From NCBI GenBank assembly GCA_002708445.1, contig PAOB01000054.1:1-61115 (forward strand): a DNA stretch of 61,115 nt. The letters run 5' to 3'. The position numbers and the translations under genes were made by a program. Shown here one piece after another: positions 1 to 61,115 of the stretch (positions within the stretch are counted from its first letter, which is position 1; each line of letters begins with the position of its first letter). The notes beneath the pieces were generated by a model that saw nothing but the letters and a program-made list of their open reading frames with translations, ran no database searches and was not told the origin of the DNA. The DNA is from Candidatus Arcticimaribacter sp. GTDB taxonomy: Bacteria > Bacteroidota > Bacteroidia > Flavobacteriales > Flavobacteriaceae.

Positions 1-71
1 CCTCGGCAGGATTCAAACCTGCAACCTCTTGAGCCGTAATCAAGTGCACTATTCAGTTATGCTACGAGGCC
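1..71 (-). tRNA. tRNA-Arg (anticodon ACG), 3' end cut by window edge
   Basis: On the minus strand a tRNA cloverleaf can be folded. The 5' acceptor strand is GGCCTCG at 65-71, the D-stem is GCAT/GTGC, the anticodon stem is CTTGA/TCAAG with loop TTACGGC, and the T-arm is GCAGG-TTTGAAT-CCTGC followed by CGAGG. The three middle bases of the anticodon loop read ACG, which decodes arginine CGU and, if A34 becomes inosine, CGC and CGA. The last two acceptor bases and the discriminator base lie outside the window, so the gene is partial only because of the cut. A good promoter lies about 65 bases upstream. Confidence 0.93.
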
Positions 72-137
72 TTTTTAAAATGATGAAAGGTTGTATTATT
101 TGATTTAGAACTAAAACAATTTATCTCAAATCGTTGG

Positions 138-166
138 CAAATATAATACTTTGTTTCTGATATCAA
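138..166 (-). promoter_or_regulatory. Promoter of tRNA-Arg
   Basis: Read on the minus strand, TTG (164-166) is followed after 18 bases by TATATTTG (138-145). This matches the Bacteroidota primary sigma factor consensus (TTG near -33, TAnnTTTG near -7). Transcription would start near 130, about 60 bases before the tRNA. Confidence 0.7.
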
Positions 167-287
167 ATTAAAATAGACAAAGATATCTTGGTTGAATTTT
201 GATTAAGAAGTTTTTGATTTAGTTTTTTTTGAGTAGGCTATTTTCAAGATTATTGACGATCAATAGTTCTGTTGTAATGCAGTAGTA

Positions 288-494
288 ATGAAGTACAAAA
301 AAATTGTTGGAGGCAATAATCTATCCTATATTTGTAAAAATACTATTATTATGTTAGACAGTTTCATCTTCCAAAATGATTTACCTGATGGAGTCAAGTC
401 ATTATCTTTTAACGGTAAAACATATTCTAGAGAACAATTTTTAGCAGAACGCGAAAAGTTTTTGAATAGTAAAGTCAAAAGGAGTAAAGAATAA
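288..494 (+). CDS. Small hypothetical protein (68 aa)
   Basis: A short open frame in an otherwise empty 640-base stretch. The product is basic at its C-terminus and has no signal peptide, membrane segment or motif I can name. The middle part (FNGKTYSREQFLAEREKF) looks like an ordinary soluble protein rather than random translation, which is the main reason to keep it. A second in-frame ATG at 351 would give 47 aa. I cannot assign a family, and it could be spurious. Confidence 0.35.
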   Translation: MKYKKIVGGNNLSYICKNTIIMLDSFIFQNDLPDGVKSLSFNGKTYSREQFLAEREKFLNSKVKRSKE

Positions 495-634
495 TTTTTT
501 TTTACTTCTTAGTCATATAATTTTTTAAAGATATTTTTGAGTTAAATAAAGTTGTTAAACCTTGTGTAACCTAAAGTAGTTGTATTTGATGAATTAAATT
601 ATTTAATATATTTATAATTGATTTAACTAGTTGC

Positions 635-712
635 ATGAATATCAAACATTTCATTCAAATTGTTGTGATCGTCTTGTTAACGTTATTATTATTTATTTCC
701 TTAAAAAAGTAA
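635..712 (+). CDS. Possible 25-aa single-span membrane peptide upstream of the TPR regulator
   Basis: ATG at 635 opens a 25-codon frame ending in TAA at 710-712, one base before the ATG of the TPR/HTH gene at 714. The peptide is almost entirely one hydrophobic segment (IVVIVLLTLLLFISL) with a basic end (KK). It could be a small membrane protein, a leader peptide whose translation is coupled to the next gene, or chance. The tight stop-to-start junction argues mildly for real translation. No homologue is recalled. Confidence 0.35.
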   Translation: MNIKHFIQIVVIVLLTLLLFISLKK

Positions 713-713
713 A

Positions 714-2447
714 ATGGTTTTAAAATTTATATTGTCCATATTTCTGACATTTAATGCCAATCTATTTCAGGAAGATTTAGAACAGAAAATTTCTAGTCTC
801 AATGATTCACTCTTGCTTTACAAAAATTCTGATCCTGATAAAGCAATAGCCTTTGGGTTTGAAGTTTTGAACATAGCAGATTACAACAATCCTACCGTAA
901 AGCTTCTTTCAATTAATACGCAAGTAGGAGAAATCTTGGCCAGCAGAAATTTAGATGCTGAAGCATTGGGTTTTTACGATGAATCATTAAAACTTTTTCA
1001 GGCCATTTCAAAAGAAGAAAGAAAAGAAAAAGAAGTCAATTTACCTCCTTGGGTTTTATTGAATATTGGGAACATCTATTTCAGTAATAAAAACTTTAAA
1101 AAGGCTGAAGATTTTTACAATGATGCATTTGATAATTTTAGTTTGTATCAAAACCAAGAAGCGAAAGATTACGGATTTTCTACGGTTTATGACAATTTAG
1201 CAATGATAGAATTAACTAAAAACAATTATGAACAAGCAGAAATATTTTATTTAAAAGCCTACGAAATTCGAAAGAATAATAATAAAATAGAAGATTTGAT
1301 GTATTCAAATGTTGGATTGATGAGTTTGAATATGAAGAAAAATGACCTATTCAAAATAAATACTTATTTTTCTGAAATTCAAAAGTTATTCGATAAGGGC
1401 AAAATGAATAAAGAAAAAGATGAGCTTCCAAAAAGTTACTTGATGAGAAATTATGCATATTCTTTTACCTTGATGGGTAAATATTATCATCTTCAAAAAA
1501 ACTACCAAGTGGCCATTGATTATTACTCCAAAGCAATTGAGTTGTTGAGCAAGTTCCCTGTAGATCTTCCTGTTCTTGAATCCAACATAGCCGAGTGTTA
1601 TTTGAACTTAGATAAATTAAGTAAAGCACTATCTCTTGCTCAAAATAATCTCAGTAAAATTAAGGGAAATCTTTTTTCTAATGAAAAAAAAAGAAATTTC
1701 AAAATTCTTGAGGAAGTTTACAGTAAAAGGAAAGACTATACAAATCTGGTTAGGATTAAAGATTCATTACTCAGTCAAGCATCCATTGGTTCTGTGTATA
1801 AGATTGTTGACAAATTCAATGAATTAGAGTCGAATCTCTTGTTGACCAAAAAAAGATCTGAGCTCATTCAAAACAAAATTCTATACAACACTTATTTGTA
1901 CATTTTAATAATTGGGGCAACTATTTTATTTTTTTCATTGGTATCCTTTAGGTTGAATTTTAATCTTCAAAAAGAAAAAACAGAAAAAACTCAAAATGAA
2001 AAGAAAATGCTTGAAAATGAATTGAATCACAAGAAAATTCAATTAATAAACAAGTCAAATTACATTACCCAGCGTAATAAAAACCTTAACTACTTGCTTG
2101 ATACTATTGAAAAAAACAAACTTTCAAAAATATCTCAAGACCCTACAAAACTTATTCAGGATAAAATTAAAATGATTTTGAATTCTGAAAAAATCAACAA
2201 TCGTTTTGAACAGCAATTTGAGGAGGTGTATCCAGATTTTTTCAAGAACCTGATCTTTATTGAATCCAAACTAACACAACAAGACCTTAAGCTTTGTGCT
2301 TACCTAAAAATGAATCAAAACACACAGGAGATAGCTCAATTAACAGGTTCTTCAATACGAACTGTTGAAAGTCAAAAGTACCGTTTGAAAAAGAAGCTCT
2401 CTTTAGGGAAAAATAATAACCTAATTAATTTTCTGCACAGTATTTGA
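714..2447 (+). CDS. TPR-repeat membrane protein with C-terminal LuxR-type HTH
   Basis: The 577-aa product begins with a hydrophobic signal-like segment (residues 2-16). Tetratricopeptide-like helical repeats follow over roughly residues 30-350. One transmembrane helix lies near 390-412 (YLYILIIGATILFFSLVSF), then a charged coiled coil, and finally a helix-turn-helix near 519-562 (QEIAQLTGSSIRTVESQKYR). This order is a recurrent flavobacterial one-component regulator design: periplasmic TPR sensor, membrane anchor, cytoplasmic DNA-binding tail. Function and target genes are not known from sequence. It is preceded by a possible 25-aa peptide and followed by an unrelated exchanger gene. Confidence 0.8.
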   Translation: MVLKFILSIFLTFNANLFQEDLEQKISSLNDSLLLYKNSDPDKAIAFGFEVLNIADYNNPTVKLLSINTQVGEILASRNLDAEALGFYDESLKLFQAISKEERKEKEVNLPPWVLLNIGNIYFSNKNFKKAEDFYNDAFDNFSLYQNQEAKDYGFSTVYDNLAMIELTKNNYEQAEIFYLKAYEIRKNNNKIEDLMYSNVGLMSLNMKKNDLFKINTYFSEIQKLFDKGKMNKEKDELPKSYLMRNYAYSFTLMGKYYHLQKNYQVAIDYYSKAIELLSKFPVDLPVLESNIAECYLNLDKLSKALSLAQNNLSKIKGNLFSNEKKRNFKILEEVYSKRKDYTNLVRIKDSLLSQASIGSVYKIVDKFNELESNLLLTKKRSELIQNKILYNTYLYILIIGATILFFSLVSFRLNFNLQKEKTEKTQNEKKMLENELNHKKIQLINKSNYITQRNKNLNYLLDTIEKNKLSKISQDPTKLIQDKIKMILNSEKINNRFEQQFEEVYPDFFKNLIFIESKLTQQDLKLCAYLKMNQNTQEIAQLTGSSIRTVESQKYRLKKKLSLGKNNNLINFLHSI

Positions 2448-2623
2448 TTCAAAAAAATGCTGAAATAGTCATTAAAATTTCAGAAAACATCTATTCATGA
2501 TATTCCGATAAAATGAGATCAAATTTATTTATTACCTAACTTTTTGTGAATTTATTTAAAAGGATTTTGAGGAATACGCTCCATGATTTTATAGGATGAT
2601 GTATATTCGTGAAAATTTTAAGT

Positions 2624-3562
2624 ATGGCTTTTGTAGCGATTGTTGTTGGATTGGTGCTGTTGATAAAAGGAGGGGATTGGTTGTTAAAGTCTTCGGTCTC
2701 TCTTTCTTTAAACTTATCAATCCCAAGAGTAGTTATTGGTATGACAGTTGTGTCATTTGCTACATCGGCACCTGAACTCATTGTCAGTATTCAATCAGCC
2801 CTTTCGGGTTACCCAGACATTGCTCTTGGCAACATTGTTGGTTCTAATATTGCAAACTTAGCTTTTGTTCTTGCAGTTACCATATTGATAACTCCCATCG
2901 CAGTTCCTAAAACCTTTTTGAAAACCGACTGGCCAATGATGATGTTTGCCACTCTTTTGTTTATTGGAATGATAGCTTTTGATGGAATTATTTCCTCAAT
3001 TGAAGGTGTATTTATGTTTTTAATTTTAATAGCTTTCATCTACTACTTGTTGAAAGGGCAGAAGTTTTCAAAAGATGACATAGCCGACTCTCAAGATTTT
3101 GAATTGCTAAACTTTAGACAAACACTTCAATACATATTTGCTGGTGGTTTTGCTTTGTGGTTAGGGTCAGAAACTTTAGTTAAAGGTGCAGTATCCTTAG
3201 CATCTCTAATGGGAGTGAGTGAACGTGTTATAGGAATTTCAATAATTTCCATAGGCACAAGTATTCCCGAGCTTTCTGCTTCCATAATTGCAATTTTCAG
3301 AAAAGAAAAAGCAATTTCTTTGGGTAATCTAATTGGTTCAAACATATTTAATATCTTGGCTGTTTTGGGGATTACTTCAATGATTAAGCCAATCCAAGTA
3401 CAAGACTTGAATATTATCTCAAACGATTTGGTTTGGATGTTTTCAATTTCAATGCTCGTCCTCATAATGGTTTTAATTCCTAAGGATCAACGTTTAAATC
3501 GATTCAACGGACTAATACTCCTTGGACTCTATCTGTATTTTATCCATGACCTATTAGCATAA
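2624..3562 (+). CDS. Calcium/sodium antiporter (CaCA family, YrbG type)
   Basis: A polytopic membrane protein with the two inverted alpha-repeats of the CaCA cation exchangers: GMTVVSFATSAPELIVSI near residues 40-60 and GISIISIGTSIPELSASI in the second half. Each is followed by a GN(I/L)(V/I)GSNI motif. These acidic and Gly/Ser/Thr residues bind the transported cation. The predicted role is Na+ (or H+)-driven Ca2+ extrusion across the inner membrane. I chose ATG 2624 because homologues start right at the first helix; a GTG at 2609 would add five residues. A terminator hairpin follows the stop codon directly. Confidence 0.9.
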   Translation: MAFVAIVVGLVLLIKGGDWLLKSSVSLSLNLSIPRVVIGMTVVSFATSAPELIVSIQSALSGYPDIALGNIVGSNIANLAFVLAVTILITPIAVPKTFLKTDWPMMMFATLLFIGMIAFDGIISSIEGVFMFLILIAFIYYLLKGQKFSKDDIADSQDFELLNFRQTLQYIFAGGFALWLGSETLVKGAVSLASLMGVSERVIGISIISIGTSIPELSASIIAIFRKEKAISLGNLIGSNIFNILAVLGITSMIKPIQVQDLNIISNDLVWMFSISMLVLIMVLIPKDQRLNRFNGLILLGLYLYFIHDLLA

Positions 3563-3592
3563 AAAAAGCACCCTTTAGGAGGATGCTTTTTT
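3562..3592. terminator. Bidirectional terminator between exchanger and GSII
   Basis: AAAAAAGCA and TGCTTTTTT form an inverted repeat around a short loop. It sits just after the plus-strand exchanger and just beyond the 3' end of the minus-strand glutamine synthetase, with T-runs in both directions. Confidence 0.75.
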
Positions 3593-3613
3593 GGTTGAAT
3601 AAAAATACTTAAC

Positions 3614-4624
3614 TTATATTTGTGCAGATTTAACTGTCTTCACAATCCTTGCAGCAATTTTGTAGGGATCACCATTAGATGCTGGTCTTCGGTCTTCTAA
3701 CCAACCTTTCCAGTTATTCTCAACAGTAATAATCGGGATTCGAATAGAAGCTCCACGATCAGAAATTCCATAACTAAAGTCTGAAATGGAAGCTGTTTCA
3801 TGAAGACCTGTCAAACGTTGTTCGTTGTATTGTCCGTAAACTTCGATGTGTTCTTTAGTAACGGGTCTGAATGCTTCACAAATCTTTTCATATATTGCTT
3901 TGTCTCCGCAAGTTCTTAAAGTTGTATTAGAGAAATTAGCGTGCATTCCAGAACCATTCCAGTCTCCTTTTACAGGTTTTGGGTGGTATTCGATGTAGTA
4001 ACCGTATTGCTCAGTCAAACGATCTAAAAGATAACGTGCAACCCAGATTTCATCACCTGCTTTTTTTGCACCTTTAGCAAATAATTGAAATTCCCATTGT
4101 CCACTTGCTACTTCTTGATTGATTCCTTCGAAGTTTAGACCTGCATCAATACAAAGGTCTGCATGCTCTTCAACGAAGTCTCTTCCGTGTGTGTTTTTTC
4201 CACCAACAGAACAGTAGTACATACCTTGTGGACCTGGATATCCTCCTACAGGGAAGCCTAGAGGAAGTTGAGTTTCTTTATCCATGATGAAATACTCTTG
4301 TTCGAATCCGAACCAAAAGTCGTTGTCATCATCGTTAATCGTTGCTCTTGCATTTGATTCATGAGCACTTCCATCAGCGTTTAAAACTTCAGTCATTACT
4401 AAAAATCCGTTTCTTCGAACAGGATCTGGATAAATTGCAACAGGCTTTAGCAAGCAATCCGAAGATCCTCCTTCGGCTTGTAGTGTTGAAGAACCGTCAA
4501 ATGACCATACTGGACATTCCTCCAGAGTTCCATTAAAATCTTCAACTACTTTTGTTTTACTACGTAAATTGGAAGTAGGTTTGTAACCATCCAACCAAAT
4601 ATACTCTAATTTAGATTTGCTCAT
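3614..4624 (-). CDS. Glutamine synthetase type II (GSII, eukaryote-like)
   Basis: The 336-aa protein catalyses ATP-dependent condensation of glutamate and ammonia. It is much shorter than GSI (about 470 aa) and has the GSII hallmarks: an N-terminal beta-grasp segment (EYIWLDG, WSFDGSST), the glutamate/metal motif FGFEQEYF near residue 106, and the ATP-binding motif NGSGMHANFS near 217-226. The C-terminal part ends in SIRIP...LEDRRPASNGDPY, which carries the arginine and glutamate that shape the active site. It lies divergently from a GSIII gene, and both share a regulatory region. Bacterial GSII is known in Bacteroidota. No adenylylation-type regulation is expected for this class. Confidence 0.95.
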   Translation of the reverse strand: MSKSKLEYIWLDGYKPTSNLRSKTKVVEDFNGTLEECPVWSFDGSSTLQAEGGSSDCLLKPVAIYPDPVRRNGFLVMTEVLNADGSAHESNARATINDDDNDFWFGFEQEYFIMDKETQLPLGFPVGGYPGPQGMYYCSVGGKNTHGRDFVEEHADLCIDAGLNFEGINQEVASGQWEFQLFAKGAKKAGDEIWVARYLLDRLTEQYGYYIEYHPKPVKGDWNGSGMHANFSNTTLRTCGDKAIYEKICEAFRPVTKEHIEVYGQYNEQRLTGLHETASISDFSYGISDRGASIRIPIITVENNWKGWLEDRRPASNGDPYKIAARIVKTVKSAQI

Positions 4625-4649
4625 AATTATATTTTTTACTTAATGAATA

Positions 4650-4657
4650 CAAATTTA
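4650..4657 (-). promoter_or_regulatory. -7 box of GSII promoter
   Basis: The minus strand reads TAAATTTG, a perfect TAnnTTTG, with a start point expected near 4644, about 20 bases before the ATG. No TTG sits at the usual -33 spacing. Instead a TACCCC element (4687-4692) lies 30 bases upstream, suggesting an activator-dependent promoter. Confidence 0.6.
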
Positions 4658-4670
4658 ATTTTTTTGACAG

Positions 4671-4697
4671 TAGGGTTCTTTTTTATGGGGTATAAAT
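4671..4697 (-). promoter_or_regulatory. Putative nitrogen-regulon operator, site A
   Basis: The minus strand reads TATACCCCATAAAAAAG, i.e. TACCCC, two bases, then an A-tract. The same core occurs at 4726-4750 and at two places upstream of glnK-amt (18669-18690 and 18766-18790). The core begins 30 bases upstream of the GSII -7 box. The binding protein is unknown; this is inferred from the shared sequence. Confidence 0.45.
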
Positions 4698-4725
4698 CTT
4701 AACATAGTTATTAACTTTTATTAAT

Positions 4726-4750
4726 AACCTATTTTTTAGGGGGGTAAATT
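4726..4750 (-). promoter_or_regulatory. Putative nitrogen-regulon operator, site B
   Basis: The minus strand reads TACCCCCCTAAAAAATAGG, which matches the glnK upstream site C at 16 of 19 positions by eye. It is partly palindromic (CCTA...TAGG). It lies between the GSII and GSIII promoters, about 55 bases upstream of the GSIII -7 box. Confidence 0.45.
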
Positions 4751-4801
4751 AAATTTTACGTAAAAATTGCATTGAAATTACCTCAGATTTTAAAAAATAA
4801 A

Positions 4802-4809
4802 TACCTTTG
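4802..4809 (+). promoter_or_regulatory. -7 box of GSIII promoter
   Basis: TACCTTTG is a perfect TAnnTTTG match, 26 bases before the GSIII ATG. A TTG at 4772-4774 is 27 bases away, longer than normal spacing, so a helper protein may be needed here too. Confidence 0.6.
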
Positions 4810-4835
4810 AACTAACATTTTTAACAACCCAAACA

Positions 4836-7022
4836 ATGAATTCAATCCGATTCAAAGCCTTAAATAAATTAGTAAATAGAAAAGCAAATATCACAGACAC
4901 GGATCATTCAGTCGCTCCCCAATTTGCTAAAAATGTTTTTAATGACATAGTACTGCAACGTTCTCTCAATCAACAAGCCTACGATGAGGTTTCCAAGGCA
5001 ATTTTTAAGGGAACAAAAATATCAAGATCTCTAGCAGATCAGATTGCTGCTGCCATGAAATCTTGGGCGCGTTCTAAAAATGTCACACATTACACACACT
5101 GGTTTCAACCTCTAACTGGAGCAACAGCAGAAAAACATGAATCCTTTTTTGATTTATCTGATAATTCAGAGGCCATTGAGCGTTTTGATGGAAGTCAATT
5201 GGTGCAGCAAGATCCCGATGCTTCTAGCTTTCCCAGTGGTGGAATCAGAAACACCTTTGAAGCAAGAGGATACACTGCTTGGGACCCAACTTCTCCTGCT
5301 TTTATTTATGGAAAAACACTTTGTATTCCAACGATTTTTGTCTCATACACAGGAGAGGCGTTGGATTACAAAACACCCCTTTTGCGATCTACCTCTGCTC
5401 TAGATAAAGCAGCTACAGATATTGCAAAGTTTTTTGATAAAAACACCCTAAAAGTATCTGCAACCTTGGGATGGGAACAAGAATACTTTTTGGTAGATCG
5501 AACTCTTGCAGCTTCTCGTCCTGATTTGATTTTGACTGGCAGAACCTTGATGGGGCACGAGTCATCCAAAGGACAACAATTAAATGATCATTATTTTGGT
5601 TCAATTCCTCCGCGAGTATTATCATTTATGCAAGAATTGGAACACCAGAGCTTGGTTTTGGGAATACCTGTAAAAACTCGACACAACGAAGTTGCTCCAG
5701 CACAATTTGAATTGGCACCAATTTATGAAGAAGTCAATTTATCAATAGACCACAATGCGCTTCTTACAGATTTGATGAACAAGATTGCAGAGAAACATAA
5801 TTTTACCGTTCTTCTTCACGAAAAACCTTTTTCTGGAATCAACGGATCAGGAAAACACAACAATTGGTCGCTTAAAACCAATACTGGAATTAATTTACTC
5901 AGCCCCGGTAAAACTCCAATGAATAATTTACAATTCCTGACCTTTTTTATTAACACCATTGCTGCTGTTATGAAACACGAATCTTTACTTCGAGCAAGTA
6001 TCGTATCTGCGAGTAATGAATTGCGTTTGGGAACCGATGAAGCTCCACTTCCAATAATTTCTGTTTTTATTGGAGAACAACTTACCGATGTTCTCAACAA
6101 TTTAGAACAAGTTTCGAAAGGGAAATTATCCCCAAAAGAGAAAACAGATTTAAAACTCAATGTAATTGGAAAAATTCCAGAAATATTACTTGACAACACA
6201 GATCGAAATAGAACCTCTCCTTTTGCTTTTACTGGTAACAAATTTGAGTTTAGAGCTGTGGGGTCAAGAACAAATTGTGCTAAGCCGATGACGGTTTTAA
6301 ATTCAATTGTTGCTGAACAATTGATTGATTTCAAGAAAAAAGTAGATGTACATCTTCAAAATCCAAAGATGAAAAAAGATGATGCTATTTTTAATGAGTT
6401 ACGGGATTCCATTAAATACATACGAACCATTCTTTTTGAAGGAGATGGATACAGTGATTCGTGGATAAAACAAGCTAAAAAAAGAGGTTTAAGCCCCTTA
6501 ACATCCACACCAGATGCCCTTTTGGAGTACAGTTCTAAAAAAAGTGTTGAGTTATTCAAAAATTTAAATGTATTCAGTAAAAGAGAACTTGATGCACGGA
6601 TAGAAATAGATCTACAGCAATACATTCTTACCCTACAAATAGAAGGCAGAACCCTAGGAGATATTGCTCGAAATCACATCATTCCAACAGCAATTCAATA
6701 TCAAAATACATTGATTGACAACGTAAAAGGGCTTAAAGAAATTTACTGCTCTAGTTTTGAGAAGTATGCAAAAGAACAAATGCTGTTGATTGAACGTATT
6801 TCAGGGCATATTGAGCAAATCAATACTGGGGTAAGCGATATGATTGCCGAACGCAAGAAATCAAACCAAATTAAAGACAATTCTGATAAAGCAAACGCCT
6901 ATCATACTCAAGTAAAGCCTTATTTCGATTCCATCCGATATCATTGTGATAAACTTGAACTCTTAGTTGATAATTCTAAATGGCCTTTGGCAAAATACAG
7001 AGAACTCCTTTTTTCACGTTAG
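4836..7022 (+). CDS. glnN: Glutamine synthetase type III
   Basis: At 728 aa this is the large GSIII class of glutamine synthetase, typical of Bacteroidota and some cyanobacteria. Visible signatures are the N-terminal GSIII region (THYTHWFQPLTG, near 90), the glutamate/metal motif GWEQEYFLVDR near residue 211, NEVAPAQFELAPIYEE near 290, and the ATP motif GSGKHNNWS near 337. A long C-terminal helical extension is specific to this class. It makes glutamine from glutamate, ammonia and ATP as a dodecamer of large subunits. It is transcribed away from GSII across a shared 211-base region with candidate operator sites. The start is supported by the promoter 26 bases upstream. Confidence 0.97.
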   Translation: MNSIRFKALNKLVNRKANITDTDHSVAPQFAKNVFNDIVLQRSLNQQAYDEVSKAIFKGTKISRSLADQIAAAMKSWARSKNVTHYTHWFQPLTGATAEKHESFFDLSDNSEAIERFDGSQLVQQDPDASSFPSGGIRNTFEARGYTAWDPTSPAFIYGKTLCIPTIFVSYTGEALDYKTPLLRSTSALDKAATDIAKFFDKNTLKVSATLGWEQEYFLVDRTLAASRPDLILTGRTLMGHESSKGQQLNDHYFGSIPPRVLSFMQELEHQSLVLGIPVKTRHNEVAPAQFELAPIYEEVNLSIDHNALLTDLMNKIAEKHNFTVLLHEKPFSGINGSGKHNNWSLKTNTGINLLSPGKTPMNNLQFLTFFINTIAAVMKHESLLRASIVSASNELRLGTDEAPLPIISVFIGEQLTDVLNNLEQVSKGKLSPKEKTDLKLNVIGKIPEILLDNTDRNRTSPFAFTGNKFEFRAVGSRTNCAKPMTVLNSIVAEQLIDFKKKVDVHLQNPKMKKDDAIFNELRDSIKYIRTILFEGDGYSDSWIKQAKKRGLSPLTSTPDALLEYSSKKSVELFKNLNVFSKRELDARIEIDLQQYILTLQIEGRTLGDIARNHIIPTAIQYQNTLIDNVKGLKEIYCSSFEKYAKEQMLLIERISGHIEQINTGVSDMIAERKKSNQIKDNSDKANAYHTQVKPYFDSIRYHCDKLELLVDNSKWPLAKYRELLFSR

Positions 7023-7085
7023 TAAATTCCTCTTTCAAAAAAATAGAACCCAGAATTAGCTTTAGGTAAAGGAAATAAATTGATG

Positions 7086-7093
7086 TATTTTTG
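7086..7093 (+). promoter_or_regulatory. -7 box of the PurM-like gene
   Basis: TATTTTTG matches TAnnTTTG and ends 18 bases before the ATG at 7112. No well-spaced -33 TTG was found. Confidence 0.45.
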
Positions 7094-7111
7094 TAGTAAA
7101 TAAAAGCTAGA

Positions 7112-8293
7112 ATGAGTAAAACCTCCAGTGATCGTTATCGTCTTCGTGGCGTTTCTGCCCAAAAAGAAGATGTTCACAATGCCATTAAGAATATTAATAA
7201 AGGTCTTTTTCCCAAAGCTTTTTGTAAAATAGTTCCAGATCATTTGACTGGGAGTGAAGATCACTGCATTGTGATGCATGCCGATGGAGCAGGAACCAAA
7301 TCTTCTTTGGCTTATGCTTATTGGAAAGAAACTGGGGATTTATCTGTTTGGAAGGGAGTGGCACAGGATGCACTGATCATGAATATTGATGATTTACTTT
7401 GTGTAGGAGCTTCGCAAAACATATTGTTGTCATCCACCATTGGTAGAAATAAAAACAGAATTCCTGGAGAAGTGATAGCAGCCATCATCAACGGTACAGA
7501 GGAATTAATCGAAGAATTGAAAGATTATGGGGTATCCATTCACAGTACAGGAGGTGAAACTGCAGATGTAGGTGATTTGGTACAAACCATTATTGTTGAT
7601 TCTACGGTAACTGCTCGTATGAATAGATCGGATGTTGTTGATAATGCCAAAATTCAAGCCGGTGATGTTATTGTTGGTTTGGCATCCTTTGGTCAAGCGA
7701 CTTATGAAAAAGAATACAATGGAGGAATGGGAAGTAACGGTCTCACTTCAGCTCGACATGATGTATTTAATAAAAACTTAAAAGCTAAATACCCAGAAAC
7801 TTTTGATCTAAGTGTACCCGAAAATCTAATCTATTCTGGATCCAAAAACTTGACAGATGCTGTTCCAGGTAGTCCTTTGGATGCTGGTAAACTTGTGCTC
7901 TCGCCAACTCGAACTTATGCTCCTATCATACAGGAGATATTGAATACCGTTGACCGAAAACTTCTTCACGGAATGGTGCATTGTAGTGGCGGTGCACAAA
8001 CAAAGATTTTACATTTTGTGGATGCTTTACACATCATCAAAGACAACTTATTTGAAACTCCACCTTTGTTCAAAATGATACAAAGTGAATCCGGAACTTC
8101 ATGGAAAGAAATGTACGAGGTGTTCAATATGGGTCACAGAATGGAGCTTTATGTAGCTCCCGAATTAGCCGAACAAATCATTAAAATTTCGGAGTCTTTC
8201 AAAGTGTCGGCTCAGGTAGTGGGAAGAGTTGAAAAGTCCAACCAAAAGGAATTGACAATAAAAGGGCCTCACAAAAAATTCCAATATTCATAG
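7112..8293 (+). CDS. purM: Phosphoribosylformylglycinamidine cyclo-ligase (AIR synthase, PurM family)
   Basis: The 393-aa product belongs to the AIR synthase/PurM ATP-dependent fold. Supporting motifs are HADGAGTKSSLAY near residue 54, an acidic MNIDDLLCVGA segment near 90, STGGETADVGD near 148 (the PurM hallmark GGETAEMP region), and a Gly-rich HCSGGAQTK near 293 in the C-terminal domain. PurM closes the imidazole ring in purine synthesis. The sequence is longer and more diverged than the roughly 345-aa proteobacterial enzyme, as is usual in Bacteroidota. A purine role is therefore likely but rests on family resemblance. It stands alone between GSIII and an envelope operon, with its own promoter box. 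Confidence 0.85.
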   Translation: MSKTSSDRYRLRGVSAQKEDVHNAIKNINKGLFPKAFCKIVPDHLTGSEDHCIVMHADGAGTKSSLAYAYWKETGDLSVWKGVAQDALIMNIDDLLCVGASQNILLSSTIGRNKNRIPGEVIAAIINGTEELIEELKDYGVSIHSTGGETADVGDLVQTIIVDSTVTARMNRSDVVDNAKIQAGDVIVGLASFGQATYEKEYNGGMGSNGLTSARHDVFNKNLKAKYPETFDLSVPENLIYSGSKNLTDAVPGSPLDAGKLVLSPTRTYAPIIQEILNTVDRKLLHGMVHCSGGAQTKILHFVDALHIIKDNLFETPPLFKMIQSESGTSWKEMYEVFNMGHRMELYVAPELAEQIIKISESFKVSAQVVGRVEKSNQKELTIKGPHKKFQYS

Positions 8294-8325
8294 ATGTTTT
8301 GACATAATTTTTCATAATTTTAAGT

Positions 8326-9147
8326 ATGGAAAATGAATTGATTAAATCTTTGACTCCCAAATCAATTTCAGTAATTCTAAAATTATTCAGCCTGTTTTTT
8401 GTGTTGTCTTGTGGAGGTGGTGGTTATGATGATGCTGCTCTTTACAATCCTCCAAGTTCAACAGCCACTGTAATTACAGCCTCAAACTTATCTGTTACAA
8501 TTCCTGAAAATCCAGAAAATGGAACTGTATTGGGAAATATTCAAGCATCGGTAAACAAAGGAACAATCCAATTTAGTATCATTTCACAAAGCGTGTCAGG
8601 TGCCCTTGATGTAAACATTTCTACAGGAGAGGTGATAGTTGCAGATTCCTCTGTTTTTGTTTTTGAAACAGTACAAAGTTTGACGGCAAATGTTCGAATA
8701 ATTTCAGGGAATGTTACAAAAGAAATAACAGTAACCATAAACCTTACAAATGTTGAGGATTTTAATATCTGGTCTGGAGAAATTATTACCTTTTCAAAAG
8801 CCAATGGAGCAGATCCAACCTTGGATTCTAGTCAAGATTACATAACCGATAATGTAATAATCACACGGGGCAATGATGGAGGGCAGTTCTACAATATTGT
8901 AGTGGAGTCATCTTATGATAAAGACAATAGTCCTGTTGGAACTGAGTGGGCTTTGGGAACAACAGATGAAATAGCAAATTTAGTTTTCCAGCCCTTCAGA
9001 GCAGCAACGGGTAAGCCTACAAATGCAGTTGGGAAAAATATGGTTTTACATCTTATCGCAGATAATATTTACCTTTCTGTTAAAATAACTTCATGGGCAA
9101 AAGGACAAAATGGAGGATTTACTTATGAACGGTCAACTGAAAATTAA
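8326..9147 (+). CDS. Cadherin-like lipoprotein, first gene of the ApbE/DUF3570 operon
   Basis: The 273-aa product has a signal peptide ending in a lipobox (FVLSC, Cys near 29), then a glycine-rich spacer and one cadherin-like repeat at about residues 55-140 (PENGTVLGNI, LDVNISTGEV, VFETVQSL). The C-terminal domain (ITDNVIITRGNDGGQFYN, GTEWALG) is a type I have seen in secreted flavobacterial proteins but cannot name. It is expected to be anchored in the outer membrane. Its stop codon abuts the ATG of the secreted thioredoxin with no gap, so the two are probably co-translated. The N-terminus before the signal peptide is slightly long, so a later start is possible. Confidence 0.75.
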   Translation: MENELIKSLTPKSISVILKLFSLFFVLSCGGGGYDDAALYNPPSSTATVITASNLSVTIPENPENGTVLGNIQASVNKGTIQFSIISQSVSGALDVNISTGEVIVADSSVFVFETVQSLTANVRIISGNVTKEITVTINLTNVEDFNIWSGEIITFSKANGADPTLDSSQDYITDNVIITRGNDGGQFYNIVVESSYDKDNSPVGTEWALGTTDEIANLVFQPFRAATGKPTNAVGKNMVLHLIADNIYLSVKITSWAKGQNGGFTYERSTEN

Positions 9148-9600
9148 ATGAAAAACAACGTTCTATTTTTCTTTCTTGTGATGGTTTTGTTGCTCCCTTT
9201 AAGTCTTTTGGCTCAAGATTGGCGTACGAATTGGGATGATGCAAAATCAGAGGCAGAAAAAGAAAACAAGAAGTTGATTTTAGTTTTTTCAGGCTCCGAT
9301 TGGTGTATTCCTTGTATTAAATTAGAAAAAGAGGTTTGGGAAAATTCTACTTTCAATGAATATGCTAAGGATAATTATGTTCTTTTTCGTGCAGATTTTC
9401 CCAAAAGAAAAAAGAATAAACTTGATAATATTACTCAAAAGCGTAACGATATGTTAGCTGCTGAGTACAACCCCAAGGGATATTTCCCTTTTGTGGTTAT
9501 TATTGACTCTCAAGGAAATGTTAGGGGTCTTTTAGGGTACGAAAAGAAATCACCCAAAGATTACATCACACGAATTAATCAATTCTTAATTGAAAAATAA
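9148..9600 (+). CDS. Secreted thioredoxin-family protein
   Basis: The 150-aa product has a signal peptide (residues 1-22, ending LLAQ) followed by a thioredoxin fold. The redox motif is WCIPC near residues 51-55, with a cis-proline-type FPFVV strand near 114. It is similar to the thioredoxin_7/DUF255-like group that reduces or isomerises disulfides in the periplasm. It starts directly after the lipoprotein stop codon and its own end overlaps the ApbE start by 11 bases. The context suggests it keeps cysteines of an operon partner reduced, perhaps those of the DUF4266 protein; that is inference. Confidence 0.85.
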   Translation: MKNNVLFFFLVMVLLLPLSLLAQDWRTNWDDAKSEAEKENKKLILVFSGSDWCIPCIKLEKEVWENSTFNEYAKDNYVLFRADFPKRKKNKLDNITQKRNDMLAAEYNPKGYFPFVVIIDSQGNVRGLLGYEKKSPKDYITRINQFLIEK

Positions 9601-10582
9601 AACTTTTTATTTTCTGATTATTATCTGTTTGGGATTTTTTTCATCTCTATTTTCTCAAAAGATATTTTCTGAATCCTTTGTGCTTATGGGATCTGCTTTT
9701 GACTTAACTGTAGTTGCCGAAAATAAAGAGAAAGCATCTAACTACATTGAACAAGCAAAAAATGAAATAGTTAGAATTGAAAAGTTAATATCCTCTTGGG
9801 ACAAGAATTCCGAAACAGCAAAAATAAACTCTAACTCAGGAATTGAAGCTGTTAAAGTTTCCAAAGAGCTTTTTGATTTAATCGATCGATCTCAAAGAAT
9901 TTCAAAAATTACTTCTGGAGCTTTTGATATTACTTTTGCTGCAATAGATCGAATTTGGGATTTTGATGGAGGTGAATCTCAAATGCCAAGTTTTGAGGTC
10001 ATACAAAATTCAATTTCCAAAATTGGGTTTCGTAAATTGGAGTTAAACAAAAAAGAAAGCACTGTTTTTTTACCGGAAAAAGGAATGAAAATAGGTTTTG
10101 GAGGTATTGGTAAAGGATATGCTGCTGACCGAGCTAAAGAGTTGTTAATTAACAAGGGAGTGAAAGGGGGTATCATTAATGCTTCGGGTGACATGAATAC
10201 TTGGGGAAACCAACCAGATGGTTCACCTTGGACCGTTGGAATTGTTAATCCAATGAATAAAGAAAAAGTATTTTCTTGGTTTTCACTTGAGCATGATGCA
10301 GTAGTAACTTCAGGGAATTATGAAAAATTCACCCTTATTGATGGAGAACGTTTCAGTCATATCATTGATCCAAGAACTGGAATTCCTTCAAAAGGGATCT
10401 TAAGTTCTACTATTTTTGCTAATAAAGCGGAGCTAGCCGATGCTTTGGCTACTGCAACCTTTGTAATGGGAGTAGAGTCGGGAATGTTTTTAATCGATCA
10501 ACTCCCTAACATAGAAGCCATATTGATTGATGATAAAGGAGTTATTTACAAATCTAAAAATATTGAAATTGAAAAAAATTAG
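9590..10582 (+). CDS. apbE: FAD:protein FMN transferase (ApbE family)
   Basis: The 330-aa secreted enzyme covalently attaches FMN from FAD to threonines of target proteins. It has a signal peptide (to about residue 22), the ApbE core GGIGKGYAADRA near 180, NASGDM near 202, and the HIIDPRTGIPS motif near 262 with the conserved Asp-Pro-Thr-Gly. A C-terminal ADALATATFVMG segment carries the metal-binding Asp/Thr. Translation most likely starts at TTG 9590, inside the end of the thioredoxin gene, because the signal peptide begins there and no ATG fits. I did not find an obvious flavinylation target motif in the neighbouring proteins. Confidence 0.92.
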   Translation: MKNKTFYFLIIICLGFFSSLFSQKIFSESFVLMGSAFDLTVVAENKEKASNYIEQAKNEIVRIEKLISSWDKNSETAKINSNSGIEAVKVSKELFDLIDRSQRISKITSGAFDITFAAIDRIWDFDGGESQMPSFEVIQNSISKIGFRKLELNKKESTVFLPEKGMKIGFGGIGKGYAADRAKELLINKGVKGGIINASGDMNTWGNQPDGSPWTVGIVNPMNKEKVFSWFSLEHDAVVTSGNYEKFTLIDGERFSHIIDPRTGIPSKGILSSTIFANKAELADALATATFVMGVESGMFLIDQLPNIEAILIDDKGVIYKSKNIEIEKN

Positions 10583-10787
10583 ACAGACATTAATTCTTTT
10601 GATTGTGCTTGTTTCAAGTAGTAGTTGTGTTGCTGTAAAGGAATACAATAAGGTTTATTTGAATGATTTGGACATGGAATTAAAGACACCATTATTTGAA
10701 CGATTTGAAACTACTTTTCATATTTACAGAGAAGCAGCAGCAGGGGCTAATGGAGGTAAAACTGGAGGTGGTTGTGGGTGTAATTAA
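10569..10787 (+). CDS. DUF4266 lipoprotein with Cys/Gly-rich C-terminus
   Basis: A 72-aa lipoprotein precursor: short basic start (KKIRQ), hydrophobic core, lipobox VSSSSC at about residue 20. The mature part is about 50 residues and ends in GGKTGGGCGCN. The paired cysteines in a glycine tail are the DUF4266 hallmark. I place the start at TTG 10569 because it gives a normal signal peptide; the frame stays open upstream to ATG 10527. It overlaps the ApbE end by 14 bases and its own end overlaps the DUF3570 gene. The function is unknown. The CxC tail could bind a metal, form a redox pair or be modified. Confidence 0.8.
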   Translation: MKKIRQTLILLIVLVSSSSCVAVKEYNKVYLNDLDMELKTPLFERFETTFHIYREAAAGANGGKTGGGCGCN

Positions 10788-12225
10788 GTCGTCTATTACT
10801 TTTATTTTTTTGAGTATTGGTCTGTTGGCATATGCTCAAAACGATAGTATTTCAGTCTACAAGAAGAAAGCTCTTGAAAGCACTGAGGTTGATTTTCTCA
10901 TGGGGTATTATGAACAAGAAGGAGTCCATGCTTCAGTAACTGGAGGAATAGGTAATGAAGATTTGCATAGTACTGCTCCTACTGTAGTTATTCGTATTCC
11001 TTTGAATGATGATGATGTTCTTACTGTTGATGCAGGTTTATCTGCGTATACTTCTGCAAGCTCAAGTAATGGAAATCCTTTCAATCAAACGGGTGCTTCT
11101 GGCAGTGGAGACGATTACGATGACGATAACGACAAACCTATGAGAAAATCAGGAGAGGGCTCTCCATGGGTTGCTTCTTCTGGAGCATCTAGGAAAGATG
11201 TGTTGACTTCAATTAGCATGTCCTATGTACACGCATCTGATGATCGAAACCAGTATTGGTCTTCCAACATCGCTGGTTCTTTTGAGTATGATTATCAATC
11301 TTTCGGTTTTGGAGGTGGATTTACTCAACTTTGGAATGAGAAAAACACCGAGTTTAGCGCAAAAGTACAAGTCTATTTGGATCAATGGAAACCAATAATT
11401 CCAACTGAATTTCATGAATTTGAAATGTATGGAAATGATTTTTTGATTGATGATCAGAGCTACTTTTATGAAGTGAGTTTATCAGATTCAGACGGAAACG
11501 CTGTTGCAGATTATCTTCCATCAAATTTCACTTCTATTGATGATGTAAATCGTAACTCATATTCCGTTTCTCTTGAGTTTTCTCAGATACTGAGTAAGCG
11601 TTTGCAGTTTTCTTTTTTTGTAGACTATGTATTGCAGAGAGGATGGTTGGCAAATCCATTGCAACGGGTTTACTTTGAGGATCGTCCAAATTTTTACATT
11701 GGTAATTTCAGGTCAATATCTAATTATGAAAGTCCCTCGAATACAGATGTTTTTCACTTGGCAGACGACATCGAACGCTTGCCCATAGAACGCGCTAAAT
11801 TTCCTTTTGGAGTACGTGTTAATTATTACTTAAATGAATTCATGGTTTTACGTTCCTATTTCAGAAAATATTCAGATAATTGGGGAATCAATTCTAATAC
11901 GGTTCATTTTGAAATCCCTGTTAAATTCAACCTTAAATGGAAAATAAAACCATCATTCCGTTATTACGACCAAACTGCAGCGGATTATTTTGCTCCATAC
12001 AATAAACATTTTTCAACTCAAAAATATTACACTTCAGATTATGATTTATCAGCATTTTCAAGTCTTCAATTAGGAGGAGCTCTGGTTTACACAGATGTTC
12101 TTTCAAAATACAAATTAGGGAAACTATCCTTGAAGATGATTAGTTTGCGTTATCAGAACTACCAAAGAAGTGATGGGCTCTCGGCTTTTAGTGTCTCAAC
12201 AGGCTTTAGTTTTGTGATTGAGTAA
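10774..12225 (+). CDS. DUF3570 outer-membrane beta-barrel protein
   Basis: About 483 aa with a cleavable signal peptide (to LLAYAQ). Alternating aromatic/hydrophobic strands run the full length and the protein ends in SVSTGFSFVIE, typical of a barrel closing strand. Acidic and serine/glycine-rich loops (GSGDDYDDDNDKP near residue 115) would face outward. It fits DUF3570, which habitually neighbours DUF4266 and ApbE. I favour GTG 10774 as start, because it gives a normal signal peptide and overlaps the DUF4266 stop. ATG 10750 is an alternative but gives an acidic n-region. The role may be a pore or scaffold for the operon's small lipoprotein; this is inference. Confidence 0.82.
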   Translation: MGVIKSSITFIFLSIGLLAYAQNDSISVYKKKALESTEVDFLMGYYEQEGVHASVTGGIGNEDLHSTAPTVVIRIPLNDDDVLTVDAGLSAYTSASSSNGNPFNQTGASGSGDDYDDDNDKPMRKSGEGSPWVASSGASRKDVLTSISMSYVHASDDRNQYWSSNIAGSFEYDYQSFGFGGGFTQLWNEKNTEFSAKVQVYLDQWKPIIPTEFHEFEMYGNDFLIDDQSYFYEVSLSDSDGNAVADYLPSNFTSIDDVNRNSYSVSLEFSQILSKRLQFSFFVDYVLQRGWLANPLQRVYFEDRPNFYIGNFRSISNYESPSNTDVFHLADDIERLPIERAKFPFGVRVNYYLNEFMVLRSYFRKYSDNWGINSNTVHFEIPVKFNLKWKIKPSFRYYDQTAADYFAPYNKHFSTQKYYTSDYDLSAFSSLQLGGALVYTDVLSKYKLGKLSLKMISLRYQNYQRSDGLSAFSVSTGFSFVIE

Positions 12226-12277
12226 TACATCTTTTTATTTAAAAAGTGTTAATTTTACAACTTAAGATTACGAACTC

Positions 12278-13354
12278 ATGATCGAAAAACTACAAATCAT
12301 TCAACAACGTTTTGATGAGGTCTCAGACTTGATCATTCAGCCCGATATTATTTCGGATCAAAAACGTTATGTTCAATTGAATAAAGAATACAAGGATTTG
12401 AGAATCTTAACCGAAAAGGCAAACCAATACAAAACTTTATCATCTAATATTAGTGAGGCAGAAGAGATCATCAACGAAGGAGCAGATGCTGAGATGGTGG
12501 AAATGGCCAAAATGCAATTGGAAGAAGCTAAAGAGAAATTACCAGCACTAGAGGAAGAAATTAAGTTTTTATTGATTCCAAAAGATCCTGAAGACTCCAA
12601 AAATGTAGTAGTAGAAATTCGAGCAGGTACGGGTGGAGATGAGGCAAGTATTTTTGCTGGAGATTTATTCCGTATGTATTCTAAGTATTGTCAAGACAAG
12701 GGCTGGAGTGTCAGTCTAGTTGATAGTAGTGAGGGAACTGCAGGTGGTTTTAAGGAAATTATTTTTGAAGTTTCTGGAGAGGATGTTTATGGTGTGATGA
12801 AGTTTGAGTCAGGAGTTCATCGTGTACAGCGGGTTCCACAAACCGAAACACAAGGAAGAGTTCATACATCTGCAGCTACTGTTATGGTTTTGCCTGAGGC
12901 AGAAGAATTTGATGTGGAGATAAACATGAACAATGTTCGAGTAGATTATTTCTGTTCATCTGGTCCTGGAGGTCAGTCTGTAAACACAACTTATTCTGCA
13001 GTTCGTTTAACCCACGAACCTACAGGAATAGTAGCTCAATGTCAAGATCAAAAATCTCAACATAAAAATAAGGATAAAGCCCTAAAAGTACTTCGTTCTC
13101 GATTGTATGAAATGGAGTTAGCCAAAAAACTGGAGGCTGATTCTCAAAAAAGAAACTCGTTGGTTTCCTCAGGAGATCGCTCTGCCAAGATTAGAACTTA
13201 CAATTACCCTCAGGGAAGGGTGACCGATCATCGAATCGGTTTGACCTTGTATGATCTTCAGAATATTATTAATGGTGATGTTCAAAAACTGATTGATGAA
13301 TTACAGTTGTATCAGAACACAGAAAAACTCAAGGAGGCTGGAGAGGTATTTTAA
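12278..13354 (+). CDS. prfA: Peptide chain release factor 1
   Basis: The 358-aa protein recognises UAA and UAG stop codons and triggers peptide release. The catalytic GGQ motif is visible in [17 protein letters not shown] near residue 230. RF1-type features upstream are [16 protein letters not shown] near 115 and [18 protein letters not shown] near 187. Full length matches bacterial RF1. It is followed after 3 bases by pyrF. There is no sign of the programmed frameshift seen in prfB genes. Confidence 0.97.
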
Positions 13355-13357
13355 AGA

Positions 13358-14185
13358 ATGAAAATATCCGCTTTAAAAAATCAAATTCTTCTTAAGAAAT
13401 CGTTCTTATGTATTGGTTTAGACATTGACCTAGAGAAAGTTCATGCCTCTATCAAGGCAACGGAAGATCCATTATTTGAATTTTCAAAAGCAATCATCGA
13501 TTCCACTGCAGCATATGCCGTAGCATACAAGCCCAATATCGCATTTTTTGAGACTTATGGGTCTCAAGGAATGGCTTCTTTGAAACGTGTGATGGATTAT
13601 CTCAATAAAAATCATCCAGAAATTTTTACAATAGCAGATGCCAAACGTGGCGACATTGGAAACACAGCAACACGTTATGCAAAGGCTTACTATGAAACCT
13701 ACAATTTTGATTCGATAACCGTAGCACCTTACATGGGAAAAGATTCGGTAGAACCTTTTTTGAATTTTGAAGAAAAATATGCCATTCTTTTAGCACTTAC
13801 CTCCAATGAAGGCTCATCTGATTTTCAAATCCAGAAAGTTGGATCACAACTGTTCTATGAAAAAGTAATTCAAACCAGTTCACAATGGAAAGGTTCAGAT
13901 CGTCTTATGTATGTTGTGGGAGCAACAAAGGCTAATGCAATAAAAGGTATTAGAAATCTAATTCCAGATGCTTTTTTACTAATCCCTGGAGTTGGTGCAC
14001 AAGGTGGAAGCCTAGCAGAGGTAGCTGAAAGTGGATTGAATCAAGATGTAGGACTTTTAGTAAACTCATCAAGGGGCATAATTTACGCTTCAACGGATAC
14101 TGACTTCGCCTCAAAAGCTAGAGATGCTGCTTATGATTTACAAAAACAAATGCAAATCATTTTAGAAAAAAAACGATTGATTTAA
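13358..14185 (+). CDS. pyrF: Orotidine 5'-phosphate decarboxylase (type 2)
   Basis: The 275-aa enzyme decarboxylates OMP to UMP in the last step of pyrimidine synthesis. The substrate/catalytic segment ADAKRGDIGNTATRYA near residue 94 contains the D-x-K-R-x-D pattern of the type 2 subfamily. The N-terminal CIGLDID and the phosphate-binding LLIPGVGAQGG near 207 complete the barrel signature. It lies 3 bases after prfA and overlaps the hydrolase gene by one base, so the three are probably one transcript. Another pyrimidine gene, pyrD, is far away at 57.8 kb. Confidence 0.96.
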   Translation: MKISALKNQILLKKSFLCIGLDIDLEKVHASIKATEDPLFEFSKAIIDSTAAYAVAYKPNIAFFETYGSQGMASLKRVMDYLNKNHPEIFTIADAKRGDIGNTATRYAKAYYETYNFDSITVAPYMGKDSVEPFLNFEEKYAILLALTSNEGSSDFQIQKVGSQLFYEKVIQTSSQWKGSDRLMYVVGATKANAIKGIRNLIPDAFLLIPGVGAQGGSLAEVAESGLNQDVGLLVNSSRGIIYASTDTDFASKARDAAYDLQKQMQIILEKKRLI

Positions 14186-14964
14186 TGTTGAATTACACGC
14201 TTTATCAAACTAAAAAAAACGCCCCCTGGGTTACTTTTATTCATGGTGCTGGAGGGAGTTCTTCAATTTGGTTTAAGCAAATTCGCAGGTTTTCAAAATA
14301 CTTCAACCTGTTGTTAATTGATCTTCGAGGTCATGGAGATTCAAAAACTAAGTTGCATTTATCAAACGAGGAACTTTACACCTTTGATGCCATCGCTCAG
14401 GATGTTGTAGAGGTTTTGGATTATGAAAAGATTGAGAAATCACATTTTATTGGTATTTCTTTGGGGACAATACTCATTCGTCAAATTGCGGAGATGGAAC
14501 CTCAAAAAGTAATAAGTATGACAATGGGGGGTGCGGTCCTTAAGTTTAATATCCGATCTAGAATACTCATGTGTCTCGGAAATTTGGCCAAGTCAGTTGT
14601 TCCTTACATGTGGATTTATAAAGTATTCGCATTCATAATGATGCCCAACAGAAATCACAAAGAATCAAGAAACGTTTTTATTCGAGAGGCAAAAAAGTTG
14701 TATCAAAAAGAATTTATCCGTTGGTTTAAACTTACAGGAGAAGTGATTCCATTGCTTAAGTTCTTTAGACAGGAGGAATCCAATATTCCAACCTTGTATG
14801 TAATGGGTTCCGAAGATTACATGTTTTTGCCTATTGTAAAGGAGGTAGTACTACAACATCATTCATCAAAGCTAAAAGTTATTCCCAATTGTGGACACGT
14901 AGTAAATGTTGAACGAGCGAATCAGTTTAACGATTTAACAATTAATTTTCTTAAAGCTCAATAG
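14185..14964 (+). CDS. Alpha/beta-fold hydrolase
   Basis: The 259-aa product has the serine-hydrolase triad pattern: oxyanion HGAGGSSSIW near residue 20, nucleophile elbow GISLGT near 91 (G-x-S-x-G), an acid candidate in GSEDYMF near 210, and histidine in NCGHVVN near 238. There is no signal peptide, so it is cytoplasmic. The substrate cannot be read from sequence; relatives include esterases and the menaquinone-pathway hydrolase MenH. Its ATG overlaps the pyrF stop codon (TAATG). It faces purU convergently with a 3-base gap. Confidence 0.85.
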   Translation: MLNYTLYQTKKNAPWVTFIHGAGGSSSIWFKQIRRFSKYFNLLLIDLRGHGDSKTKLHLSNEELYTFDAIAQDVVEVLDYEKIEKSHFIGISLGTILIRQIAEMEPQKVISMTMGGAVLKFNIRSRILMCLGNLAKSVVPYMWIYKVFAFIMMPNRNHKESRNVFIREAKKLYQKEFIRWFKLTGEVIPLLKFFRQEESNIPTLYVMGSEDYMFLPIVKEVVLQHHSSKLKVIPNCGHVVNVERANQFNDLTINFLKAQ

Positions 14965-14967
14965 TTT

Positions 14968-15822
14968 CTAGGAAAATACAACTGTTTTATTCTGATACAC
15001 CATAACTTTTCTAGCAACATGCAGCTGTAGGGCTTTGGACAAAACAATACGTTCAAGATCTCTACCTTTTTCAATAAAATCATCTATTGAATTTAAATGA
15101 GATACATGGGTGGTATTTTGCTCAATTATGGGACCAGCATCTAACTCCTCAGTCACATAGTGACTGGTTGCACCGATAATCTTTACCCCCCTTTCATAGG
15201 CTGAATGATATGGTTTTGCTCCAGGGAATGCCGGTAAAAAAGAATGGTGAATGTTGATTATTTTGTTGGGATAATGCTGAATCAATTCTGGAGAAATGAT
15301 TTGCATGTAGCGTGCAAGAACAATAAAATCGATGTTGTGTTTTTGAAGTAATTCAATTTGCTTTTGTTCTGCTTCTTTCTTTGTTTCTTTTGTGACAGGC
15401 ACGTGGTAAAAAGGGATATCAAAACGATCTGCAATATCTTTTAAATCCCTGTGATTGCTTGAGATAAAAGGGATTTCGATTTTTAATTCTCCCGATTGAT
15501 GACGACCAAGGATGTCGTACAAGCAATGATCATATTTAGACACAAATAGTGCCATTCGAGGCAATACATTGTTGAGGTAGATATCAGTCTTAAGCTCGTA
15601 TTTTTTCCCGACAGTATTTTTAAAATTTATTTCAAAGTTTTCGACACTTAAATTGTCTTCCACCAGTTCACATTCTACCCGCATAAAGAAAATCGAATTG
15701 ACACGATCAACATATTGGTCAATGTAAACGATATTACCACTTGTTTCGTGAATAAAATTAGTTACGGCCGCAATTATCCCTTTCCGATCAGGGCAGTTCA
15801 TAACCAAAGTAATTAGCTTCAT
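14968..15822 (-). CDS. purU: Formyltetrahydrofolate deformylase
   Basis: The 284-aa enzyme hydrolyses 10-formyl-THF to formate and THF, balancing one-carbon pools and supplying formate for purine synthesis. An N-terminal ACT regulatory domain (residues 1-80, NCPDRKGIIAAVTNFI) precedes a formyltransferase-type catalytic domain. In the latter, NIHHSFLPAFPGAKPYHSAY near 197 holds the conserved Asn-His, and ATSHYVTEELDAGPIIEQ near 225 holds the catalytic Asp. Length and order are typical. A strong terminator separates it from the upstream porin gene, so it needs its own promoter. Confidence 0.96.
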   Translation of the reverse strand: MKLITLVMNCPDRKGIIAAVTNFIHETSGNIVYIDQYVDRVNSIFFMRVECELVEDNLSVENFEINFKNTVGKKYELKTDIYLNNVLPRMALFVSKYDHCLYDILGRHQSGELKIEIPFISSNHRDLKDIADRFDIPFYHVPVTKETKKEAEQKQIELLQKHNIDFIVLARYMQIISPELIQHYPNKIINIHHSFLPAFPGAKPYHSAYERGVKIIGATSHYVTEELDAGPIIEQNTTHVSHLNSIDDFIEKGRDLERIVLSKALQLHVARKVMVYQNKTVVFS

Positions 15823-15891
15823 ATTTTTTTTCGCTAAAATATTAGATAAAACTCAATTGACAAGATCAAAGTCTCCCTTTTGTTGTTTTTA

Positions 15892-15934
15892 ATAAAAAAA
15901 ACCCCCTGATAGACTACCACGAACTATCAAGGGG
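15892..15934 (-). terminator. Terminator of the glnK-amt-porin operon
   Basis: On the minus strand CCCCTTGATAG and CTATCAGGGGG form an 11-base stem around an 11-base loop, followed by a run of eight or more T. This is a classic intrinsic terminator just past the porin stop codon. Confidence 0.92.
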
Positions 15935-15961
15935 AAACCAAACAATTAAGTTTTAGTATTT

Positions 15962-16963
15962 TTAAAAAGAGTAAATTGCTGCTAGAACAAATGATGAAAT
16001 ATTATCTTCCAAAGCAGCAGTGTCTCCAAATATTTCAGAAGAAGCAGTATCGATTCTGAATTCTGGTTTGATTATTAGGTTACCAGAAGAAAAGCTACCT
16101 GTGATTGTAAAAGCATTCAAGTCTAAATCATCTGCTGCTGTTCCGTCTGAAGTACTAAAAAGTTCGCCACGGAAACCAAGGCTGAAAGAATCAGATAAAG
16201 CAAGTTGAGGGTACAAAGCTACTCCAGAAAAACCTGCATCACCCTCTAGAGAGGTAGTGGTAGCGTTTATTCCTAAGTAAAATTTTTCTGAAAAGTTAAA
16301 CCCTCCTGTGTAATCAAATTGTGTGTAGTTATCACCACTCAATAAATTAATGTACTGACCATAAAGACCAAGCTGTAAACCAAAGTATGTTTCATCTGTT
16401 TCAGCGTACTCGGTTTCGTCAGTTGTGTTCATAATAGCAGCCATAAAAGAAATATCATCGGATATCGCTATGTCTGCTTTTAAACCCGTGTGAGAAAACG
16501 GACCTGTTGAGAACATGTACGAAGTAGAGTAGTTAAAGTTTGCTGCTGGTGCAATAACTTCATATCCTAAAAATGTGTTGAAGTTACCTAAGGTCAAAGT
16601 AAATTTATCGCTTATGTTGTAGTATGCATACAATTGGTTAATGATACTTGAAGACCCATTTCCTTCAGATCCAAATACTGCAGCTTCACCTCTAGGACCA
16701 TAGACTAAATCTGCTACGAAACCATGTTTTTCACCTTCATATGATAAGATGATGTTAGCCATACCCAACGCAAATCCAGGGAGGTCTGCAAAAGATGTTG
16801 GTGGAGCTTCTCTATTACTTCTGTAATAAGTGTCTATGCTTCCGCTTACACTGAAAGTAGGTTCCTCTGTTGTTTCCTCAGATGTTGCCTCTGCTTCCTG
16901 TGCATAAGTTGTTGCGGTTGCAAGTAAGGCAAGTGTTAAGATAGTTGTTTTAAAAAGTTTCAT
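15962..16963 (-). CDS. Outer-membrane beta-barrel (porin-like) protein linked to ammonium transport
   Basis: The 333-aa product has a cleavable signal peptide (residues 1-21, TTYAQ) and an acidic linker (EAEATSEETTEEP). A barrel of about a dozen or more amphipathic strands follows and ends in FVLAAIYSF, with a terminal Phe. It resembles the Bacteroidota beta-barrel porin family (BBP2-like/DUF1597) often found beside amt. It is the third gene of the glnK-amt operon, 27 bases after amt, and a strong terminator follows. I infer that it aids uptake of ammonium or small nitrogen compounds through the outer membrane. Confidence 0.82.
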   Translation of the reverse strand: MKLFKTTILTLALLATATTYAQEAEATSEETTEEPTFSVSGSIDTYYRSNREAPPTSFADLPGFALGMANIILSYEGEKHGFVADLVYGPRGEAAVFGSEGNGSSSIINQLYAYYNISDKFTLTLGNFNTFLGYEVIAPAANFNYSTSYMFSTGPFSHTGLKADIAISDDISFMAAIMNTTDETEYAETDETYFGLQLGLYGQYINLLSGDNYTQFDYTGGFNFSEKFYLGINATTTSLEGDAGFSGVALYPQLALSDSFSLGFRGELFSTSDGTAADDLDLNAFTITGSFSSGNLIIKPEFRIDTASSEIFGDTAALEDNISSFVLAAIYSF

Positions 16964-16990
16964 AAATATAGTTTAAAAATTATTATTTGA

Positions 16991-18238
16991 TTAATGTTGG
17001 TTTAGTCTAAAGTCAGCATAAGCATCCATTCCGTGTTCAGCTAAATCAAGACCTTTTAATTCTTCTTCTTTTTCTACTCGAATACTTCCTCCAGAAAGAA
17101 GTTTAACTATGAAGAGTAAAATAAAGCTGCAGATTACACAGAAAGCTCCTACAATTCCGACTCCAGCAAGTTGTATGATAAATTGATCAAATCCAGCCAT
17201 TGCTCCAAAAATCCCAACTGCTAAGGTTCCCCATATTCCACAGATAAGGTGCACTGCAACAGCTCCAACTGGATCATCTAACTTAAGTTTGTCAATTAAA
17301 GAGATACCAAGAACAATTATGATACCAGCTATAATACCAATCAAGATGGCGTCGGTTGGACCCATTTGATCTGCACCTGCAGTAATTCCAACTAATCCAC
17401 CGAGCACACCGTTCATAAACATTGTTAAATCAAAGTTTTTGTAAAGGATATTTGAGAAAATAGCTGAGGCTACACCTCCTGCTGATGCTGCTAGACATGT
17501 AGTAACAAGAGTTAAAGAAGTTAATTCTGGGTCTGCTGAAAGAACTGATCCACCGTTAAATCCAAACCATCCTAACCAGAGGATAAGGACACCTGCAGCA
17601 GCTAATGGTAAATTGTGACCTGGTAATGCTCGAGGAGTTCCATCAGCATCAAATTTTCCGATACGTGCACCAAGAAGATAAATAGCAACTAATGCTGCCC
17701 ATCCACCAACTGAATGTACTAAAGTTGAACCTGCGAAATCATAGAATCCCATCGCATCAAGGAATCCACCTCCCCATTTCCAAGATCCTACTATTGGGTA
17801 AATTAATCCAACATAAAGGATTGCAAATATCATAAAACTATTAAGTTTGATACGCTCTGCAACTGCTCCAGAAACAATAGTAGCTGCTGTTGCAGCGAAC
17901 ATTCCTTGGAATAAAAAGTCGGTCCACCAAGTGTAACCACTATCGGCATATGCTGTTGTCATTCCTCCTTCGGGAGCGGCAATTCCAAAACCTGCAAATT
18001 TTAAGATACCGAGAGCGCCATCTTCAAATCCAGGATACATAAGGTTGAAACCCCCAAGTGCATAAAGTAAGAGTCCTACTGTAATCACAAAAAAGTTTTT
18101 GAATAAAATGTTGATTGTGTTTTTTTGTCTAGTTAGCCCTATTTCTAAAAAAGAAAATCCAAGATGCATGAAAAATACTAAAGCTGTACAGATCATCATC
18201 CAGACATTATTTGCGGTAAAAAGTGCTGTTGTTTCCAT
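16991..18238 (-). CDS. amt: Ammonium transporter
   Basis: The 415-aa protein is an Amt/Mep/Rh channel with eleven predicted helices. Diagnostic segments are GFSFLEIGLTRQKN near residue 27, the Amt signature DFAGSTLVHSVGGWAAL near 166 with the first pore histidine, and AVHLICGIWGTLAVG near 330 with the second. It moves ammonium across the inner membrane and is normally gated by P-II binding. The glnK gene lies 32 bases upstream in the same operon, fitting that control. It lacks a cleaved N-terminal signal peptide. Confidence 0.97.
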   Translation of the reverse strand: METTALFTANNVWMMICTALVFFMHLGFSFLEIGLTRQKNTINILFKNFFVITVGLLLYALGGFNLMYPGFEDGALGILKFAGFGIAAPEGGMTTAYADSGYTWWTDFLFQGMFAATAATIVSGAVAERIKLNSFMIFAILYVGLIYPIVGSWKWGGGFLDAMGFYDFAGSTLVHSVGGWAALVAIYLLGARIGKFDADGTPRALPGHNLPLAAAGVLILWLGWFGFNGGSVLSADPELTSLTLVTTCLAASAGGVASAIFSNILYKNFDLTMFMNGVLGGLVGITAGADQMGPTDAILIGIIAGIIIVLGISLIDKLKLDDPVGAVAVHLICGIWGTLAVGIFGAMAGFDQFIIQLAGVGIVGAFCVICSFILLFIVKLLSGGSIRVEKEEELKGLDLAEHGMDAYADFRLNQH

Positions 18239-18270
18239 AATATAATTTATTGTTGTAGTTTGATTATTGT

Positions 18271-18609
18271 TTAGTTAAGTGTACTTCCACCACTTTCTCC
18301 TGTTCTGATTCTAATCGCATCATCTATTGTTGACACGAAAATTTTCCCATCTCCAACTGCACCTGTTCCAGCTGCCTCTGTAATAGCCTTGATAGTTCGA
18401 TCTAGAAATTCATCGTTAACTACAATTGCTAAATGTCTTCTTTGAATGTCCGAGGTACTGTAAGAAATTCCACGGTAAACGTGTCCTTCTTTTTCATTTC
18501 CCACACCAGTTACATCCCAGTAGCTGAAAAAGTTTACCTCTACTTTATGAAGAGCATCTCTTACATCTCCAAATTTTGATTTGCGAATAGTCGCTTCTAC
18601 TTTTTTCAT
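18271..18609 (-). CDS. glnK: P-II nitrogen regulatory protein with atypical T-loop
   Basis: The 112-aa trimeric P-II protein reads 2-oxoglutarate, ATP/ADP and energy state and gates the Amt channel. The C-terminal signature GAVGDGKIFV and IRIRTGE near 83-103 are intact. The T-loop departs from the norm: where enterobacterial P-II has YRGAEYMVDFLPK, this protein has YRGISYSTSDIQRR, and the loop is one residue shorter before the YRG. The tyrosine corresponding to the uridylylation site is retained (Y50). It is the first gene of the operon, with a TATTTTTG promoter and two TACCCC elements upstream. Confidence 0.95.
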   Translation of the reverse strand: MKKVEATIRKSKFGDVRDALHKVEVNFFSYWDVTGVGNEKEGHVYRGISYSTSDIQRRHLAIVVNDEFLDRTIKAITEAAGTGAVGDGKIFVSTIDDAIRIRTGESGGSTLN

Positions 18610-18636
18610 TTTGATATTGTTTTAAATGATTTTAAG

Positions 18637-18644
18637 CAAAAATA
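18637..18644 (-). promoter_or_regulatory. -7 box of glnK-amt promoter
   Basis: The minus strand reads TATTTTTG, a match to TAnnTTTG, about 28 bases before the glnK ATG. The only upstream TTG (18660-18662) is spaced 15 bases, shorter than usual. A TACCCC element lies 32 bases upstream, the same geometry as at GSII. Confidence 0.55.
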
Positions 18645-18668
18645 CTTTCATTTTAATATCAACATTAA

Positions 18669-18690
18669 AACTTTTGGGGTAAAATCTGTA
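18669..18690 (-). promoter_or_regulatory. Putative nitrogen-regulon operator, site D
   Basis: The minus strand reads GATTTTACCCCAAAAG. The TACCCC core (18676-18681) is 32 bases upstream of the glnK -7 box, nearly the same as the 30 bases at GSII. The A-tract after the core is short, so this is the weakest of the four copies. Confidence 0.4.
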
Positions 18691-18765
18691 ACTTTTGTAT
18701 TATTTTTAATTTTTAGCATATAAAATTAAGGGTATGTTTAAAATATTATTACTTATTTGAAATTA

Positions 18766-18790
18766 AACCCTATTTTTTTAAGGGGTAGAT
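18766..18790 (-). promoter_or_regulatory. Putative nitrogen-regulon operator, site C
   Basis: The minus strand reads TACCCCTTAAAAAAATAGGG, close to site B between the glutamine synthetase genes. It is partly palindromic (ACCCT...AGGGG). It lies about 150 bases upstream of the expected glnK start point. Confidence 0.45.
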
Positions 18791-18887
18791 TGTTTTTATT
18801 TACCTTTTTACGTGTTTTTTTGAAGTTAAAACACAAAAAGTCTTTTATTAATCAGTTTGGGAACGATAAGTAGAATTTGATTACCTG

Positions 18888-19259
18888 TTAAAATAATTTA
18901 GAAATCCAAAGACCAATAACAACCATAAGTATACCGAGAAATACACTTGCTAAGGAGTAGAGTAGGGGTTGAAGAATTGAACTTTCACGAAATAATAGTA
19001 AATTATCGAGAGCAAAAGAAGAAAACGTTGTCAATCCGCCCGTAAATCCAACGATAAAAAAGAAGTTAGCTTCCCCTTTAATTAGATCCAGTTTGTGAAA
19101 AATTCCAAAAAACAATCCAATTAAAAGACAACCCATAAGATTCGCTGAAAATGTAGCCAGAGGATATTGTGAATTCAGATTTTTAAAAAGAAGGTGAAGT
19201 AAATAACGAAAACTACTTCCTAAACCTCCGCCCACAAAAACCCAAATTAATATTTTCAT
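18888..19259 (-). CDS. crcB: Fluoride ion channel CrcB/Fluc
   Basis: The 123-aa, four-helix membrane protein exports fluoride as an antiparallel dimer. The family motifs GGGLGSSFRYLL near residue 10, TFSANLMGCLLIG near 36 (pore Asn) and GFTGGLTTFSSFALD near 71 (Na+ site and phenylalanine box) are all present. It is a single-gene dimer type. It lies 35 bases after the SRPBCC gene on the same strand. I saw no fluoride riboswitch upstream, where there is only a short gap. Confidence 0.95.
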   Translation of the reverse strand: MKILIWVFVGGGLGSSFRYLLHLLFKNLNSQYPLATFSANLMGCLLIGLFFGIFHKLDLIKGEANFFFIVGFTGGLTTFSSFALDNLLLFRESSILQPLLYSLASVFLGILMVVIGLWISKLF

Positions 19260-19294
19260 ACTTCAATTTAACTATTTAAATTTTTAACTCATTC

Positions 19295-20287
19295 TTATTT
19301 AAAGGGAAGATACATTTCGGTTTTCCATTTTAATGGATTTTCTGTTGTTTCTGGCCCTACTTTCTGAATCTTTACAGGGAAAAATTGAATGTCATGATTG
19401 AGAAGTTCTATTTCATTGTACAAAATACTCCAGGATTGATTTAAATTTTTATTAATCCCATAGTGAATTCCTTTTAAAGCTTTTCTCTCATTTTTGGAGT
19501 TGCACTTTATTAATGAATCTAGCGGGTTGTGATATTTTTCAATGGGTAATCCTATTGTCCAAATTTTTTCATCTGAATTCGATATGGGATTAACAGTAAA
19601 AATACTTGCATTAATTTTAATGTTTTGTTTTCTAGCATATTCTAGCAGATGTTGAGTTCCTAATTTTAAAAGTGAATCTTGTTCTTCTTCCTTTGATTTG
19701 TAACTCAATGATAAATGGTATTGTTTTGGAAGTAAAACTTCACCTAGGAATTCAAAACGGTGTTGTTTGAGTTTTGACTGCAAGGTTTGATTAATATTTC
19801 TCAGCGCTTTTGAACTGTAGGTACCTATCAATTTTTCGAATCCTCCAGACAATAAAGCTTGAATTTTAGTTAAAAAAACCATCTCCCCTTTTATTATTAA
19901 TTCGAGCTTTTTAGCATCTTTATGAATGTTCCATATTATTTCAAAAGACCTGAAATTCTTAATATTTACTTCTTGTGTAATTTGATTTTGATTACTGGTT
20001 GATTTTGTTGTCAAAACTCCATTACCATTTTTACTTTCCCATTCTAGGGTTGGATAAATAGGAGAATTCTTTTTGTGGGTAAGTTTTATGTCAGGGTTTT
20101 CTTGAATCCAAGGATTCCATTCGGGCCAATCGTGATGATTGTTTATGTACTCATGTATGGTAGCTGTTGGGATATTGGTGTTTATTGATTTTTTAATAAT
20201 GAATACTGGGGAGTAATTCTTTATGTACAATACAGATACTAAAAAAGAAATAAAAATTACACCTAGTACAAATCGCAAATAATTCAT
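19295..20287 (-). CDS. Membrane-anchored SRPBCC protein with GyrI-like C-terminal domain
   Basis: The 330-aa protein has one N-terminal transmembrane helix (residues 5-23). An SRPBCC/START-like lipid- or ligand-binding domain spans about 28-170, with the typical opening HEYINNHHDWPEWNPW. The C-terminal half (about 180-330) resembles a GyrI/effector-binding barrel (HYGINKNLNQSWSILYNEIELL). Both halves are small-molecule binding folds, so it may sense or carry a hydrophobic compound at the membrane. The ligand is unknown. It precedes crcB with a 35-base gap. Confidence 0.7.
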   Translation of the reverse strand: MNYLRFVLGVIFISFLVSVLYIKNYSPVFIIKKSINTNIPTATIHEYINNHHDWPEWNPWIQENPDIKLTHKKNSPIYPTLEWESKNGNGVLTTKSTSNQNQITQEVNIKNFRSFEIIWNIHKDAKKLELIIKGEMVFLTKIQALLSGGFEKLIGTYSSKALRNINQTLQSKLKQHRFEFLGEVLLPKQYHLSLSYKSKEEEQDSLLKLGTQHLLEYARKQNIKINASIFTVNPISNSDEKIWTIGLPIEKYHNPLDSLIKCNSKNERKALKGIHYGINKNLNQSWSILYNEIELLNHDIQFFPVKIQKVGPETTENPLKWKTEMYLPFK

Positions 20288-20315
20288 GTGTTCAATATTG
20301 AATCAAAAAGAAGCT

Positions 20316-20513
20316 CTATTCAATATAGACTTGGGTAGAATATTTAATAATAAAAAGAATGATAATAGCAACAATAAAGGTAAGCAGAATTTTATAACTT
20401 CCTTTGTAGTGTATTTGATGACCCTTAAAATCCTTTCGATAAGTAAAAATTACTATTCCAGTAAATGTAATAATAAAAAATACAGCAAAGAGGAGTTGCC
20501 CGTTTGAAAACAT
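20316..20513 (-). CDS. Small two-span membrane protein (65 aa), conserved in flavobacteria
   Basis: The product has two transmembrane helices (LLFAVFFIITFTGIVIF and ILLTFIVAIIILFII) separated by a basic loop (TYRKDFKGHQIHYKGSYK). This pattern recurs in flavobacterial small membrane proteins of unknown function that begin MFS(N/T)GQ. I chose ATG 20513 for that reason and because the promoter box lies just upstream; the frame is open to 20585. It is followed after 28 bases by the SRPBCC gene. No function can be assigned. Confidence 0.72.
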   Translation of the reverse strand: MFSNGQLLFAVFFIITFTGIVIFTYRKDFKGHQIHYKGSYKILLTFIVAIIILFIIKYSTQVYIE

Positions 20514-20528
20514 AACCTTAATTTTCAA

Positions 20529-20536
20529 CAAAATTA
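20529..20536 (-). promoter_or_regulatory. -7 box of the 65-aa membrane protein gene
   Basis: The minus strand reads TAATTTTG, matching TAnnTTTG, 15 bases before the chosen ATG. This supports the short start rather than the one at 20585. Confidence 0.45.
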
Positions 20537-20628
20537 AACAAATTAAATCAATCCATTTGGATTTACACTTATGTTGTGAATTCAAGTTTGGATTAATTAA
20601 TCTTTAAGTAATAAACCACAAACAAGAG

Positions 20629-21015
20629 ATGATAAAAAATGAATTAGAGGCAGTACAATTGTTCCATGAAGCATTCAACCTAGAAGTAAATGAAAAACCT
20701 ACAGTTGAGGTTTCCGAAAAAATTAAAGAACTGCGATTCAATTTGATGAAAGAAGAAAATGAAGAATATTTAGAAGCCGTAAAAAATAATGATCTGATTG
20801 AGGTGGCAGATGCTCTGGGAGATATGCTCTACATATTGTGTGGAACAATTTTGACACATGGGATGCAACATAAAATCACTGAAGTTTTTGAAGAGATCCA
20901 ACGTTCAAACATGAGCAAATTAGGACAAGATGGTAGTCCGATTTATCGAGAGGATGGAAAGGTTATGAAAGGCCCTAATTATTTTAAGCCAAACATAGAA
21001 GCTATTCTAAAGTAG
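20629..21015 (+). CDS. MazG-like nucleotide pyrophosphohydrolase
   Basis: The 128-aa all-helical protein has the MazG/HisE superfamily metal-binding pattern: KEENEEYLEA near residues 44-53 followed by EVADALGDMLYI near 62-73. This corresponds to the E-x-x-E...E-x-x-D set that holds magnesium. Such enzymes cut nucleoside triphosphates (often non-canonical dNTPs) to monophosphate and pyrophosphate. The substrate cannot be told from sequence. The gene converges on ilvE and the two 3' ends overlap by 14 bases. Confidence 0.85.
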   Translation: MIKNELEAVQLFHEAFNLEVNEKPTVEVSEKIKELRFNLMKEENEEYLEAVKNNDLIEVADALGDMLYILCGTILTHGMQHKITEVFEEIQRSNMSKLGQDGSPIYREDGKVMKGPNYFKPNIEAILK

Positions 21016-22063
21016 TTTTTACTTCATAGCGCCAATCAAAAGGATCTTCAGCAATATTGTATTGAATGTTGACAATTTTTTCTTTCAAAAGAGAAGCGAA
21101 GGATTCGTCAACATCATCGAGAGTGTATTTTTTATTTTGATATCCAAAGCCTTTAATCGGGCTTACAACCACAGCGGTACCTGCTCCAAAAATTTCTTTT
21201 AAACTGCCTTCTTTTTTACTTGAAATTAGTTCGTCAATGGATAATGGACGAACCTCTGTTTTGATACCCGAATACTCAGCTATTTTTAGAATACTTTTTC
21301 GGGTAACTCCATCCAAAATCCGATCACTTATAGGAGTAGTTATCAGGTTATCATTGATTCTAAAGAAAATATTCATTGTACCAGCTTCCTCTAAAAATTC
21401 ATGGTTATTGGCATCAGTCCAAATGATCTGTTGATAACCTTCTTTAAGAGCTAATGATGTAGGATAGAATTGAGCTGCATAATTACCAGCAGCTTTTGCA
21501 TAACCAACACCACCAGATGCAGCACGACTGTATTTTTCTGCAACTTGAACATAAACATCCCCACTTGCATAATAGCTCGCAACTGGTGAACATATGATAA
21601 TGAACTTGTATGCATTAGAAGCCGTGGCTTGAACCCCAGCTTGACTAGCAAAAACAAACGGACGAATGTACAGTGAATTTCCAACTCCTTTTCGAATCCA
21701 ATCTTTATCGATTGCTAGTAATTTTTCTAGACCTTCAAAAAAGTATTCTTTCGGGAATTCGGGGATGGATAAACGTTTTGAAGATTTATTAATACGCTCA
21801 AAATTTTGATCTGGGCGAAACAGCCAAACGCGATCTTCGTCATCTTTGTAAGCCTTCATTCCCTCAAAAACTGCCTGTCCATAGTGAAAAACACTTGTTG
21901 AAGGATCCAACTGAATGGATTGATAGGGTAGGATTTCTGGAGTACTCCATTTTCCATTAATAAAATCACACACAAACATGTGATCGGTAAATATTTCACC
22001 GAAGTTTAGATTATCAAAATCAATATTTGATATTTTAGATTTTTGAGCAAGTATTGTATTCAT
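21002..22063 (-). CDS. ilvE: Branched-chain amino acid aminotransferase
   Basis: The 353-aa PLP enzyme of fold type IV interconverts leucine, isoleucine and valine with their 2-oxo acids. It belongs to the longer BCAT-II group. Visible landmarks are FHYGQAVFEGMKAY near residue 61, the PLP-lysine region GVGYAKAAGNYAA near 186, EEAGTMNIFF near 228 and ILDGVTRKSILKIA near 250. A -7 box (TAGATTTG) stands 19 bases upstream. The end overlaps the convergent MazG-like gene. Confidence 0.96.
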   Translation of the reverse strand: MNTILAQKSKISNIDFDNLNFGEIFTDHMFVCDFINGKWSTPEILPYQSIQLDPSTSVFHYGQAVFEGMKAYKDDEDRVWLFRPDQNFERINKSSKRLSIPEFPKEYFFEGLEKLLAIDKDWIRKGVGNSLYIRPFVFASQAGVQATASNAYKFIIICSPVASYYASGDVYVQVAEKYSRAASGGVGYAKAAGNYAAQFYPTSLALKEGYQQIIWTDANNHEFLEEAGTMNIFFRINDNLITTPISDRILDGVTRKSILKIAEYSGIKTEVRPLSIDELISSKKEGSLKEIFGAGTAVVVSPIKGFGYQNKKYTLDDVDESFASLLKEKIVNIQYNIAEDPFDWRYEVKTTLE

Positions 22064-22081
22064 TTCTATGGGATTGTGTTA

Positions 22082-22089
22082 CAAATCTA
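22082..22089 (-). promoter_or_regulatory. -7 box of ilvE promoter
   Basis: The minus strand reads TAGATTTG, matching TAnnTTTG. No correctly spaced TTG was seen upstream. Confidence 0.4.
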
Positions 22090-22192
22090 GATATTAATTT
22101 TTATTTAATTGGAACGCTATTTACTATTTTTTTTAATTCTCAAAAAAACACTCTCATAATACTTTTAATTAATATTTCTTTAACTTTAGAGC

Positions 22193-22873
22193 ATTAAGAG
22201 AGAGAAAGTCATAACCGCAGACGGAAGCCCTACTTTTTACATGGAGGAATGGGATGAATATTATCATTCGATGCATGGAGCTTACAACGAAGCGGTTCAT
22301 GTTTACATTCAATCGGGTTTAAATTTTTGGAATTCAAATTACAACTTGGATAATACCAAATGTAGAATCTTTGAAATGGGATTTGGTACAGGACTCAATA
22401 CACTTCTCTCCCTAGAAAGTGCCAATGAACAAAATTTGAATATTCAATATGAAACCATAGAGCCCTTTCCTTTGGACTATCAAGAAATTAAAGATTTAAA
22501 TTTCGAACCTTTTTTCAATCAAAAAAAATCTGAAGCTCTTTTCAAAAAATTGCATTTGGCTCCATGGGAACAAACTTCCCAGATTAATGAACACTTTAAT
22601 ATTTTAAAAAAGAAAACAACACTCTCGGATTTCAATCCACAAACAAATTACGATTTGATTTACTACGATGCTTTTGGTTCTAGGGTTCAACCAGAAATGT
22701 GGTCTGAGGAAGCCCTTCTACCTTTAATAGAGTCCTTGGCATATCAAGGTGTTTTTGTAACTTATTCAGCAAAAGGAAGTGTTCGCAGAATTCTGGAGTC
22801 TTTTGGATTAAATGTATTTCGTATTCAAGGGCCACCAGGAAAACGTGAAATGTTAAGAGCTATTCGACTTTAA
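22193..22873 (+). CDS. mnmD: tRNA (mnm5s2U34)-methyltransferase MnmD, apparent ATT start
   Basis: The SAM-dependent methyltransferase completes mnm5s2U at the wobble position of tRNAs. Motifs: WDEYYHSMHGAYNEA, the SAM-binding FEMGFGTGLN near residue 64, and YYDAFGSRVQPEMW. The first ATG in frame (22241) would cut off a conserved N-terminus. Upstream codons read KREKVITADGSPTFY, matching the family opening M-K-R-x-x-x-x-T-x-D-G-S. The codon at the expected methionine is ATT (22193-22195) and an in-frame TAG lies two codons before it. Either ATT initiates, ATG 22241 does, or the base is an error. A -7-like TAACTTTA ends 5 bases before the ATT. Confidence 0.85.
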   Translation: MKREKVITADGSPTFYMEEWDEYYHSMHGAYNEAVHVYIQSGLNFWNSNYNLDNTKCRIFEMGFGTGLNTLLSLESANEQNLNIQYETIEPFPLDYQEIKDLNFEPFFNQKKSEALFKKLHLAPWEQTSQINEHFNILKKKTTLSDFNPQTNYDLIYYDAFGSRVQPEMWSEEALLPLIESLAYQGVFVTYSAKGSVRRILESFGLNVFRIQGPPGKREMLRAIRL

Positions 22874-22896
22874 TTGTATTTTTTAAAAAAAAAAGT

Positions 22897-23799
22897 ATGA
22901 GAATATTGATCAGTGGTGCAACTGGTTTAGTTGGTAAAACTTTGGTAAAGCAGGCGCTACTTGAAGGACATAAAATACATTTTTTGACTACCCAAAAATC
23001 CAAACTACAATCCATTGATGGAACCAAGGGTTTTTATTGGAATCCCAAAACAAATGAAATTGATGTTTCTTGTTTTGAAGGAGTAGACAGTTTGATTCAT
23101 TTAGCTGGTGCAACTGTTTCCAAACTTTGGACCAAAAAATACAAACAAGAAATTTTAGATAGTCGGCTTTCAACTACCCAACTATTACTAGAAAGTCTTA
23201 AGAAAACTAAACACCAAGTTAAGACTGTTGTTTCCGCATCAGCTGTAGGTGTTTACTCGTCTTCTTTAGAGATAATTCACAAGGAAAATGATCCTGCATT
23301 TCCAAATTCATTTATGCAAAAAGTTGTTTTGGATTGGGAGGGCACGGTAGATCGTTTTTCGGATCTGGACATCAAGGTTTCAAAACTTAGAATAGGTCTT
23401 GTTTTGGCAAAAGATGGAGGGGTCTTAGCAACTTTAAAAATTCCAACAAAATTTGGAATAGGAGCTGCATTTGGTAATGGAAAACAATGGCAATCATGGA
23501 TTCACGTTGATGACTTGGCGAGTTTATTTTTAAGAGCTGCCTCCGACAAGTGGGTAGGAGTTTTTAATGCAGTTGCACCTGAGGTGATTTCTCAGAATCA
23601 GTTTATTAAACAAATCGCTAAATCAATTAAAAGACCATTTTTTATGCCCCCAATACCAAAGTTTTTATTGCAAACATTGTTTGGAGAAATGAGTACTTTG
23701 GTTTTGAATAGTCATAATGTAAGCGCAAAGAAAGTTCAAGAAAAAGGATTTAAATATCAATTTCCTACATTACAAAAAGCGTGTGAAAATTTATTGTAA
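22897..23799 (+). CDS. TIGR01777-family epimerase-like protein (extended SDR)
   Basis: The 300-aa NAD(P)-binding protein begins with the Rossmann motif ISGATGLVGKTL (TGxxGxxG pattern). It also has DSLIHLAGATV near 68 and the TIGR01777 C-terminal domain (DUF1731-like) in PPIPKFLLQTLFGEMSTLVL near 250. E. coli YfcH is the best-known relative; the substrate is unknown. The usual SDR catalytic Tyr-x-x-x-Lys is not obvious, as in the rest of this subfamily. It starts 24 bases after mnmD and ends just before the grpE promoter. Confidence 0.88.
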   Translation: MRILISGATGLVGKTLVKQALLEGHKIHFLTTQKSKLQSIDGTKGFYWNPKTNEIDVSCFEGVDSLIHLAGATVSKLWTKKYKQEILDSRLSTTQLLLESLKKTKHQVKTVVSASAVGVYSSSLEIIHKENDPAFPNSFMQKVVLDWEGTVDRFSDLDIKVSKLRIGLVLAKDGGVLATLKIPTKFGIGAAFGNGKQWQSWIHVDDLASLFLRAASDKWVGVFNAVAPEVISQNQFIKQIAKSIKRPFFMPPIPKFLLQTLFGEMSTLVLNSHNVSAKKVQEKGFKYQFPTLQKACENLL

Positions 23800-23809
23800 T
23801 TATTTGGGG

Positions 23810-23850
23810 TGACATTTTGACAATTTTAATGATTTGGCAGTAATTTTGCA
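23810..23850 (+). promoter_or_regulatory. grpE-dnaJ promoter region with overlapping sigma-54-like element
   Basis: TTG (23817-23819), 21 bases, then TAATTTTG (23841-23848) fits the Bacteroidota primary promoter. The TTG lies inside TGACATTTTGACA (23810-23822), a repeated GACA pattern that could be a heat-shock operator. The stretch TTGGCAGTAATTTTGCA (23834-23850) also matches a -24/-12 sigma-54 site, with GG and GC separated by 10 bases. Which form is used cannot be told from sequence. Confidence 0.55.
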
Positions 23851-23872
23851 CCTAAGAACAAAAAACAATTTA

Positions 23873-24406
23873 ATGAGTACGTCAGAGGAACCAAAAAAAA
23901 AATCTAAAAAAGCAGCACCAAAAAAAGCTACATCAAAAAAAGGACCTTCCAAAGAAGCCAAAGAACTTGTTGCAGCTAAAGAAGCTTTAGAGGCAGAGAA
24001 AGATAAATATTTACGATTATTTGCTGAGTTCGAAAACTTTAAAAAACGAACCTCAAAAGAAAGAATCGAATTATTTAAAACAGCCGGTCAGGATGTTATC
24101 ACAGCTCTGTTACCAGTACTTGACGATTTTGATAGAGCAATAAAAGAAGCAGATAAGTCCGAAAACTCTTCAGAATTTGAAGGATTTAGATTGATCAGTA
24201 ATAAATTAGGTGAAAGTCTAAAGTCAAAAGGATTAGAGCCAGTTTCTGTTGAAGCAGGAGAAACTTTCGATTCTGAAGTTCATGAGGCAATTACTCAAAT
24301 CCTTGCGGGAGACGATCAGCAAGGAAAAATAATTGATGTAATTGAAAAGGGGTACAAATTAGACGATAAGATTTTGCGATACCCAAAAGTAGTAGTAGGG
24401 CAATAA
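23873..24406 (+). CDS. grpE: Nucleotide exchange factor GrpE
   Basis: The 177-aa co-chaperone releases ADP from DnaK. A lysine/alanine-rich disordered N-terminus (about 35 residues) leads into the long coiled coil (ELVAAKEALEAEKDKYLRLFAEFENFKKR) and the C-terminal beta domain with the GrpE signature ending in HEAITQILAGD...VIEKGYKLDDKILRYPKVVV. ATG 23873 is the start because it follows the promoter; the frame opens earlier at 23834, which would lie inside the promoter. dnaJ follows after 36 bases, so grpE-dnaJ is an operon. dnaK is not in the window. Confidence 0.95.
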   Translation: MSTSEEPKKKSKKAAPKKATSKKGPSKEAKELVAAKEALEAEKDKYLRLFAEFENFKKRTSKERIELFKTAGQDVITALLPVLDDFDRAIKEADKSENSSEFEGFRLISNKLGESLKSKGLEPVSVEAGETFDSEVHEAITQILAGDDQQGKIIDVIEKGYKLDDKILRYPKVVVGQ

Positions 24407-24442
24407 ATTAGACATCACTTGGAGTGATCTAAAAGACAACAC

Positions 24443-25555
24443 ATGAAACAAGATTATTATGATATTTTGGGTGTATCCAAACGAGCATCAGCTTCTGAGA
24501 TAAAAAAAGCATATCGTAAAAAAGCAATTGAATTCCATCCTGACAAAAACCCAGGAGATTCCGACGCAGAAGCTAAGTTTAAAGATGCAGCAGAAGCATA
24601 TGAAATCTTAGGAGATAAAGATCAAAAAGCTAAATACGACCAATTTGGTCATGCAGCTTTTGATGGAAGTCAGGGTTTTGGTTCTGGCGGGATGAACATG
24701 GATGATATCTTCAGTCAATTTGGAGATATTTTCGGTGGTGGTTTCAGTGGCGGTTTCAGTGGTGGTTTTGGAGGTGGTGGTCAAAGACGTGCCAAAGGAA
24801 GCAATCTTAGAATCCGAGTTAAACTGACTCTTGAAGAAATAGCAACTGGTGTTGAAAAGAAAGTAAAGGTTAGACGTAAAGTTCAAGCAAAAGATGTTTC
24901 TTATTCAACCTGTACCAATTGCAAAGGATCGGGACAAACTGTTCGAATAGCAAATACTATTTTGGGTCGTATGCAAACCGCAGTTACTTGCCCTAGCTGT
25001 TCTGGATCCGGGCAAACCATTTCAAATCGACCCAAAGGAAGTGACTCCCAAGGGATGATAAATGAAGAGGAAACGGTATCAATCAAAATTCCTGCTGGAG
25101 TAGAGGACGGGATGCAGCTAAAAGTTTCTCAGAAAGGTAATTCAGCCCCTGGAAACGGAGTGTCTGGAGATTTAATTGTACTCATTGAAGAGCATCCTCA
25201 CAGCCGTTTTATGCGTGAGGGAAGCCACATTCATTACGATTTGTACATCTCTATTTCTGAGGCTGCATTGGGTATTTCAAAAGAATTTGATCTACTCGAA
25301 GGAAAAGTGCGAATCAAATTAGAATCAGGAATTCAATCAGGGAAAACACTTCGTTTAAGAGGCAAAGGACTTCCAGATGTAAATCGATACGGTACTGGAG
25401 ACTTACTAGTGCACATTAATGTTTGGACACCAAAAATACTAAATAGAGAACAAAAACAATTTTTTCAGAAAATGATGGAGGATGAAAACTTTATCCCTAA
25501 ACCTGAAAAATCTGATAAATCTTTCTTTGAAAAAGTAAAAGATATGTTTGTCTAA
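24443..25555 (+). CDS. dnaJ: Chaperone DnaJ with reduced zinc domain
   Basis: The 370-aa Hsp40 stimulates DnaK ATP hydrolysis. The J domain (residues 1-70) carries HPD in FHPDKNPGD. A glycine/phenylalanine stretch follows (GGGFSGGFSGGFGGGG), then a shortened zinc region, then two C-terminal substrate-binding domains. Instead of four CxxCxGxG motifs there are only two, CTNCKGSG near 157 and CPSCSGSG near 183, enough for one four-cysteine zinc site. I recall this reduced form from other flavobacteria, so it is probably lineage-wide rather than decay. It is co-transcribed with grpE. Confidence 0.96.
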   Translation: MKQDYYDILGVSKRASASEIKKAYRKKAIEFHPDKNPGDSDAEAKFKDAAEAYEILGDKDQKAKYDQFGHAAFDGSQGFGSGGMNMDDIFSQFGDIFGGGFSGGFSGGFGGGGQRRAKGSNLRIRVKLTLEEIATGVEKKVKVRRKVQAKDVSYSTCTNCKGSGQTVRIANTILGRMQTAVTCPSCSGSGQTISNRPKGSDSQGMINEEETVSIKIPAGVEDGMQLKVSQKGNSAPGNGVSGDLIVLIEEHPHSRFMREGSHIHYDLYISISEAALGISKEFDLLEGKVRIKLESGIQSGKTLRLRGKGLPDVNRYGTGDLLVHINVWTPKILNREQKQFFQKMMEDENFIPKPEKSDKSFFEKVKDMFV

Positions 25556-25638
25556 AAGGCAAGCATTTCAGTATACTTTTATCGAGAAGAGTAGTTTTTA
25601 AAAACAATTTTACCTTAACCTTATTTTTAAGTTGGGTT

Positions 25639-25670
25639 TTGTTTTTAGCCCTTTTTTTGTTTTATCTTTG
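25639..25670 (+). promoter_or_regulatory. Promoter of the mscS operon
   Basis: TTG (25639-25641), 21 bases, then TATCTTTG (25663-25670), a full match to the Bacteroidota consensus. The start codon lies 20 bases after the -7 box. Confidence 0.7.
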
Positions 25671-25689
25671 AGTACATTATTGGGTCTAA

Positions 25690-26532
25690 ATGCAGAAAAT
25701 TCTTGATTTTTTAAATTTCAATTTTACAATCGGTTCTTCGATTTCATTTACAGTACAATCCTTTCTGATTATTCTGATTGTATTTGTCTTTACAAGTTAT
25801 TTTCTAAAACTCATACGTCGAATTGTCTCCAGAACCCTGAGTGAACAGGCAAAATACACTTTTCAAAGTATTTTTTCTTTTATAAATTATTTTGTTTATG
25901 TAATCGTTATTCTGCTGACTTTTGACAATATTGGCCTAGACGTAACTGCTGTTTTTGCAGCTTCAGCTGCATTGTTAGTCGGTGTAGGTTTGGCATTACA
26001 AACCTTCATTCAGGATATCATTTCAGGTGTTTTTATCATTGCAGATCAAACAGTACACATAGGGGATATTATTCAACTTGATGGACAAGTTGGAAAAGTT
26101 GAAAACATTAAATTAAGAACCACCAGAGCAGTCACTATCGACAACAAAGTATTAATCATACCTAATCATAAATTTTTAACATCAATTCTCTACAATTGGA
26201 CCGAGAATGGAACACTAACTACTGAGTACATTCAGGTAGGCGTTGCTTATGGATCTGATTTAGATTTAGTCAAAAAATTATTGGTTGACCTCACATCTAG
26301 TTTCCCAGAAATTTTAAAAAACCCCAAGCCTTATGTCGTTTTTAATGATTTTGGCGACAATGCTTTGGATCTTAAATTAGCCATTACTCTTAACAACAGC
26401 TTTGCTGCCGAACGATTAAAGAGCAGAATTCGATTTAAAATTTATGAAGTATTTAAAGCTCACAATATTGACATACCTTTCCCCCAAAGAACAGTCTGGA
26501 TTAACCAAGTAGAACCCCATTCAAATGACTAA
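25690..26532 (+). CDS. mscS: Small-conductance mechanosensitive channel (MscS family)
   Basis: The 280-aa channel opens under membrane tension to release solutes after hypo-osmotic shock. About three transmembrane helices precede the pore-lining TM3 (AAALLVGVGLALQTFIQDIISGVFII near 95-120, with the Gly/Ala spacing of the family). The cytoplasmic beta domain follows with GDIIQLDGQVGKVENIKLRTT. Its last 8 bases overlap the response regulator gene, so both are co-translated. A strong promoter stands upstream. Confidence 0.94.
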   Translation: MQKILDFLNFNFTIGSSISFTVQSFLIILIVFVFTSYFLKLIRRIVSRTLSEQAKYTFQSIFSFINYFVYVIVILLTFDNIGLDVTAVFAASAALLVGVGLALQTFIQDIISGVFIIADQTVHIGDIIQLDGQVGKVENIKLRTTRAVTIDNKVLIIPNHKFLTSILYNWTENGTLTTEYIQVGVAYGSDLDLVKKLLVDLTSSFPEILKNPKPYVVFNDFGDNALDLKLAITLNNSFAAERLKSRIRFKIYEVFKAHNIDIPFPQRTVWINQVEPHSND

Positions 26533-27688
26533 AATTTTAATTATTGAAGATGAAGAACCTATTCGTCGTGTTCTCAAAAAAATTTTAAGCGAAGAGAATG
26601 ATGATTTTAAGTTATTCGAAGCTGAAGACGGAAAGCAAGGAATCAATCTTATACTAGAAGAGGATTATGATCTTATCTTGTGTGACATCAAAATGCCAAA
26701 AATGGATGGGCTCGAAGTTTTGGAAACCTCACGAAATAAAGGGGTAACAACTCCATTCATTATGTTAACGGGTCATGGTAATGTTGAGACAGCTGTACAC
26801 GCCATGAAAAACGGTGCTTATGATTTTATTCCTAAACCCCCTGATTTGAATCGCCTCCTTATCTCAGTTCGTAATGCTATCGAAAGCAAACACTTGATTA
26901 AAGAAAACGTATTTCTAAAAAAGAAAATTGCCAAGAAATATGAAATCATTGGAAATTCATTTAAAATTAAAGAGGTGATTGAAATGATTGATAAAGTAGC
27001 ACAAACTCAAGCGCGAATATTAATAACGGGTCAAAATGGAACGGGGAAAGAATTAGTTGCAAACCAAATTCATCAAAAAAGCAACCGAAGTAAATCCCCG
27101 CTAATTGAAGTAAACTGCGCAGCAATCCCCTCAGAATTGATAGAAAGTGAACTTTTTGGTCATCTCAAAGGAGCTTTTACCTCTGCAGTAAAGGATCGAA
27201 AAGGCAAGTTTGAAGCTGCTTCAGGGGGAACTTTATTTTTAGATGAAATTGGGGATTTGAGTCTCGGTGCTCAGGCAAAAGTTCTTCGTGCCCTGCAAGA
27301 AAATAAAGTACAACGGGTTGGGAGTGACAAAGATATTTCTGTTGATGTACGAGTTTTAGCTGCTACAAATAAAAACCTCAAAGAAGAAATAACAGCAGGT
27401 CGATTCCGAGAAGATTTGTACCACAGATTGGCAGTTATTTTGATTGAAGTTCCACCTCTTGCTCAAAGAACGGATGATATTCCGTTGCTGACGGAACATT
27501 TTATTAATCAAATTGCTTCAAAAGACGGAATGCCTGTGAAAAAGATTGATTCGGAAGCTTATGATTTATTAAAACAATACTCTTGGTCTGGGAACATCAG
27601 AGAATTGCGTAATGTGATTGAACGACTAATGATTTTGGGAGACGATCCAATAACGAAAAAAAATATTGTCCAATTTGCACCAAAGTAA
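26525..27688 (+). CDS. NtrC-like response regulator lacking a C-terminal HTH
   Basis: The 387-aa protein has a receiver domain (residues 1-120, phospho-acceptor D54 in CDIKMPKMDG, Lys in PKPPDL). A sigma-54-type AAA+ domain follows with Walker A GQNGTGKE near 165 and Walker B GTLFLDEIGDL near 236. The chain ends just after WSGNIRELRNVIERL, without the usual Fis-type DNA-binding helix-turn-helix. The loop that touches sigma-54 reads GAFTSA rather than GAFTGA. It may activate from solution or act through another protein. No partner kinase is nearby. It overlaps mscS and is followed after 7 bases by a peptidase gene. Confidence 0.92.
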   Translation: MTKILIIEDEEPIRRVLKKILSEENDDFKLFEAEDGKQGINLILEEDYDLILCDIKMPKMDGLEVLETSRNKGVTTPFIMLTGHGNVETAVHAMKNGAYDFIPKPPDLNRLLISVRNAIESKHLIKENVFLKKKIAKKYEIIGNSFKIKEVIEMIDKVAQTQARILITGQNGTGKELVANQIHQKSNRSKSPLIEVNCAAIPSELIESELFGHLKGAFTSAVKDRKGKFEAASGGTLFLDEIGDLSLGAQAKVLRALQENKVQRVGSDKDISVDVRVLAATNKNLKEEITAGRFREDLYHRLAVILIEVPPLAQRTDDIPLLTEHFINQIASKDGMPVKKIDSEAYDLLKQYSWSGNIRELRNVIERLMILGDDPITKKNIVQFAPK

Positions 27689-27695
27689 TTTTATT

Positions 27696-29072
27696 ATGAA
27701 AAAACTATGCCTTCTTTTATTACTCTTTTTTGGTTTTACTCAAGCCCAAAATTCTGGAGAAATTGAAACTCAGTTGAAATCTATTTACTCCACAGCACTG
27801 TTAAATGGTAAAAGTTATTCTTGGCTAGAACATCTGTCTGTTCAAATTGGAGGACGTTTGTCTGGTTCATTGAATGCCGAGCGTGCTGTTGATTGGGGAA
27901 AAGAGGAGTTGGATTTGTTAGGTCTCGATCGGGTATGGTTACAACCTGTAATGGTTCCAAAATGGATTCGTGGAACTTTTGAATATGCACACATTGAAAC
28001 AAGCCCAGGAAACACAATTAATGTACCAGTCTGTGCACTTGGGGGATCAGTAGCCACTCCAATAGCTGGAATTCGATCAGAAGTAATTGAAGTTGATGGA
28101 ATCAATGCCTTAAAAAAGTTAACTAAAAAGGATGTAGCTGGAAAGATAGTATTCTTTAACCGACCAATGCAAGCCGATTTGATCAACACTTTTGAAGCAT
28201 ATTCAGGCTGCGTTGACCAGCGATATTCTGGAGCTGAAGAAGCTGCAAAGTTAGGAGCAGTTGCTGTAATTGTTCGTTCTGTTAACTTAAGATTAGATGA
28301 TTTCCCTCACACAGGATCAATGAGTTATGGAGATTTATCTGTTCGAAAAAGAATACCGGCAGCAGCAATAAGTACCAACGGAGCTGAATTGTTGAGTTCT
28401 ATGTTGGCTTTAAATCCTATACTTCGTTTTTATTTAAAACAAAATTGTAAAAACTTACCTGATGTTCAATCTTACAATGTAATAGGAGAAATTAAAGGAT
28501 CCGATAAACCTGATGAAATAATGGTAGTAGGTGGACATTTGGATTCATGGGATCTTGGAGGTGGTGCTCATGATGATGGAGCTGGAGTTGTTCAGTCTAT
28601 GGAGGTTTTACGTTTATTTAAAGAAATTGATTATCAACCCAAAAGGACATTGAGAGTTGTCCTTTTTATGAATGAAGAAAACGGAATGCGAGGCGCAACT
28701 AAGTATGCCTCCATTTCAAAAGCAAAAAAAGAAAACCACGTATTTGCACTTGAATCTGACGCAGGTGGTTTTACGCCAAGAGGATTTACTATTGACACCA
28801 CTCCAGAAAAATTAAAAATTATTCAAAGTTGGGAACCTTATTTCAAACCTTATCTAATTCATATGTTTGTTAAGGGTGGAAGCGGAGCAGATGTTGGTCA
28901 TTTAAAAACAGATGCTAATATTCTTGCGGGTCTTCGTCCAGACTCACAGCGTTATTTTGATTACCATCATGCTGCAAATGACACCTTCGACAAAATTAAC
29001 AAAAGAGAATTAGAACTTGGATCTGCAACAATGGCCGCTTTTGTTTACTTGATAGATTACTTCAGTCTTTAA
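27696..29072 (+). CDS. Secreted M28-family metallopeptidase (carboxypeptidase Q-like)
   Basis: The 458-aa exported zinc peptidase has a signal peptide (MKKLCLLLLLFFGFTQAQ). A protease-associated insert lies near 130-240. The M28 core has HLDSWDLGGGAHDDGAGV near 280 (zinc His and bridging Asp), MNEENGMRGA near 325 (catalytic Glu pair), LESDAGG near 350 and a late HHAANDTFD near 425 (zinc His). It likely trims peptides or dipeptides in the periplasm. ATG 27696 is preferred because it starts the signal peptide. It lies in the mscS operon. Confidence 0.92.
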   Translation: MKKLCLLLLLFFGFTQAQNSGEIETQLKSIYSTALLNGKSYSWLEHLSVQIGGRLSGSLNAERAVDWGKEELDLLGLDRVWLQPVMVPKWIRGTFEYAHIETSPGNTINVPVCALGGSVATPIAGIRSEVIEVDGINALKKLTKKDVAGKIVFFNRPMQADLINTFEAYSGCVDQRYSGAEEAAKLGAVAVIVRSVNLRLDDFPHTGSMSYGDLSVRKRIPAAAISTNGAELLSSMLALNPILRFYLKQNCKNLPDVQSYNVIGEIKGSDKPDEIMVVGGHLDSWDLGGGAHDDGAGVVQSMEVLRLFKEIDYQPKRTLRVVLFMNEENGMRGATKYASISKAKKENHVFALESDAGGFTPRGFTIDTTPEKLKIIQSWEPYFKPYLIHMFVKGGSGADVGHLKTDANILAGLRPDSQRYFDYHHAANDTFDKINKRELELGSATMAAFVYLIDYFSL

Positions 29073-29083
29073 TTTTAAAATTA

Positions 29084-30451
29084 TTGAAATCATACACCAA
29101 AGAGTTTAGAAAAAATTTCAATTTAGCCTTTCCGGTCATGTTGGGATTATTGGGACACACATTTGTCCAACTAATTGACAACATAATGGTTGGGCAGTTA
29201 GGAACTACCGAGCTGGCATCAGTTTCGTTAGGGAACAGTTTTGTTTTTGTTGCAATGTCTTTGGGGATTGGTTTTTCTACTGCAATAACCCCTCTAGTTG
29301 CAGAAGCCGATGGTAGTTCAGACACAAAACGCGTTGCGGATGTTTTTACTCACGGTATTTTGATGTGCAGCTTTTTGGGCTTATTCTTGTTTTTAGGGGT
29401 CTATTTTTCTAGAAACATTATGTTTTCCATGAGTCAACCTCAAGAGGTAGTAATTTTAGCCTTCCCTTATTTAAATTGGGTTGCTGTTTCTCTTATTCCT
29501 TTAATTGTTTTTCAAGCTTACAAGCAATTTTCAGATGGATTATCATTAACCAGACCTGCCATGTATGCTGCTTTATTTGGAAACGGAATCAATATTTGCT
29601 TGAATTATGTACTGATTTTCGGTTATTTAGGATTCCCCAAACTTGGGGTAGAAGGTGCAGCAATCGGAACTTTAATAGCTCGTTTAGTAATGTTAATTTA
29701 CATGATTATTTACATAAAATATCATAAACAGTTTAGTGCTTACAAGCTTTCATTTAAACTTAATCAAATTCGAGGATTCTTGATTCAAAAAATTTTAAAG
29801 TTAGGTCTTCCATCAGCATTGCAAATGTTGTTTGAAGTAGTTTTTTTTACATCAGCAGTTTGGATGTCTGGAGTATTAGGGACAAACGCACAGGCTGCAA
29901 ATCAAATTGCATTAAATCTAAGCTCTATGACCTTTATGGTTGCAATGGGCTTAAGTGTAGCAGCTATGATTCGAGTGGGTAATCAACTTGGAAAAAAAGA
30001 TTTTGTAGAATTACGTCGTGTTGCTTTTTCAATCTTTTTCCTAATTGGAATCATTGATTTATTTTTTTGTCTGATTTACTTAACATTTAGCGATGACCTT
30101 CCTTGGATTTATTTAGGAAATAAAGGGTCTCTTACTCCAAAAGACACTTTAGAGGTTATCGTCATTGCATCTTCTCTGTTGATTGTTTCTGGTTTTTTCC
30201 AACTTACAGATGGATTACAGGCAGTGGTTCTGGGGGCTCTTAGAGGTTTACAAGACGTAAATCTTCCAACTGCTTTCACCTTTATTTCTTACTGGGTAAT
30301 TGGTTTTCCGGTTTCCTATTTTCTTGCATTTTACACTTCTTGGGGAGCTACAGGCATATGGATTGGTTTACTAACAGGACTGTCCTCTTCTGCAATTTTA
30401 CTATTTTTACGTTTTCAATACCTTACCAAAAAACTAATTCAAGTTAAATAA
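29084..30451 (+). CDS. MATE-family efflux transporter
   Basis: The 455-aa membrane protein has twelve predicted helices and two MATE repeats (FPVMLGLLGHTFVQLIDNIMVGQLG near residue 16; LGLPSALQMLFEVVFFTSAVWMSG near 237). It exports drugs or metabolites by Na+ or H+ antiport. Translation probably starts at TTG 29084, since homologues carry the same short YTKEF lead-in and the next ATG would remove half of the first helix. It is 11 bases after the peptidase and 7 bases before the next gene, all in one operon. Confidence 0.92.
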   Translation: MKSYTKEFRKNFNLAFPVMLGLLGHTFVQLIDNIMVGQLGTTELASVSLGNSFVFVAMSLGIGFSTAITPLVAEADGSSDTKRVADVFTHGILMCSFLGLFLFLGVYFSRNIMFSMSQPQEVVILAFPYLNWVAVSLIPLIVFQAYKQFSDGLSLTRPAMYAALFGNGINICLNYVLIFGYLGFPKLGVEGAAIGTLIARLVMLIYMIIYIKYHKQFSAYKLSFKLNQIRGFLIQKILKLGLPSALQMLFEVVFFTSAVWMSGVLGTNAQAANQIALNLSSMTFMVAMGLSVAAMIRVGNQLGKKDFVELRRVAFSIFFLIGIIDLFFCLIYLTFSDDLPWIYLGNKGSLTPKDTLEVIVIASSLLIVSGFFQLTDGLQAVVLGALRGLQDVNLPTAFTFISYWVIGFPVSYFLAFYTSWGATGIWIGLLTGLSSSAILLFLRFQYLTKKLIQVK

Positions 30452-30458
30452 ACACATT

Positions 30459-30683
30459 ATGGAAGTACCAAAGTTTTTAATTGCTGACAATTCAACTTTA
30501 GAAGAAGAAATTTTCGTGCTTCATATGGAGTATCCTCGTTTTCTTTTGAATGTTTCTAATGATGATATTTTGTGGTTAGAAGAGTTTACAAAAGAAGATG
30601 AAGATGAATTGTCAAAAGTTACGGAAAGTTTAATCGATGAAGCTCTTACTTTTTTTGATTCGGAGATTGAAAATCTACAATAA
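30459..30683 (+). CDS. Small acidic conserved hypothetical protein (74 aa)
   Basis: A short, strongly acidic soluble protein (EEEIFVLHMEYPRFLLNV, WLEEFTKEDEDEL) with a helical C-terminus. It looks like a small protein I have seen between a MATE gene and a PAP2 gene in flavobacteria. It starts 7 bases after MATE and its stop shares one base with the PAP2 start. No motif gives a function. Tight packing on both sides makes it a real gene. Confidence 0.75.
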   Translation: MEVPKFLIADNSTLEEEIFVLHMEYPRFLLNVSNDDILWLEEFTKEDEDELSKVTESLIDEALTFFDSEIENLQ

Positions 30684-31270
30684 TGATCGATCAACTTTTA
30701 GAGTTTGACACTTCACTTTTTTTATTGCTCAACAGATTGGGCACTCCTTTTTTTGACCCGTTTTGGATGCTGATTACCAACAAAATTACCAACATAATAA
30801 TCTATTTATTGTTGCTGATTTGGTATTTACAAATGAAAGGAGGTAAAGCTTCTTTTTTGATTTTACTTTTTATTGGACTATTAATTTTAATGACAGATCA
30901 AACAACTAATTTATTTAAATATGGTTTTGAACGTCTTAGACCTTGTCATAATCAAGAAATCGCTGACATCATGCGTATCGTCAAAAAAGGCTGTGGTGGT
31001 TTGTACGGTTATTTTTCAGGTCACGCCTCCAATTCGTTTGCATTATCCACCTATTTTTCACTTCTGTTTGCAAAGAGGTATCCCAAGTTAAAGTTTGCTT
31101 TGTTTTTTATGGCATCACTGATAGCATACAGCCGAATCTACATAGGCGTTCATTACCCATTGGATGTGATTTCAGGAGCTTTATTTGGAACATTGTGGTC
31201 AACATGCTTCTATTATGTCAGCCACAAATTTTGCTATCGATTTTTCCCAAAAGTTTCTCTAGAACTTTGA
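30683..31270 (+). CDS. PAP2-family membrane phosphatase
   Basis: The 195-aa integral membrane enzyme has the three PAP2 phosphatase motifs: KYGFERLRP near residue 74, FSGHASNSFA near 111 and SRIYIGVHYPLD near 152, holding the catalytic histidines. Likely substrates are undecaprenyl pyrophosphate, phosphatidylglycerol phosphate or lipid A phosphate. It overlaps the 74-aa gene by one base and is the last gene of the mscS operon. Its 3' end overlaps the end of the galM pseudogene on the other strand by 37 bases. Confidence 0.9.
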   Translation: MIDQLLEFDTSLFLLLNRLGTPFFDPFWMLITNKITNIIIYLLLLIWYLQMKGGKASFLILLFIGLLILMTDQTTNLFKYGFERLRPCHNQEIADIMRIVKKGCGGLYGYFSGHASNSFALSTYFSLLFAKRYPKLKFALFFMASLIAYSRIYIGVHYPLDVISGALFGTLWSTCFYYVSHKFCYRFFPKVSLEL

Positions 31271-32143
31271 GAAAAGTATTGAGTTTTTTGATAATATCTT
31301 TCATTAGGATGGAGAATTGTATTCGGGAAATGAGGAATGTTGGGTCCATTCGAAAACTTTTGAGTTTCTAAGCAAATACCATTTATTATTTCGGGTTTAA
31401 AAACAACTATTCCAGGTTGATCCGTCAAGACATCCATTTGAATTTTAGTAGTTTTTGCTCTTAATATTGCTTTAACAGTATCTTTTTGTCGCAGAACAAA
31501 ACAATCATCATAGCGTGAATTATTTATTGATCTGATTTTATTTCGATCAAAATCGGTTTTATTAACTTCAATAAAACTAACAGTTGGAAGTAGATCAGGG
31601 TTTAATTCCAGAACTTGATCAGCATTAATTTGTAATTCATGATCAAACAATTTGGGCACGCCACTCAAATTAAAATAACTGTGATTGGTCATGTTGATAG
31701 GAGTTGATTTAGTAGTTGTTGCCTTGTATTCTATTTGAAAAATATTCCGGTGAAGACTGTATTTGAGGGAAACTTTGACAATGCCAGGATGTCCATTTGG
31801 GACAGGTAAACACTCATGCTCTAAAATAAAATGCGGAATGGTACCGTGATACAAATCTGTTATTTTCCAAGTTAAACCACTCCATCCTTGTTGTCCGCCG
31901 TGAAGTTGAATTCCATTTTCATTTTCAATATGAAAAGTTTTATTATCAATTGAATAGCGCTCACTAATTCTACCTTAATAACGTCCAATACAAGCTCCTA
32001 AATGTATGGGGTTGTCAAGGTACTCATCTGATTTTTTTACCTATGACTACATTAGTTTTTCCAAACCATAGCTCTTTTATTATTCCTCCATAGGGTAAGA
32101 CAACTAATTTTAAATCTCTATTTATTAGGGCAATTTCTTTCAA
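31234..32143 (-). pseudogene. galM: Aldose 1-epimerase (galM) pseudogene, frameshift plus stop
   Basis: Read on the minus strand from TTG 32143, the sequence encodes a galactose mutarotase split by two lesions. KEIALINRDLKLVVLPYGGIIKELWFG leads to a run of seven A (32032-32038), where one extra base shifts the frame. The new frame gives DEYLDNPIHLGACIGRY, then TAA (31975-31977) where relatives have a residue before GRIS. The rest is open: NGIQLHGGQQGWSG (mutarotase histidine), NMTNHSYFNLSG with the second conserved His, and a C-terminal PGIVVFKPE. Without the lesions it would be about 302 aa. It starts 4 bases beyond the msrA stop, so it was an operon partner. Confidence 0.88.
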
Positions 32144-32146
32144 GTG

Positions 32147-32806
32147 TTAATTTAATTTTTTTTTGAGTAATTCTGGATATGCTTTCTGAAATCTTCTTAG
32201 ACGAGGAATAGAAACCTGCTGAACGTAAGGATTTTTTGGATTTAATCGCTCGTAGTTTTGATGGTACTCCTCTGCATAATAAAACTTTTCGAGAGGTTTT
32301 ACTTCAGTTACAATTTCATTGCTAAAGATTTCTTTCTCCTCCAATAATTCAATGTATTTCTGAATGGTTTCTCGTTCATTTTCATTTGTGTAAAAGGCTA
32401 TTGATCTGTATTGAGTACCACGATCTGGACCCTGTCTGTTAGCTGATGTTGGGTCATGAGATCCAAAAAAAACTTGAATTAATGTTCCAAATGAAACTAT
32501 TTTGGGATCATAAAGAATTTCAACAGCTTCTGCATGTCCAGTTTTTCCAGTTCCAATTTGATTGTAGTTTGGGTTTTTTGTTTGACCCCCCGAATAACCC
32601 GAATAAACTTCATGAACACCTTTTACACTCTCGTAAATTGCTTCTACACACCAAAAACAACCTGCAGCAAAATAGGCTTTTTCTAACTCATCTTGAACTT
32701 TTTCGGTTGGTAACCAAATTTGCTCATTGCGATCAATGGGTTTTGTTCCATTTGTTAAACAGGTTTGAAAAATGAGAACGCTAATTAGTGTGATAGTACC
32801 TTTCAT
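32147..32806 (-). CDS. msrA: Peptide methionine sulfoxide reductase MsrA (probable lipoprotein)
   Basis: The 219-aa enzyme reduces methionine-S-sulfoxide in proteins. The catalytic motif GCFWCVE is near residues 49-55, with the supporting segments YSGYSGGQTKNPNY, GHAEAVEILYDP and FFGSHDPTSANRQGPDRGTQYRS. An N-terminal hydrophobic stretch with LIFQTC suggests a lipobox and export to the envelope, unlike the cytoplasmic E. coli enzyme. The galM pseudogene begins right after its stop codon. Confidence 0.95.
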   Translation of the reverse strand: MKGTITLISVLIFQTCLTNGTKPIDRNEQIWLPTEKVQDELEKAYFAAGCFWCVEAIYESVKGVHEVYSGYSGGQTKNPNYNQIGTGKTGHAEAVEILYDPKIVSFGTLIQVFFGSHDPTSANRQGPDRGTQYRSIAFYTNENERETIQKYIELLEEKEIFSNEIVTEVKPLEKFYYAEEYHQNYERLNPKNPYVQQVSIPRLRRFQKAYPELLKKKLN

Positions 32807-32936
32807 AAAGCCATACTTTTTTAATATTCAATAGAGTACAAATATCGGCTAAAATTATTAAATCTCTGTTCAAAACCAAATTCACAAACTCATTCAACTT
32901 TTAAAACTTGAATTTAATTTATCAAGACAGTAAAAA

Positions 32937-33119
32937 TTAGTCTAACAATCTGATTGGTCTCTTTTCAAAATTACCCTTACAATTTGGACATATGTTATTT
33001 AAAACATCAGTAACACAATCGATACAATAAGTACATTTATAGGAACAAATCATTACATTCGAATCTGTTGATTTGGGAACACTGTTGCAATGTTCACATT
33101 TTTTTTTCATTTCTAACAT
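32937..33119 (-). CDS. DUF1272 small zinc-ribbon-like protein
   Basis: The 60-aa protein is rich in cysteine pairs: CEHC near residue 8, CSYKCTYCIDC near 25-35 and CPNC near 44, ending in RPIRLLD. This spacing is the DUF1272 pattern, which should bind two zinc ions. The cellular role is unknown. It starts 6 bases after the stop of the broken membrane-protein gene, so the two shared a transcript. The frame itself is intact. Confidence 0.85.
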   Translation of the reverse strand: MLEMKKKCEHCNSVPKSTDSNVMICSYKCTYCIDCVTDVLNNICPNCKGNFEKRPIRLLD

Positions 33120-33124
33120 AACAT

Positions 33125-33827
33125 TTATTTGTAGGGTTTACTCCAATAAATACTGAGGTGAACTAATAAAAAAGTTGGACCTAGCCAAATTATCAGCTTT
33201 GGAACCTCAAAAGGAAAATTTTTGACGTTTACAACAATAAAACCAGTTAATGCAGCAATGTATTTACCCATCATCCGTCCAATATGAATGAGCTCTAATA
33301 GTTTGCTTTTTTTTTACCTAAATAATTTCTAAAATCCATTCTAACATTGATCAGTCCAATAAGACCAAAAACCAACATTAATATTCCAAGTTGTTCGGAA
33401 TAATAAATTTAGTAACTTCCTTTTCCTATGAAATAGCAACCACTCAATAACATACCTAGGGTTAAAAACCAATCAATAAAGGCAGGTTTTTGCCCTTTTC
33501 CCAATAGGCGTAAGCGCATGTAACGATCACCAGTTCCTACAAGATACACAGTTAAGACCCCTACAATAAACAAAAGTACATTAGGATGAATAAGAGCCAC
33601 AATTAATGAAGAAATCCCAGTGTTTACCATAAAAAAGACAAATAATCTTCCAATTTGACGGTGTTGTTTTCACCTTTTTTTCGGATGATATTTATCGTTC
33701 CAAGAGCATGACCCGAGAAACCCGAAATGATATCAATAATCAAAGTAATTTGAAAAAGTAGCTTTAAGGTTAACTTAAATAAGATCGAGATATTTAGGTA
33801 AAAGATGATCCAAACTACAAAAAACAA
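33125..33827 (-). pseudogene. Broken multi-span membrane protein gene (two frameshifts, one stop)
   Basis: Three minus-strand frames joined in order give one membrane protein of about 230 aa. The first part is ...SGFSGHALGTINIIRKKGEN. A one-base deletion near 33660-33668 is needed to continue as HRQIGRLFVFFMVNTGISSL... through RYMRLRLLGKGQKPAFIDW to GKGSY. A TAA stop follows at 33409-33411, then EQLGILMLVFGLIGLINVRMDF. A second one-base deletion in a T9 run (33307-33315) precedes LELIHIGRMMGKYIAALTGF and a normal stop at 33125. The intact form is a flavobacterial multi-helix hypothetical family (DUF2306-like); function is unknown. Confidence 0.78.
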
Positions 33828-33875
33828 TCAATATTTGAGAGAATACAAGAAGTTTGTTTTCTGCTTTCAAAAACA

Positions 33876-35009
33876 CTATTGAACAAAAGCAAGCCATTGT
33901 TTCACAAAGGACTTCCAACTGTATTTTTCCTTGCTTTTATTGATGTTTTCAGTTGCTTTCAAAAGTTTTTCGGGAGCCAAAAGGGATGCTATTTTACTCG
34001 ATAAATCTAAAGGATTTAGATCACTAATTTCGCCAGTCTGATCCATCTGAATAGGTGTTTTAAGACCAGTTAAATCTGTAACAGCAATTGGAGTTTGATA
34101 ATAATAGGCAAGTGGAGTAATCCCACTTTGGGTTGCTGTTTTGTATGGTTGAACGATAACGTCTGTAGCACAAAAATAATCTCGAGCAACTTCAAAAGGC
34201 ACAAATTTATTTACGATTCGAACTCTAGAATCAAGACCTAATTTCTTTATTTGACTTCGATATTTTTCAATTTTGTCATAAAACTCCCCAACGATTAAAA
34301 GCTCGGTTTTGGAATCGAACAATGGATTTTTTGCCATGGCATCAATAAGTAAATCTAGGCCTTTGTATGGGCGAATCAATCCAAAAAATAATAAGAAAGG
34401 TGTTTCGGATTTGAGTTTTAATTTTTTGCGGGCTTCTTCCTTTGTAATTGGTCTTGGTAGATCTGTTGAAATTGGGTGAAAACCCTTATTTGTTGGCAGT
34501 TTTACATCCTTAATTATTTCTGAATGAACCGCTTCTGAAAATGTGGTCATCAAATGCATTGAATCAGAAAAATAACGATTAAACATCCTATCCCAGGGTT
34601 TTGGTTCATGAGGTTTCCAATTATCTACAAGGGCGACTTTTTTAATGGAAGGTTTTAGATTTCTTGCAATATTTCCCAATACTGGAGCTAAAAATGGAGT
34701 CCAATACCTAAAAACCACTACTTCTGGATTTTGATCATTGATGTTGGTTGCAATTTTTTTCCAGTTAAAAGGATTGTAAGCATGAATTTTGCGATGGATT
34801 GGAAAAGAAAATTCTTTTTTCGAAGTTTCGTATTGTGTTTTTCCAGGAAATATAATGCTGGGGTACAGCTTTGTATAAGTCCAAAGCTCAAATGAAATGT
34901 TTTGATTGAGAAGCTCTGTTGCAAAGGCATGATTTGTATCTGCAATTCCCCCTCTAAAGGGATGTGCAGGACCCAATAGAATAAGGTTTAATTTTTCTTT
35001 GGGGGTCAT
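33876..35009 (-). CDS. Glycosyltransferase family 4-type protein
   Basis: The 377-aa protein has the GT-B fold of GT4 enzymes: an N-terminal domain with LLGPAHPFRGGIADTN (donor/acceptor glycine loop) and a C-terminal nucleotide-sugar domain. The latter has LLFFGLIRPYKGLDLLI near 205, TELLIVGEFYD and DVIVQPYKTATQSGITPLAYYY near 290, where an E-x7-E motif is replaced by a looser version. It likely adds sugars to lipid or surface glycans. Its start codon directly abuts the stop of the sterol desaturase-like gene, so the two are co-translated. Confidence 0.88.
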   Translation of the reverse strand: MTPKEKLNLILLGPAHPFRGGIADTNHAFATELLNQNISFELWTYTKLYPSIIFPGKTQYETSKKEFSFPIHRKIHAYNPFNWKKIATNINDQNPEVVVFRYWTPFLAPVLGNIARNLKPSIKKVALVDNWKPHEPKPWDRMFNRYFSDSMHLMTTFSEAVHSEIIKDVKLPTNKGFHPISTDLPRPITKEEARKKLKLKSETPFLLFFGLIRPYKGLDLLIDAMAKNPLFDSKTELLIVGEFYDKIEKYRSQIKKLGLDSRVRIVNKFVPFEVARDYFCATDVIVQPYKTATQSGITPLAYYYQTPIAVTDLTGLKTPIQMDQTGEISDLNPLDLSSKIASLLAPEKLLKATENINKSKEKYSWKSFVKQWLAFVQ

Positions 35010-36269
35010 TTAGTGGACTATTATGGATCGTTTGGGTAGTGTGTTTAAGATCCAAAGTGTACTTGTCAAAGTTACAGCAAAGTAAACTGTAACTCCAAAG
35101 GCAAATAAAGTGTCAATTGACCAAATTATACTTTGAGAGGGGTGCAGTAAAATACACAATCCAATCACAGATCGAGTTATTTCAAATATTACTGCCCATT
35201 TTTGACCATCCATCAATGATGTAAAACCGAAGATCGTCGTGGCAATCAGGATTCCGTAAGATACCTGAGAAAAAACATCCAAATTACTAAAGGAACTGAG
35301 GAATAAAAAGATAAAGACATTCAAACAAATAAATTGGAATAGAGCAATTATCTTGTGCTTCAAAGTGTAGTTTAGCGCATATTTTTTTTGATTATTGACA
35401 TCAATTTTTTCGATGGGAAAACGTTCGGATACGTCAGCTGGTCGCCATCCTGTTGGCATAAACCATAGTTTAATTTTATCAAACCAATTTTTGGTGTACC
35501 ATGCATCTTTAGCAAGACCCCAATTATGCTGAAAATTAATTAAAATGGGATTCCATGTTTGAACAGGTTTTAGTGTCCCATAAACACAGGGAACATCGTC
35601 CAATTCCTCCTGAAAAGTACCAAATATTCGATCCCAAATACAAAAAATTGCTGATAAGTTTTTGTCAACATACTCTGGGTTAATTGCATGATGTACTCTG
35701 TGTTGTGAGGGAGTTACAAAAATATATTCAAGCCATCCTAATTTTCCGATATGGCGGGTATGATACCAAAATTGACCAAAAAGGTGTAAGGGTGCCAAGA
35801 TTACGATAACCTTGTGAGGAATTCCAATAATTGCGGCGGGAAGTAAAAACAATGCGCCAAATCCAATCAAACTGGATATGCTTTGCCTTAGAGCACAAGC
35901 TAAATTAAATTCTTCACTGCTGTGATGAACAACATGACGATTCCAGAATACGTTGATTGAATGATTGAGTCGATGATTCCAATAACTTGAAAAATCAATA
36001 CATATGAATGCGACAAAATAAAGTAGAGAAGTTTCTTCAATTGTTGTTACGGCAAGAGTTTCTCTCAGGAAAGGATATGAAATTAGGATAATTCCAATCC
36101 CTAAAACATCTTTGATCAAATTTGTTGTTCCAGAACTTAAACTGGAGAGTGTATCCATAAATCCGTAGGTTTGTTTTTTTGTCCATACTCCATAGAGAAT
36201 TTCAATAAGAATAAGTACTAAAAAACTAGGTAGGGCAATCAATAAAACTTTCGCATAGGTTTCCATCAA
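35010..36269 (-). CDS. Sterol desaturase / fatty acid hydroxylase family protein
   Basis: The 419-aa membrane protein has histidine clusters that bind a di-iron centre: HRLNHSINVFWNRHVVHHSSEEFN near residues 98-122 and HRVHHAINPEYVDKN near 190. Several transmembrane helices surround them, and a C-terminal hydrophobic block (residues 305-410) adds more spans than the minimal family. It is expected to hydroxylate or desaturate a lipid. Coupling to the downstream glycosyltransferase suggests that the product lipid is glycosylated; that is inference. It lies 26 bases after secA. Confidence 0.9.
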   Translation of the reverse strand: MMETYAKVLLIALPSFLVLILIEILYGVWTKKQTYGFMDTLSSLSSGTTNLIKDVLGIGIILISYPFLRETLAVTTIEETSLLYFVAFICIDFSSYWNHRLNHSINVFWNRHVVHHSSEEFNLACALRQSISSLIGFGALFLLPAAIIGIPHKVIVILAPLHLFGQFWYHTRHIGKLGWLEYIFVTPSQHRVHHAINPEYVDKNLSAIFCIWDRIFGTFQEELDDVPCVYGTLKPVQTWNPILINFQHNWGLAKDAWYTKNWFDKIKLWFMPTGWRPADVSERFPIEKIDVNNQKKYALNYTLKHKIIALFQFICLNVFIFLFLSSFSNLDVFSQVSYGILIATTIFGFTSLMDGQKWAVIFEITRSVIGLCILLHPSQSIIWSIDTLFAFGVTVYFAVTLTSTLWILNTLPKRSIIVH

Positions 36270-36295
36270 CTACAAATTTTGATGAAAGTTACAAA

Positions 36296-39200
36296 TTAAT
36301 TTTTGCCTACCAATACCCATTGACCACTTGAGATAAGTTGATCTGCTTGTTTGTATTTCAAAACTTTGCTCTCACCATTTTGAACATTCTTAATTGTAAC
36401 TCGATCATTGCGTCCAATTTTTGGTAATTCTCTTACAACAGTTTCAATGGTTTGTTGTGATCTTTGACCTGCATTTGCTCCGATTGAACGACTTTTTTCC
36501 GCCAATTCCTCAGTATTCAAGACATCATCTTTGGTGGTTTTTAATTTGTCTTTTCTGTTGGAACGTTTTGCTTCTTGTATTCTAGTATTTTCATTTGACG
36601 GTATCGAACCTTTTAGTAAGAAAGATAATACTTCTTTGTTCAAACGCGCCATCATACCTCTAAACAACTCAAATGCTTCAAATTTGTAGATTAGTAAGGG
36701 ATCTTTTTGTTCGTGGACAGCTAATTGAACAGACTGTTTCAATTCATCCATTTTACGCAAATGATTTTTCCAAGTTTCATCTAGTAAAGCTAGAGTGATG
36801 TTGCGTTCAAAATCTTCGATCAAATTTTTCCCCTTACTGTTGTAAGCAGATTCTAGATGAGTTACAACATTAAGTGTTTTGTTGCCATCTGTGAAAGGGA
36901 CTACTATTTTTTCATATTTATTATTGGGATTTTCATAAACCTGCTTGATGACTGGAAAGGTTAATGTTGCATTAATTTCAGTTTTTTGCTGGTAATATTG
37001 ATAGACAGTTTCATACAATTTGTTGGTCAATTCTCTTTCAGTCATTGAAGAAAATTCTTCTTCTAGAACGGGAGCTGTGATTGAAAAATTACTAATAATT
37101 TCAAATTCAAAATTTTTAAAATCGTCAGTTTGTTTGTTGTTTAAAACGATTTCTTCACAAACTTCAAACAACATATTTGCAATATCAACTTTTAAACGAT
37201 CTCCCTGCAAAGCATGTCTTCTTCTTTTGTAGATTACCTCACGTTGGGCATTCATGACATCATCGTACTCTAAGAGTCGTTTTCGAATTCCAAAGTTGTT
37301 TTCTTCTACTTTCTTTTGTGCACGCTCAATGGATTTTGTCATCATGGAGTGTTGAATTACCTCACCCTCTTCTAGTCCCATACGATCCATTACTTTGGCC
37401 ACACGATCTGATCCAAACAAACGCATTAGGTTGTCTTCTAAGGAGACAAAAAATTGTGAGCTTCCAGGATCTCCTTGTCTTCCAGAACGACCTCTTAGCT
37501 GTCGGTCAACTCTTCTAGAGTCGTGTCTTTCTGTGCCAACGATAGCAAGCCCACCAGATGCTTTCACTTCATCGGATAATTTGATGTCTGTTCCACGTCC
37601 AGCCATGTTGGTTGCGATTGTTACAATTCCGGGCTCACCAGCTTCTGCAACAATATCTGCTTCTTTTTTGTGAAGTTTTGCATTTAGGACGTTGTGGTGT
37701 ATTTTTCTAATGTTCAACATTTTACTCAAAAGCTCTGATATTTCAACGGATGTTGTACCAATCAAAACAGGTCTTCCTGCCTTGGAAAGTTTTGTAACCT
37801 CATCAATGACTGCATTGTATTTTTCTCTTTTGGTCTTGTAGATGAGATCATCTTCATCTTTTCTGGCAATGGGTCTATTGGTTGGAATTTCGACGACATC
37901 AAGTTTGTAAATTTCCCAAAATTCACCGGCTTCAGTGATCGCTGTACCTGTCATTCCAGAAAGTTTGTGGTACATTCTGAAGTAATTTTGAAGGGTAACA
38001 GTAGCAAAAGTTTGGGTGGCAGCTTCTATTTTTACATTTTCTTTGGCTTCTATTGCTTGATGTAATCCATCAGAATACCGTCTACCATCCATAATTCGTC
38101 CTGTTTGTTCATCAACAATCATGACTTTGTTATCCATGACAACATATTCTGTATCCTTTTCAAAGAGTGTGTAGGCCTTAAAAAGCTGATTCATAGTATG
38201 AATCCGTTCGCTTTTTACTCCAAAGTCTTTAAATAAAACTTCTTTTTGGGCAGCTTCTTCCTCTGATTTTAAGCCTGAATTTTCAATCTTGGCAATTTCC
38301 ATTCCAATATCTGGAAGCACAAAAAAGTTTTCTTCTTGTACACTTTTGGATAAATATTCAACTCCTTTTTCAGTTAGGTCAACTTGGTTGTTTTTTTCAT
38401 CAATTACAAAATAAAGATCAGCATCAATAATATGCATTTCTCTGTTATTGTCTTGCATGTAGTGATTTTCTGTTTTTTGAAGCAATTGCTTGATTCCTTC
38501 TTCACTCAGGAATTTGATCAAAGCTTTATTTTTTGGTAATCCTCTGTATGCTCTTAGCAAAAGGATTGCTCCTTCGGTCGTGTCACCAGCAGCGATTTTC
38601 TTTTTTGCTTCAACCAATACAGAAGTAAGCAAGGCTTTTTGTTTTGCAAATAATTCTGAAACCTTTGGTTTCAACTGATCAAATTCATGTCGATCTCCTT
38701 GGGGTACTGGACCAGAAATAATCAAAGGAGTTCTTGCATCATCAACCAAAACAGAATCTACTTCATCTACAATTGCATAGTGGTGTTTTCGTTGAACTAA
38801 ATCCTCTGGTGTGTGAGACATATTGTCTCTTAAATAATCAAAACCAAACTCGTTGTTAGTTCCGTAAGTAATATCTGCTAAATATGCTTTTCTTCTCTCA
38901 GGACTATTCGATTGATGATGATCAATACAGTCAACGGTTAATCCATGAAATTCAAATAAAGGAGCCATCCAAGCACTATCTCGTTTTGCTAAATAGTCGT
39001 TTACTGTAACCAGATGTACACCTTTTCCAGTTAAGGCATTGAGGTAAACTGGTAAAGATGCTACTAAGGTTTTACCCTCTCCAGTCTGCATTTCAGCAAT
39101 TTTCCCTTGATGTAAAGTAATCCCCCCGATTAATTGAACATCGTAATGAATCATGTCCCAAGTAATAGGCTTTCCAGCTGCATCCCATGTGTTTGCCCAC

Positions 39201-39664
39201 AAGGCGTGATCTCCTTCCAGAGTAACATAGTTTTTTTCTTGAGCAAACTCGCGGTCTTTTGCCGATGCTTTTACTTGTATTTGAGTGTTGTGAACAAATC
39301 GTCTTGATGTTTCTTTTATTACGGCAAATGCCTCGGGAAGAATTTCATTCAGACATTCCTCTGTTTCTTTCAAAGCTTTTGCTTCTAGAGCGTCGATCGT
39401 GTTGTAAAGATCTTCTCTTTGATCGATGTCTGTTAGGTTTTCTAATTCTTTTTTTAGGTCAACTATTTGCTGATCAATCGATTTTCGTGTATCGTTGACT
39501 CTATTTTTAAAATCTGAAGTTTTCTCACGCAATTCGTCGTTTGAAATTGATTCATATTCAAGTTGATTTTTTTTGATTTGGTCAACTAAGTGTTGAATCG
39601 CGCGGATATCTTTTTTCGACTTGTCGCCGACGAAAGTTTTTAATAATTTATTTAAAATACTCAT
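36296..39664 (-). CDS. secA: Preprotein translocase ATPase SecA
   Basis: The 1122-aa motor drives proteins through SecYEG. Walker A is MQTGEGKT near residue 191. [19 protein letters not shown] near 298 holds the DEAD-type Walker B. Further motifs are [18 protein letters not shown] near 670 and [10 protein letters not shown] near 700. It is about 220 residues longer than E. coli SecA because of inserts, including one around residues 330-400, as is typical of Bacteroidota. The C-terminus lacks the cysteine-rich zinc tail (it ends in GQWVLVGKN). A TAAATTTG box stands just upstream. Confidence 0.98.
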
Positions 39665-39685
39665 AGGGCTTCTAAATTAAGCAAT

Positions 39686-39693
39686 CAAATTTA
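39686..39693 (-). promoter_or_regulatory. -7 box of secA promoter
   Basis: The minus strand reads TAAATTTG, 21 bases before the secA ATG, giving a short leader. No spaced TTG was found. Confidence 0.5.
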
Positions 39694-39696
39694 AGT

Positions 39697-39721
39697 AAAA
39701 AAAAAGCCTCCGAAGAGACTT
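39697..39721 (-). terminator. Terminator of the DUF2795 gene
   Basis: On the minus strand AGTCTC-TTCG-GAGGCT forms a six-pair stem with a stable TTCG loop, followed by eight T. It isolates secA from the genes upstream. Confidence 0.85.
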
Positions 39722-39737
39722 TAGTAAGATAGTTGTT

Positions 39738-39959
39738 TTAGTATTCGTCCTCATTCCAAAGATAGTCTTCGTCAGAAGGAAAGTCTGGCCATATTTCTTC
39801 TATGGATTCATAAACGTCCCCTTCATCCTCCATTGATTGAAGGTTTTCAACAACCTCAAGTGGAGCACCCGTTCTGATAGAAAAATCAATCAATTCGTCT
39901 TTAGATGCAGGCCAAGGTGCATCGCTAAGGTAGGAAGCTAGTTCTAATGTCCAGTACAT
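39738..39959 (-). CDS. DUF2795 small acidic protein
   Basis: The 73-aa soluble protein begins MYWTLELASYLSDAPWPASK and ends in a very acidic tail (EDYLWNEDEY). The segment ASYLSDAPWPASKDELIDFSIRTGAP matches DUF2795, a small helical domain of unknown role common in flavobacteria. I take ATG 39959 as start; the frame extends to 40004 but the added residues (KNLFLQKKK) look like translated leader. It lies 52 bases after the cobalamin adenosyltransferase gene and ends at a clear terminator. Confidence 0.85.
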   Translation of the reverse strand: MYWTLELASYLSDAPWPASKDELIDFSIRTGAPLEVVENLQSMEDEGDVYESIEEIWPDFPSDEDYLWNEDEY

Positions 39960-40011
39960 GAATTTCTTTTTTTGCAAAAATAAATTTTTATGCCATACTG
40001 ACAAACTAAAT

Positions 40012-40578
40012 CTATTTTTTTTGCGGTGGAGTCCATTTTATTTCATTTATCTCTAAATCTTGAGCAAATTTTCTTGAAAGTGTAAACAGATAATCCGAAA
40101 GGCGATTGATGTAAAATACAATGACAGGGTTGATTGTGTTGATATCGTTCAACTCTGTAATAAAACGTTCAGCCCTTCTGCAAACACACCTCGCTAAGTG
40201 TGTGTTGGAAACACAAACATGACCTCCTGGAATAACAAAATTTGTTAAAGGTGGTAATTCATCAGTTATTCGATCGATCCAATTTTCTATTGTTTTAACA
40301 TCCTTTTCATTGATAACATCAATTCCAACACTTGATGGGTCATTGGAGTTATTTGCAAGTTCTGATCCAATATGCATAAGATCATTTTGAACTTTTAAAA
40401 GCTCCTGAACATGCTCTTCTTTTATGTCTTGACTTCGGATAAGCCCAATCCAACTGTTCAGTTCATCAACCGTTCCATAGGCTTTAATTCGCACATGATG
40501 TTTGGGAACCCGCTCGCCCGAAAACAGGCCTGTTGTACCATTGTCACCAGTTTTTGTGTAAACTTTACTCTTTTTCAT
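40012..40578 (-). CDS. Cob(I)alamin adenosyltransferase, PduO type
   Basis: The 188-aa enzyme transfers adenosyl from ATP to cob(I)alamin to make coenzyme B12. Conserved PduO features are the N-terminal ATP-binding KVYTKTGDNGTTGLFSGERVPK, GTVDELNSWIGL near 35, and the helix LARCVCRRAERFI near 130 with the key Arg and Glu. FYINRLSDYLFTLSRKFA follows near 155. Length is normal. Its start lies inside the end of a 49-aa membrane peptide gene (14-base overlap). Confidence 0.95.
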   Translation of the reverse strand: MKKSKVYTKTGDNGTTGLFSGERVPKHHVRIKAYGTVDELNSWIGLIRSQDIKEEHVQELLKVQNDLMHIGSELANNSNDPSSVGIDVINEKDVKTIENWIDRITDELPPLTNFVIPGGHVCVSNTHLARCVCRRAERFITELNDINTINPVIVFYINRLSDYLFTLSRKFAQDLEINEIKWTPPQKK

Positions 40579-40714
40579 TTGCCTTCTCCTTTTTTCTTTG
40601 TTGATAGCGTCTACGATAGCTCATTCTCTTGCTTACTTTCCTCTTGAACAAAAACTTTCGGATCAATAAATAACCCACCACAAGCAATAAAAGTTTTAGA
40701 ATATTATCGTTCAT
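40565..40714 (-). CDS. 49-aa single-span membrane protein with basic tail
   Basis: ATG 40714 opens a 49-codon frame. A hydrophobic helix (ILKLLLLVVGYLLI) is followed by a very basic stretch (RKFLFKRKVSKRMSYRRRYQQRKKEK). This resembles the small flavobacterial membrane proteins of the DUF4834 kind, though I cannot confirm the family. It ends inside the cobalamin adenosyltransferase gene with a 14-base overlap, implying translational coupling. Its function is unknown; a basic tail beside the membrane could bind nucleic acid or lipid head groups. Confidence 0.6.
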   Translation of the reverse strand: MNDNILKLLLLVVGYLLIRKFLFKRKVSKRMSYRRRYQQRKKEKANEKE

Positions 40715-40747
40715 CTGTGCAAAATTACTCGTTTTAGAAGAGTTAGC

Positions 40748-41209
40748 TTAAAAAATTTTAAGAAAAAATGATTCTGTACGCTGTTGAAATCGATGTATCA
40801 CAATTCCATAAAAGAAAAAGTCCAGATACACGTATTTGTTTTTTGAAACAAAAGAATTCCAATTTTTTCTTTGTTGGTGTAAGTTGTTAATCAGAGTTAT
40901 GTGAGGTTTTTTTTCATGTTCAAATTCTTCAATCCACTCGATTAATGTCTTGCTTTCGTGAAAATTTAATTCTGGTTTTTCAATACGAAATTCAAGAACG
41001 GATTGATCGATAAAACTTTGAAGTTGTTTTGTAATATACTGGTAAAAAAACGCTTTATTTTGGTTGCTCAAAGGTAGCTTTCGAATACTTTTCCAATTGC
41101 TATTGTAAAAGCAACTACATACTAGTGCATACAAATAAGGGGAGTGAACGCCGTGTTGATTCGTTACTTTTAATTTAAAAAACAAGTATTTAACATACAA
41201 TAGAATCAT
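40748..41209 (-). CDS. Internally shortened methyltransferase-family protein (153 aa)
   Basis: The N-terminus (KVTNQHGVHSPYLYALVCSCFY) and the C-terminus (FFYGIVIHRFQQRTESFFLKIF) both match a flavobacterial SAM-dependent methyltransferase family of roughly 250 aa. The middle is missing about 100 residues, including the glycine-rich SAM-binding loop and the acidic catalytic strand. The frame is intact and overlaps lnt by 4 bases, so it is probably translated. It may be a non-catalytic remnant or a new binding protein. Family recall is from memory and needs a search. Confidence 0.6.
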   Translation of the reverse strand: MILLYVKYLFFKLKVTNQHGVHSPYLYALVCSCFYNSNWKSIRKLPLSNQNKAFFYQYITKQLQSFIDQSVLEFRIEKPELNFHESKTLIEWIEEFEHEKKPHITLINNLHQQRKNWNSFVSKNKYVYLDFFFYGIVIHRFQQRTESFFLKIF

Positions 41210-42804
41210 TTTTTTCTAAAAATTTTAGTCAACGCATACATCAAAATCAACAAGAAAGCATAAAGTGAAAATTGAGCAATTAAATCTCCAAACCGAGTGT
41301 AAAATGTCAACTTATTATTAAGACCAACAGCTCCTTTTAAACTTCCTTTTTTATTGTATTCAAGAGAGTTTACAATCTCTCCTTTCATATTGATAAAAGC
41401 ACTGATTCCCGTATTAGCACTTCGTGCGATGAATCTTCTGTTTTCAATAGCCCGAAGTCGAGCATAACTTAACAGTTGCTTGTGACCCTGGGTATTCCCC
41501 CACCAAGCATCGTTAGTTAATATTGAGAAAAATTGCGCTCCGTTCTTGGCATATTCGGTAACAAATTCCCCGTAAATCGACTCATAGCAAATAATAGGGG
41601 CAGTTTGAGTTCCATGAATAGAATGACTAAAAACTGAACGTTCTTCCTGTATTGCCCGGCTTGAGACAGTTCCTCCTAAATCTAACATAAACTCTCCTAA
41701 AAGTGGCTTAAAAAAACTTTTGTAAGGCATGTTTTCAACCCCAACAACTAATTTGGATTTGTGATAGATCTGGGTTTTTTTATTGGGAGCTATTTGTACA
41801 GCTGAGTTGTAAAAATCAACCCAAAATAACTCTTGAATTTTATTTGCCGTTGGGCTAGGTTCATTTTTAGTTCTGTAAACTCTGTAAAATTGAGCTCCTG
41901 TCAAAAGATTCAATTTTGAGTATTTCCTGATTTGATTTTCAAGGGATTTGTTAAATGGATTGTTTTGAAAAGTTTCCAAATCAAAACCACTCCCTGATGC
42001 AAAATAAGTTTCAGGAGCAAGAAGGTAATCTGTTTCATTTGAAATTTCTTTTTCAGATATTTCAAACATTAAATCTTTAAAATCTTGATTTTCTAAAGCA
42101 TATTTTTTTTTATAGGGATCAATATTGGGTTGAAGTAAAACTATTTCAGTTTTAGCCTCAGGTTCTTCTGTATTGGTGTAAATGACTAATGATAATACTA
42201 TTGGGAGTGCAATTCCTAATAAACCTGGAACACATTTTTTGATCAATTTTTTAAGAGAACGATCTTTCTCATGAGCTTGATAACAACTTAAGAAAAAGAA
42301 ATTGAGGGCCAATACCCAAAGTGTTCCTCCAAAAACACCAGTGTATTCATACCATTGAATCCAATAGATGTTTTCCGAAAAAGCATTTCCTAGGTTCAAC
42401 CATGGCCATGAGAAATCCCAAAAGAGATGAAATTTTTCAAATGAAATCCAGAGGGCGATAAAAAAAACCGCAGAAAGGGTTTTTGAAAGGTGTTTTAATG
42501 ACCAGTGGTAAAAAGTAATTAGTATAGCATAGAAACTACTGTTACATAAAATAGCAAAGATGGCTCCAAATACCGATGAATTGTAAATCCACCAAGTTGT
42601 AGATATGTTCCAAATGAGAAAGGCCAGATAGGAGTAGCCAAAAACAATTTTATTTTTATTCTCAGAAGAGGAGATCCGGGTACTTTGAACAAAGTTGAGC
42701 AAGGGAATCAAAGCAATAAATAAAACTATTGGTAAACCGTAGGTTGGCCAACCCAAACTCAATAGTATGCCGGTAATAAAAATGAGTACAAGTTTACGCT
42801 TCAA
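41206..42804 (-). CDS. lnt: Apolipoprotein N-acyltransferase
   Basis: The 532-aa inner-membrane enzyme adds the third acyl chain to lipoproteins. The N-terminal half has about six transmembrane helices. The C-terminal half is a nitrilase-like domain with catalytic Glu in LLAPETYFASG near 260, Lys in HKSKLVVGVENMPY near 350, and Cys in PIICYESIYGEF near 402. A final helix (LYAFLLILMYALTKIF) anchors the end. Its presence agrees with the many lipoproteins in this window. It overlaps the shortened methyltransferase-like gene by 4 bases. Confidence 0.95.
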   Translation of the reverse strand: MKRKLVLIFITGILLSLGWPTYGLPIVLFIALIPLLNFVQSTRISSSENKNKIVFGYSYLAFLIWNISTTWWIYNSSVFGAIFAILCNSSFYAILITFYHWSLKHLSKTLSAVFFIALWISFEKFHLFWDFSWPWLNLGNAFSENIYWIQWYEYTGVFGGTLWVLALNFFFLSCYQAHEKDRSLKKLIKKCVPGLLGIALPIVLSLVIYTNTEEPEAKTEIVLLQPNIDPYKKKYALENQDFKDLMFEISEKEISNETDYLLAPETYFASGSGFDLETFQNNPFNKSLENQIRKYSKLNLLTGAQFYRVYRTKNEPSPTANKIQELFWVDFYNSAVQIAPNKKTQIYHKSKLVVGVENMPYKSFFKPLLGEFMLDLGGTVSSRAIQEERSVFSHSIHGTQTAPIICYESIYGEFVTEYAKNGAQFFSILTNDAWWGNTQGHKQLLSYARLRAIENRRFIARSANTGISAFINMKGEIVNSLEYNKKGSLKGAVGLNNKLTFYTRFGDLIAQFSLYAFLLILMYALTKIFRKK

Positions 42805-42924
42805 AATAAAAATTTGGCAAAAGTTAAATTTTAATTTTTAAATACAAATCTCTTTGGATCATTTTTTTAGTTCAAAATTCTAAATAAAGAAATAATATTA
42901 TTAGAAATTAAACTTAAGATAAGG

Positions 42925-42955
42925 TTGAAAACTTAGTTTAAAACTATTATTTTCG
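42925..42955 (+). promoter_or_regulatory. Promoter of pssA
   Basis: TTG (42925-42927), 20 bases, then TATTTTCG (42948-42955), one mismatch from TAnnTTTG. It lies 17 bases before the ATG. Confidence 0.5.
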
Positions 42956-42972
42956 TTCAATATTTTATTATT

Positions 42973-43719
42973 ATGATTAGAAAAAGTATCCCTCATATCT
43001 TCACATTACTGAATTTATTTTGCGGTTGTGTAGCTATTTATTTAACTTTTTCGCACTTCTTTCAATCAGCTCTTGTTGTAGTCATGCTCGGTGTTTTTTT
43101 TGACTTTTTTGATGGCTTTTTTGCTCGACTTCTAAAAGTGGAAAGTGATTTGGGAGTTCAGTTAGATTCGTTAGCTGATATGGTCACAAGTGGTTTTGTG
43201 CCTGGGGCTGTTATGTATCAATTGTTTATTGTTTCTGGAGCAAGAAACATAGACTATGCATTTCAAATAAATGAATCATCATTTGTTTTCACAATTGCTC
43301 CTCTTGCTTTGATAGGTTTTATTATCCCTTTGGGAGCTGCTTTTCGGCTAGCAAAATTTAATTTAATTTCTGATAAAGTCCCTTACTTTAGAGGCTTACC
43401 AACTCCAGCTAATGCACTTTTCATAGGTGCCTTACCGCTACTCATAAATCACCCATTGATGGTTAACCTCAAAGATTATTTACTTACTCCAGTAGGATTG
43501 ACCGTAGTAGTTGTTTTATCCGTTTATTTAATGAATACCCACTGGAAAATGATTTCTCTAAAAGGTTTCGATAAATCAAGTTTACAAGAAATTATTTTTC
43601 TTTTTGTACTACTGATGATTGCCGTTTTGATGTTTCTTTTGCTTGGCTTAGCATCTTTTGTAGGTATCATAATTACCTATGTTATTTTGAGCTTACTAAA
43701 AAATGTTTTTAGGATTTAG
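42973..43719 (+). CDS. pssA: CDP-diacylglycerol-serine O-phosphatidyltransferase
   Basis: The 248-aa membrane enzyme makes phosphatidylserine, precursor of phosphatidylethanolamine. The CDP-alcohol phosphatidyltransferase motif D-G-x2-A-R-x8-G-x3-D-x3-D is visible as DFFDGFFARLLKVESDLGVQLDSLADMV near residues 44-70, interrupted only by usual spacing. Five to eight hydrophobic helices fill the rest. The gene ends convergently with lptB, and the two stops overlap by 4 bases. Confidence 0.94.
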   Translation: MIRKSIPHIFTLLNLFCGCVAIYLTFSHFFQSALVVVMLGVFFDFFDGFFARLLKVESDLGVQLDSLADMVTSGFVPGAVMYQLFIVSGARNIDYAFQINESSFVFTIAPLALIGFIIPLGAAFRLAKFNLISDKVPYFRGLPTPANALFIGALPLLINHPLMVNLKDYLLTPVGLTVVVVLSVYLMNTHWKMISLKGFDKSSLQEIIFLFVLLMIAVLMFLLLGLASFVGIIITYVILSLLKNVFRI

Positions 43720-44456
43720 AATTTAATTTTGGTTTTTCTTAATTCAAAGTTTTGACCTAAATACACTTTTCTTACCATTGGATCCGAAGCCAATTCTTCG
43801 GGACTACCCGCTTTGAGTATTCCACCCTCGAACATCAAATAAGTTTTGTCGGTTATCGCTAAGGTTTCTTGAACATTGTGATCTGTTATCAAAATTCCAA
43901 TATTTTTATTTTTAAGATGAGCAACAATTCTTTGAATGTCTTCAACGGCAACAGGATCAACTCCCGCAAAAGGCTCATCAAGTAAAACAAATTTGGGATC
44001 GGTAGCAAGAGCTCTGGCGATTTCGGTTCTTCTTCGCTCACCACCAGATAATAAATCTCCACGATTTTTTCGTATGTGGGTTAATCCAAATTCCTCCAAA
44101 AGGGATTCCATTTTTTCTTTTTGATGTTTTTTACTCAGTGAAGTTAGCTGGAGTACGCTCAAAATATTGTCCTCAACACTTAGTTTTCTAAATACAGAGG
44201 CCTCTTGTGCAAGATAACCAATACCGTTTTGAGCTCTTCGATACATGGGGTAGTCTGTTATGTCGTCATCGTTGAGGTAAATTGATCCACCATTGGGCTT
44301 AACCAAACCTACAATCATGTAAAATGATGTTGTTTTTCCTGCTCCATTTGGACCAAGTAACCCAACAATTTCACCTTGCTTTAGCTCGATAGAAATTCCT
44401 TTAACAACCTCACGACCACGATACGATTTAATTATGTTTTCTGCTCTTAGTTGCAT
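43716..44456 (-). CDS. lptB: LPS export ABC transporter ATP-binding protein
   Basis: The 246-aa ATPase powers lipopolysaccharide extraction from the inner membrane with LptFG. Walker A is GPNGAGKTTSFYMIVG near residue 35. The Q-loop follows in GIGYLAQEASVFRKLSV, the signature in LLSGGERRRTEIARAL near 137, Walker B in KFVLLDEPFAGVDPVAV near 155, and the H-loop in ILITDHNVQETL. The sequence ASVFRKLSVEDNI is LptB-like. It is the last gene of a kdsD-tatC-lptB operon, which links KDO synthesis and LPS export. Confidence 0.96.
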   Translation of the reverse strand: MQLRAENIIKSYRGREVVKGISIELKQGEIVGLLGPNGAGKTTSFYMIVGLVKPNGGSIYLNDDDITDYPMYRRAQNGIGYLAQEASVFRKLSVEDNILSVLQLTSLSKKHQKEKMESLLEEFGLTHIRKNRGDLLSGGERRRTEIARALATDPKFVLLDEPFAGVDPVAVEDIQRIVAHLKNKNIGILITDHNVQETLAITDKTYLMFEGGILKAGSPEELASDPMVRKVYLGQNFELRKTKIKF

Positions 44457-44462
44457 TTAATC

Positions 44463-44684
44463 TTACTTTTTGACATCTAACTTTGAATACTTTAAAGCTA
44501 CTATTAAAATTTGTATCAGAACTGATTTATGAACTAAAGTATTAAATTCCTTACGTTTAGTTTCGGTTTCTTTGAGTATTTTTTCTTTTGAACAAATAAC
44601 AGAGTAAGCATTAAATAATTCTCTACACAATTTATGTTCAATTTTTGAACATAAGGTGTTATTTTGATAAAACAAATTAAACAT
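44463..44684 (-). CDS. Hypothetical 73-aa protein between tatC and lptB
   Basis: An open frame fills most of the 220-base gap between tatC and lptB on the same strand. It overlaps the tatC end by 8 bases and stops 6 bases before lptB. The product is basic and helical (CRELFNAYSVICSKEKILKETETKRKEF) with no recognised motif. Its position fits an operon gene, but the composition also fits chance translation of AT-rich DNA or an eroded gene. I do not recognise it. Confidence 0.35.
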   Translation of the reverse strand: MFNLFYQNNTLCSKIEHKLCRELFNAYSVICSKEKILKETETKRKEFNTLVHKSVLIQILIVALKYSKLDVKK

Positions 44685-45495
44685 TTTTCAATTCTTTTTG
44701 TTGACTTTTAAAAACGACTTTTGAGATAAAAATACTTACCTCGTACAAGATCAATATTGGAATGGTAACAATAACCTGGCTTGCAATGTCAGGAGGAGTA
44801 ATTACAGCTGAAAGGATAAGAACTAATACAATAGCAAATTTTCTATTTGTTTTTAAAAACTTAGGTGTAACGATTCCTATTTTAGTCAAAAAATACATGA
44901 GTATTGGAAGTTCAAAGATTAAACCAGAGGAAAGAACAGAGGCTCTAAGTAGACTTATGTAACTGCTTAAATCAAAGTCATTAAAAACTTCATTACTTAC
45001 GGTGTAATTTCCTAAAAAATTAATTGAAAGAGGGGTTACAATGTAGTAACCAAAGAGAACACCAATAAAAAACAAAATTGAAGCAATAAAAATAAACCCT
45101 CTTGCATTTTTACGTTCATTGGTATGAAGACCGGGGCTAATAAATCGCCAAAACTCAAAAATAATATACGGAAATGCCAAAATAAACCCTGCTGTTAAGG
45201 AAGTCCATAAATGAGCAGAAAATTGTCCAGACATTGTTCTACTTTGTATTCTAAAAGGCATTTCTTCTATGCAGAGACTATTTCCTTGTCCCAAGGATTG
45301 GGAGAGTTCACAAAATAGTCTATAGGTAAAAAAATCAATTTTTTTGGGTCCAAATAAGATGGTGTCAAAAATAAAGTCTTTGGCTATGAAAGCTACAGAG
45401 GCAATAATTACAATGGCTAACGTTGAACGAATTAAGTGCCACCTGAGCTCTTCTAGGTGGTCCAAAAACGACATTTCATCGGAGGCATTACTCAT
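44677..45495 (-). CDS. tatC: Twin-arginine translocase subunit TatC
   Basis: The 272-aa, six-helix receptor binds twin-arginine signal peptides. Key features are SFLDHLEELRWHLIRS near residues 9-24 (the conserved cytoplasmic start with Glu) and FAFPYIIFEFWRFISPGLHTNERK-type loop near 110-135. FELPILMYFLTKIGIVTPKFLKTNRKFAIV is near 190. A periplasmic insert after the first helix (about 40 residues with two Cys) is longer than in E. coli, as in other Bacteroidota. It begins 2 bases after kdsD. Confidence 0.95.
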   Translation of the reverse strand: MSNASDEMSFLDHLEELRWHLIRSTLAIVIIASVAFIAKDFIFDTILFGPKKIDFFTYRLFCELSQSLGQGNSLCIEEMPFRIQSRTMSGQFSAHLWTSLTAGFILAFPYIIFEFWRFISPGLHTNERKNARGFIFIASILFFIGVLFGYYIVTPLSINFLGNYTVSNEVFNDFDLSSYISLLRASVLSSGLIFELPILMYFLTKIGIVTPKFLKTNRKFAIVLVLILSAVITPPDIASQVIVTIPILILYEVSIFISKVVFKSQQKELKNV

Positions 45496-45497
45496 TA

Positions 45498-46463
45498 TTA
45501 TACCCCTTCTTTAATCAAATCCAAGATATGAACCATTCCAAAATAAGTTCCAGCAGCATCTTGAACAATAATTTGCCCAATTCCTTTGGATTCAAGTGTT
45601 CTTAAAACATCTGTTGCTAGAATCTCTGGATCTACCGTAACTGGATTATTTGACATTATGTCTTTAGCAATCAAAGCTCCAATATTGTCATGTTTTTCAA
45701 GCATTCTCCTGATGTCACCATCAGTAATGATTCCTATAATTAGATCATTATCCATTACAATAGTAGCTCCCAATCTTTTTTGAGTTATCTCAGAAATTAC
45801 ATTTTTAATTGGAGTGTCAATTGATACAGAGGGACGTTCGTGTTTTTTTGCCAGCTCACCTACAGTAAGATAAAGCTTTTTCCCAAGTGCGCCTCCTGGA
45901 TGATGTTGCGCAAAATCTTGGGCATCGAAATTCTTGAGTTTTAGAAGACAAACTGCTAGGGCATCACCTATTGCTAATTGAGCGGTAGTACTTGTTGTTG
46001 GAGCCAAATTATTGGGACAAGCTTCTTTCTTAACATAGGTGCTGATTACATTGTCTGCTGCTTCAGCTAGATATGAATTAGGATTTGCGGTAAATGCAAT
46101 TACTAAATTTCCTCGTTTTTTGATGAAAGGAATCAAAGCTTGAATTTCAGGGGAATTCCCACTTTTAGAAATACAAATTACAACATCTTCTTCCTGAATT
46201 ATTCCTAAGTCCCCATGGATTGCGTCTGCAGCGTGCATAAACACTGCTGCTGTTCCTGTTGAATTCATGGTTGCAACAATTTTCATTGCAATAACCGCAC
46301 TTTTACCAATTCCCGTAATGATAACCCTTCCTTTAAAATCTGACAAATGTTTTACAGTTGAAACAAATTCATCATCAAGGGTTAAAATAAGGTCACGAAT
46401 CGCCTTAGATTCTAGTTCAAGAGTTTTTTTCGCATTCTCTAAAATGTTCTTATTATCTAGCAA
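45498..46463 (-). CDS. kdsD: D-arabinose 5-phosphate isomerase (KdsD/KpsF)
   Basis: The 321-aa enzyme turns ribulose 5-phosphate into arabinose 5-phosphate, the first step to KDO. The SIS sugar-isomerase domain comes first (VIITGIGKSAVIAMKIVATMNSTGT near residue 47, MHAADAIHGDLGII, CISKSGNSPEI). Two CBS domains follow (about 200-320). It heads the operon that includes tatC and lptB. Divergent promoter boxes for this gene and recQ share the 88-base gap. Confidence 0.94.
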   Translation of the reverse strand: MLDNKNILENAKKTLELESKAIRDLILTLDDEFVSTVKHLSDFKGRVIITGIGKSAVIAMKIVATMNSTGTAAVFMHAADAIHGDLGIIQEEDVVICISKSGNSPEIQALIPFIKKRGNLVIAFTANPNSYLAEAADNVISTYVKKEACPNNLAPTTSTTAQLAIGDALAVCLLKLKNFDAQDFAQHHPGGALGKKLYLTVGELAKKHERPSVSIDTPIKNVISEITQKRLGATIVMDNDLIIGIITDGDIRRMLEKHDNIGALIAKDIMSNNPVTVDPEILATDVLRTLESKGIGQIIVQDAAGTYFGMVHILDLIKEGV

Positions 46464-46515
46464 TAGTTTTAATTATTTTATGGAATTAGTAAACTAAGTA
46501 TTATATTTAGTGGTA

Positions 46516-46533
46516 CAAATGTAAATAATTTTG
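46516..46533. promoter_or_regulatory. Overlapping divergent -7 boxes for kdsD and recQ
   Basis: The minus strand reads TACATTTG (46516-46523) toward kdsD and the plus strand reads TAATTTTG (46526-46533) toward recQ. The two boxes are separated by 2 bases, so polymerase could not serve both at once. No well-spaced TTG was seen for either. Confidence 0.45.
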
Positions 46534-46551
46534 ATTCAAAGTCGTAATTAA

Positions 46552-48738
46552 ATGTCGCATACTGCTCTTCAAAGAGAACTTAAAAAACATTTTGGTTTTT
46601 CTGACTTTAAAGGACTTCAAGAACCTGTTATTGAAAATCTACTTGAAGGAAAAAACTCTTTTGTTATTATGCCCACTGGAGGGGGAAAATCTCTTTGTTA
46701 TCAGTTACCAGCTTTGATCTCTTCTGGAACCGCAATTGTTGTTTCTCCATTGATTGCCTTAATGAAAAATCAGGTTGATGCAATTCGTGGAATTTCATAT
46801 CAAACAGGAATTGCACATGTTTTAAACTCATCCCTTACAAAAACAGCTATTCAACAAGTAAAATCAGATATTACTGAAGGAATAACTAAGTTACTTTATG
46901 TGGCTCCAGAATCTTTGGTTAAGGAGGATACGATTGAATTTTTAAAAACAGTAAACCTCTCATTTTTGGCAATTGATGAGGCACATTGTATTTCAGAATG
47001 GGGGCACGACTTTAGGCCTGAGTATCGAAATTTGAGGATCATGCTTCAAAAGATCAAGAAAAATCTTCCGATAATAGCCCTTACCGCAACGGCAACTCCT
47101 AAAGTTCAAGAAGACATCCTTAAAAATCTCAAAATCTCTGATGCAACACTCTTCAAGGCTTCATTTAATCGTCCTAATTTGTATTATGAAGTACAACCTA
47201 AGACAGAAAATGTTGAGTCGGATATTATTCGCTTTGTAAAACAAAACGAGGGTAAATCAGGAATTATTTACTGTCTGTCAAGAAAAAAAGTAGAGAAATT
47301 AGCTCAAACCCTTCAAGTTAATAACATCAAAGCAATACCTTATCACGCTGGACTAGACAACAAAACAAGGGCCCGTAATCAAGACTTATTTTTAACTGAA
47401 GATTTTGATGTTGTAGTGGCTACCATTGCATTTGGAATGGGAATAGATAAACCCGATGTTCGTTTTGTGATTCATCATGACATTCCCAAAAGCATAGAAA
47501 GTTATTATCAAGAAACGGGAAGAGCTGGACGAGATGGAGGCGAGGGGCATTGTTTGGCTTTTTATTCCTATGAGGATATCGAAAAACTTGAAAAATTCAT
47601 GTCAGGAAAACCTGTAGCAGAACAAGAAATTGGTTTTGAGCTGCTCAACGAAATGGTAGCTTTTGCAGAAACTTCCATTTCAAGGCGAAAATTTATTCTT
47701 CATTATTTCGGTGAAGAATACGATAACGTAAATGGACTTGGAGGAGACATGGATGATAATATGCGATTTCCAAAAAAGCAAATTGAGGCTAAGGATGAGT
47801 TGAAACTTTTGATCGAGACAGTCAAAGAAACTCGAGAACTTTTTAAATCAAAAGAATTGGTTAGAACTTTACTAGGAGAATCAAATGCAATAATCAATAG
47901 TCATAAAACAAGTGAATTAGGAATTTTTGGAAAAGGAAAAGATAAGCGGGCATCTTTTTGGATGGCTATGATAAGGCAGGCAATAGTAGCAAAATTTCTT
48001 TCAAAAGAAATTGAAACCTACGGACTTGTTAAGATAACCGAAAAAGGAAGAGAATTTAGCAAAAGCCCTTATTCGTTTTTAATGACCGAAGACCACGACT
48101 TTGCTGCACACAGAAACGTATCTTACTCGAATAAAAAAAATTCTGTTGCTGACGAAAATCTTTTAAAATTATTAAAAGGATTACGCAAAAATGTTGCAGA
48201 TAAAGCTAGAGTTCCTCCTTACACCGTTTTTCAAGAAAATTCTTTGGAAGATATGTCATTCAAATATCCGATTACTCAAGAAGAACTTAAAAACATAAAT
48301 GGAGTAGGTGAGGGAAAAGCTCAGAAATATGGGGTAAAATTCCTTGAGCTGATTCAAAGTTATGTTGAAGAGAACGAAATTGTAAGACCAAATGACTTGG
48401 TTGTAAAAAGTACAGGAGCAAATTCAGCATTAAAACTCTACATGATTCAAAGTGTTGATCGAAAACTTCCCTTGGACGATATTGCTGCAGCCAAAGGAAT
48501 GAATATGATGAAGTTTGTTGAGGAGATGGAAACCATCGTTTTTTCAGGAACAAAATTGAATATTAATTACTGGGTAGATGAATTGCTAGATGAAGACCAA
48601 CAAGAAGAACTTTACAAGTATTTTATGGAAGCAGAAACCGATGCTATTTCAACAGCATTAGAGGAATTTGAAGGAGAGTATGAAGAAGAAGATATTCGAC
48701 TTTATCGAATCAAATTTATGAGCGAAGTAGCAAATTAA
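46552..48738 (+). CDS. recQ: ATP-dependent DNA helicase RecQ
   Basis: The 728-aa 3'-5' helicase acts in recombination and fork repair. Walker A is MPTGGGKSLCYQLPAL near residue 38. The DEAH box and aromatic-rich loop lie in AIDEAHCISEWGHDFRPEYR near 140, and motif VI in QETGRAGRDGG near 320. RQC and HRDC-type regions follow (NINGVGEGKAQKYG near 580). An acidic C-terminal extension (EEFEGEYEEEDIRLYRI) goes beyond E. coli RecQ (about 610 aa). The usual zinc cysteines of the RQC domain are not evident. Confidence 0.95.
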   Translation: MSHTALQRELKKHFGFSDFKGLQEPVIENLLEGKNSFVIMPTGGGKSLCYQLPALISSGTAIVVSPLIALMKNQVDAIRGISYQTGIAHVLNSSLTKTAIQQVKSDITEGITKLLYVAPESLVKEDTIEFLKTVNLSFLAIDEAHCISEWGHDFRPEYRNLRIMLQKIKKNLPIIALTATATPKVQEDILKNLKISDATLFKASFNRPNLYYEVQPKTENVESDIIRFVKQNEGKSGIIYCLSRKKVEKLAQTLQVNNIKAIPYHAGLDNKTRARNQDLFLTEDFDVVVATIAFGMGIDKPDVRFVIHHDIPKSIESYYQETGRAGRDGGEGHCLAFYSYEDIEKLEKFMSGKPVAEQEIGFELLNEMVAFAETSISRRKFILHYFGEEYDNVNGLGGDMDDNMRFPKKQIEAKDELKLLIETVKETRELFKSKELVRTLLGESNAIINSHKTSELGIFGKGKDKRASFWMAMIRQAIVAKFLSKEIETYGLVKITEKGREFSKSPYSFLMTEDHDFAAHRNVSYSNKKNSVADENLLKLLKGLRKNVADKARVPPYTVFQENSLEDMSFKYPITQEELKNINGVGEGKAQKYGVKFLELIQSYVEENEIVRPNDLVVKSTGANSALKLYMIQSVDRKLPLDDIAAAKGMNMMKFVEEMETIVFSGTKLNINYWVDELLDEDQQEELYKYFMEAETDAISTALEEFEGEYEEEDIRLYRIKFMSEVAN

Positions 48739-48778
48739 TTAATTTCTTTATTTATAGATTTACTTTTATTCTCTTCGC

Positions 48779-48786
48779 TATCTTTG
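48779..48786 (+). promoter_or_regulatory. -7 box of the cyclophilin-FKBP gene
   Basis: TATCTTTG matches TAnnTTTG and is followed by GCACCC. The ATG is 27 bases downstream. Confidence 0.5.
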
Positions 48787-48813
48787 CACCCAGAAAATTA
48801 ATTAAACAAACAA

Positions 48814-49746
48814 ATGAAAGACGGACTTTACGCTAAGTTTTCAACTCCTAAAGGAACAATTTTACTTACATTAACTTTCACACAAACTCCAGGTACAGCA
48901 GGAAATTTTGTAGGCCTTGCAGAGGGAACAATTAAAAATGATGTTCAAGCTGAGGGAATTCCTTATTACAACGGATTAAAATTTCATAGAGTCATAGAGG
49001 ATTTTATGATTCAAGGAGGTTGTCCTCAAGGAACTGGAGTAGGTGGTCCAGGATATCAATTTAACGATGAATTTCATCCCGAATTAAAGCACGATAAGCC
49101 TGGTATTTTATCTATGGCAAATGCAGGCCCAGGATCTAATGGGAGTCAATTTTTTATTACTCATGTTGCCACACCTTGGTTAGACGGAAAACATACGGTC
49201 TTCGGATCAGTGGTAGAGGGTCAGGATATCGTCGATGCAATTGCTCAAAACGATACCATCGACACATTAGAAATAATTCGTGTAGGTAAAGAAGCGGAGG
49301 ATTTTGATGCCGCAGAGGCTTTTGCCAATTTTGAAGCAAATCGTTTAAAAGCTTTCGAGGAACAAAAGAAAGCAAAAGAGGTTGCCTTAGCAAGTATTAC
49401 AGAGGGCTTTGAGAAAACAGCCTCTGGTTTGTTTTACAAAATCGAAACACCCGGTATAGGAGATTCTCCAACACAAGGACAAAATGTTTCTGTGCATTAC
49501 AAGGGGAGTTTGTTAGACGGAACAGTTTTTGATTCCTCTTACAAAAGAAACGAACCCATTGGATTTGCCATTGGTGTAGGTCAAGTAATAAAGGGTTGGG
49601 ATGAAGGAATTACTTTATTATCAAAAGGAGCTAAAGCAACCCTAATTATTCCTTCTCACCTTGGCTATGGTCCTAATGGTGCTGGAGGTGTTATCCCACC
49701 AAATGCAACCCTTAAGTTCGAAGTTGAGCTTGTGGATTTTAAATAA
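48814..49746 (+). CDS. Dual peptidyl-prolyl isomerase: cyclophilin-FKBP fusion
   Basis: The 310-aa protein joins two unrelated proline isomerase folds. Residues 1-160 are a cyclophilin ([19 protein letters not shown] with catalytic Arg, [26 protein letters not shown]). A charged helix (about 165-200) links to an FKBP domain at 200-310 ([53 protein letters not shown]). There is no signal peptide, so it acts in the cytoplasm. Such two-domain enzymes are known in some bacteria and protists. Both active sites look intact. Confidence 0.94.
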
Positions 49747-49762
49747 CAATCAGAACAGTGGA

Positions 49763-50317
49763 TTATTTCCACTTAATATTACAACCCATACTTGGAAATT
49801 GATTTTCTGGTATGGGTTTTTTGTTGAGTAAATACAAGGCTGCGTTTTCAAGATCTTCTCCGCTAATTGGAATTTTTGATTGGGGTCTCGATGAATCGTA
49901 TCGACCTCGGTAAACCAATTCGATCTTCTCATCAAATAAATAAAAATCAGGGGTACATGCAGCGTCATAGGCTTTTGCAACTTTTTGAGTAGGGTCGTAC
50001 AAATAAGGGAATGAAAAATCGTATTTTTTTGAAAGCTTATCCATTTCATCAGGTGCATCAAGGGGATACTCTTTTATGTCATTGCTTGAAATTGCAATTG
50101 TTGATATTCCTTTTGGCTTCAATCGAGCTGCAAATTGAGTAAAATGTTCCAGTAAATGAATTACAAAGGGACAATGATTACACATAAAAACAATGATCGT
50201 TCCTTTTTCACCTTTGAGGTCGATTAAATCTAATTTCTTTTTTAGGCTTACGTCCATTAGATTAAAAGATGGCGCTTTTTGTCGAAGTGGGAACATATTA
50301 GACGGTGTAAGTGCCAT
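49763..50317 (-). CDS. Redoxin/thioredoxin-family protein
   Basis: The 184-aa protein has an AhpC/TSA-type thioredoxin fold: NMFPLRQKAPSFNLMDV opening, the redox motif CNHCPFV near residue 50 (CxxC), and KAYDAACTPDFYLFDE near 122 with the cis-proline. There is no signal peptide with the chosen ATG 50317; the frame extends upstream to 50371 but those residues lie in the divergent promoter region. The likely role is peroxide or thiol reduction in the cytoplasm. It faces the cyclophilin-FKBP gene with a 16-base gap. Confidence 0.88.
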   Translation of the reverse strand: MALTPSNMFPLRQKAPSFNLMDVSLKKKLDLIDLKGEKGTIIVFMCNHCPFVIHLLEHFTQFAARLKPKGISTIAISSNDIKEYPLDAPDEMDKLSKKYDFSFPYLYDPTQKVAKAYDAACTPDFYLFDEKIELVYRGRYDSSRPQSKIPISGEDLENAALYLLNKKPIPENQFPSMGCNIKWK

Positions 50318-50365
50318 TTTGTAAAGTTGAATTATTATGTGTAATTTCATTAAAAAAATAATTCT

Positions 50366-50833
50366 ATGCAAACTTTACAACAACTGCTTGATAAATATGC
50401 AGAAAGTCATCAGAATAGAACCAACAAAATAATTCATTATTTCTGTGTCCCTGCAATCTTTTTTTCTATTGTCGGTCTTTTGATGTCAATACCCTCTGGT
50501 TTGATATCAACTTTTACAGGAATCCAAAACCCATTAATTGCTAATTGGGGAGTGGTTTCTCTTATTCCTATGATGATTTTTTATCTCCGTTTGTCATTAA
50601 AAATGACCGTATTAATTCTTAGCTTTACGATTTTATGTATTCTGGGAAATTTTCAACTTGGGATTTATTTAAACCTTTTGCAAGCCTCATTAGGAATTTT
50701 CGTTGTCGCATGGATTGTTCAATTTTACGGTCATAAGATTGAGGGTAAAAAGCCATCTTTTTTGGATGATATTAAATTCCTTTTGGTAGGACCTGCTTGG
50801 ATTTTAGATCATATTTTTAAAAGTAAAAACTAA
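50366..50833 (+). CDS. Mpo1-like membrane protein (DUF962)
   Basis: The 155-aa membrane protein has the DUF962/Mpo1 histidine motifs: HQNRTNKIIHYFCVPAIFFS near residues 15-33 and VQFYGHKIEGKKPSF near 119-133. It has four to five hydrophobic helices. Yeast Mpo1 is an iron-dependent dioxygenase that shortens 2-hydroxy fatty acids, so lipid oxidation is plausible. It is divergent from the redoxin gene and ends at a perfect terminator hairpin. Confidence 0.9.
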   Translation: MQTLQQLLDKYAESHQNRTNKIIHYFCVPAIFFSIVGLLMSIPSGLISTFTGIQNPLIANWGVVSLIPMMIFYLRLSLKMTVLILSFTILCILGNFQLGIYLNLLQASLGIFVVAWIVQFYGHKIEGKKPSFLDDIKFLLVGPAWILDHIFKSKN

Positions 50834-50851
50834 AACATTATATCAATTATA

Positions 50852-50889
50852 AAAAAATCCCCAAGAAATAATTTCTTGGGGATTTTTTG
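50852..50889. terminator. Bidirectional terminator between Mpo1-like and M14 genes
   Basis: AATCCCCAAGAAAT and ATTTCTTGGGGATT form a perfect stem with a one-base centre, flanked by A and T runs. It serves both convergent genes. Confidence 0.95.
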
Positions 50890-50908
50890 ATTCCATCAAG
50901 GCCCAAAA

Positions 50909-53425
50909 CTATCGCATAAAATCTGAATAAAACAAAGCATTTGAAAACAATCTGTTTGTTCCATACCAAAAGGCTCTAAAATTCGTATTATCCGTAAAAA
51001 GTATGATGTTTCCGTTGCCTTTTTTTATGAATTTAAAAGGAACACTACCCGTCAATAAATTGAGTTGTTGTTTAGAAATGTATCCGCTCAACAATGGATT
51101 TCCAGTGTACTGAATAGGGTTGTTAAAACTCTGTTTATCTGGTTCAACAAAGATTCTTGAATTTCTGAACATGGGGAGCATATTTTGTTCTACTCCAAAG
51201 TTTATCGGGTGGCTTCGGTCAATACGAGTATTGAATATTGCTCCACCGATATTTTGAGCACCATTGTAATCTGCTTTTTGACCAAACTCTATGCCCTTAG
51301 CTTCTCGCTCAAATGACTTAAGATCAACGGTTGCTAGTTTATTTTTATTAATCCACTTAATTGCGCTTCTGTATGCGACTAATGACCCACCTTCTTTGAT
51401 CCAATGATCAATCTTGTCTTTATTCGTATTTAAGAGGCTACCAGAATAACTAGACAAAACAATGTGTGTGTATTTTTGTAAATCAACATTACTCAATTGA
51501 CGCACGTCTATTTTAGTAATCGGAATTTTGTATCGGGTATCCATAAGATGCCAAATCTCTCCAGCATCATAACTTCGAACACCGTCACCTATCAATAAGG
51601 CTACTTTAGGCTTTTTTAATGTTTTAAAATTACGAGAACCCAAATCAATTCCTTCCGTTAGCCCAGTGTTTACACTTCTGATATCCAGCATAAGACCAGA
51701 TGAAGCGTTTTTTATGACATCATACAAGACATCAGCACTTAATTTTTGGTTTCCAACAGGAATCATTATGCTTCCATAATCATAAGAATTACCATCTATT
51801 GAAAAGGGTTTAAGTCCAACTTTAACTCGAACACCAGCATCTAATAGCTTATAAATAAATTTTGGAGTGTAATATCCGTTTGATTCTAAAAGGTATGCAT
51901 ACGAAGATTGTTCAATTGTTTTGGTTTCTTCAAATTTCAAATCATCAATTTGTTCTCCTGCAAGAGCAGTTGACTTTTCGAAAGAATAGTTCAAATTAAA
52001 TGCCAAAGGAAATGTCCAGGCAGAAACATCATAAAATAAACTGTCTTGGAATTTGGTTTGTGAATCGAACATTGCATGGATAAGCTTGTTCTTCTTTTGT
52101 GTCAATGGTACTACATAGCTCGAGTGTTTTGCAAATTTCTTTCCTTTGATGACTGTATTTTTGTTGAGTTTGTGAACACTTATTTGGTGTCGTTTCAATA
52201 TTTCTGCCAAATGATAGGAAGTTGCGGGATCTTTACTATTTCCAAAAACAATTGCTTTTTGTTTGTTTTGTTGGGCAGCCTTGAGAGCATTGCGATAAAA
52301 ATTTCGCTGATATTCAAGTAATTCTAATCGAAGATCTTTCGCAGCCTTTAGGGTTGAAAGGGCCGTGATAAATTGATTTCTGATACTGAAAGGAAAGCTT
52401 AGTATTCCGTTGTCACTTTCTTGAAGATGACCTCTTGAACTTGCTTGTTCAAAAAGTATCCCAATACTACCATTTACATCGGGATAAGTAGACCCTTTCC
52501 CATAATAAAAGTCATCATAACTTTCTTCAGTGTAATAAAGAGAACCAATTTTATTTAATGCTTTTGCATGAAAGTATCCAATCTCACGAGTCAGTGTTTG
52601 ATTCATTTTTGGGGTTAAAGGATTTACACGTGATTGAATTCCTGGCTGAAAAAAGAATGTTGCATTGGTACCCATTTCATGGTGATCTGTCAAAATATTA
52701 GGTAACCAATCCGTAAAACTTTTGATGCGAACTTTTGATTCGGGAAGTTGTACGGGTAACCAATCTCTGTTCATATCAAACCAATAATGATTTGTCCTAC
52801 CTCGTGGCCATACTTCGGTGTATTCTCTATCGTTTGGATCAGGATTTAATACATTGCTTTTATGTGTATTAACCCATTGAGAAAAACGTTGCAACCCATC
52901 AGGATTGTAACTAGGGTCAAACAATACGACAACTTCTTTAAGCATTTCAACTACGTTAGCGTCTTTTGACGCAGCTAAGTGATAAGCTAATAGCAGACCT
53001 GCATTGGAACCACTAGGTTCATTACCATGGATAGAGAATCCTTGATAAACTACAGTTGGCATATCAGTAATGTCTAAACTTGCACCTTCTGACTCACTGA
53101 GCATAAGGTGTTTTTTTTGAATCTGATCTAGATTAGAATGATTCTCAGAACTTGTTATGGTAAGGAGTAGCAAGGGGCGTCCTTCGTAAGTTGAACCTCT
53201 GTTTTCAATTGAAATTCGATTCGATGAACGAGCAAGAGCTTTCATGTATTCTACCAACTTATCGTGGCTAACATGCCAGTCTCCTACATTGTATCCCAAA
53301 ATACTCTCGGGGGTTGGAATGTTTGGGTCATAATTGTGTCCTTCTGGAAGATAATAGGATGGATTTGTCTGTGCAGAAACAACAGCATTTATTATTAAAA
53401 GAGCTAGTAGAAGTTTTTTTTTCAC
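50909..53425 (-). CDS. Secreted M14-family zinc carboxypeptidase
   Basis: The 838-aa exported protein has a signal peptide (residues 1-18, VVSAQ). An M14 catalytic domain spans about 40-350: zinc ligands in FSIHGNEPSGS near 130 (H-x-x-E) with a third His further on (LTDHHEMGTN near 248), and SYNPDGLQRF near 172. The rest (about 400-838) has no clear catalytic motif but includes a glutamine-amidotransferase-like stretch (ALLIGDGVRSYDAGEIWHLMD, IVLSSYSGSLL). It is likely a peptidase feeding on external protein. Confidence 0.9.
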   Translation of the reverse strand: MKKKLLLALLIINAVVSAQTNPSYYLPEGHNYDPNIPTPESILGYNVGDWHVSHDKLVEYMKALARSSNRISIENRGSTYEGRPLLLLTITSSENHSNLDQIQKKHLMLSESEGASLDITDMPTVVYQGFSIHGNEPSGSNAGLLLAYHLAASKDANVVEMLKEVVVLFDPSYNPDGLQRFSQWVNTHKSNVLNPDPNDREYTEVWPRGRTNHYWFDMNRDWLPVQLPESKVRIKSFTDWLPNILTDHHEMGTNATFFFQPGIQSRVNPLTPKMNQTLTREIGYFHAKALNKIGSLYYTEESYDDFYYGKGSTYPDVNGSIGILFEQASSRGHLQESDNGILSFPFSIRNQFITALSTLKAAKDLRLELLEYQRNFYRNALKAAQQNKQKAIVFGNSKDPATSYHLAEILKRHQISVHKLNKNTVIKGKKFAKHSSYVVPLTQKKNKLIHAMFDSQTKFQDSLFYDVSAWTFPLAFNLNYSFEKSTALAGEQIDDLKFEETKTIEQSSYAYLLESNGYYTPKFIYKLLDAGVRVKVGLKPFSIDGNSYDYGSIMIPVGNQKLSADVLYDVIKNASSGLMLDIRSVNTGLTEGIDLGSRNFKTLKKPKVALLIGDGVRSYDAGEIWHLMDTRYKIPITKIDVRQLSNVDLQKYTHIVLSSYSGSLLNTNKDKIDHWIKEGGSLVAYRSAIKWINKNKLATVDLKSFEREAKGIEFGQKADYNGAQNIGGAIFNTRIDRSHPINFGVEQNMLPMFRNSRIFVEPDKQSFNNPIQYTGNPLLSGYISKQQLNLLTGSVPFKFIKKGNGNIILFTDNTNFRAFWYGTNRLFSNALFYSDFMR

Positions 53426-53581
53426 GGTAAAATGATTTTGTTGGTGTTAAAAGCATTTATTGAAAGAATACAAATCATGTTTAGTTCTTGATCCAGATGA
53501 TAAATCCAAACACAATAAACACGCAATCTTATTAAAGATAGTCAAAAAAATAATTTAAAATTTAACTCTTTTTAAATTATT

Positions 53582-53938
53582 TTAGATGTCTTCAAAATTT
53601 ATGTCCGTAAAATTTGAAGAATTATCTTTAGAAAGATCAGAGGTGTGCTCTGGTTTAAAGTCTTTTTCATGACGATCACTAATAACCTCCTGACCTTTGT
53701 GTTTTATTACATAATCCATCATTTCACTCAAAATGTCTTTGAATTCTGAGAAATCTTCTTTGTACAGAAAAATTTTATGTTTTTTGTAAAAAAATGAACC
53801 GTCGTCATTGGTAAACTTTTTACTTTCAGTTATGGTCAAATAATAATCACTTGCCTTGGTTTCTCTGATGTCAAAAAAGTAGGTTCTTCTCCCAGCTCGG
53901 AGTACTTTTGAATAAATTTCTTCTTGTCCAATTTCCAT
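53582..53938 (-). CDS. DUF3276 (PUR-alpha-like) nucleic-acid-binding protein
   Basis: The 118-aa protein begins MEIGQEEIYSKVLRAGRRTYFFDIRETK and contains YYLTITESKKF, the pattern of the bacterial PUR repeat (DUF3276), a single-stranded nucleic-acid-binding fold conserved in Bacteroidota. A disordered acidic tail follows. I chose ATG 53938 because the family starts there. The frame is open to 54064, but that would overlap the ABC transporter gene and add non-family sequence. It lies 73 bases after that gene. Confidence 0.9.
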   Translation of the reverse strand: MEIGQEEIYSKVLRAGRRTYFFDIRETKASDYYLTITESKKFTNDDGSFFYKKHKIFLYKEDFSEFKDILSEMMDYVIKHKGQEVISDRHEKDFKPEHTSDLSKDNSSNFTDINFEDI

Positions 53939-54011
53939 TTTTAATTCAATTCTGTTTAGGGTAATGATAGAATAAGCAGCAAAAATGAATAAAAAATTAA
54001 ACAAAAAAAAA

Positions 54012-55766
54012 TTATTGATCTCTTTCTCTGTTTTGCTTGAGATACAAATCTTTGTAAAACCCACCTTTATCCATTAATTCAGTATGAGTTCCTTGTTCGA
54101 TAATCGCTCCGTGATCCAACACAATTATTAGATCTGTTTCCATAACAGATGATATCCTATGGCTAACAATTAGAGTAGTTTTTTCTTTTGAACGTTTTTT
54201 TAAGTTTTTCAGAATTTCTTCTTCAGTATCTGCATCAACTGCCGATAAGCAATCATCAAATAATAAAATCTTGGGATCTTTAATAAGTGCTCTGGCAATA
54301 GATATTCTTTGAATTTGTCCTCCAGAGAGCGTGACACCTCGTTCTCCGAGTAGGGTTTGATATTCATCTTTAAAACGCTCAATATCTTCCGAAACTTTTG
54401 CGCTTTTGGCTGCAGATTTAATTTCTTCAAAATCTGCGTCTTGCTTTCCAAAACGAATATTGCTTTCGATGGTTTCTGAAAATAAAAAAGGATTTTGAGG
54501 AACATAACCAATTTCGGAGCGTATTCCAGAGAGCACATAATTTTTAATCGGAATATTGTCAATCAAAACTTCACCTTCATTAACGTCGTACAATCGATTT
54601 ATCAGATCCAGTAAGGTGGATTTACCAGATCCAGTTTTTCCAATAATCCCAAGTGTTTTACCTGGATTCAATTTAAAACTAACTTTATCTATGGCTTTAA
54701 TTTTAGTTTCCTCGTAAATAAAGCTTACATTTTTAAACTCCAAAACTCCATTCTCAATACGTCTATCTAAAGTTCCGTTTTTAATACCAGGAACTTCATT
54801 TAGAAATGCGTTAATTCTTTTTTGAGAAGCTTCAGCTTGTTGAACAATAGACGTAACCCAACCAACAGTTGCAACAGGCCATGTTAACATATTCACGTAA
54901 ATAATAAATTCAGCTAAAACCCCTATCTCGATTACACCATCGATGTACTGTTTTCCTCCGACAAGAATAACCAAAAGATTACTGAATCCAATGAGTAAAA
55001 CCATGAGAGGGAAAAACCACGCTTGAACCCTAGCCAGAGAGACATTCTTTTCTTTACTTGTTGTAGTTAATTCCTTAAAGTCCTCCTCAATTTTATTTTG
55101 AATACCATAGGACTTTATTATATTAATTCCACTAAAAGATTCTTGAGTAAAAGTAGATAAATCTGAAAGAGTCACTTGCACTGCCGTACTCTTGATATTA
55201 ATTGCTTTACTCAATTTGTAAATGATGATCGACAACAAGGGCAAAGGAAGCAAGGTGTAAACTGTCAAAATTGGTGCTAAGCTTACCATGTAAGAAATTA
55301 CAATAACGAAGAGTGAAAATGTATTAATGCTGTACATTATTGCAGGACCAAAGTACATTCGAACTTTACTTACATCTTCACTAATACGATTCATCAAATC
55401 ACCAGTTCTGTTGTTTTTATAAAAACTCAAACACAATTTCTGGTATTGTTCAAAGATTTCATTCTTCAAGTCATACTCAATGTAGCGAGAAACATTAATG
55501 ATGGTTTGCCTCATCAAAAAAGTCAAAAATCCAGAAACCAAAGCCGCAGAGATGATGACAAGAATATTCCACAGTAACTCTTGCTTTATCACTTCAAGTG
55601 TGTAACCATCATTTTTAAGATATCGCTCAACTGCTGTTAATGAATTTCCGATAAGTCTGGGAGCAAAAAGAGAAAATATTCTTGCAACAACCGTAATAAT
55701 AACTCCCAAGATGAGACGGAAGCTGTATTTTTTTAAATATTTATTGAGATATTTTAGTTCTTTCAT
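54012..55766 (-). CDS. ABC transporter, fused permease and ATPase
   Basis: The 584-aa half-transporter has six transmembrane helices (residues 1-310) and a nucleotide-binding domain. Walker A is GKTGSGKSTLLDLI near 372 and the signature is LSGGQIQRISIARAL near 480. Walker B is KILLFDDCLSAVDADTEEEI, with Asp in place of the usual catalytic Glu after DD, and the H-loop is IVSHRISSV. It resembles MsbA/MdlB-type exporters. ATG 55766 is preferred over 55796, whose extra residues look like leader. Confidence 0.92.
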   Translation of the reverse strand: MKELKYLNKYLKKYSFRLILGVIITVVARIFSLFAPRLIGNSLTAVERYLKNDGYTLEVIKQELLWNILVIISAALVSGFLTFLMRQTIINVSRYIEYDLKNEIFEQYQKLCLSFYKNNRTGDLMNRISEDVSKVRMYFGPAIMYSINTFSLFVIVISYMVSLAPILTVYTLLPLPLLSIIIYKLSKAINIKSTAVQVTLSDLSTFTQESFSGINIIKSYGIQNKIEEDFKELTTTSKEKNVSLARVQAWFFPLMVLLIGFSNLLVILVGGKQYIDGVIEIGVLAEFIIYVNMLTWPVATVGWVTSIVQQAEASQKRINAFLNEVPGIKNGTLDRRIENGVLEFKNVSFIYEETKIKAIDKVSFKLNPGKTLGIIGKTGSGKSTLLDLINRLYDVNEGEVLIDNIPIKNYVLSGIRSEIGYVPQNPFLFSETIESNIRFGKQDADFEEIKSAAKSAKVSEDIERFKDEYQTLLGERGVTLSGGQIQRISIARALIKDPKILLFDDCLSAVDADTEEEILKNLKKRSKEKTTLIVSHRISSVMETDLIIVLDHGAIIEQGTHTELMDKGGFYKDLYLKQNRERDQ

Positions 55767-55846
55767 AAACCGATAAGGATGCCCAAAGGTACACAATTGA
55801 TTGGCGACAAAAAAAGGAAATTATTTAGTAAAAAAACATCTGATGT

Positions 55847-55878
55847 TTGTTACCGTATTTATCAAAACACTATTTTTG
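55847..55878 (+). promoter_or_regulatory. Promoter of nusB
   Basis: TTG (55847-55849), 21 bases, then TATTTTTG (55871-55878), a full match to the Bacteroidota consensus, 24 bases before the ATG. Confidence 0.7.
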
Positions 55879-55902
55879 TGACCGAAACAAAAGTTCTCAT
55901 AC

Positions 55903-56847
55903 ATGCTAACAAGAAGACATATTCGAATTAAAGTCATGCAATCAGTTTATGCTATTTCGAATGGAAACCAAAATTCTTTATCTGAGGAAGTTAAATTTAT
56001 CCAGAAAAGCCTCAAAGGTGTTTTTGATCTTTATTTAATCAAACTCAGTTTTTTTAAAGCACTTCATGATCATGCCCTCAATCAACATCAAATCAATGAA
56101 ACCCGAATTAGAACTCAAGATTCATTTGCCAAAAAACATCAAATAATTGCAAACAATAAATGTTTTCAATTTTTAGCCCAACATAAAATACTTACCGAAT
56201 TCATAAAGACCAAGAAAATAAATCATTGGGAGCTTGAGTTCGATTATGTAAAAAAAATTTACCATTCATTACTTGAAAGTGAATTGTTTGAAGAATACAG
56301 TAAACTGCCAGAACCTACAAATGAGGAACAAATTCGTTTTGTAGTTTCCGTATTTAAGAATTTAATTGCTCCCGACGATTTTTTGTATCAATACTTTGAA
56401 GATTTAAACATAACTTGGATTGATGACTTGCCTTTAGTCAATACCTACCTTTTAAAGCAACTGAAACGTGTGAACTTGGATGAAGAAAGTTCAATTGACT
56501 TTCCAAATTTTAACAAAAACAAAGAGGATATTGTTTTTGGGGTTGAATTATTCGAAAAAGTGATTGCGAAAGAAGATGAGCTTCAAAAAGAATTAGAAGG
56601 GAAAACCCCAAATTGGGATTCAGATCGAATAGCAAATCTAGATGCTATCTTGATAAAATTAGCAATAGCAGAGTTGTTTTATTTTTCTGATATTCCTCCT
56701 AAAGTAACTCTAAATGAGTACCTAGAAATTGCAAAAGAGTATTCAACACCAAAAAGTAATTTGTTCATCAATGGGGTTTTGGACAGTCTAGTAAAAGAAT
56801 ATGAAAAAACTAATCGGATGAACAAACAAGGGCGAGGTTTATTGTAA
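55903..56847 (+). CDS. nusB: Transcription antitermination protein NusB, extended form
   Basis: The 314-aa protein holds rRNA transcription complexes in the antiterminating state. The N-terminus has the NusB opening MLTRRHIRIKVMQSVYAI. The C-terminal 100 residues have the NusB core (DSDRIANLDAILIKLAIAELFYFSDIPPKVTLNEYLEIAKEYSTPKSNLFINGVLDSL). A long middle insert of about 150 residues roughly doubles the E. coli length (139 aa), as usual in Bacteroidota. It heads a short cluster with a DUF1573 gene and yajC and has its own promoter. Confidence 0.95.
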   Translation: MLTRRHIRIKVMQSVYAISNGNQNSLSEEVKFIQKSLKGVFDLYLIKLSFFKALHDHALNQHQINETRIRTQDSFAKKHQIIANNKCFQFLAQHKILTEFIKTKKINHWELEFDYVKKIYHSLLESELFEEYSKLPEPTNEEQIRFVVSVFKNLIAPDDFLYQYFEDLNITWIDDLPLVNTYLLKQLKRVNLDEESSIDFPNFNKNKEDIVFGVELFEKVIAKEDELQKELEGKTPNWDSDRIANLDAILIKLAIAELFYFSDIPPKVTLNEYLEIAKEYSTPKSNLFINGVLDSLVKEYEKTNRMNKQGRGLL

Positions 56848-56856
56848 TTTTTTCCT

Positions 56857-56864
56857 TAAATTTG
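56857..56864 (+). promoter_or_regulatory. -7 box of the DUF1573 gene
   Basis: TAAATTTG matches TAnnTTTG, 24 bases before the ATG at 56889. Confidence 0.45.
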
Positions 56865-56888
56865 AGATCTAATTCGAACTAATTAAAT

Positions 56889-57395
56889 ATGAAAAATTTA
56901 TTTTTAACAACTTTAGCTATTGCTACCTTGACTTTAGTTTCGTGTGGTGGTAACGAAGCAAAGAAATCAGAACCTGCAACATCAACTGTTGAGGCTTCTT
57001 CAGCCAAAGCAACTTCGGTTGCACCAATCATGACATTTGACAAGGGGATACATGATTTTGGAGTAATTAATGAAGGAGATCGTGTTGAGACAATCTTTGA
57101 ATTTACCAACACTGGTAAAGCTGACCTTATTATTCAAGATGCAAGAGGAAGCTGTGGATGTACTGTTCCTGAATATCCAAAAAACGTGCCAATTGCTCCT
57201 GGAGATTCAGGACAAATTCGTGTTAGTTTTGATTCAAGTAATAAACCAAATTTACAGCAGAAAACAGTCACAATTACAGCGAATACCAACTCTGGTAGAG
57301 AAACAATTCGTATCAAAGCAATGGTTACTGCAGATCCAATAAAACAACAACAACGTGAGGCTGCACAAGCTGCACGCTTACAACAAACAAACTAA
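56889..57395 (+). CDS. DUF1573 lipoprotein
   Basis: The 168-aa protein has a lipoprotein signal (LTLVSC, Cys near 19) and a low-complexity linker. One DUF1573 immunoglobulin-like domain spans residues 48-150 (DKGIHDFGVINEGDRVETIFEFTNTGKADLII, GSCGCTVPEYPKN, GDSGQIRVSFDSSNK). The CGC motif in the domain is a family mark. The C-terminus is a glutamine/alanine helix. Envelope function is unknown. yajC follows after 11 bases, so the two are likely co-transcribed. Confidence 0.92.
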   Translation: MKNLFLTTLAIATLTLVSCGGNEAKKSEPATSTVEASSAKATSVAPIMTFDKGIHDFGVINEGDRVETIFEFTNTGKADLIIQDARGSCGCTVPEYPKNVPIAPGDSGQIRVSFDSSNKPNLQQKTVTITANTNSGRETIRIKAMVTADPIKQQQREAAQAARLQQTN

Positions 57396-57406
57396 TAAGT
57401 AGCTAA

Positions 57407-57685
57407 ATGGAAGGATTTTCAAGTCAGGTACCCTTTTTGTTATTGATGCTCGTCATCTTTGTGTTTTTTATTATTTTACCCCAGCAAAGAAGACAAAAAA
57501 AAGAGAAAACATTTATGAATAATCTCAAAAAAGGTAATCGTGTAATTACCAAAAGTGGGATTCATGGTAAAATCGCTGAGCTCAATGATAAAGACAATAC
57601 TTGTGTTGTTGAAACATTGGCTGGAAAAATCAAAATGGAACGTTCTTCAATTTCTTTAGAAATGAGTAATAAGCTCAATGCTTAA
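57407..57685 (+). CDS. yajC: Preprotein translocase subunit YajC
   Basis: The 92-aa single-span membrane protein associates with SecDF and the Sec channel. The helix VPFLLLMLVIFVFFIILPQQRRQKKEK is followed by the YajC core FMNNLKKGNRVITKSGIHGKIAEL and VVETLAGKIKMERSSI. Length is normal. It ends before a strong terminator. secDF genes are not in the window. Confidence 0.95.
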   Translation: MEGFSSQVPFLLLMLVIFVFFIILPQQRRQKKEKTFMNNLKKGNRVITKSGIHGKIAELNDKDNTCVVETLAGKIKMERSSISLEMSNKLNA

Positions 57686-57716
57686 GAATAGTTCCAATTA
57701 CATTAATTTAATTTTA

Positions 57717-57747
57717 AAACCAACCCACATCGGGTTGGTTTTTTTAT
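57717..57747 (+). terminator. Terminator after yajC
   Basis: AACCAACCC and GGGTTGGTT form a nine-pair stem with a five-base loop (ACATC), followed by seven T. Its T-run runs into the -7 box of pyrD. Confidence 0.95.
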
Positions 57748-57752
57748 TTTTG
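57745..57752 (+). promoter_or_regulatory. -7 box of pyrD, fused to the yajC terminator tail
   Basis: TATTTTTG matches TAnnTTTG; it begins inside the T-rich tail of the terminator and ends 14 bases before the pyrD ATG. Confidence 0.45.
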
Positions 57753-57766
57753 TAAAAAAATAAAAG

Positions 57767-58786
57767 ATGTATCAATTATTCGTGAAGCCTTTCCTTTTTC
57801 TTTTTGATCCTGAAAAAGTCCATCACTTTTCTTTTGCTGTAATTCGTTTGGGTTCAAAAATTCCTGGGATGGCTTTTTTGATACGGAAGTTTTATTGCCA
57901 CGAACACCCCAAATTGGAACGAAATGTTTTTGGGTTAACTTTTAAGAACCCTGTAGGCCTAGCCGCAGGTTTTGATAAAGATGCAAAACTGTACAAAGAA
58001 TTATCCAACTTTGGTTTTGGTTTTATTGAAATTGGAACACTCACTCCAAAGAGACAAGATGGAAATCCAAAGAAGCGTTTGTTTCGTTTAAAAGAAGATC
58101 AGGGCATTATCAACAGAATGGGGTTCAACAACGAAGGAGTTGATCAGGCTGTAAAACGCCTTAAGAACAATAGGAACGTACTTATTGGAGGCAACATTGG
58201 GAAAAATAAAATAACTCCTAACGAAAAAGCAGTTGATGACTACATCTACTGTTTTGATGCATTATTTGATTATGTAGACTATTTTGTAGTCAATGTGAGT
58301 TCTCCCAATACTCCAAACCTTAGAGAATTACAAGATAAAGAGCCATTGACAAAGTTGCTTGCCACTTTAAAGAAAAGAAACGATCAAAGAAAAAATTCAA
58401 AACCCATACTTTTAAAAATAGCTCCAGACTTATCAAACGATCAACTGTTAGACATAATTGCTATCATAAAAGAAGTCAAAATTGATGGAGTAATTGCGAC
58501 CAATACCACTTTAAGCCGAGAGAGCTTGCAGTCGAGTGCAAAAAATGAAATGGGTGGATTAAGCGGACTTCCTTTGACACAACGCAGCACTGATGTCATT
58601 CGATTTTTAGTCGAAAAAAGCAACAATGCATTTCCTATTATTGGCGTAGGAGGAATCCACACCCCAGAAGATGCGTTGGAGAAATTTAATGCAGGAGCAG
58701 TCTTGGTTCAACTTTACACTGGTTTTGTTTATGAAGGGCCAGCGGCGGTTAAGCGAATCAATAAGGCTTTAATTAAAAACGTCTAA
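57767..58786 (+). CDS. pyrD: Dihydroorotate dehydrogenase (quinone), class 2
   Basis: The 339-aa membrane-associated flavoenzyme oxidises dihydroorotate to orotate using quinone. The N-terminal helix (residues 1-35) is the quinone-side membrane anchor of class 2. The FMN barrel shows [14 protein letters not shown] near 61, [24 protein letters not shown] near 85, [19 protein letters not shown] near 175 (catalytic Ser), and [19 protein letters not shown] near 300. It converges on the M42 peptidase gene with a 4-base overlap of 3' ends. Confidence 0.97.
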
Positions 58787-59862
58787 TCAAAATAGCTCAA
58801 CGAATCATCAGGATTGATATTAAGCAATGTTTCATAAATCAAACGAATTACATTTTCCACATCCTCTTTTTGTACCATTTCAACAGTAGTGTGCATGTAA
58901 CGTAACGGAAGTGATATTAGAGCAGATGGAATACCACCATTACTGTAGGCAAATGCATCTGTGTCCGTACCCGTAACTCTTGATGAAGCTAAACGTTGAA
59001 ACGGAATTTCATTTTTTTCAGCAGTCTCAACAATCCGTTCTCTCAAAATATTGTGTACCGCAGGGGCATAGGAAATAACTGGACCCGCTCCAATTTTTGT
59101 ATGACCCTCTTGTTTCTTATTAATCATTGGGGTAGTGGTATCGTGACAAACATCCGTTACAATAGCTAAGTTTGGTTTCAATCGTTGAGTAATCATTTCG
59201 GCACCACGTAAACCTACTTCTTCCTGAACCGAATTGGTAACATACAATCCAAAAGGAAGCTTTTTTTTGTTTTCATGGAGTAAACGAGCAACCTCGGCAA
59301 TCATAAAACCACCTGCGCGATTATCAATAGCACGACAAACAAACTTATTGCCATTGATAATTTGAAACTGATCAGGATAAGTTATTACACAACCCACGTG
59401 AACTCCCATTTCATCAACTTCAGCCTTATCTTTAGCACCAATGTCAATGAAAATATTATCAAGTTTTGGCACTTCTTCTTTTCCACTTTTTCTGGTATGG
59501 ATTGCGGGCCAACCAAAAACCCCTTTAACCAAACCTTTTTTAGTATGAATATTAACCCATTTAGAAGGAGCAATTTGGTGATCACTTCCCCCGTTTCTGA
59601 TGACATAAATCAATCCCTCATCTGAAATGTAGTTTACATACCATGAAATTTCGTCAGAATGTCCCTCAATTACAACCTTGAAAGGAGCATTGGGATTAAC
59701 CACACCAACTGCAGTGCCGTAGCTGTCTGTAATGAATATATCTACATAAGGTTTGAGGTAATCCATCCATATCTTTTGCCCCTCTGATTCATAACCTGTT
59801 GGAGAAGAATTATTTAGGTATTTCTCTAAAAACTTTAAGGATTTGTCGTTTATTATTTTCAT
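58783..59862 (-). CDS. M42-family metallo-aminopeptidase
   Basis: The 359-aa cytoplasmic enzyme (glutamyl aminopeptidase/cellulase M type) has two-metal peptidase motifs: [14 protein letters not shown] near residue 17, [14 protein letters not shown] near 66 (first metal His and catalytic Asp), [16 protein letters not shown] near 175 (bridging Asp), [12 protein letters not shown] near 209 (catalytic Glu pair) and [10 protein letters not shown] near 320 (last metal His). ATG 59862 fits the family; the frame opens to 59916. It overlaps the pyrD end by 4 bases. Confidence 0.94.
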
Positions 59863-59936
59863 TTCATGAATTTTAATCAATGCTAAATTAACATTATTCA
59901 GTAAAATTCTATTCAACCTAACCCGTTAATATTTTG

Positions 59937-59944
59937 TAATTTTG
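59937..59944 (+). promoter_or_regulatory. -7 box of the DUF4294 gene with very short leader
   Basis: TAATTTTG matches TAnnTTTG and ends 6 bases before ATG 59951. Transcription would start at or next to the start codon, so the mRNA may be leaderless. This also argues against the TTG at 59942 as a start. Confidence 0.5.
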
Positions 59945-59950
59945 AAATCG

Positions 59951-60616
59951 ATGAAAAAACACTTGTTAACCCTTTTCTTTTTTGCAGGATTTCATGCGAT
60001 AATGATAGCACAACAGACCGACTTTCCAGGAGATCAATTCGTGCTGATTGATGGCGATAGTATTCCCACTTATGGAATACCTCTAAAAGAAGTTATCGTT
60101 TTTCAACCTTTGCATTTCAAAACCCCCCAAGAGTTAAAACGCTATCTCATACTCAGAAGGAAAACTTTGAAAGTGTATCCTTATGCCAAGATGGCTGCCG
60201 AACGTTTAACCATTCTTAATAAACGCTTGGAAAGCTTAAACTCAAAACGAAGTAGAAAAAAATATTTGAAACGTATGGAGAAATTCATTTTTGGAGAATT
60301 TGAGGAGGAGCTTAAAAAGTTTTCTAGATCTGAAGGACAAATTTTAATTCGTTTAGTCCACCGACAAACAGGAACGACAACTTACGACTTAGTTAAAGAA
60401 CTTCGAACGGGGTGGAAAGCCTTTTGGTACCAAACCACCGCTTCTTTATTTAAATTATCTTTAAAAGACATCTACGATCCAGAAGATTCTCTTGAAGATT
60501 ATCTGATTGAGGATATTCTTCAGCGTGCATTTGTAGGCAATTATCTTGAAGAACAAACTGCCGCTTTGGAATTTAATCTGGATGACCTCTATCTCATTTG
60601 GAAAGATAAGAAGTGA
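59951..60616 (+). CDS. DUF4294 secreted/envelope protein
   Basis: The 221-aa product has a signal peptide (residues 1-20, IMIAQQ), then a basic helical region (RYLILRRKTLKVYPYAKMAAERL, SKRSRKKYLKRMEKFIFGEFE) and LVHRQTGTTTYDLVKELRTGWKAFWYQTTASLF, the DUF4294 pattern found throughout Bacteroidota. In many flavobacteria this gene is next to the M42 peptidase, as here (divergent). Function is unknown; it is likely periplasmic. Confidence 0.88.
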   Translation: MKKHLLTLFFFAGFHAIMIAQQTDFPGDQFVLIDGDSIPTYGIPLKEVIVFQPLHFKTPQELKRYLILRRKTLKVYPYAKMAAERLTILNKRLESLNSKRSRKKYLKRMEKFIFGEFEEELKKFSRSEGQILIRLVHRQTGTTTYDLVKELRTGWKAFWYQTTASLFKLSLKDIYDPEDSLEDYLIEDILQRAFVGNYLEEQTAALEFNLDDLYLIWKDKK

Positions 60617-60857
60617 TTTTTTATTTCTAAGCTGCAAAACTCATTTGAGTCTTTTCAAACCTATCTTTTTAACTTTCAGCAAGTCACAAGAATTAAGCTC
60701 TAGAAATAATTTTTTTTCATAAATTATCAATTAAATAATTTAAAAAAACTAAAATAAATTATTAAAGGGTATTGGTGTTTAAGTTCTTGTAATTAAATAG
60801 TTAGTATTTGCGTTTTGCTAAGTCCCAAAAAAAAAGATAAATTTTATCAGAAAGATG
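60617..60857. other. Intergenic region before the rRNA promoter
   Basis: About 240 AT-rich bases without a convincing gene. An imperfect hairpin just after the DUF4294 stop (AAAACTC, ATTT, GAGTCTTTT) may act as a weak terminator. The rest is A- and T-tract DNA of the kind that can act as an upstream element for a strong rRNA promoter. I see no tRNA or small open frame with support. Confidence 0.4.
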
Positions 60858-60888
60858 TTGTTGAAGAACAAAAAGGGTTTTATATTTG
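60858..60888 (+). promoter_or_regulatory. rRNA operon promoter
   Basis: TTG (60858-60860, repeated at 60861-60863) is followed after 20 or 17 bases by TATATTTG (60881-60888), then GCACCC. This matches the strong Bacteroidota consensus and is the same -7 box as at the tRNA-Arg promoter. The leader to the 16S gene is about 150 bases. Confidence 0.8.
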
Positions 60889-61042
60889 CACCCGCCAAAG
60901 AGAACAACTATGTTGTGATTTTGTGCAAAAGTTCATTGAAAGAATAGAAAAATGACAGCGTGTATCGATAGATATACAAACTAGAACAGAACCATTTTGA
61001 GACCTTTGAGGGATATGTCGTAAAAGACAAATTAAAACAAAC

Positions 61043-61115
61043 TACAACGAAGAGTTTGATCCTGGCTCAGGATGAACGCTAGCGGCAGGCTTAACACATG
61101 CAAGTCGAGGGGTAA
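61043..61115 (+). rRNA. 16S rRNA, 5' end (cut by window edge)
   Basis: The last 73 bases contain the universal 16S start AGAGTTTGATCCTGGCTCAG (61051-61070), followed by GATGAACGCTAGCGGCAGGC and TTAACACATGCAAGTCGAGG. The GGCAGGCTTAACAC form and the GGGGTAA that follows are typical of Flavobacteriia. Only the beginning is in the window. Confidence 0.98.

Follow-up and report, generated by a model that had tools for sequence, protein, structure and literature searches.

Genes and probable operators at the GSII/GSIII and glnK promoters

The window, meaning the whole stretch of 61,115 nucleotides that was analysed, is a contig of a Flavobacteriaceae genome (Candidatus Arcticimaribacter sp., G000; 1.56 Mb, 65% complete). 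Two glutamine synthetase genes, GSII on the minus strand and GSIII on the plus strand, were observed as a divergent pair whose names were borne out by domain searches, and the best named relatives of GSIII were mostly from Flavobacteriaceae. Genes for a PII protein (glnK), an ammonium transporter (amt) and a porin were observed further along the window. The features at both places are given below, with operator scores from the position weight matrix (PWM) described after them.

3614 to 4624, minus strand: GSII glutamine synthetase gene (NCBIfam GlnII 4.6e-119, under the curated cut-off; Pfam Gln-synt N and C domains)
4650 to 4657, minus strand: GSII -7 box TAAATTTG, read in the sequence; spacing conserved in relatives
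4671 to 4693 (centre 4682), no strand: proximal GSII operator, PWM -1.3; degenerate, the TACCCC arm alone fits
4724 to 4746 (centre 4735), no strand: distal GSII operator, minus-strand reading TACCCCCCTAAAAAATAGGTTAT, PWM 16.7
4802 to 4809, plus strand: GSIII -7-like box TACCTTTG; distance to the centre of the distal operator 67 bp
4836 to 7022, plus strand: GSIII glutamine synthetase gene (Pfam GSIII_N 2e-74)
15962 to 16963, minus strand: BBP2-type porin gene downstream of amt (Pfam BBP2 1.9e-57)
16991 to 18238, minus strand: amt, ammonium transporter gene (Pfam Ammonium_transp 1.2e-110)
18271 to 18609, minus strand: glnK, PII protein gene (Pfam P-II 1.6e-20)
18637 to 18644, minus strand: glnK -7 box TATTTTTG, read in the sequence
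18659 to 18681 (centre 18670), no strand: proximal glnK operator, weak, PWM 9.2
18713 to 18735 (centre 18724), no strand: middle glnK operator, weak, PWM 5.4; 52 bp to the distal centre
18765 to 18787 (centre 18776), no strand: distal glnK operator, minus-strand reading TACCCCTTAAAAAAATAGGGTTT, PWM 22.2, the top score in the window

An earlier note on this DNA had described two copies of a TACCCC plus A-tract element between GSII and GSIII, two more upstream of glnK-amt, and a perfect promoter box at GSII. All of these were recovered. The GSII/GSIII copies are TACCCCATAAAAAAG at 4692-4678 and TACCCCCCTAAAAAA at 4746-4732, both read on the minus strand; those upstream of glnK start at 18787 and 18681, with a weaker third between them (centre 18724); and the box lies at 4657-4650 on the minus strand. 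As a definition of the element this was half right: the TACCCC arm is real, but it is only one arm of a 23-bp palindrome, TACCCCYWWWWWWWRGGGGTA. Its conserved unit, TACCCC(C)TA-N5-TAG(G)GGGTA, was seen in glnK and GSII regions with their upstream DNA from 60 relatives and in GSIII regions from named genomes. A symmetric PWM built from 110 sites placed most of its information at C and G positions 6 to 8 bases off centre, around an A/T centre.

The PWM was trained on glnK and glutamine synthetase regions, so that scores there arise partly by construction; independent tests came from a PWM built without the window's own genus (63 sites) and from GSIII loci outside the training set. With the former, the distal glnK site at 18776 ranked first (23.3) and the distal GSII site at 4735 second (17.5) of all places in the 61 kb. 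The maxima of 60 simulated windows averaged 13.7 and reached 21.8. The site at 18776 thus exceeds every simulated window and that at 4735, by score alone, does not; the identification of 4735 as a putative operator rests on its position and conservation. The proximal GSII centre at 4682 lies 53 bp from the distal centre and 25 bp from the -7 box, and the proximal glnK centre at 18670 lies 54 bp from the middle centre and 26 bp from its -7 box. The places of the weak copies were better kept in relatives, with scores of 13.2 to 17.8 at the proximal GSII place (L122-L125, L129) and 17.4 to 22.7 at the middle glnK place (L092-L095).

Two further observations concern the same stretch. An inverted repeat of the GTTATTAATAAAAGTTAATAAC type was observed at 4706-4729, between both GSII operators, and in other promoters the space between copies has an A-tract near its middle; the repeat could be a bending or third-factor site. 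The contig begins with a tRNA (minus strand, 1-71), and its last 72 bases (plus strand, 61044-61115) are the start of a 16S rRNA gene; assemblies typically break in this way at ribosomal operons.

Copy number, spacing and target genes

Regions picked by gene homology only were used for the copy counts. Of 45 divergent GSII/GSIII regions, 42 had a site scoring at least 13, as did 21 of the 29 regions upstream of glnK; the controls gave 3 of 74 for the regions read in reverse and 3 of 967 for flanking segments. Copies usually numbered two or three, with three in some glnK promoters, and their centres were generally spaced by 51-54 bp, close to five turns of the helix. Every one of the 30 gaps between neighbours at threshold 13 fell within this range, as did 45 of 50 at threshold 9; we rely on this homology-chosen set for gap counts, since the gaps in the loci collected by pattern (L168-L257) were set by the search itself. 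The sampled genomes are related and not independent. Eight glnK regions had no site, and in two of these genomes (G026, G035) the genome's pair was observed before the porin gene, 1.2 to 3 kb off on the same contig.

The single element carried little specificity. Within the window, exact TACCCCNNNAAAAAA occurs at the glnK and glutamine synthetase promoters only, in line with the earlier note's statement that the long version lies solely before nitrogen genes; genome-wide the half-element TACCCCNNNNAAAAA was ruled out as a specific motif, with 9 exact sites against 6 for a reversed control. A single palindrome with up to two mismatches was likewise not specific (106 forward matches against 108 for controls, summed over 19 genomes of the genus). 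Specificity lies in the palindrome pair at fixed spacing, and not in a TACCCC core with its A-tract. Of the 299 genomes of the window's family, 105 matched the pair pattern, against 10 for a reversed control (counted from the table), and 194 had no strict pair. 

At least 101 pair places were listed, and 90 of these were examined, 30 assigned automatically and 60 picked by hand with GC-rich-looking matches left out. A nitrogen gene started within 420 bp in 88 of the 90: glnK (mostly with amt) in 39, the porin in 32, gltB alone in 4, GSII and/or GSIII in 7, and ald in 6. Twenty-eight of the 32 porin-first loci were divergent from gltB, and four loci (L240, L242, L245, L251) were identified as gltB targets with gltB as query. 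The remaining two (L179, L188) had no nitrogen gene and no PWM site at the pair, and no other pathway was found among the 90. Eleven unexamined places among the matches listed comprised 8 that looked like chance and 3 that looked like operators, giving a cautious figure of 88 of 101. The proposal of a nitrogen-regulon operator, limited to nitrogen genes, thus passed this test, and on firmer evidence than the earlier note had available. The porin and ald were targets that surfaced in the search and were absent from the earlier observation, in which gltBD had been suggested as a place to look.

A gene for a BBP2-type porin often accompanies amt-glnK. In the window it lies downstream of amt; its relatives can be the first gene behind the operator in other family genomes, as observed in 32 of the 90 pair loci, and this placement may point to a channel in the outer membrane for small nitrogen compounds. 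The alanine dehydrogenase (ald) loci with the array were L177, L186, L187, L191, L232 and L235, and in all four with scanned neighbours ald adjoined a class I tRNA synthetase gene.

Register with the promoter

Among 135 distinct GSII, glnK and porin promoters, 79 had a TAnnTTTG box starting 24-28 bp downstream of the site, compared with 2 of 135 in a mirror control (80 of 137 against 2 before duplicate removal), which meets the expectation for sigma-A (sigma-ABfr) promoters. Wherever the box was canonical, the proximal centre lay 24-28 bp upstream of it. A further 19 of the 137 promoters had the box at 76-81 bp, as expected if only the distal copy passes the threshold there. No canonical box was found at 24-28 bp in 56 of the 135, and none in the six ald promoters. 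The sets of 137 and 149 promoters used here and below mix homology-chosen and pattern-chosen loci, and two glnK promoters were counted twice; left out of the counts were 52 upstream regions without a site scoring at least 11 (28 glnK, 22 porin, 2 GSII), many of which probably lie inside operons.

Between GSII and GSIII the register is one-sided. Site-to-box distances were 24-27 or 77-79 bp for GSII and scattered for GSIII, which places the array in register with GSII and not with GSIII. The distance from the GSIII box to the distal operator was irregular in relatives, and no clear 10.5-bp period was evident by eye in the GSIII distances. On these distances GSIII was ruled out as the main target of the divergent array, and the array would serve GSII first. 

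In F. psychrophilum the TAnnTTTG box is stated to span -12 to -5 (PMC9723704), which with the 24-28 bp distance puts the operator centres near -36 to -40, -89 to -92 and -144. The earlier note had argued for an activator from a missing -33 TTG at GSII. This argument proved weak, because in F. johnsoniae a -33 element could not be identified (PMC7366714); the fixed distance to TAnnTTTG makes the stronger case.

Taken together, we consider it likely that the intergenic region is an operator array of a Flavobacteriaceae nitrogen-assimilation regulon, bound by a dimeric regulator that remains unidentified, with no expression or binding data yet at hand. The symmetry, copy number, spacing, box distance and targets can be read from the sequence alone; a dimer at each site, binding on one helix face and contact of the proximal dimer with polymerase are inferred. 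In the proposed mechanism, sigma-A promoters with operators near -38, -90 and -144 would drive nitrogen assimilation. The dimeric regulator would bind its copies on one face of the DNA, and at about -38 it may contact RNA polymerase where a -33 element would otherwise be. The upstream copies at about -90 and -144 may add cooperative binding or contacts. Counting against this reading, the GSII proximal site in the window's own genome is a half-site only.

The sign of control is not settled by the sequence. The same array could be bound by a repressor under nitrogen excess, covering the polymerase site at -38, with the upstream copies stabilising the complex by looping or wrapping. Symmetric sites overlapping a promoter are equally compatible with this, cooperative spacing is known from repressor loops too, and the PWM, the box distances and the motif scans all leave the sign unfixed. 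We nevertheless regard a repressor as unlikely, if still a serious alternative, on the inference that its sites would not be expected to have their centres ahead of the -7 box at a near-fixed distance, instead of on the box or start itself, or to extend to about -144. Activation under nitrogen limitation is the more likely of the two, in the absence of expression data. For Prevotella ruminicola, the accessible portion of one study has amtB, glnK, asnB, GSIII-2 and GOGAT genes responding together to ammonium and names no regulator for them (PMC5552732). Nitrogen genes are reported there to be more highly expressed on non-limiting ammonium, which would count against the main reading if P. ruminicola has the operator.

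It is also conceivable that the repeats are RNA hairpins, terminators or merely curved A-tract DNA and not protein sites at all. They are inverted repeats between divergent genes, they carry A-tracts, and in one GSIII locus outside the family (L087) the site is followed by a T run and resembles a terminator. The sites lie upstream of the -7 box and therefore outside the transcript of the gene they precede. No Rfam match was found at the sites, the operator arms were not paired with each other in predicted folds (z -1.85 and -0.31), and the conserved positions are C and G. We give this explanation very little weight.

Known nitrogen systems, range of the operator and candidate regulators

Operators of known nitrogen systems and sigma-54 promoters were observed in 0 to 7 of the 149 operator-bearing promoters, and on these motif scans NtrC/sigma-54, NtcA, Crp and TnrA/GlnR operators were ruled out. 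Tandem Crp/FNR sites (class II plus an upstream site, often called class III) lie at -41.5 and -93.5. The array resembles them in that its proximal dimer site abuts the core promoter and a second copy lies about five turns upstream; it differs in its TACCC..GGGTA arms, its odd centre and a proximal centre at about -36 to -40. The Crp operator TGTGA-N6-TCACA was found in none of the 149 promoters. Among the 12 array-bearing genomes searched, HTH_Crp_2 was not found in two (G007, G312) and was represented by a doubtful fragment in a third (G179), these three being 86-89% complete; on the operator counts, and with no Crp-family protein found in these two incomplete genomes, a Crp/FNR regulon was disfavoured. 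In cyanobacteria, NtcA governs a nitrogen regulon through an operator that replaces the -35 element. The array is similar on paper, as a nitrogen regulon with its operator in place of an upstream promoter element, but GTA-N8-TAC was observed in 5 of 149 promoters only, and the missing Crp-family proteins apply here as well. GlnR/TnrA of Bacilli has the same kind of targets, and its operator differs, with TGTNA-N7-TNACA in 7 of 149 promoters.

Another likeness is offered by the NtrC enhancer sites of proteobacterial sigma-54 promoters, which are 17-bp palindromes with a 5-bp centre. The array shares this core geometry and overlapping target genes, and HTH_8 proteins were present in all 12 array-bearing genomes searched. 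It differs in arm sequence and in having a sigma-A -7 box, many at fixed spacing, in place of -24/-12 elements: GG-N10-GC downstream of the proximal site was observed in 1 of 149 promoters and the NtrC-like GCAC-N7-9-GTGC in none. A single HTH_8 protein was observed in 11 of the 12 genomes (L259-L269) and three in the other (G066). The single protein has the GAFTGA motif, which points to sigma-54 promoters, yet only the one promoter has GG-N10-GC; judged by its length and first residues it apparently lacks a receiver domain. In F. psychrophilum, one sigma-54 regulator has been listed together with lptE, and the roles given for sigma-54 promoters are envelope stress and gliding (PMC9723704). 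An NtrC-type array for a sigma-54 promoter is therefore highly improbable. In sum, we read the array as the mark of a nitrogen regulon whose operator has a sequence code and geometry of its own; its sequence matches no nitrogen operator tested.

We found a wider range for the GSIII site than for the pair. In 80 GSIII loci (757,822 bases), 37 had a site scoring at least 14 within 400 bp upstream of GSIII, and only three such sites were observed elsewhere, including one immediately before a GSII gene (L058). Seventeen of the 37 lay outside the training set, including the terminator-like L087. Among the rest of these seventeen, Bacteroides graminisolvens had a GSIII site scoring 25.7 with a box 27 bp downstream and a half-site alone 53-54 bp further up; no pair was found in either of its two amt loci. 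A Bacteroidales metagenome-assembled genome (MAG), also outside the training set, had a pair 53 bp apart at its GSIII locus (L080). Across a phylum sample the strict pair was observed in 9 of the 41 genomes that belong to the window's family and in 1 of 354 from other families, with none in the control. At amt loci outside the family it was observed in 1 of 28 (19 genomes), namely in a second Bacteroidales MAG (L405, G719), 54 bp apart and just upstream of amt. The one match among the 354 genomes of other families (G488) looked unrelated, as GC-rich tandem inverted repeats (C44:39546-39615 and C75:102404-102471) mimic the pattern. The array, as judged from these scans, is mainly a family feature and the GSIII site ranges wider.

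In the sea and the gut, Bacteroidota play a major part as degraders, and the control of their nitrogen genes appears open. No nitrogen operator or regulator for Bacteroidota was evident among the matches listed for the open-licence literature. The broadest reading, which we rate as likely as not, is that Bacteroidota have their own nitrogen control, through a CCCC(T/A)n GGGG operator and a regulator outside NtrC, NtcA, GlnR/TnrA, AmtR and NrpR; the five-turn array of Flavobacteriaceae would cover uptake, glutamine synthetase, GOGAT and alanine dehydrogenase, and a simpler form would control GSIII in Bacteroides and other orders. An operator with fixed geometry can serve as bait for the regulator, as a readout of target genes and as a predictor of the regulon in other family genomes.

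No regulator gene was recognised beside the operators when 942 neighbouring proteins from 140 loci were clustered all against all, with clusters judged by the first residues of the 45 largest and without a domain search. A candidate is one of two AsnC-like Lrp proteins, here called groups A and B. Lrp/AsnC operators typically have an odd palindrome, an A/T core and copies in phase, features that the array shares, and PF01037 (Lrp/AsnC) proteins were present in all 12 operator-bearing genomes searched. Among 30 lrp loci examined by eye, group B was recognised in all but one of the 12 genomes and group A in 8, and the nearest solved relative of group B was E. coli AsnC (1e-36). The array differs from an Lrp/AsnC system in that its sites did not co-occur with either group outside the family: a close relative of group A or B (E < 1e-25) was observed in 8 of the 11 genomes that have a GSIII site and likewise in 8 of the 11 that lack one, the latter judged at GSIII only, and in 7 of 10 with a site when the terminator-like L087 was excluded. 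Three site-bearing genomes (L049, L052, L059) had no close AsnC-like relative, these being MAGs of unknown completeness, and no operator was found upstream of lrp in any of the 30 loci. An AsnC-like regulator is thus a doubtful candidate. PWM matches in two loci (L278, L279) were taken as chance, as they lie inside lrp coding sequence at the codons for NPKILGY.

The two groups were present together in family genomes (L272-L301, L340-L383). Outside the family, in all 19 genomes with a match, one gene was the best match to both A and B, and the two groups look like the products of one duplication.
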